Virus record (IMG/VR): IMGVR_UViG_3300021425_000234
Span: 1-20,772 of that record
Reading direction: 5' to 3' (one strand)
Length of the DNA stretch: 20,772 bases
Source: a virus
Positions 1 through 20,772 of this stretch are shown here, one piece after another. The stretch's first letter is position 1. Every line of letters starts with the position of its first letter. A model generated the notes under the pieces. It did no database searches and was not told where the DNA came from. It saw nothing but the letters and a program-made list of their open reading frames with translations. The position numbers were made by a program, and so were the translations under genes.

Positions 1-1082
1 CTCATGTGGTGCTAGATACTGGCCCTGATGATAGAATTGACCACGTTTTTCGTGAAAGAAAGGGTGTAAAGTACGATCATCTAGCTATGATGTATCCAAA
101 TGGTACGCTCGACCCTAAAGTTATGAACTATATGGGGTCAGATAAGACAACAACTGTACTTGAAGTTGTATGTCGTGACTATTCTGTAAAGAATGAAGAG
201 GCTTATCTAAGCTATGCCTTCTGTATGACTACAAATACTGTACTAAATTACAAACAAATGAAGGGTAACGGCTCGAATCCGTTTATATGCTTCCGTTGGT
301 CTAAATGTGCTGGCGAAGTTTATGGTCGCGGCCCACTAATTAACGCATTATCTGCTATAAAAACTACAAATCTTACCATTGAAATGATACTTGAGAATGC
401 ACAAATGGCTATCTCTGGCATATACCAAATGGAAGATGATGGCGTAATAAATCCAGATACAATACAGTTAGTCCCAGGATCTATCATACCAAAAGCTATG
501 GGTTCTAGCGGATTGCAGCCTATTCGAGCAGCTGGAAACTTTGATGTAGCCCAGTTAGTGCTTGGAGATATGCGTCAAAATATAAAACGTGCGTTATATA
601 ACGATATGTTAGGCAACCCAGACAAAACACCAGCGTCAGCAACAGAAGTAGCAGAGCGCATGGCAGACCTTTCTAGGCGTATGGGTGCTGCTTTTGGTAG
701 GTTACAAGCTGAATTGGTACAACCTGTACTACAGCGTGTTATTTACATCCTTAAAAAGCAAGGACGCATAGATGTACCAACAGTAAATGGACGTGAAGTT
801 AAGATACGTTCTGTATCTCCGCTAGCTCAAGCGCAATCTAACCAAGATATTTCTAGTGTTGGTCGCTTCCTTGAGATGGTTGCTGGTACATTTGGGCCAG
901 AGATGTTGCAGCTACTTATTGATGGTGAGCAAACAGCTATACATTTAGCTAAAAAGTTTGGTGTTCCTGAAAGCTTGATTCGCGATGAAGAACAGCGTAA
1001 ACAAATAGCTGCATTAGCGCAACAAATGGCGCAACAACAAGCGCAGCAACAACAGGGTGAAATGATTGAACAGCAAGGTTAA
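1..1082 (+). CDS. Portal (head-tail connector) protein, C-terminal part, 5' truncated by the window
   Basis: This is the dodecameric portal that sits at the unique capsid vertex, passes DNA during packaging and docks the tail. The reading frame is open to the window edge (codon TCA at 3-5), so the GTG at 6 is an internal codon and not a start; about 360 residues of a protein usually near 500-550 are present. The sequence has the character of the T7 gp8 head-to-tail connecting family. It contains a YGRGPLINAL segment, a helix-rich stretch with PASATEVAERM, and a following helix ending in QPVLQRVIYILKKQG. The C-terminus is strongly Gln-rich and polar, as in many podovirus portals. The next gene starts inside its last codons, and scaffold and capsid genes follow, which supports the call. 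The family call is inference from pattern and context. Confidence 0.88.
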   Translation, partial: HVVLDTGPDDRIDHVFRERKGVKYDHLAMMYPNGTLDPKVMNYMGSDKTTTVLEVVCRDYSVKNEEAYLSYAFCMTTNTVLNYKQMKGNGSNPFICFRWSKCAGEVYGRGPLINALSAIKTTNLTIEMILENAQMAISGIYQMEDDGVINPDTIQLVPGSIIPKAMGSSGLQPIRAAGNFDVAQLVLGDMRQNIKRALYNDMLGNPDKTPASATEVAERMADLSRRMGAAFGRLQAELVQPVLQRVIYILKKQGRIDVPTVNGREVKIRSVSPLAQAQSNQDISSVGRFLEMVAGTFGPEMLQLLIDGEQTAIHLAKKFGVPESLIRDEEQRKQIAALAQQMAQQQAQQQQGEMIEQQG

Positions 1083-1326
1083 TATTGGAGTCGATGGTTA
1101 TCAAAGAGCTACAAGTCAAGATCTACAGATAAGCCAGAATATTGCTGAAACATTTAGTACCCCTGCTGGTGAGGCTGTCTTAAAGTATTTGCGTTCCGTT
1201 ACCATTGAAATGGTACATGGGCCTAATGTGACTACAGAAGAACTGCGGCATCATGAAGGTCAGCGTTATATCGTTGGCCTTTTAGAGCGTCGTGTATCAC
1301 ATGCACATAGGAGTAAGAACAAATGA
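1066..1326 (+). CDS. Small Bbp19-like structural/accessory protein
   Basis: An 86-residue protein between portal and scaffold. Its pattern FSTPAGEAVLKYLRSV followed by HHEGQRYIVGLLERRV resembles the small Bbp19-type phage family, in which a 'F-TP-G--vL' segment precedes an 'EG-R--v--i' helix; those genes sit beside portal and capsid genes in several podoviruses. The molecular role of the family is not established; association with head assembly is inferred from position. The start is TTG at 1066, because no ATG or GTG occurs in frame before residue 48. It overlaps the portal gene by 17 bases, and its stop overlaps the scaffold start (ATGA at 1323-1326), so translation is probably coupled. The very basic C-terminus (RVSHAHRSKNK) could contact nucleic acid or a charged partner. 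Family assignment is moderate; that the gene is real is likely. Confidence 0.68.
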   Translation: MNSKVNIGVDGYQRATSQDLQISQNIAETFSTPAGEAVLKYLRSVTIEMVHGPNVTTEELRHHEGQRYIVGLLERRVSHAHRSKNK

Positions 1327-2054
1327 ATGACATACCAGTAGAATCAGAGCAGTCTACACATGGTGAAACACAAGAGCGTGACTTTGTAGTTGCAGAGGAT
1401 ACGGCTCCAGCTAGACCAGAATGGCTGCCTGAGAAATATAAGAGTGGTGAAGACTTAGCTAAAGCATATAAAGAGCTAGAGTCTAAGCTAGGCACTAAAG
1501 AAGAAGATTTACGTGCGCAGTTCCAAGAAGAGTTTGACGCTACAAAGAACGCTGAACGCCCTGCATCTGCTGGTGAATATGCATTGCCAGACTTTGTAGA
1601 TGATGAAGAAGCAGTTGATAATGAGCTACTTAAGTGGTGGGCTGAACAATCATTTGATAGTGGGTTTGGTCAAGATAAGTTTGAAAAAGGTATCGAGATG
1701 TATCTTCAAGCATTGGATGGGTCTGCTCCTGATCTTGATGCTGAAGCTGCAAAGTTGGGGGAGAACGCAGATCAGCGCATTGAGTCAGCTTCAATGTTTG
1801 CTACCAAGTTCTTCCCCAGTGAAACTATGCCAGCAATAGAGCGTATGATGGAAACCCATGAGGGTGTTATAGCTATGGAAGCAATACAAGAAGCTATGAA
1901 AGATGGTTCCTTTACTGGAGATGCAACACCTGCGGCTGGAATAAGTGAAGACAGTCTAAAGGAAATGATGCAAGACCCAAGGTATTGGAGTAAGAATGAC
2001 CCTGCATTTGTTCGGCAAGTAGAGGCTGGCTTTAAGAAACTTTATGGAAGCTAA
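1323..2054 (+). CDS. Capsid assembly scaffolding protein (T7 gp9-like)
   Basis: A 243-residue, strongly acidic, helical protein. It would guide assembly of the major capsid protein into the procapsid and then leave. The N-terminal part has the typical RPEWLPEKYKSGEDLAKAYKEL pattern near residues 30-50. The middle is acidic and low in complexity. The C-terminus, with DPRYWSKNDPAFV then a basic amphipathic helix ending FKKLYGS, matches the capsid-binding helical tail expected of podovirus scaffolds. The length is a little below that of T7 gp9 (about 307 residues). The ATG at 1323 overlaps the stop of the preceding gene, and the stop overlaps the next start by 11 bases. Position between portal and capsid is as in T7. 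I am confident of the role even though scaffolds diverge fast. Confidence 0.87.
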   Translation: MNDIPVESEQSTHGETQERDFVVAEDTAPARPEWLPEKYKSGEDLAKAYKELESKLGTKEEDLRAQFQEEFDATKNAERPASAGEYALPDFVDDEEAVDNELLKWWAEQSFDSGFGQDKFEKGIEMYLQALDGSAPDLDAEAAKLGENADQRIESASMFATKFFPSETMPAIERMMETHEGVIAMEAIQEAMKDGSFTGDATPAAGISEDSLKEMMQDPRYWSKNDPAFVRQVEAGFKKLYGS

Positions 2055-2565
2055 GATAATAAAGCGTGGTAACTTTTACCTAACACCCTTTACTAAAGAT
2101 CATGTTGAAGAGGTTATTGCTAACCTAGCACCAGAAAATGTCAGGGAGATAAATCTCCTTGGCTATCAAAATGTCAGAGAATGCGTTGAAGAGATGATGA
2201 AATACTCTGATTGCTACTTAGTACGCAAAGAAGGTGAGGTATTTACTGCAATATCTGGGCTTTGGTATGAAGATGGTAGAGAAACACCACAGTTTTTTGC
2301 AATGTTTTCTAAGAATATTAAGAAAAACTTTACATCTATAGCGCGTGGATCGCGTATGCTAGTAACATTTTTTGATAGAACACAGGACGAAATGTCTATG
2401 CGTATATTGAGCGATCACCAGTTTATGTTAGATTGGGCAGCATGGTTAGGCTTTGAGGCAATAGGTATAACTCAGTTTAATTCTAACCACTATGTTGATT
2501 TTGTGCGTTGCATTTCCCCACAAAAAAGTGCTTATAGTGAAACATCACGGCCCGTGATGCACTGA
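2044..2565 (+). CDS. T7 gp13-like virion protein with GNAT-type fold
   Basis: A 173-residue protein resembling the T7 gp13 (internal virion protein A) family, whose members look like GNAT N-acetyltransferases but are structural or assembly factors. Visible signs are an N-terminal LTPFTKDHVEEVIANL helix region, a central strand-rich part with EVFTAISGLWYEDG and PQFFAMFSK, and the C-terminal WAAWLGFEAIG motif, which matches the conserved 'WLKWLGF' region of this family and of GNAT proteins. I do not see the Q/RxxGxG/A acetyl-CoA loop, so catalytic activity is doubtful. In T7 this gene lies after the tail genes; here it sits between scaffold and capsid. The ATG at 2044 overlaps the scaffold stop. 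The last codons form a perfect hairpin at the DNA level (see separate entry). Confidence 0.72.
   Translation: MEAKIIKRGNFYLTPFTKDHVEEVIANLAPENVREINLLGYQNVRECVEEMMKYSDCYLVRKEGEVFTAISGLWYEDGRETPQFFAMFSKNIKKNFTSIARGSRMLVTFFDRTQDEMSMRILSDHQFMLDWAAWLGFEAIGITQFNSNHYVDFVRCISPQKSAYSETSRPVMH
2543..2559 (+). repeat. Perfect palindrome at end of gp13-like gene
   Basis: The arms CATCACGG and CCGTGATG flank a single C, which in RNA would fold as about a 6-bp stem with a 5-base loop. It lies in the last codons of the gp13-like gene, just ahead of the 78-base capsid leader. No T-run follows, so a simple intrinsic terminator is unlikely. It could be a processing, attenuation or mRNA-stability site that raises capsid expression over the upstream genes; this is inference. 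Confidence 0.5.
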
Positions 2566-2643
2566 AAGGCCCATTTGGATACCCTTGTCGATGTGAAGGA
2601 ACGGATACCCGAGTAACCGAAACTTTATATTTAGGAAAAGAAA
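2566..2643 (+). promoter_or_regulatory. Capsid gene leader with 8-base direct repeat and candidate promoter
   Basis: This 78-base gap is the longest gap between genes in the window and precedes the most heavily expressed gene. It holds two copies of GGATACCC (2577-2584 and 2603-2610, 26 bases apart) and the stretch AACTTTATATTTAGGA at 2621-2636, which ends in a ribosome-binding sequence upstream of the capsid ATG. T7 has its strongest late promoter in the equivalent place. No recognisable T7, T3 or SP6 promoter sequence is present, so the promoter call rests on position only. Confidence 0.35.
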
Positions 2644-3453
2644 ATGGCTAATACTATCGACCAAGCTTTTATTAAGCAGTTCGAAACTGAAGTTCACATG
2701 GCTTATCAACGCATGGGTTCTAAGCTTCGCAACACAGTACGTTCAACAAATGTATCTGCATCAGTAGCAAGATTCCAAAAAATCGGAACAGGCACAGCGT
2801 CAACCAAAGCGCGTAACGGAGATGTTACAGCAATGGAACTAGCGCACACTAACGTAGAAGTCACAATGGCTGACTACTACGCAGCGGAATACATTGATAA
2901 GTTGGACGAATTAAAGATCAACATCAATGAGCGTCAAGTTGTAGCTCAATCTGCTGCTGCTGCATTAGGCCGCAAAACAGATGAGTTAATTACAGCAGCT
3001 ATGGATGCTGGTGCAAACTCAACGCAAATCGCTGACACAGCTGGCGCACTAGTAAAAGGTGACTTGCTAACATTGTTTGAAACAATGGGTACAGCAGACA
3101 TTCCAGAAGACGGACAGCGTTATATTGCTATGTCTCCAGCTGGATATACAGACTTGTTTAACATTAACGAGTTTGCATCAAGTGACTATGTTGGGCCACA
3201 AAGCCTACCATTTGCTGGTGGTATGACAATGAAAGAGTTCTTAGGATTTAAGATCTTCTCAACGTCTGCTGTTGCTGGTGGTAAAAACTTTGCATACCAT
3301 ACATCATCAGTTGGTATCGGTATTAACTCTGATGTTCAAACAGAGCTTAACTATGTACCACAGAAGGTTGCACACCTAGCTACATCAATGATGTCAATGG
3401 GTTCAGTAGTAATCGACAACAATGGTGTTTACGAAGTTCTTGACAACAACTAA
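2644..3453 (+). CDS. Major capsid protein
   Basis: A 269-residue protein that would form the icosahedral shell. It begins MANTIDQAFIKQFETEVHMA, a pattern typical of one group of podovirus and siphovirus capsid proteins. An N-arm and a basic SKLRNTVRST stretch follow, then a region rich in small residues with MADYYAAEYIDKLDELKININE that reads like the long spine helix and E-loop area of an HK97-fold protein. The C-terminal half has short beta strands (FKIFSTSAVAGGKNFAYH) and ends VYEVLDNN. It is shorter than T7 gp10A (345 residues). I find no slippery heptamer near the stop, so there is no sign of a T7-like 10A/10B frameshift product. Codon use is noticeably less AT-rich than in the later ejection genes, as expected for high expression. 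The gene is framed by a leader region and a terminator-like hairpin. Confidence 0.88.
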   Translation: MANTIDQAFIKQFETEVHMAYQRMGSKLRNTVRSTNVSASVARFQKIGTGTASTKARNGDVTAMELAHTNVEVTMADYYAAEYIDKLDELKININERQVVAQSAAAALGRKTDELITAAMDAGANSTQIADTAGALVKGDLLTLFETMGTADIPEDGQRYIAMSPAGYTDLFNINEFASSDYVGPQSLPFAGGMTMKEFLGFKIFSTSAVAGGKNFAYHTSSVGIGINSDVQTELNYVPQKVAHLATSMMSMGSVVIDNNGVYEVLDNN

Positions 3454-3459
3454 TATTTT

Positions 3460-3480
3460 AGGGGGCTTCGGCCCCCTTTA
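3460..3480 (+). terminator. Strong TTCG-loop hairpin after capsid gene, probable terminator
   Basis: A 7-bp stem, AGGGGGC paired with GCCCCCT, closes a TTCG tetraloop, the very stable C(UUCG)G loop. A short TTTA follows instead of a long T-run, so termination may be partial. It begins 7 bases after the capsid stop codon. T7 places its late terminator at the same point, where it lowers transcription into the tail genes relative to capsid. The structure is seen directly; its function is inferred. Confidence 0.8.
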
Positions 3481-3503
3481 ACTCCAATATATAGGTTGAA
3501 GAA
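3480..3503 (+). promoter_or_regulatory. Short leader with AACT...TAGG motif before tail tube gene
   Basis: After the hairpin, AACTCCAATATATAGGT (3480-3496) leads into the tail tube gene. Similar stretches beginning AACT and ending in A/T-rich TAGG lie before the capsid gene (2621-2636) and before the gene at 17653 (17631-17645). These could be phage RNA polymerase promoter remnants or simply A/T-rich ribosome binding sites. Weak evidence. Confidence 0.2.
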
Positions 3504-4082
3504 ATGCCAGCAAATACACCAATAAAAGTATGTTCACGCGCTTCCGTCCTTATGGGCGGTTCTCCTATTTCATCATTTGATGAAGGTACAGCCGAGGCTG
3601 ATGTAGTTGACGCAATGTACGAGGACATAGCAAGAGCCGCGTTGACAAGTACACGCTGGCGTTTTGCTACAAACCAACAAGTATTAAACAGATTAGCAGC
3701 TGCGCCTACTAGCAGATATGACGCTGCATACCAAATGCCATCAGATCTTCTTATGCTTAGTGCTGTTACAGTTAACGATGACCCAATAATATATGACACA
3801 TATGGCGATAAAGTATATTGCGATACAACGACAGAAGAGGTTGTTGTTGCAGATTATATATACAGAGCCAGCGAATCTTCTTGGCCTTCCTACTTTACAC
3901 TAGCTGTAGAGTTCCAAGTAGCCGCAATGCTATCAATATCTATTGCTAGAGACGCTTCTTTAGCACAAATGATGGATCAGCAAGGTGAGCGACAAATGAT
4001 AAAAGCCAGACGACTTGACTCGCAACAACAAACAACACGCAAGTTAATGACATCAAGGTTTATAGCACAAAGGCGTAGCTAA
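3504..4082 (+). CDS. Tail tubular protein A (T7 gp11-like adaptor)
   Basis: A 192-residue protein that forms the ring joining the portal to the tail nozzle. The N-terminal pattern KVCSRASVLMGGSPISSFD, the acidic 'EGTAEADVV' run, and TSTRWRFATNQ are the hallmark of gp11-type adaptor/gatekeeper proteins ('A-----lG--pI-sf-dgt-ea--------y------------W-FA'). A LPSDLL-like core (QMPSDLLMLSAVTV) and C-terminal helices with YFTLAVEFQVAAMLSISIARD follow. Length is close to that of T7 gp11 (196 residues). The ATG at 3504 has a GAAG ribosome binding site just upstream. The stop TAA shares its last base with the ATG of the nozzle gene (TAATG at 4080-4084), which indicates coupled translation of two proteins used in related copy number. 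Confidence 0.9.
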   Translation: MPANTPIKVCSRASVLMGGSPISSFDEGTAEADVVDAMYEDIARAALTSTRWRFATNQQVLNRLAAAPTSRYDAAYQMPSDLLMLSAVTVNDDPIIYDTYGDKVYCDTTTEEVVVADYIYRASESSWPSYFTLAVEFQVAAMLSISIARDASLAQMMDQQGERQMIKARRLDSQQQTTRKLMTSRFIAQRRS

Positions 4083-6280
4083 TGCAGAAAGTAAGAATAC
4101 CACAGAATAGCTTTCAGTACGGCGAAATAAGTGACAACACTGTAATGAGGACTGATAGTCCTATCTATGCTGCCTCTGCGCAAAGCTTAGAAAACATGAT
4201 TGTATTGCCAGAAGGTGCTGTAAAGAAACGTCATGGTGCTAAGTTTCATTATAAAAATACACAAACAAACAAAGAACTGCATTTAGCTCCATTTATATTT
4301 GACGATAATGAAGAGTATATAATTGGTATTGGTGAAGCATACATACTATGTTGGAGAATTACTGCTAATAATGTTGTAACTTTAGTATCTACAATTACAC
4401 AAGATACACAAAGCAATGTGCTGCCGTTTGATAAGGACTACTTGCATCAATACAGCACTGCTCAATATGGTGATGTAATGTTTATATGTCATCCATTGTT
4501 TGCGCCACGTATGCTTACACGTACATCACTTACATCGTTTGAGCTTAGTGTATTTAGCTTTGATACAAGCTATGATGGTAAAGACACGTATCAACCATAC
4601 AGCGTTTTCCATCCTACGAATGTAACTTTTACTGCAAATTCACCTACTATAGGCTCTAACAAAACTTTAACTACAAGTTCAGCGTATTGGGATACAACAG
4701 GTAAACATGTTGGTGTTGTTGTTAGATATGGAAAAAGTGAAATTAGAATAGATTCTGTAACTTCTAGTACAGTTGCGGTTGGTACTATTATAAAAGAGTT
4801 ATCAACAAGATTAACTGTGTCAAACCCTATACGTACAAGAGATGGTAGCAGTACGATTGAAATTACACATATATCACATGGCTTAATAGCAGGTCAGGCA
4901 ATAAGTATATCTGATGCAGTAGCTGTTGGTGGAATAAACGCTAGCAGTATAAATACAACTAGCGCAGATAAAATTATACAAGATGTATTAGATGAAAATA
5001 CATATACAGTTATTGCTGGACAAACTGCAAACGCATCAGAAGATGGTGGTGGTTTTGTAAAGATTACAGCAAATGGGCCAACAGTTGTTTGGGATGAACA
5101 AGCTTTTTCTGCGGTACGTGGTTATCCAGCATCAGTAACATTTCATGAAAACAGATTATGTTTTGGCGGCACTATAGCTGAACCAGATACAATTTGGATG
5201 TCTCAGCTTGGTGAATTTTTTAACTATGATGTTGGTGAAGGTGACGATACAGACTCAATAAACTTAGTAGCTGCTACTGGTGATGTTAATGAAATAAGAT
5301 ATATGAGGTCAAATCGTGACCTACAGATCTTTACACTATCAGATGAGTTGTATGTACCAACATACCTTAACCAAGCTATTACACCTACAAATGCACAAAT
5401 AAGAAAACAAACGCCATTTGGTACTGAGTTTGTATTACCTACCTCTATTGATGGTGCTACTATATTTGTTGAGCGTGGCGGTAGAGCAGTGCGTGAATAC
5501 ATATACTCTGATGCAGAGGATGCTTACATATCTACAGGTGTATCTACAGTTGCAAGTCATACAATAGTTAACCCAGTTGATATAGCAGTAGTGCATTCTG
5601 GATTTAAAACCCAAGAATCTTATGCTGCTTTAGTTATGGGCAATGGTGATATGGCATTGTTTAGCTCTAACAGGGCAGAAAAACGTGCAGCTTGGACAAA
5701 AGTAACAACACAAGGCAACTTCTTAGCTACTGTGTCTGTAGGTGATAGGTTGTTTTATTATGCAAAAGATATAAATAATAACTATGTATTGTCAGAATTT
5801 GTAGATGATATAGGTTTAGATAATTACTTATACGTTGCTTATGGCAATGGAACAGTAAGCGTAAGCAGTTTATATTCTAGCGGTACAGTAGATGTAATTG
5901 GTTATGATGGCACTGATAAGATTTACTTAGGTGAGTTTACTGTAAGTAGTGGTAATATTACTATGACAGCACATAGTAATTATACACATTTCTATGTAGG
6001 TAAAAAATTTACATCTAAAGTAATTACCAATCCAGTAGACACTGTAGCAGCCAATGGGCCAGTAACAGGTGATGTACGCGGCATAAGTACAGTTGTGCTT
6101 AATCTTAAAGATTCTACATCTATTAAAGTAAATAACAGAACTATTAATAATATTACTGGATTTACAGGTAACAAAGAGGTTAGGCTTTTAGGATATAGTA
6201 GAAACCCTCAAGTTACTATCGAACAAGATGATCCCATGCCATTACAAATTAATGGCTTAATATCGGAGTTGATTACATAA
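4082..6280 (+). CDS. Tail tubular protein B / tail nozzle (T7 gp12-like)
   Basis: A 732-residue beta-rich protein expected to form the hexameric nozzle at the tail tip through which DNA leaves the virion. The first 50 residues have the nozzle signature: QNSFQYGEISDNTVMRTDSP, then SLENMIVLPEGAVKKRHGAKF ('G-is--l--R-D---Y--------N--v---G---kR-G--f'). The C-terminus has the typical PVTGDVRGISTVVLNLKDS strand set and ends with the VTIEQDDPMPLQINGLISEL motif that closes this family. T7 gp12 has 794 residues, so length fits. It lies directly between the gp11-like adaptor and the gp14-like internal protein, overlapping both by a single base (TAATG type junctions). Role is strongly supported by motif ends, length and order. 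Confidence 0.9.
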   Translation: MQKVRIPQNSFQYGEISDNTVMRTDSPIYAASAQSLENMIVLPEGAVKKRHGAKFHYKNTQTNKELHLAPFIFDDNEEYIIGIGEAYILCWRITANNVVTLVSTITQDTQSNVLPFDKDYLHQYSTAQYGDVMFICHPLFAPRMLTRTSLTSFELSVFSFDTSYDGKDTYQPYSVFHPTNVTFTANSPTIGSNKTLTTSSAYWDTTGKHVGVVVRYGKSEIRIDSVTSSTVAVGTIIKELSTRLTVSNPIRTRDGSSTIEITHISHGLIAGQAISISDAVAVGGINASSINTTSADKIIQDVLDENTYTVIAGQTANASEDGGGFVKITANGPTVVWDEQAFSAVRGYPASVTFHENRLCFGGTIAEPDTIWMSQLGEFFNYDVGEGDDTDSINLVAATGDVNEIRYMRSNRDLQIFTLSDELYVPTYLNQAITPTNAQIRKQTPFGTEFVLPTSIDGATIFVERGGRAVREYIYSDAEDAYISTGVSTVASHTIVNPVDIAVVHSGFKTQESYAALVMGNGDMALFSSNRAEKRAAWTKVTTQGNFLATVSVGDRLFYYAKDINNNYVLSEFVDDIGLDNYLYVAYGNGTVSVSSLYSSGTVDVIGYDGTDKIYLGEFTVSSGNITMTAHSNYTHFYVGKKFTSKVITNPVDTVAANGPVTGDVRGISTVVLNLKDSTSIKVNNRTINNITGFTGNKEVRLLGYSRNPQVTIEQDDPMPLQINGLISELIT

Positions 6281-6729
6281 TGTGGCAATTAATTGGTGCT
6301 GGAATATCAGCGTATGCTTCAATACAAGCAGGTAAAGCTAGAGAAGATGCAGCTAGAATGGATGCATTTAATACTGAGACCGAGCGAGAACAAGGCGAGG
6401 TCTTAGCGTTGCAACAAGCAGCACAACGCAGATACGAGTACGATATTGCAACAAAAACAAATGTAGCAATGTTTGCAGCCAGTGGTCGTGACATAGGATC
6501 AGATAGATCAGTTGAAGCATTCTTAGAAAAACAAAAAGAAATAGCCGCTACAGACCTTAGTAGGTTAGCAGAGCAAAGACGCATGGAAGCTGGTGCAAGG
6601 ACTAGAGAGGCTATGGCTTTACGCCGTGCTGGTAAAAACGCTAGACGAGCTTCTCTGCTAAAAGCCGCTGGAACTATGGCGCAAGGTATATCTGACTATC
6701 AAAAAACTGCTGCAACAGGAGGTTATTAA
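6280..6729 (+). CDS. Internal virion protein, gp14-like (first ejection protein)
   Basis: A 149-residue, almost wholly helical protein. A short hydrophobic Gly/Ala segment at residues 3-16 (LIGAGISAYASI) is followed by long charged helices rich in Ala, Arg and Glu, with the central motif NVAMFAASGRDIGSDRSVEAFL that recurs in gp14-like internal core proteins ('m-ASG----gSv--------------D'). In T7 the equivalent protein (196 residues) is ejected first and inserts in the outer membrane to start a channel across the cell envelope. The ATG at 6280 shares a base with the upstream stop, and its own stop abuts the next ATG. Its place between nozzle and the two giant internal proteins matches the T7 order 12-14-15-16. 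Family call is good; exact function is inferred. Confidence 0.8.
   Translation: MWQLIGAGISAYASIQAGKAREDAARMDAFNTETEREQGEVLALQQAAQRRYEYDIATKTNVAMFAASGRDIGSDRSVEAFLEKQKEIAATDLSRLAEQRRMEAGARTREAMALRRAGKNARRASLLKAAGTMAQGISDYQKTAATGGY
6717..6722 (+). promoter_or_regulatory. Ribosome binding site AGGAGG for the 1012-residue ejection protein
   Basis: A perfect AGGAGG lies 7 bases before the ATG at 6730, inside the last codons of the gp14-like gene. It fixes that start and suggests strong translation of an internal virion protein. Confidence 0.8.
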
Positions 6730-9700
6730 ATGGCTGTAATTAGACAACAAACGCAAGTTTTTAATAAGCCAGTTGGTGTTCGTAGAATAAATACAGGTGA
6801 GGCCGAGTTGTGGGAACAAGTAGCCGCACAAGCAGACGAGTTTAGAAATCGTGCTTTTAAAAAAGCAGCTGTAGAAGCCGAGCAAGCTGGCAAAATGAAA
6901 GCTATGTCTGTTGATAGCGGAGACATAGTAGCTATAGATCCAGAAACTAATCAACCTGTAGCATATAAAGCTCCAGCAAAATATGGATCAATAGCTGCAG
7001 CAGCTTACCAAGATATAATAACTAGGCGTTTTGAGCAATCAGTTGATAATGAATTAAAAGCGCAAGGTTCATACTACGCAAAAAATGCAACAAACGCAGA
7101 TGAATATAAAATTGCTATAAGTGGTCATGTTGGCAATATGATTAAAGCTGGTGGCGATGATACTTATTTTAGCCGTTACATACAAGAATCTGGGCAAGCA
7201 TATGTAGACAGCACTTATGTAGCTATGAAGTCTAAAGAGCTAGAAGCCAGTATATTAAAAGCAAATACAGACGATCATATAAGAGGTATGGATGCTATCT
7301 ATACTATAAAGCGTAATATAGGTAAGAGCAGCACAAATAGTTTGCTTGCAGAAATACAAAAAGAATATGACAGTGCAGAAAATTTACTTGATAATGGGTA
7401 TTATTCAGTAGCGCAATTTGAATCAAAGCGTAATGAATTGCTTGGTTTGCAATCATTAGTAAATAAATCGTTTTTAACTAATGCATACATTGGTATGACA
7501 AAAAATCAAAAACTTAAATTTATTTCACAACTATATAATCCATCTACAATAGAAGATGAAAAATTAAAAATGTTTGTTATAGACGCAAGAATTGATAGCA
7601 GCGTTGAAACTTTAGTTAATGGGTTAAGGTCAATAGATAAAACAGCAGAAGATTTATCTGTATCTGAAATAGAAAGCGAAACATCTAGGTTATTAAGTAA
7701 AATTCATTCTAATATGTCGTTTGATGATATTAATCAACTAACAGAAGAAACAGACCCAAACATTAGAAATCAAGTTAATACACGTCTTAGAGAAGACCAA
7801 TTAAATAAATCATTACATCTTAGCGCAAAAAGTTCAGCTGCAGCAAATGTACTTATAGATCAATTAAGAAGTCCTGAACTTAATATGGATATATTAAAAA
7901 AAGCATTACAAGAAACGCGAAATACAGATGGAGATGATGTAAAAAGTGTAGAAGATATTGCTCAGTTTATAATGGATATGCCAGCAAAAAATAGAATAAA
8001 ATATGCAGAATCTTTGTCAGCAAGATTACCAGCTTTAAAATCAATAGAAGCAACTGCAGAAAATAACTTTATTATTTCAATGCAAAATAAAACGAGAGGT
8101 ATAAATACAACAGAAGATTATAATAAAGTTGTAAATGAAATACTTAATCGTAAAAATTTAGTAAATGCTGATAAATATATAAATAACGCAAAAGAAAAAT
8201 TTGCTAATGTTATGTCAATACAAGCTAAAGGTATATCATTAGCATATGAAGAATTGGAAAATGTGCAAAATGCTTTAGGAAACATACAATTTGCTAAAAA
8301 TCTTACAAAAAACGAAAGAAAAGCATACGATCTATATAAGCAAGCACACGATATTGTACCAACATCTGTAAATGCAGCAGTAACTTACAGGCTAAGTGCT
8401 ATTTCTGATGTTAATGAAAATAATGCGCATCAATTAAAAATTAAAGGTATTAGTGAATCTGTAGATAGAGGCATTAATGTAGGCATACAAGAGTTAGAAT
8501 ACTTGCAAGATGAAATTATGGGAGACACAATATTTTTAACCGCAGATAATATTGATAATTATCCAATGATAACAGATGCGCTCAAGAAAGGCATTATGTT
8601 TCCAGCTGCTAAAAACTTTTTTAATTCAGCAGTTACTTCTATGGATGAAACTACAGTTAAAAAGGCTGGTAATTTATTTGAAGAAATGACTAACGTAGAA
8701 GTAGATTCAGAAGGTATGACATATAACATTGACATGCTTAAAGCTAATATGAAGCCAGAAACATACGCTTATTATAACGCAGCAGTTATTACAGCAAGGG
8801 CTGAACACACTACACCATTTCTAGTAATATCAGAACTTAGACAATATGATGGAAATTTAGATCAAGATGTTTTAGCAGACTATAATGCATCTACAGATGG
8901 CAAATTAAAAAATATAAAAAGCATATTTGACGATAGAAACGTATCTCCAAGTTTTAGAAATGAATTAAGCATTGCAATTAAAATGCAAAAAGCAAGAGGC
9001 GTACAAATTACAAGTGAACAAGTTGATACTATTATTGATAATTATATTGAGACAAACAATATGGGTAGAGATACAAATGTAATTGCTCCACACATAGATG
9101 GCGCAACAGCTTATTCTTTAACGTCACATATACGACCTACGAATATTATTTCAAACAGAATGGCTTTAACTAGAGCGCTTGCTCAAGATGATGCATATAG
9201 TCCGTTTTTAACAGGCGGAGGTGTGCTTGCGCAAGCTGAAGAATTAGTAAAAGATGTTACAGGGCTACGACTTCCAACAATAGTAAGAGCTATATTTCAA
9301 TCATTTAAAGGGCAATACCAAGCAAAATCTGAATTAGCAGACGTTGAGCTATCAAGAGAGGGGCATAAAGTTTTAAATACAGATTTATTTTGGAAACCAG
9401 ACTTAATGTCTTTTGCAAATGGTGTGCCAAAATATAATGCGCAATATATAGATGAAAATGGTACGTATCAAAATTTAATAGTTAGTGGCAAACCTTGGAC
9501 TTTAGAGCGCGTTGGTGATTACAGTAATGAATTTAGAAGCATTGCACACAAAGAATTTATTGCAAAATTAAAAAGCACACAGCCAAAAATTAAGGCTGAA
9601 GGTTTTATTAATTACCACGCAACACTTGAGCATATGACTTATAGTGAATTTCAAAAAGACCCAGAGTTTAATAAATTAATATCTGCATATGGTGACGAAG

Positions 9701-9768
9701 AACAAGTTAAGCAAGTTTATGAAATGCAAAGACAAAAATACGAAGCTGAAAAAAGAGAGCAAAGATAA
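6730..9768 (+). CDS. Internal virion protein, gp15-like (ejection protein, 1012 residues)
   Basis: A 1012-residue protein that reads as nearly continuous alpha-helix, rich in Lys, Asn, Glu, Ile and Ala, with few Trp and no membrane-length hydrophobic run. The N-terminus (QVFNKPVGVRRINTGEAELW followed by alanine-rich helices with EFRNRAFKKAAVEAEQAG) resembles the start of internal core proteins in marine T7-like phages. T7 gp15 has 747 residues, so this version is about a third longer. In T7 gp15 and gp16 form the periplasmic channel that carries and pulls DNA into the cell. I see no lytic transglycosylase or other enzyme motif. The gene is visibly more A-rich than capsid and tail genes. Strong ribosome binding site upstream; the stop TAA shares its last base with the next ATG. 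Function is assigned by position, size and composition. Confidence 0.78.
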   Translation: MAVIRQQTQVFNKPVGVRRINTGEAELWEQVAAQADEFRNRAFKKAAVEAEQAGKMKAMSVDSGDIVAIDPETNQPVAYKAPAKYGSIAAAAYQDIITRRFEQSVDNELKAQGSYYAKNATNADEYKIAISGHVGNMIKAGGDDTYFSRYIQESGQAYVDSTYVAMKSKELEASILKANTDDHIRGMDAIYTIKRNIGKSSTNSLLAEIQKEYDSAENLLDNGYYSVAQFESKRNELLGLQSLVNKSFLTNAYIGMTKNQKLKFISQLYNPSTIEDEKLKMFVIDARIDSSVETLVNGLRSIDKTAEDLSVSEIESETSRLLSKIHSNMSFDDINQLTEETDPNIRNQVNTRLREDQLNKSLHLSAKSSAAANVLIDQLRSPELNMDILKKALQETRNTDGDDVKSVEDIAQFIMDMPAKNRIKYAESLSARLPALKSIEATAENNFIISMQNKTRGINTTEDYNKVVNEILNRKNLVNADKYINNAKEKFANVMSIQAKGISLAYEELENVQNALGNIQFAKNLTKNERKAYDLYKQAHDIVPTSVNAAVTYRLSAISDVNENNAHQLKIKGISESVDRGINVGIQELEYLQDEIMGDTIFLTADNIDNYPMITDALKKGIMFPAAKNFFNSAVTSMDETTVKKAGNLFEEMTNVEVDSEGMTYNIDMLKANMKPETYAYYNAAVITARAEHTTPFLVISELRQYDGNLDQDVLADYNASTDGKLKNIKSIFDDRNVSPSFRNELSIAIKMQKARGVQITSEQVDTIIDNYIETNNMGRDTNVIAPHIDGATAYSLTSHIRPTNIISNRMALTRALAQDDAYSPFLTGGGVLAQAEELVKDVTGLRLPTIVRAIFQSFKGQYQAKSELADVELSREGHKVLNTDLFWKPDLMSFANGVPKYNAQYIDENGTYQNLIVSGKPWTLERVGDYSNEFRSIAHKEFIAKLKSTQPKIKAEGFINYHATLEHMTYSEFQKDPEFNKLISAYGDEEQVKQVYEMQRQKYEAEKREQR

Positions 9769-12700
9769 TGGCTGAAGTTAAAATTACCCCATCAGCCCCA
9801 TTTGTAAAAGGCCCACCAGCGTTACCAAAAGATAGAGAAGGCCCATCATTTGGCGAAACTTTTAGTGCTAATTGGAGTAAAGTATTTAGTCCAATAATTG
9901 AACAAAATAAGTTTTTTACAAACTCAGAAGTATACGATCCAGAATCGCAAGAAAGAGTTGATAATTACATTGATAGTAATGATTTAAGTAGAAATGAAGA
10001 ACAGCATTTAAAAATGTTTGGCATTGGTAGCCCAGAAAGATTTGCTCAATCTGTAGAGTACATAACAAAACAAAGAATAAACAATGATATATTAAATAGA
10101 TCATCTGGTGGTGCGCTAATGTTTAGCGATCCGTCTATAGCACTATCTTTTTTTGTACCTGTTGCTGGCGTTCAATTTAGTAAGCTAATTGGTAAAGCTT
10201 TGTATAGTTCTGGCAACAAAGGTGGCCTTAAACAGATAGCAAGAGCAAATGCATTAATGTCAGGTAGGCAGCTTACAAGAAAAGAAATAACTAAAATATC
10301 AGCATTAGATGGTGCAATTACTGGTGGAACAATAAACTTAACAGATGCATTAACTGAGTTAGGTTTAGATACAGATAATGCTAGTTCTGCTGTTTTAAGC
10401 GCAACATTAAGCACAATGGCTGATGGTTTAATATCTGGTGCATTTGGTTATGCTCTGGGTACTGCATTTGCTAGGCCAAGGGCTGGTGCTGATAGAGCTA
10501 AAGTGTGGAGTACGCAATACAAAGCATATCTAAATAGCGTTAATGATAAACCTAAATTAAGAAAAAAACCAGGAGACGAAATTTCACCAATTTCATATGG
10601 TGGAAAATGGTTTAACGAATCTTGGGCTGGAAAAATAATACCAAGCCCATTAAAAGCAACAGTTGTTGATCCAAATATACCAGATTTGTTTAAAGTAAAA
10701 ATTTTAACTTTAGGTGGGTCAAACGGTATTCCATTAGTTGCAAACCAAATGGGTCAAAGCATGGGTAATTCTGTGTATATTAATGCTGGTCGCAGACAAG
10801 GCGAGTGGTATGCAGCTATGGATGTTGTGAATGATAACTACAGAAAAGTTAGCCCAAGAGGTAAAGCTGAATTGTTTAATATACCTGTTGGTCAGTATGT
10901 AGAAACTGTAAGGGCAAAGCTAGGCAAAGAAAGCTTTGCACCTGCGGAATGGCAAGACCATCTTGGCAGATTAATAATGGATGATGTGCCTTATGATCAA
11001 ATGACACCAGAAGAAGCAGCATCAACACAAGCAGTCAGAGCATACTTTGAAAAGTTTGGTGGAGAGTTAGAAGAAATAGGATTAATAAATAGGCGCGATG
11101 CTTTTGAAGATACTTACTTAAAGCAGGTTGGAAAAGCATTTGAGCTTACTAGCGTTACTAACAATATTATTGATGCAAATAAAAAATGGATGACAAAAGC
11201 TCAAGATAAAATACAAAAAAGATACGACAAAGATTTAAAATTGCAAAAGTCTTTAGAAAGACAGCAAATAGCTAGAGGCTTAACTAATAAACAAATTGAG
11301 TTAAAAAACAAAGTTGACGATAATATTGCTTTTCTAAAAAAAGATTTACAAAAATTTCAAGACAAATTTGATAAAATTAATAATGCAAAAGATATAGATG
11401 AACTTGCTTCTTTGTATAATGAATTAGATTTAACAGACAAAATGCGTGATGCATTGCAGAATCTTGGTAAGTCATTTGATGATATAAGATTTAAAATTGA
11501 CAATACATTAGAATTAATTGAGCATCATAGCAAAACTACTAAAACTAATAAATATGATTTGCCGCGTATATTTAACAGGCAAAAAATACACAAAGAACGT
11601 GACGGTTTTAGAAATTTATTAATAGCAGCGTATAAGAAAAATCCAACTATAGTTAGCAAAGACGACAAAGGTTTATTTCAAATACAAAAAATGGCTACTG
11701 ACCCTGCCTCTTTGTTTCGCAGAGCAGAAGAAACTATACAAACTATAATGGAGGAGACAGACGAAGATGCTATTGATGCTATATTTACTGGTTTTGGTCG
11801 GAGTGGTCCTCTTGTCTCTCGTAGATTAAATGTACCAAACTCAGATATAAAAGAATACTTAGTTACAGACGTTAAAGAATTAATGATTAACTATGGCGCA
11901 AGAGTAGCACCAAAACTAGAGTATCATAAAGCTAACCTTAATCCTGATACTGGTAAACTTATGTCTTTAGAAGAAGACTTATTTAGAATGCGCTCAGAAT
12001 TAAATGCACTTAAAGTGCCGCGCAAAAGTATAGATAAGTTTCTTAAAAATTATGTGCATACATATGATAGAGTTGTTGGGACTACACTTAAAAGAGCAGA
12101 TTCTATTGATACAAAAATAGCAGATATGCTTAGAACAGCAACAAGTTGGACGTTTCTTGGTGGTTCTGGTGTAGCAGCATTTGGTGATGCTGCATCTATA
12201 TTCATGGATCACGAACTTAATGTTATAGGTCGCAGTTTATTAGGTTTAATGGACGATATATCACTCAAACATTCTGCGCATGAGCTAAAGTTATCTGGCG
12301 AAGCATTGGAAATGACATTAGGTACAACGCATCTTAGGTATATGGAAAGTTTATCTAATGATTTATTTCAGAAAACATTACCTGACAAATTAAACAACGC
12401 ATTTTTTGTAGCCAATGGGCTTGGGCCAGTTACTGTTGGTATAAAAATGTTAGATGGTTTAGTGCGCGGACATACAATAATAGACTCATCAATAAAACTT
12501 ACTAAAGGTAATGCATCAGATTTTGAAAAAGAATTTTTAGCTAGATACAATATTACAGAAGAAATGGCAGAACGTATAAGTAAAATGCCACATCAAAAAT
12601 CAACTGGTGGTGAGTTAATATTACCTAATACTGAAGCATGGACAGACGTAGAAGCAGTAAATGAGTTTAGAAACGCATTAAGATCAGGCGTTATGAATAG

Positions 12701-13379
12701 AGTTATTATGGGTGGGCCAGAAGATAAACCTATAACTATGGATGGCGTTGCGTACATACCAGATCATGTTGCAAAAACATTACCTTACTATGATAAAATG
12801 CCAAGAGACCCTAGAGTTAAAGGTTATGTAAGGGTTGAAAGTGGTTTTCTTGCATTGCCATTTACATTCTATAGCTTTGTAGTTGGAGCATTAAACAAAA
12901 TTACAGGTAATATGGCAGCAGGTGCAGTTAGAAATAAAACAGTACATATAGCTGTAGCAATGATGCTTGGTTACTCTGTAAGTAAATTTCGCACACCAGA
13001 ATGGGCGTGGGATAAAATGGATACAGAAGACAAAATAATGAGATCGTTTGATATGTCAGGTATAGCAGCATTGCAAAGTGACTTATTATACAGAGCTATA
13101 ACTATGGCACATGAACTTGGGGCAGATGATAAATTTCCAATACAACCTAAATATAGCGGTGGTTATGACCCTCTTGGCTCATTTGTTAGTTTAGGTGGAG
13201 CACCTGCTGATTGGACTTTAGAGGTTATGCGCTCACTAAAGCAAATGATTGAAGGTGATGTAGGTGAAGGTGCAAAAAGTTTAGTAAACATGATACCGCT
13301 TATAGAAACAATGGCTACTGGTGATGCATTAAAAGACACAATGAAAGATATTGTAGGTGAATTACCTAACAGGCCATAA
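9768..13379 (+). CDS. Internal virion protein, gp16-like (ejection protein, 1203 residues)
   Basis: A 1203-residue protein, close in length to T7 gp16 (1318). A Pro-rich start is followed by a helical region and Gly/Ala hydrophobic segments near residues 118-142 and 205-236. A charged coiled coil covers about 470-560. A second hydrophobic Gly/Ala segment lies at about 789-815, and the C-terminus has an aromatic hydrophobic run (FLALPFTFYSFVVGAL near 1020) followed by YDPLGSFVSLGGAPADWTLE, a pattern I associate with the ends of gp16-like proteins. The alternating helical, coiled-coil and membrane-active segments fit a protein that inserts in the inner membrane during ejection. T7 gp16 has an N-terminal transglycosylase; I find no such catalytic Glu motif here. 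It ends 67 bases before the fibre gene, also as in T7. Confidence 0.8.
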   Translation: MAEVKITPSAPFVKGPPALPKDREGPSFGETFSANWSKVFSPIIEQNKFFTNSEVYDPESQERVDNYIDSNDLSRNEEQHLKMFGIGSPERFAQSVEYITKQRINNDILNRSSGGALMFSDPSIALSFFVPVAGVQFSKLIGKALYSSGNKGGLKQIARANALMSGRQLTRKEITKISALDGAITGGTINLTDALTELGLDTDNASSAVLSATLSTMADGLISGAFGYALGTAFARPRAGADRAKVWSTQYKAYLNSVNDKPKLRKKPGDEISPISYGGKWFNESWAGKIIPSPLKATVVDPNIPDLFKVKILTLGGSNGIPLVANQMGQSMGNSVYINAGRRQGEWYAAMDVVNDNYRKVSPRGKAELFNIPVGQYVETVRAKLGKESFAPAEWQDHLGRLIMDDVPYDQMTPEEAASTQAVRAYFEKFGGELEEIGLINRRDAFEDTYLKQVGKAFELTSVTNNIIDANKKWMTKAQDKIQKRYDKDLKLQKSLERQQIARGLTNKQIELKNKVDDNIAFLKKDLQKFQDKFDKINNAKDIDELASLYNELDLTDKMRDALQNLGKSFDDIRFKIDNTLELIEHHSKTTKTNKYDLPRIFNRQKIHKERDGFRNLLIAAYKKNPTIVSKDDKGLFQIQKMATDPASLFRRAEETIQTIMEETDEDAIDAIFTGFGRSGPLVSRRLNVPNSDIKEYLVTDVKELMINYGARVAPKLEYHKANLNPDTGKLMSLEEDLFRMRSELNALKVPRKSIDKFLKNYVHTYDRVVGTTLKRADSIDTKIADMLRTATSWTFLGGSGVAAFGDAASIFMDHELNVIGRSLLGLMDDISLKHSAHELKLSGEALEMTLGTTHLRYMESLSNDLFQKTLPDKLNNAFFVANGLGPVTVGIKMLDGLVRGHTIIDSSIKLTKGNASDFEKEFLARYNITEEMAERISKMPHQKSTGGELILPNTEAWTDVEAVNEFRNALRSGVMNRVIMGGPEDKPITMDGVAYIPDHVAKTLPYYDKMPRDPRVKGYVRVESGFLALPFTFYSFVVGALNKITGNMAAGAVRNKTVHIAVAMMLGYSVSKFRTPEWAWDKMDTEDKIMRSFDMSGIAALQSDLLYRAITMAHELGADDKFPIQPKYSGGYDPLGSFVSLGGAPADWTLEVMRSLKQMIEGDVGEGAKSLVNMIPLIETMATGDALKDTMKDIVGELPNRP

Positions 13380-13446
13380 ATTGTGCAAATATTTTGTGCG
13401 TTGCGCTTCTGTGCAATCAATGGAAAAAAGACTACAGAGGTGACAC
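13380..13446 (+). promoter_or_regulatory. Leader before tail fibre gene, imperfect hairpin and repeated TTGTGC
   Basis: This 67-base gap contains TTGTGC at 13381-13386 and 13394-13399, and an imperfect hairpin TTGCGC-TTCT-GTGCAA at 13401-13416 with one G-U pair. GAGG at 13437-13440 is the ribosome binding site for the ATG at 13447. T7 has a late promoter before its fibre gene, so a promoter here is plausible, but no known consensus is visible. Confidence 0.35.
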
Positions 13447-16400
13447 ATGACAATAAATATAGCTAACAATGACCCAAGAATAAACTACACGGCAACTGCT
13501 GGACAAACTGTGTTTACAGTTCCGTTTGAGTTCTTTGATAACACAGACATAAAAGTTTATATCGAGGGTACACTAAAAACAATTACCACGCATTATACAG
13601 TTTCTGGAGGAAATGGCTCTACAGGCTCTGTAACTCTAACTGCTGGTGCTACGTTAAATGATGAGGTAACGCTTGTCAGGGACGTTCCTTTGGAGCGTAC
13701 AACCGATTTAACGTCTAGTTATAACGCCGCGTCTTTAGATGCGCAGCTAGATCGCATTGTTGCAGAGATTGCAGACCTTGATGATCGAGTGTCACGCACA
13801 ATACAAATTAATGACTATGAGTTGGCAAGTGGTTTACTCCTCCCTGCACTTGACAGCCGCAAAGGTAAGACCATCCAATTTAACACCAGTTCTGGTGCTT
13901 TAGAGGTTGGCCCTACTGGCGCGGATTTAACAGCAATCGGTTCAGTTACATCTGAGATTGCTACACTAGCTGGTATCAGCAGTAATATTACTACTGTTGC
14001 TGGCTCTAATGCACAGGTTGTTGCAGTTGGTAATGCTATGACTAGCATAACTGCAATCAATTCTGCGCTTACTAATATAAATACTGTAGCTGGTGGTATA
14101 GCTAACATTAATTTAGTTGGTGGATCTATTGCTGACGTCAATGATGTAGCTGATTCTCTTGGTGAAATCTCTGCGGTACAAGCAAAGTTAACAAACATAG
14201 ATACAGTAGCTATTGCATCTACAAATATAGGTACAGTAGCTGGATCTATATCGCAGGTAAACAGTGTAGCTTCTAAGATTGCTGACGTTACTGGGGTTAA
14301 TAATAATATATCAGCGATAACTACAGCTAACGCAAATGCAACTAATGTTAATTTAGTTGCTAATAACATAGATGACGTTAATGACGTTGGTACAGTTATA
14401 ACAAAAGTAACTACTGTTGCAGATAACATTGCTAGCGTTAATACTGTTGCGCCAAAAGTAACAGAAATATCTACTGTTTCTGCAAATATTGGCAATATAA
14501 ATACTGTAGCAACTAATATGTCTAGCATTACAGCGGCTAGTTCATCGGCTGCAGATGCATTAGCAAGTAAAAATGCAGCAGCTACAAGTGCAACTAATGC
14601 AGCTAACTCTGCAACTGCAAGTGCTAGCTCTGCTACAGCAGCTGCAGCAAGTGCTTCTTCAATAACAGGCGCAGAAACAAATGCAGCTAATTCTGCAACA
14701 GCCGCAGCTACTTCTGCAACAGCAGCGCAAACAGCTAAGACTGCTGCTGAAACTGCATTAGATGAATTTACTGATATTTATTTAGGTAGCAAATCTGTTG
14801 CACCAACTGTTGATAATGATGGCAATGCTTTAGCAACAGGTAGTATTTATTGGAACTCAGGAGTAGATCAACTTTATATTTGGGATGGTTCTGCATGGGA
14901 TGATGCAGCATTTACTGCATCTGGTGCTGTTACATCGTTTAATACTAGAACTGGTGCTGTTACACTAAGCTCTGCTGATGTTACTAATGCAGCTGGATTG
15001 CTTACAACTGGCGGTACAATGACAGGCGACTTGTCATTTGGTGACAACGACAAAGCTAAGTTCGGTGCTGGGTCTGATTTACAGATTTACCATACTGGTA
15101 GTACATCTTATATTTCAGATATAGGTAGTGGTGACTTACTTATACAAGGAAGTAGTTTAATTAGGTTAACCAATACTAGCGGTGCTAACTATTTTCAAGG
15201 CACTGATGGCGGACAAGTTCAACTTTATTATGGTGGAGCAACCAAACTAACCACTACCTCTACAGGCATAGCAGTTACTGGCACAGTGACTTCTGATGAT
15301 TATCATGTTAAGACAGGTGGTCATATTGAGTTTGACTTTAATGGTTCTTCTACTCATTTTACTGGAACAAACTCACCTCATATTTTTGCTGGTTCTGGAG
15401 GTTCTGGTGCGTATCTTGCTGGAACCCTAAACCTGCAATCTCGCCCTACTTTAGACCGTGATATTAATCTAATTACTGGGGCTACACCATCTAAAACTCT
15501 TACAGCACATGGCAACGGCGACATCAGCTTCTACGAGGACACAGGCACAACTGCTAAGTTCTTCTGGGATGCGAGTGCTGAATCGCTTGGTATTGGGACG
15601 AGTTCGCCAGCAGAAGAATTAGATATTTCAGCGGATGCTCCGTCTATACAGTTGTCGTCTACCAACGCTAGTGGTCGAAACTATGGATTGCAGTCTCAAA
15701 ACAGTGGTAAATTTGCGTTTTACGATGGTACAGCGGGGCTTAATCGCTTAGTCATAGACTCATCAGGCCAAGTTGGTATTGGGACTACGAGTCCAAATGC
15801 TAGCCTTGAAGTTTTAAAGTCTGGTGGAGGAAAAATAAGAATCTCGGAAACTGCTGCTAAATATGTAGAAATAATTGGTTACGCAGAAGGTTCTGCTAAC
15901 GGCTCGACAATGGCTTTTCACACTAACCAAGCTGGAACAAGTACATCAACAGAACGTATGCGCATCGACTCGTCAGGCAATGTTGGTATTGGGACAGATT
16001 CGCCTAGTAGACGCTTGCATGTCAAAGATAGTGGCTCTTTTGTTGCTACATTTGAAGGTGGTACAAACGCTTATACATCTTGGACTAACTCAACAGGAAC
16101 AGCAGGGTATATAGGTAGTGCGAACGGCCTTGGTTCAGGTGGCATAACGGATTTAGCTGTACGTTCAGAGAATAACCTTATATTTTTAACAAATGCTGGC
16201 TCAGAACGTATGCGCATCGACTCGTCAGGCAACTTGTTGGTGGGTAAGTCGAGTGCAAATGCGACTGATGTAGGTATTGTAGCAAACGCCAATGGTAGAC
16301 TTTATGCTACTGCAAGTGGTGATAGCAGTATATTCAACCGCACATCATCAGACGGAGGCATTGTAGAGTTCCGCAAAGACGGCACAGCTGTAGGTAGTAT

Positions 16401-16968
16401 ATACTCAGGACATGGTGGTACTCAAGTAGGTATTGGAACTAATACTACTGGTATTACATTTAACCCTAGTACTCGAAGCATGATGCCAGCTAATCCATCA
16501 AGCACAAATCCACAGCTAGATGCAACTTTAGATATAGGGTTTTCATCAGTTCGTTGGAAAGACCTCTACCTATCAGGCGGTGTATACCTCGGTGGCACTG
16601 GGTCGGCTAATAAGTTGGACGATTATGAAGAGGGGACTTGGACTCCAACCACTAATGGAACAAACCCAACTGTTCAAAAAGCTACGTATACTAAAATTGG
16701 TAACAGGGTACATATTAGTTTATATTTAACCGACCTTAGTAATTCTACAGGAAGCCAAATACACGGTTTACCTTTTACTCCATCGAGTCAAACGTATGCT
16801 CCTACAAGGTATCACTCAAACAGAACAGATTACTTTAAATATGTACTTAGAGCAGACGCAAATTCTACTAGTTTAGCGTTTTTAGATGAAACAGATGGGG
16901 CTGTAGCCATAACTACGGCAGTGACCAGTTTTGTAGTTGCCCAGTTTACATATCAAACAGACGCATAA
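13447..16968 (+). CDS. Tail fibre protein with T7-type N-terminus and repetitive shaft
   Basis: An 1173-residue receptor-binding fibre, presumably trimeric. Residues 1-125 are the virion-attachment domain of the T7 fibre type (INYTATAGQTVFTVPFEFFD, later RTIQINDYE). Residues 161-370 form about 21 unbroken 10-residue repeats with hydrophobic residues at positions 1, 4 and 8. Residues 366-441 are Ala/Ser/Thr-rich with 7-residue 'SATxxxx' units, like phage fibre coiled-coil repeats. From 505 the chain is beta-rich, with GGTMTGDLSFGD and STSYISDIGSGDLLI. Four modules follow with variations of 'IDSSGNVGIGT-SP' near 715, 769, 839 and 923. A final domain starts about 1057 (DDYEEGTWTPT) and probably forms the receptor-contact tip. 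No C-terminal S74 chaperone-peptidase motif is seen. The start has GAGG 6 bases upstream. The gene has its own leader and a hairpin after the stop. Confidence 0.93.
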   Translation: MTINIANNDPRINYTATAGQTVFTVPFEFFDNTDIKVYIEGTLKTITTHYTVSGGNGSTGSVTLTAGATLNDEVTLVRDVPLERTTDLTSSYNAASLDAQLDRIVAEIADLDDRVSRTIQINDYELASGLLLPALDSRKGKTIQFNTSSGALEVGPTGADLTAIGSVTSEIATLAGISSNITTVAGSNAQVVAVGNAMTSITAINSALTNINTVAGGIANINLVGGSIADVNDVADSLGEISAVQAKLTNIDTVAIASTNIGTVAGSISQVNSVASKIADVTGVNNNISAITTANANATNVNLVANNIDDVNDVGTVITKVTTVADNIASVNTVAPKVTEISTVSANIGNINTVATNMSSITAASSSAADALASKNAAATSATNAANSATASASSATAAAASASSITGAETNAANSATAAATSATAAQTAKTAAETALDEFTDIYLGSKSVAPTVDNDGNALATGSIYWNSGVDQLYIWDGSAWDDAAFTASGAVTSFNTRTGAVTLSSADVTNAAGLLTTGGTMTGDLSFGDNDKAKFGAGSDLQIYHTGSTSYISDIGSGDLLIQGSSLIRLTNTSGANYFQGTDGGQVQLYYGGATKLTTTSTGIAVTGTVTSDDYHVKTGGHIEFDFNGSSTHFTGTNSPHIFAGSGGSGAYLAGTLNLQSRPTLDRDINLITGATPSKTLTAHGNGDISFYEDTGTTAKFFWDASAESLGIGTSSPAEELDISADAPSIQLSSTNASGRNYGLQSQNSGKFAFYDGTAGLNRLVIDSSGQVGIGTTSPNASLEVLKSGGGKIRISETAAKYVEIIGYAEGSANGSTMAFHTNQAGTSTSTERMRIDSSGNVGIGTDSPSRRLHVKDSGSFVATFEGGTNAYTSWTNSTGTAGYIGSANGLGSGGITDLAVRSENNLIFLTNAGSERMRIDSSGNLLVGKSSANATDVGIVANANGRLYATASGDSSIFNRTSSDGGIVEFRKDGTAVGSIYSGHGGTQVGIGTNTTGITFNPSTRSMMPANPSSTNPQLDATLDIGFSSVRWKDLYLSGGVYLGGTGSANKLDDYEEGTWTPTTNGTNPTVQKATYTKIGNRVHISLYLTDLSNSTGSQIHGLPFTPSSQTYAPTRYHSNRTDYFKYVLRADANSTSLAFLDETDGAVAITTAVTSFVVAQFTYQTDA
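13927..14556 (+). repeat. Twenty-one in-frame 30-base (10-residue) repeats in tail fibre
   Basis: Residues 161-370 of the fibre can be written as consecutive decapeptides with no insertions, for example INTVAGGIAN, VNDVADSLGE, IDTVAIASTN and INTVATNMSS. Consensus is [IV]xx[VI]AxxIxx. The DNA copies have diverged, so this is an old expansion kept by selection on structure. The shaft could be a non-heptad coiled coil (3-4-3 spacing) or a beta-solenoid. Confidence 0.8.
15950..15980 (+). repeat. 31-base exact direct repeat, copy 1 (tail fibre)
   Basis: Identical over 31 bases to 16202-16232, with the copies 252 bases (84 codons) apart in the same frame. It encodes ERMRIDSSGN. Identity at synonymous positions contrasts with the diverged repeats upstream and suggests recent duplication or gene conversion. 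Confidence 0.85.
16202..16232 (+). repeat. 31-base exact direct repeat, copy 2 (tail fibre)
   Basis: Second copy of the repeat at 15950-15980, in frame, encoding ERMRIDSSGN. Recombination between copies would remove or add exactly 84 residues of the fibre without a frameshift. Confidence 0.85.
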
Positions 16969-17011
16969 CCCACTGCATAGCTTTGGGTTGGACAGGTGGC
17001 AATAACGCCAC
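16967..17011 (+). promoter_or_regulatory. Two small hairpins after the tail fibre stop
   Basis: The first pairs AACCCA (16967-16972, starting inside the stop codon) with TGGGTT (16984-16989) across an 11-base loop. The second pairs GTGGC (16996-17000) with GCCAC (17007-17011) around AATAAC. Neither is followed by a T-run, so they are poor intrinsic terminators. They may protect the mRNA end or set apart translation of the next gene. Confidence 0.4.
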
Positions 17012-17020
17012 GATAAAACA

Positions 17021-17027
17021 AAGGAGG
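17021..17027 (+). promoter_or_regulatory. Ribosome binding site AAGGAGG
   Basis: A perfect AAGGAGG lies 5 bases before the ATG at 17033. It fixes the start and implies strong translation of this small protein. Confidence 0.85.
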
Positions 17028-17032
17028 CCAAT

Positions 17033-17311
17033 ATGGCACTAACAGAAACACAAGTAGAAGATAAGATTGAAGTCGTTGGAGATCACAAGCATGTGCAAGT
17101 TCGTACAGCTACAGTGATAGCTAGAGATGGCACAGAGATCAGTAGATCATTCCATCGTCACGTCTTATCTTGCTCAACTAAATCAGATGACACATGGGCA
17201 GACACGGACATCTCAGGTGAAAGCACAGAAGTACAAGCAATATGCAATGCCGTTTGGACAGACGCAGTGAAGACTGCATACCAGACAGCTATGGATGCAC
17301 AAGAAATATAA
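17033..17311 (+). CDS. Small conserved phage protein of unknown function
   Basis: A 92-residue soluble protein with no signal peptide or membrane span. The central VQVRTATVIARDGTEISRSF reads as a pair of beta strands. It is followed by the HRHVLSC segment, an acidic turn (DTWADTDISGE), and a C-terminal helix EVQAICNAVWTDAVKTAYQT. Proteins with this 'RDG-EISR-FHRHVL ... EVQAICNAVWTD' layout are familiar to me as uncharacterised small proteins in marine phages, often near tail fibre genes; that is recollection, not a search. Very strong ribosome binding site and a position directly after the fibre suggest a virion accessory or fibre-associated role, but nothing in the sequence proves it. Two cysteines and two adjacent histidines are present without an obvious metal motif. 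Confidence 0.75.
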   Translation: MALTETQVEDKIEVVGDHKHVQVRTATVIARDGTEISRSFHRHVLSCSTKSDDTWADTDISGESTEVQAICNAVWTDAVKTAYQTAMDAQEI

Positions 17312-17318
17312 AAGGAGG
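17312..17318 (+). promoter_or_regulatory. Ribosome binding site AAGGAGG
   Basis: A second perfect AAGGAGG lies 5 bases before the ATG at 17324. It is identical to the site of the preceding gene, so the two small proteins are probably made in similar, high amounts. Confidence 0.85.
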
Positions 17319-17323
17319 CTGTT

Positions 17324-17626
17324 ATGCCAAACACACACACATGGTCTATCGCTAACCTAGAGCGAAACACATCTGATGATTCAGTAACAATAGCACACTG
17401 GCGTTGCGAAAGCACAGATGGAACAAACACTGCATCAGCATACGGAACAACATCCCATACAGGCGTACCATCAGACGATGACTACATTCCTTACGCTGAT
17501 CTAACAGAGGCAAATGTATTATCTTGGGTACACGAACAAGTAGTCAAAGCTGATACAGAAGCGGCTAACGATGCTAAGATAGCTGAACTTGCAAACCCAA
17601 CATCCTCATCTGGGATGCCTTGGTAA
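17324..17626 (+). CDS. Small conserved phage protein of unknown function
   Basis: A 100-residue soluble protein beginning PNTHTWSIANLERNTSDDSV, then IAHWRCESTDG, an acidic PSDDDYIPYADLTEANVLSWV segment, a helix and a short tail ending SSGMPW. The pattern 'W-i--LeR----G-V---HWR----DG ... PY--LTE--vl-Wv' looks like a recurrent small family in tailed phages of marine bacteria, of unknown function. The N-terminal half is probably a small beta sheet and the C-terminal half helical; the Pro-Trp end is typical of the family as I recall it. It shares the strong ribosome binding site and spacing of the previous gene, with a gap of only 12 bases, so the pair likely works together. No export signal. A fibre- or tail-associated role is a guess based on position. 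Confidence 0.75.
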   Translation: MPNTHTWSIANLERNTSDDSVTIAHWRCESTDGTNTASAYGTTSHTGVPSDDDYIPYADLTEANVLSWVHEQVVKADTEAANDAKIAELANPTSSSGMPW

Positions 17627-17630
17627 TTTT

Positions 17631-17652
17631 AACTTAACTATAGGAGATCAAA
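17631..17652 (+). promoter_or_regulatory. Short leader with CTATAGGAGA before small helical protein
   Basis: AACTTAACTATAGGA (17631-17645) lies directly ahead of the ATG at 17653. CTATAGGAGA resembles the initiation end of a T7 promoter, but the upstream recognition part does not match. TAGGAGA also serves as the ribosome binding site, which alone may explain the resemblance. Confidence 0.2.
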
Positions 17653-17865
17653 ATGGCTGAAGATAAAAAGGTTATTACGATTGATGATAAAGACTACACT
17701 GAAGACCAACTCACTGACACGCAGAAAACTATTATTAACCATATCAATTCTCTGCAGCAAAAGATTGGATCGGCAGAATTTAATTTAGATCAACTCAAGG
17801 TAGGCAAAGAAGCTTTTGTCAAAATGCTTGGAGATTCTTTAAAGGAAAAAGAAACAGATGAATAA
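17653..17865 (+). CDS. Small acidic helical protein, DUF6447-like
   Basis: A 70-residue protein. KVITIDDKDYTEDQLTDTQK, followed by one long amphipathic helix (IINHINSLQQKIGSAEFNLDQLKVGKEAFVKML), resembles a widespread small phage family of the DUF6447 kind ('v-idGk-Y--d-Ls-e-k--l--l---d--i--l--el--l--ar--y---L'). The function is unknown. The helix has heptad-like hydrophobic spacing and could self-associate as a coiled coil. It is charged throughout and has no export signal. The ATG at 17653 has TAGGAGA upstream. The gene ends inside the start of the holin-like gene (8-base overlap), so it is probably co-translated with the lysis protein. Gene reality is likely; family assignment is from memory. 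Confidence 0.68.
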   Translation: MAEDKKVITIDDKDYTEDQLTDTQKTIINHINSLQQKIGSAEFNLDQLKVGKEAFVKMLGDSLKEKETDE

Positions 17866-18049
17866 AAGAACTATATCTTCTGCGCATGACAGGCTTGACG
17901 AGTTAGAAAAGCAAGTGGTTGCAATTAAAACAGAAGTTAAGATACAATTTAAAGATCTATTTGGTCGAGTTAAACGTATGGAAAGCATTATGATTGCAGC
18001 AACAGGCGCGATATTAACCCTACTCGTTGCGGTACTAATGAAAATGTAA
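17858..18049 (+). CDS. Holin-like protein, XhlA-type, single membrane span
   Basis: A 63-residue protein. Residues 1-43 form a charged coiled-coil helix (RLDELEKQVVAIKTEVKIQF and DLFGRVKRME). Residues 44-60 form one hydrophobic span (SIMIAATGAILTLLVAVLM), with just Lys-Met after it. This is the layout of XhlA/hemolysin-type small phage proteins, which work with or act as holins to permeabilise the inner membrane at lysis. T7 keeps its holin at the matching position after the fibre gene. The N-terminus should be cytoplasmic, by the positive residues next to the span. AAGG lies 14 bases before the ATG, and the start overlaps the upstream stop. No endolysin gene lies next to it in the window. 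A structural or superinfection-exclusion role is an alternative. Confidence 0.7.
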   Translation: MNKRTISSAHDRLDELEKQVVAIKTEVKIQFKDLFGRVKRMESIMIAATGAILTLLVAVLMKM

Positions 18050-18050
18050 C

Positions 18051-18605
18051 ATGTTACGAACAATATTAATTGGTTTGTTTATCTTAATCGGCAGCAGTCT
18101 TGCTGCTGATGACACAATCTACACTGACACTAACAGTACAATAACCTCTGATGGTTCGATGGATACTACTATCAATAGTCCACCACCTTCTGCTATTTCT
18201 CCACAGATCAGTGCAAGTAACTCTGACTTATGTACTGTCGGTGTTGCTGGTGCAGTGCAAACACAGATACTTGGTATCTCTGCTGGTCGTACTGTTAGAG
18301 ATATGAATTGCGAAAAATTAAAGAACGCCAAAACCATGTACGATATGGGTATGAAAGTTGCAGCCGTATCAGTCATGTGCCAAGACGAAAGAGTGTTTGA
18401 AGCCATGCTTAATGCAGGGACACCATGCCCCAAGGATGGGTTGGTAGGCGATAAAGCTAGGCTAGCATGGGAAATGGAAGCAGTTAAAGAAGAGATCGAG
18501 CGTGATCAGAACAATGTAATCAAGAGAGTCTTTGATAAAAATGGTGAAACGAAAATTGGTTTGGGTGTTATCTTTAGCACTCTTGCCTTCTTACTTGCAC
18601 TCTGA
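18051..18605 (+). CDS. Exported cysteine-containing protein with C-terminal membrane anchor
   Basis: A 184-residue protein. Residues 1-19 are a signal peptide (MLRTILIGLFILIGSSLA, likely cut before AD). A Thr/Ser/Asp-rich linker leads to INSPPPSAISP and a domain with cysteines at 61 (DLCTVGVAGAV), 87 (DMNCEKL), 110 (SVMCQDE) and 126 (GTPCPKDG), an even number that suits disulfides in the periplasm. A charged helix precedes a short C-terminal hydrophobic span, residues about 169-184 (LGVIFSTLAFLLAL). The domain around C61 and C87 resembles that of the protein at 20273, so the two look like paralogues. There is no lipobox. The ATG is one base after the holin-like stop, and a good ribosome binding site is lacking, so translation is probably coupled. 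No function recognised; the first member of the exported cassette. Confidence 0.75.
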   Translation: MLRTILIGLFILIGSSLAADDTIYTDTNSTITSDGSMDTTINSPPPSAISPQISASNSDLCTVGVAGAVQTQILGISAGRTVRDMNCEKLKNAKTMYDMGMKVAAVSVMCQDERVFEAMLNAGTPCPKDGLVGDKARLAWEMEAVKEEIERDQNNVIKRVFDKNGETKIGLGVIFSTLAFLLAL

Positions 18606-19404
18606 TCCCTATAGTTATGGGGCTACAGGTAACGCAGCATCTAGCTCACTAAGCTGGAGCATGACAGGTGTGCTACCTGATGCATCTGGCATAGATATAA
18701 ATGGTTTGATCTATAGATACACCACAGTAAAGAACACTGAAGATGATATGTTAGTACACGTTGGCAATAAGAACGCAGATGGCAGCGGTTATATATTTAG
18801 AGAGACAGATGATTGGTCTGGTGTGCCAAGTAATACAATCGTTAAGTCTTTTAATCTTAGCAATATACCAGCAACAAGCTGGGGTACAGGATCTATTGAG
18901 GTAGAGGGAGAAGGCAGCGTTAAAGATGCTGTTGTTATTTACAACTACAGAATAGATAGATGCTTTGACCCACAGTCTGACCCTACTTGTGCTGGATATG
19001 TAAAGCCTATGCCTGTATTACCAGAGGTAGTGGTTTATGATGCACTAGAGGATGATGCTGTTGTTGAAACATTAGAAGCTGACGAGTTTCAATATGATGA
19101 AGATGGTAATCTAATTCTTAGTGAAGAAGAGGAAGAAGAAGAAACTAGAATTGAGATGGGGTTAACTGCATCTGCCAATGCGCTGACTCTATTCAAGACA
19201 CAAGGACAAGATGATATTATCATGGCTATTAATCAACAGACTAATCTAGCTATGTACTACAATGCATCTATCAATGGTGGTGTTTATGCTGATGCTGCTG
19301 GTCTTGCTGATTCAGAAATACTTGATAACAAGAAAGCCTTGCGTAATAACTTAGCACAACAAATACTGCACGAACAAATGGTTGATATGCAGTACAACAA
19401 ATGA
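18541..19404 (+). CDS. Secreted protein of 287 residues with acidic C-terminal region, unknown function
   Basis: The ATG at 18541 gives a classic signal peptide (VKRKLVWVLSLALLPSYLHS, then DP); an upstream TTG at 18532 would add three residues. The mature protein has a Gly/Ser-rich start, then a beta-rich domain (about 38-140) with VGNKNADGSGYIFRETDDWS, IPATSWGTGSIEVEGEGSV and VIYNYRIDRCFDPQSDPTC. C141 and C150 probably form a disulfide loop. A Pro-rich stretch follows, then a very acidic region with an uninterrupted Glu run near residues 195-201 (GAA-rich DNA), and a helical C-terminus ending MVDMQYNK. The 'SW--GSIE--GEGSV-D--v-Y-YR-D-C-DP' pattern looks familiar from marine phage hypothetical proteins. 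The first 65 bases overlap the membrane anchor of the preceding gene in another frame. It could be an envelope or virion surface protein. Confidence 0.75.
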   Translation: MVKRKLVWVLSLALLPSYLHSDPYSYGATGNAASSSLSWSMTGVLPDASGIDINGLIYRYTTVKNTEDDMLVHVGNKNADGSGYIFRETDDWSGVPSNTIVKSFNLSNIPATSWGTGSIEVEGEGSVKDAVVIYNYRIDRCFDPQSDPTCAGYVKPMPVLPEVVVYDALEDDAVVETLEADEFQYDEDGNLILSEEEEEEETRIEMGLTASANALTLFKTQGQDDIIMAINQQTNLAMYYNASINGGVYADAAGLADSEILDNKKALRNNLAQQILHEQMVDMQYNK

Positions 19405-19411
19405 GGTTAAT
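19403..19411 (+). promoter_or_regulatory. Ribosome binding site deciding the pilin-like start
   Basis: GAGG at 19403-19406 overlaps the TGA of the preceding gene and lies 5 bases before the ATG at 19412. This supports ATG 19412, which gives a clean signal peptide, over any earlier in-frame codon. Confidence 0.7.
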
Positions 19412-19900
19412 ATGAAATATTCTTTGGCAATACTTTCACTCTGTGCATTACCAGCATACGCTGATGTAAATATAACAGGTAATGTGGAAGCTAAATGTGT
19501 AATACAAACAACTAAGAATGGTGTGTATGGCAATCCAACAGCTAGTAAATTAAGCACTACCCCTGCTGATGGTGGTGTCTTACCTGTTATTAGGTTTGAT
19601 GTAGCTCTTGCTAATTACTACACAGCAAACATAACACATCCAACATCATTCAGTTCTTCACCAGCACTATCTGATACAGTCACATGGACAGGCAGCACTA
19701 GTGTAACGCAAACAAGTGACGCTGGTATGTCAGGCTATGATGCAGCCAAGATTGTATACGATAATACTACTGTGTTTGATCTAACAGTTGCTGGGTCTAC
19801 ATGGTTTTCTACATCTAGTACCGCTAACTATGCTGCATCTAAACCATTTGTGGGTGGGGTATATACAGCAGTTGTTCAGGCTAGTTGTGTTGCAAAATAA
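19412..19900 (+). CDS. Exported pilin-like / fimbrial-subunit-like protein
   Basis: A 162-residue protein. Residues 1-17 are a signal peptide (MKYSLAILSLCALPAYA, then DV). The mature chain is beta-rich and full of Ser and Thr. Its first strand holds Cys29 (GNVEAKCVIQT) and its last strand Cys159 (GGVYTAVVQASCVAK), placed so that a disulfide could join the two ends. Between them are GVYGNP, DGGVLPVIRFDVALANYY, SFSSSPALSDTVTW and TTVFDLTVAGSTWF. The size, signal peptide, 'G-Y-A-V-A-C' last strand and Thr/Ser content recall secreted Ig-like subunits such as fimbrial pilins and spore-coat-U-like proteins, but no family-defining motif is certain. The next gene encodes a chaperone-like exported protein, which strengthens the idea. 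A virion decoration role cannot be excluded. Confidence 0.75.
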   Translation: MKYSLAILSLCALPAYADVNITGNVEAKCVIQTTKNGVYGNPTASKLSTTPADGGVLPVIRFDVALANYYTANITHPTSFSSSPALSDTVTWTGSTSVTQTSDAGMSGYDAAKIVYDNTTVFDLTVAGSTWFSTSSTANYAASKPFVGGVYTAVVQASCVAK

Positions 19901-20276
19901 GCTGATAATATTTTTTTTGCTATGGGCATTTTCATCCCATGCACATGAGATGACACCAGCTTATCCTATTGTTAAACCATCTCACGTTACTGGTGTGGTC
20001 AAAGTTAACTTGTCTTTGTTTAATTCAAGAGAAGAGATTAAGTATTATCAGATAGATGTATTTGATTTGAACTGGAAGAACATCCCTTTCTCTGCAACGT
20101 ACAGAATAATTAAGGTAGATTACCAATCTCGTAAGAACTTTAGTGTATACATACGAGAATTAGATATGGATGAAGCTGTATATATATGCACCACCTCAAA
20201 GATTAAGAAGCAACTCGAATCAAAAACCTTAGTTTCTTCTAGGATTTGTTCTCGACTTGATGGTATGCCAGCATGA
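19890..20276 (+). CDS. Exported beta-rich protein, possible periplasmic chaperone-like
   Basis: The best start is TTG at 19890 (or GTG at 19887), because it gives a good signal peptide (QNKLIIFFLLWAFSSHA, then HEM) and 128 residues; the first ATG would lie after the cleavage site. The mature protein reads as a single beta sandwich: VVKVNLSLFNSREEIKYYQIDV, then NWKNIPFSATYRIIKVDY, FSVYIRELDMDEAVYICTTS, with cysteines 100 and 120 that could pair. The 'N-----YY-I-vfD--W--Ip----rii-v------f-vyIR' order is like the N-terminal domain of periplasmic pilus chaperones, but it is shorter and has no second domain, so this is an analogy, not a family match. It overlaps the pilin-like gene by 11 bases and shares ATGA with the next gene. 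Confidence 0.68.
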   Translation: MQNKLIIFFLLWAFSSHAHEMTPAYPIVKPSHVTGVVKVNLSLFNSREEIKYYQIDVFDLNWKNIPFSATYRIIKVDYQSRKNFSVYIRELDMDEAVYICTTSKIKKQLESKTLVSSRICSRLDGMPA

Positions 20277-20665
20277 GATTAGCTGCGTTCTTATGCATAC
20301 TGTCTAGCTCTGCGTTTGCTGAGAGTAGTTCTCTTGCATTAACATTGCCTAGTCCACCTATGAATTATCAATCGGATAGTTTCTCTGCAAATAATATGCG
20401 CTGCAGCAATGCGGTAGGTGGTGGCGTTAACCTTGAGTATGGTATTACAGGTGTGCTGTCTGGTTTAAATACAATGAATAGAGGAAAGGATATAGGTGTC
20501 TATGCTCGTATAGTAATACCGCTAGACAAACCTAAGTCTCGTATTAATTGTGATGACCTATACCAAGTGGAGTTAGCGCAGCGTAGGTTAGAGATACAAA
20601 AGCTGCGCGATGAACTGGAGGCGCTAAAGAATTTATCTAATGATAGTATGGACTTTGAGAACTGA
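20273..20665 (+). CDS. Exported cysteine-domain protein with C-terminal coiled coil
   Basis: A 130-residue protein. Signal peptide at residues 1-16 (MRLAAFLCILSSSAFA, then ES). The mature N-terminus, LTLPSPPMNYQSDSFSANNM, runs into Cys44 (MRCSNAVGGGVNLEYGITG). Short strands (DIGVYARIVIPL) and Cys93 (RINCDDL) follow. A charged coiled coil at about 95-122 (VELAQRRLEIQKLRDELEAL) ends the protein. The order SPP, SA, C-[ST]-x-x-V, NC-[DE]-x-L then helix is the same as in the protein at 18051, which suggests duplication of a common domain within the cassette; here the membrane anchor is replaced by the coiled coil. The Cys at 8 lies inside the signal peptide and is not a lipobox. Start and stop overlap both neighbours (ATGA at 20273, TGATG at 20663-20667). 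Function unknown. Confidence 0.75.
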   Translation: MRLAAFLCILSSSAFAESSSLALTLPSPPMNYQSDSFSANNMRCSNAVGGGVNLEYGITGVLSGLNTMNRGKDIGVYARIVIPLDKPKSRINCDDLYQVELAQRRLEIQKLRDELEALKNLSNDSMDFEN

Positions 20666-20772
20666 TGGTAGATCTTACAGAATTTGATAACCTTGCTGAC
20701 AAACAGATCAAAGCTGGTGGCGTTAAGATGTCCTTTGCATCTGTGCTTGCCATCATTACCTTTGTATCTACT
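20665..20772 (+). CDS. Membrane protein, N-terminal fragment, truncated by window end
   Basis: An ATG at 20665 overlaps the stop of the preceding gene (TGATG), and the frame is open for 36 codons to the edge. The visible protein starts VDLTEFDNLADKQIKAGG and then enters a hydrophobic stretch (VKMSFASVLAIITFVST), most likely a transmembrane helix. A short charged N-terminus before a membrane span, at the end of an exported-protein chain, suggests an inner-membrane partner of the preceding proteins. Its full length and function cannot be seen. Confidence 0.65.
   Translation, partial: MVDLTEFDNLADKQIKAGGVKMSFASVLAIITFVST

Follow-up and report, generated by a model that had tools for sequence, protein, structure and literature searches.

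A possible reduced subunit-chaperone pair in a seemingly mobile gene block of phages

In the chaperone-usher pathway, the gene of a pilin subunit adjoins that of an Ig-like partner, and both products start with a signal peptide. Pilins of the pathway have an Ig-like fold without strand G and, ahead of the first Cys, an N-terminal stretch in which hydrophobic residues alternate; the chaperone binds its subunit by donor-strand complementation. Classical subunits of this pathway carry a disulfide between strands A and B. PapD-type chaperones are built of two Ig-like domains; those of the FGL type have an F1-G1 disulfide, on which the complex of chaperone and subunit is reported to depend critically (PMC4133393). 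Another kind of exported fibre is described in marine viruses: phages of SAR11 and OM43 are reported to carry curli (type VIII secretion) clusters, for which the roles proposed include protection from superinfection, sibling capture and the timing of lysis (PMC9599517, PMC7029224, PMC9004378).

Here, I describe two adjoining genes, P3 and P4, in an IMG/VR virus record of 20,772 nucleotides (hereafter the window, meaning the whole stretch analysed). As in the chaperone-usher pathway, a subunit-like gene adjoins that of an Ig-like partner and both products have signal-peptide-like starts; the N-terminus of P3 may resemble that of chaperone-usher pilins, and P4 has two Cys at the predicted equivalent of the F1-G1 disulfide site of FGL chaperones. 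The pair differs from the pathway in that P4 has one domain where PapD-type chaperones have two, no usher was found, neither protein has a Pfam match, both are phage-encoded, and the second Cys of mature P3 lies near the C-terminus. With phage curli, the gene block P1-P6 that contains the pair would share the character of an envelope-fibre-type block of marine phages common to several phage families, but its proteins and its machinery are different. The reading tentatively preferred here, at somewhat less than even confidence, is that of a reduced subunit-chaperone pair, P3 with P4, within a mobile phage block that acts in the host envelope.

Read from its open reading frames, the window carries genes for portal, scaffold, capsid, tail tubes, internal proteins and fibre, in this order; P3 and P4 belong to a fixed series, P1-P2-P3-P4-P5-P6, placed between tail fibre and lysis genes (Table 1); the preliminary description of the pair made no mention of this wider block. 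P2 overlaps P1 by 65 bases, and the start of P5 overlaps the end of P4 as ATGA. Matches to PHROG families were obtained for P1 (phrog_20531, E 8.5e-14), P3 (phrog_25895, E 1.2e-5) and P5 (phrog_37374, E 5.7e-9); the P4 of the window has no match to phrog_25455, and sequence searches of phage records with P2 and with P3 returned none. Relatives of P1 are found in SAR11 and Roseobacter phages (E 1e-40 to 2e-15 with its own profile), and its Cys-containing region also occurs in SAR11 phages, including myophage Mosig, and, in a Roseobacter phage, in a protein annotated as OmpA family. A kinship of P2 and P6 with SAR11 phage proteins, suggested by position and, for P6, by an NPLA-type C-terminus seen by eye, was set aside, profiles failing to confirm it. 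The window capsid protein has its closest phage-record match in Pelagibacter phage Hodr (53%); no P4 match was detected in Hodr, MEP301 or Vibrio phage 1.138.O. The locus tags of two phage records look swapped, that of Hodr (OQ414635.1) being tagged EXVC032PBaldr and that of Baldr (OQ414636.1) EXVC031PHodr. Between the scaffold-like and capsid genes of the window, a gene of 173 aa (2044-2565) has by eye the look of an acetyltransferase-type insert.

Table 1. Features of the P1-P6 block, in window coordinates.
Feature	Coordinates	Strand	Characters or basis
P1, 184 aa	18051..18605	+	signal-peptide-like start, four Cys, C-terminal hydrophobic stretch
P2, 287 aa	18541..19404	+	signal-peptide-like start, two Cys in N-terminal half, acidic run
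P3, pilin-like, 162 aa	19412..19900	+	signal-peptide-like start, donor-strand-like N-terminus, modelled as all beta apart from one short helix
N-terminal extension of mature P3 to first Cys, DVNITGNVEAKC	19463..19498	+	alternating hydrophobics, central Gly
P4 start codons GTG and TTG, inside P3 3' end	19887..19892	+	sequence, junction survey
P4, chaperone-like, 128 aa	19890..20276	+	signal-peptide-like start, single Ig-like domain
P5, 130 aa	20273..20665	+	signal-peptide-like start, two Cys beyond it, C-terminal coiled-coil-like region (by eye)
P6 start, membrane anchor and coiled-coil-like, cut by window end	20665..20772	+	sequence

Relatives of the block keep this order. Wherever the flank suffices, P4 stands beside P3 (193/193, and 196/196 counted from P4), P4 beside P5 (184/184), P3 beside P2 (193/193) and P2 beside P1 (176/176), in loci that were chosen through searches with P2, P3 or P4 (best 80, 70 and 80 matches) and some of which share one contig. 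All five genes P1-P5 are complete in 154 loci, 92 of them distinct, and P6 comes next after P5 in all 82 distinct loci that extend 2,500 bases or more downstream. The pattern P1 P2 P2 P2 P3 P4 P5, seen in 5 of 213 loci, reflects a broken P2 or an assembly error. Downstream of P6, many relatives continue with an EF-hand membrane-protein gene and then with holin-like and lysozyme-like genes (names given by eye); the small EF-hand-like membrane protein lies between P6 and the holin-like gene in 72 of the 82 distinct loci (e.g. at 5789-6106 of locus L300).

Distance matrices over the 92 distinct loci correlate at r 0.73 for P3-P4, 0.84 for P4-P5 and 0.73 for P3-P5, at 0.65 for P2-P3, 0.71 for P2-P4 and 0.73 for P1-P2, and at 0.47, 0.45 and 0.38 for P1 with P3, P4 and P5, respectively; the tie between P3 and P4 is no closer than that between P4 and P5. 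The idea that these matrices separate P1-P2 from P3-P4-P5 as two units was dropped, P2 being tied both ways (r 0.62-0.73); such a split is drawn solely from the places where the genes occur apart.

The block itself is found in quite different surroundings. In 115 of the 213 loci it is, within the stretch fetched, the sole similarity to 14 tested window proteins; the window capsid protein is matched in 3 of the 24 longer carrier records picked, the other 21, some of which may be fragments, being without a match; and the gene upstream of P1 varies among 12 loci inspected by eye (portal-, stabilisation- or fibre-like, and lambda J-like in locus L190). Since few carriers match the window capsid, the block seems to be passed from one phage type to another. 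The same observations bear on the alternative offered by the preliminary description, namely that P3 and P4 are two virion proteins with no more than a resemblance to a pilin and its chaperone. They could then be, for example, fibre or decoration subunits; they do lie among structural genes and adjoin long fibre-like genes in both groups of phages considered (that of the window and that of Vibrio, see below), and Ig-like domains are common on phage virions. Tailed phages, however, assemble in the cytoplasm, from which the conserved signal-peptide-like starts would export both proteins; given these starts, the carriers of non-matching capsid and the differing upstream genes, a virion role is improbable.

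The preliminary description also held that P4 starts from a codon other than ATG, inside an 11-base overlap with P3, and the junction bears this out. The program-made open reading frame of P4 opens at 19788 and its stop ends at 20276; the start is set at TTG (19890), or at the in-frame GTG one codon upstream (19887), because only these give an N-terminal signal peptide, the next in-frame ATG of the window lying past it. The overlap is of 11 bases (19890-19900) from TTG and of 14 from GTG. Among 127 distinct P3/P4 junctions, the window included, TTG stands at -11 in 117 and GTG at -14 in the other 10; the start is non-ATG in all 127, no ATG falls within the overlap in any of them, and in 34 an in-frame ATG occurs 16 bases past the P3 stop, within the signal peptide. 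Of 99 distinct junctions, 81 have AGG within the 12 bases preceding the TTG position, a frequency partly due to the constraint on codons there. Such a geometry fits coupled translation. In the Vibrio phages pVp-1, K251 g3, K450 and D81 the annotated overlap is of 16 bases, and the P4 of Ceto and Achelous starts with ATG, in contrast to the TTG or GTG of the window group. Both genes are under purifying selection, the median dN/dS against the window being 0.11 over 140 pairs of P3 and 0.13 over 92 pairs of P4.

The P3 precursor opens with the signal-peptide-like MKYSLAILSLCALPAYA, followed by a mature chain of 145 residues, the cleavage site being placed by eye. The protein is, as first described, rich in Ser and Thr (26.9% of the mature chain and 25.3% of the precursor; the precursors of P1, P2, P4 and P5 have 13.6-15.8%), with Cys near both ends, at precursor residues 29 and 159, outside the signal peptide. 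Its mature N-terminus reads D-V-N-I-T-G-N-V-E-A-K-C; among E. coli K-12 pilins, mature FimG starts A-D-V-T-I-T-V-N-G-K-V-V-A-K-P-C and mature YcbV H-D-G-T-V-N-I-S-G-S-F-R-R-N-T-C. In the AlphaFold2 model of P3 (mean pLDDT 89.8) residues 1-10 average 55, and the N-terminus is predicted to be a disordered, donor-strand-like segment. In an alignment of 36 rows, of which 33 are pelagic, I4, G6, V8 and K11 each reach 90% conservation or more; where 8 of 41 rows come from Vibrio phages, conservation persists only at V8 and C12.

A model of the pilin N-terminus, made from 14 E. coli K-12 pilins, was run on 3,970 distinct phage open reading frames, of which 104 are P3. Relatives of P3 fill at least 57 of the top 100 rows, aligned at the mature N-terminus and below significance; the best of them ranks 6 (E 3.4), with five unrelated frames above, the P3 rows matched are close relatives and amount to one family, and none of the labelled Vibrio P3 appears in the top 100. 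A profile match between Vibrio P3 and K-12 pilins (probability 85.9, residues 1-40) was discounted, as it includes the signal peptide.

In structure searches with the P3 model, 19 of the 50 rows listed by Foldseek are chaperone-usher subunits, a PapG pilin domain holding rank 1 at a weak E of 2e-3. VIA-align returned other proteins, mostly beta folds (Z 6.1-8.2), with no chaperone-usher pilin among its 50 rows, and a search of BFVD structures gave nothing at E <0.001. The A-B disulfide of classical pilins has no counterpart in P3, the second Cys of which is residue 142 of 145 in the mature chain; were the mature Cys pair bonded, it could close the groove that a donor strand needs. One may then ask whether P3 could be a secreted beta protein complete in itself, similar to an adhesin or a carbohydrate-binding protein, with P4 a neighbour that plays no chaperone role towards it. 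The VIA-align rows, which include carbohydrate-binding modules and adhesin domains (Z 6-8), and the high mean pLDDT of P3 modelled alone agree with this; the fact that P3 and P4 never separate and co-occur in Vibrio phages, and the alternating hydrophobics retained in the disordered N-terminus, speak against it, and of the explanations weighed here it is the least probable.

P4 was first described as a single-domain protein, and its mature 110 residues do model as one Ig-like domain of seven strands (AlphaFold2, mean pLDDT 80.5), the second Ig-like domain of PapD-type chaperones being missing. By eye, the 36 full-length rows among 37 share a signal-peptide-like start, i.e. a hydrophobic stretch followed by a cleavage site of short residues. 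Cys 100 and 120 are invariant and fall in the predicted strands F and G. With the P4 model, Foldseek lists PapD-type chaperones more often than any other group, in 29 of 50 rows (Caf1M, SfaE, FaeE, DraB, FimC and PapD, many rows repeating chains of few proteins); the best of them is at rank 3 (E 2.3e-3), behind a copper-only SOD subunit at rank 1 (E 7.9e-4) and, at rank 2, a FixG-related protein (E 2e-3). That two Foldseek searches, one per protein, point to both partners of one pathway is suggestive and not proof, given TM-scores of 0.3-0.55, weak E-values and the abundance of chaperone-usher structures in the PDB. VIA-align is ambiguous for P4: chaperones (Z 7.5-8.3, rmsd 3.2-4.2, 96-104 residues) score level with other Ig-like folds or lower, unrelated Ig-like domains reaching Z 10.1 (rmsd 2.5, 93 residues).

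Sequence comparisons gave less. PapD_N (PF00345) has no match in P4 at E 1, nor in any of 5 records at E 10, and hhalign of P4 against eight K-12 chaperones reached a probability of at most 2.7%. P3 and P4, taken singly and as profiles, found chance-level matches or none among PDB sequences, and NCBIfam gave chance-level matches only, one Vibrio P4 hitting a fimbrial-like adhesin at E 0.04, far below the cut-off.

A core of three genes, P3-P4-P5, recurs in the same order in the Vibrio phages pVp-1, Brizo, K450, D81, K251 g3, pVco-14, vB_VhaS-tm and 1.205.O, where P4 measures 131-137 aa, signal peptide included; the Vibrio PHROG trio 25895-25455-37374, of unknown function, resembles P3-P4-P5 in gene order and sizes. 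By tblastn, Vibrio P4 (E limit 0.1) found 179 records and Vibrio P3 (E limit 1) also 179, the comparison being one of counts. No relatives of P1 or P2 were detected in the Vibrio phage records, and none of six P1-bearing SAR11 and Roseobacter phage records has a P4 match; the trio and P1 therefore occur apart. In pVp-1 and Ceto, a small lipoprotein-like gene comes after P5.

The kinship between the pelagic and the Vibrio proteins was examined with mature profiles of pelagic sequences only, run against the 3,970 frames. With the P5 profile, the P5 of all 8 Vibrio loci was recovered (E 1.3e-9 to 1.9e-7); with the P3 profile, two Vibrio P3 (E 9e-6 and 0.0017) beat the best unrelated frame (0.076) and the rest failed; with that of P4, 7 of 8 Vibrio loci scored E 0.05-1.5, six of them ahead of the best unrelated frame (0.53). 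These P4 matches being weak, the homology of P4 between the two groups leans on gene order. Pairwise BLASTP of the window P4 with a Vibrio P4 gave no alignment, and hhalign of pelagic against Vibrio alignments gave 19.3% or 78.0% for P4, depending on direction, and 95.3% for P3, most of the rows including signal peptides. The Vibrio P4 alignment found no relative in GTDB contigs. P3 is present in two GTDB bins, of Rhodobacteraceae (FZLS01000109.1) and Porticoccaceae (DNBN01000021.1, residues 1-76 only, at the contig end); these may be binned phage DNA, and they do not fix the host. For PVo5, a relative of pVp-1 that may or may not carry the block, one gene with a predicted signal peptide is reported (PMC4932687), which tells somewhat against the preferred reading.

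The position of the trio raises another explanation: P3, P4 and P5 might be a stoichiometric envelope complex for lysis or disruption of the outer membrane, in which the Ig-like fold of P4 is structural and no chaperone is involved. Many relatives have the block before membrane-anchored P6 and the EF-hand, holin-like and lysozyme-like genes (by eye), the trio comes shortly before holin and endolysin in pVp-1 and Brizo, and P4 tracks P5 above P3 in the distance matrices. Two-component spanins, by comparison, include an outer-membrane lipoprotein partner, whereas no lipobox Cys is apparent by eye in the window's own P3, P4 or P5, so that none of the three is a classical outer-membrane spanin; moreover, in K251 g3 and pVco-14 the trio sits before head-tail genes. 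A lysis complex appears somewhat less likely than the preferred reading.

The reading of P3 and P4 as a reduced subunit-chaperone pair, which the preliminary description had proposed, gains from their inseparability as neighbours, the signal-peptide-like starts seen by eye, the pilins and chaperones found by Foldseek, the donor-strand-like N-terminus of P3 and the invariant Cys of P4 in predicted strands F and G. A plain chaperone-usher system is less probable: there is no usher match in 31 records and no PapD_N match, the structural E-values are weak, the second aligner is ambiguous, and the second Cys of P3 is at the C-terminus. The usher family (PF00577) was matched in 0 of the 31 records at E 1, some of these being fragments, and the E. 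coli control was positive; an usher may be supplied by the host. The CsgG pore (PF03783) was likewise matched in 0/31 records at E 1, some of them fragments.

As a reduced pair, the two proteins could work as follows. In the periplasm, the last strand of P4, made rigid by an F-G disulfide like that of FGL chaperones, would bind P3 and keep it competent for assembly; the N-terminal strand of P3 would then join a partner, either another P3 or P5. No usher having been found, assembly would be spontaneous, proceed via host machinery or be confined to the periplasm. The most likely outcome, and the weakest step of the scheme, would be a short fibre or complex by which the envelope of an infected cell is remodelled or blocked ahead of lysis, for instance against superinfection or against the loss of progeny to receptors on debris; this envelope role is suggested by export, by the position near lysis genes and by the spread across capsid types. 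A more specific proposal, to be held with greater reserve, is that phages possess a minimal usher-less pathway, consisting of a half-size PapD-type chaperone, one pilin-like subunit and P5 as anchor, which is passed as a cassette between unrelated phages and gives rise to a donor-strand fibre or complex, either within the envelope of the infected host or on progeny as they pass out through it. Among the titles listed in keyword searches of the open literature, none describes such a phage pair.

To sum up, if the reading of P3 and P4 as a subunit and its chaperone is true, phages would harbour a form of donor-strand assembly that needs no dedicated usher and only half a chaperone. As the block is found with different capsid genes, what it targets in the host envelope is probably a shared feature. 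Marine viruses would then have a second kind of exported fibre-type system, beside phage curli, and the three PHROG families of unknown function (25895, 25455 and 37374) would receive a role open to testing.
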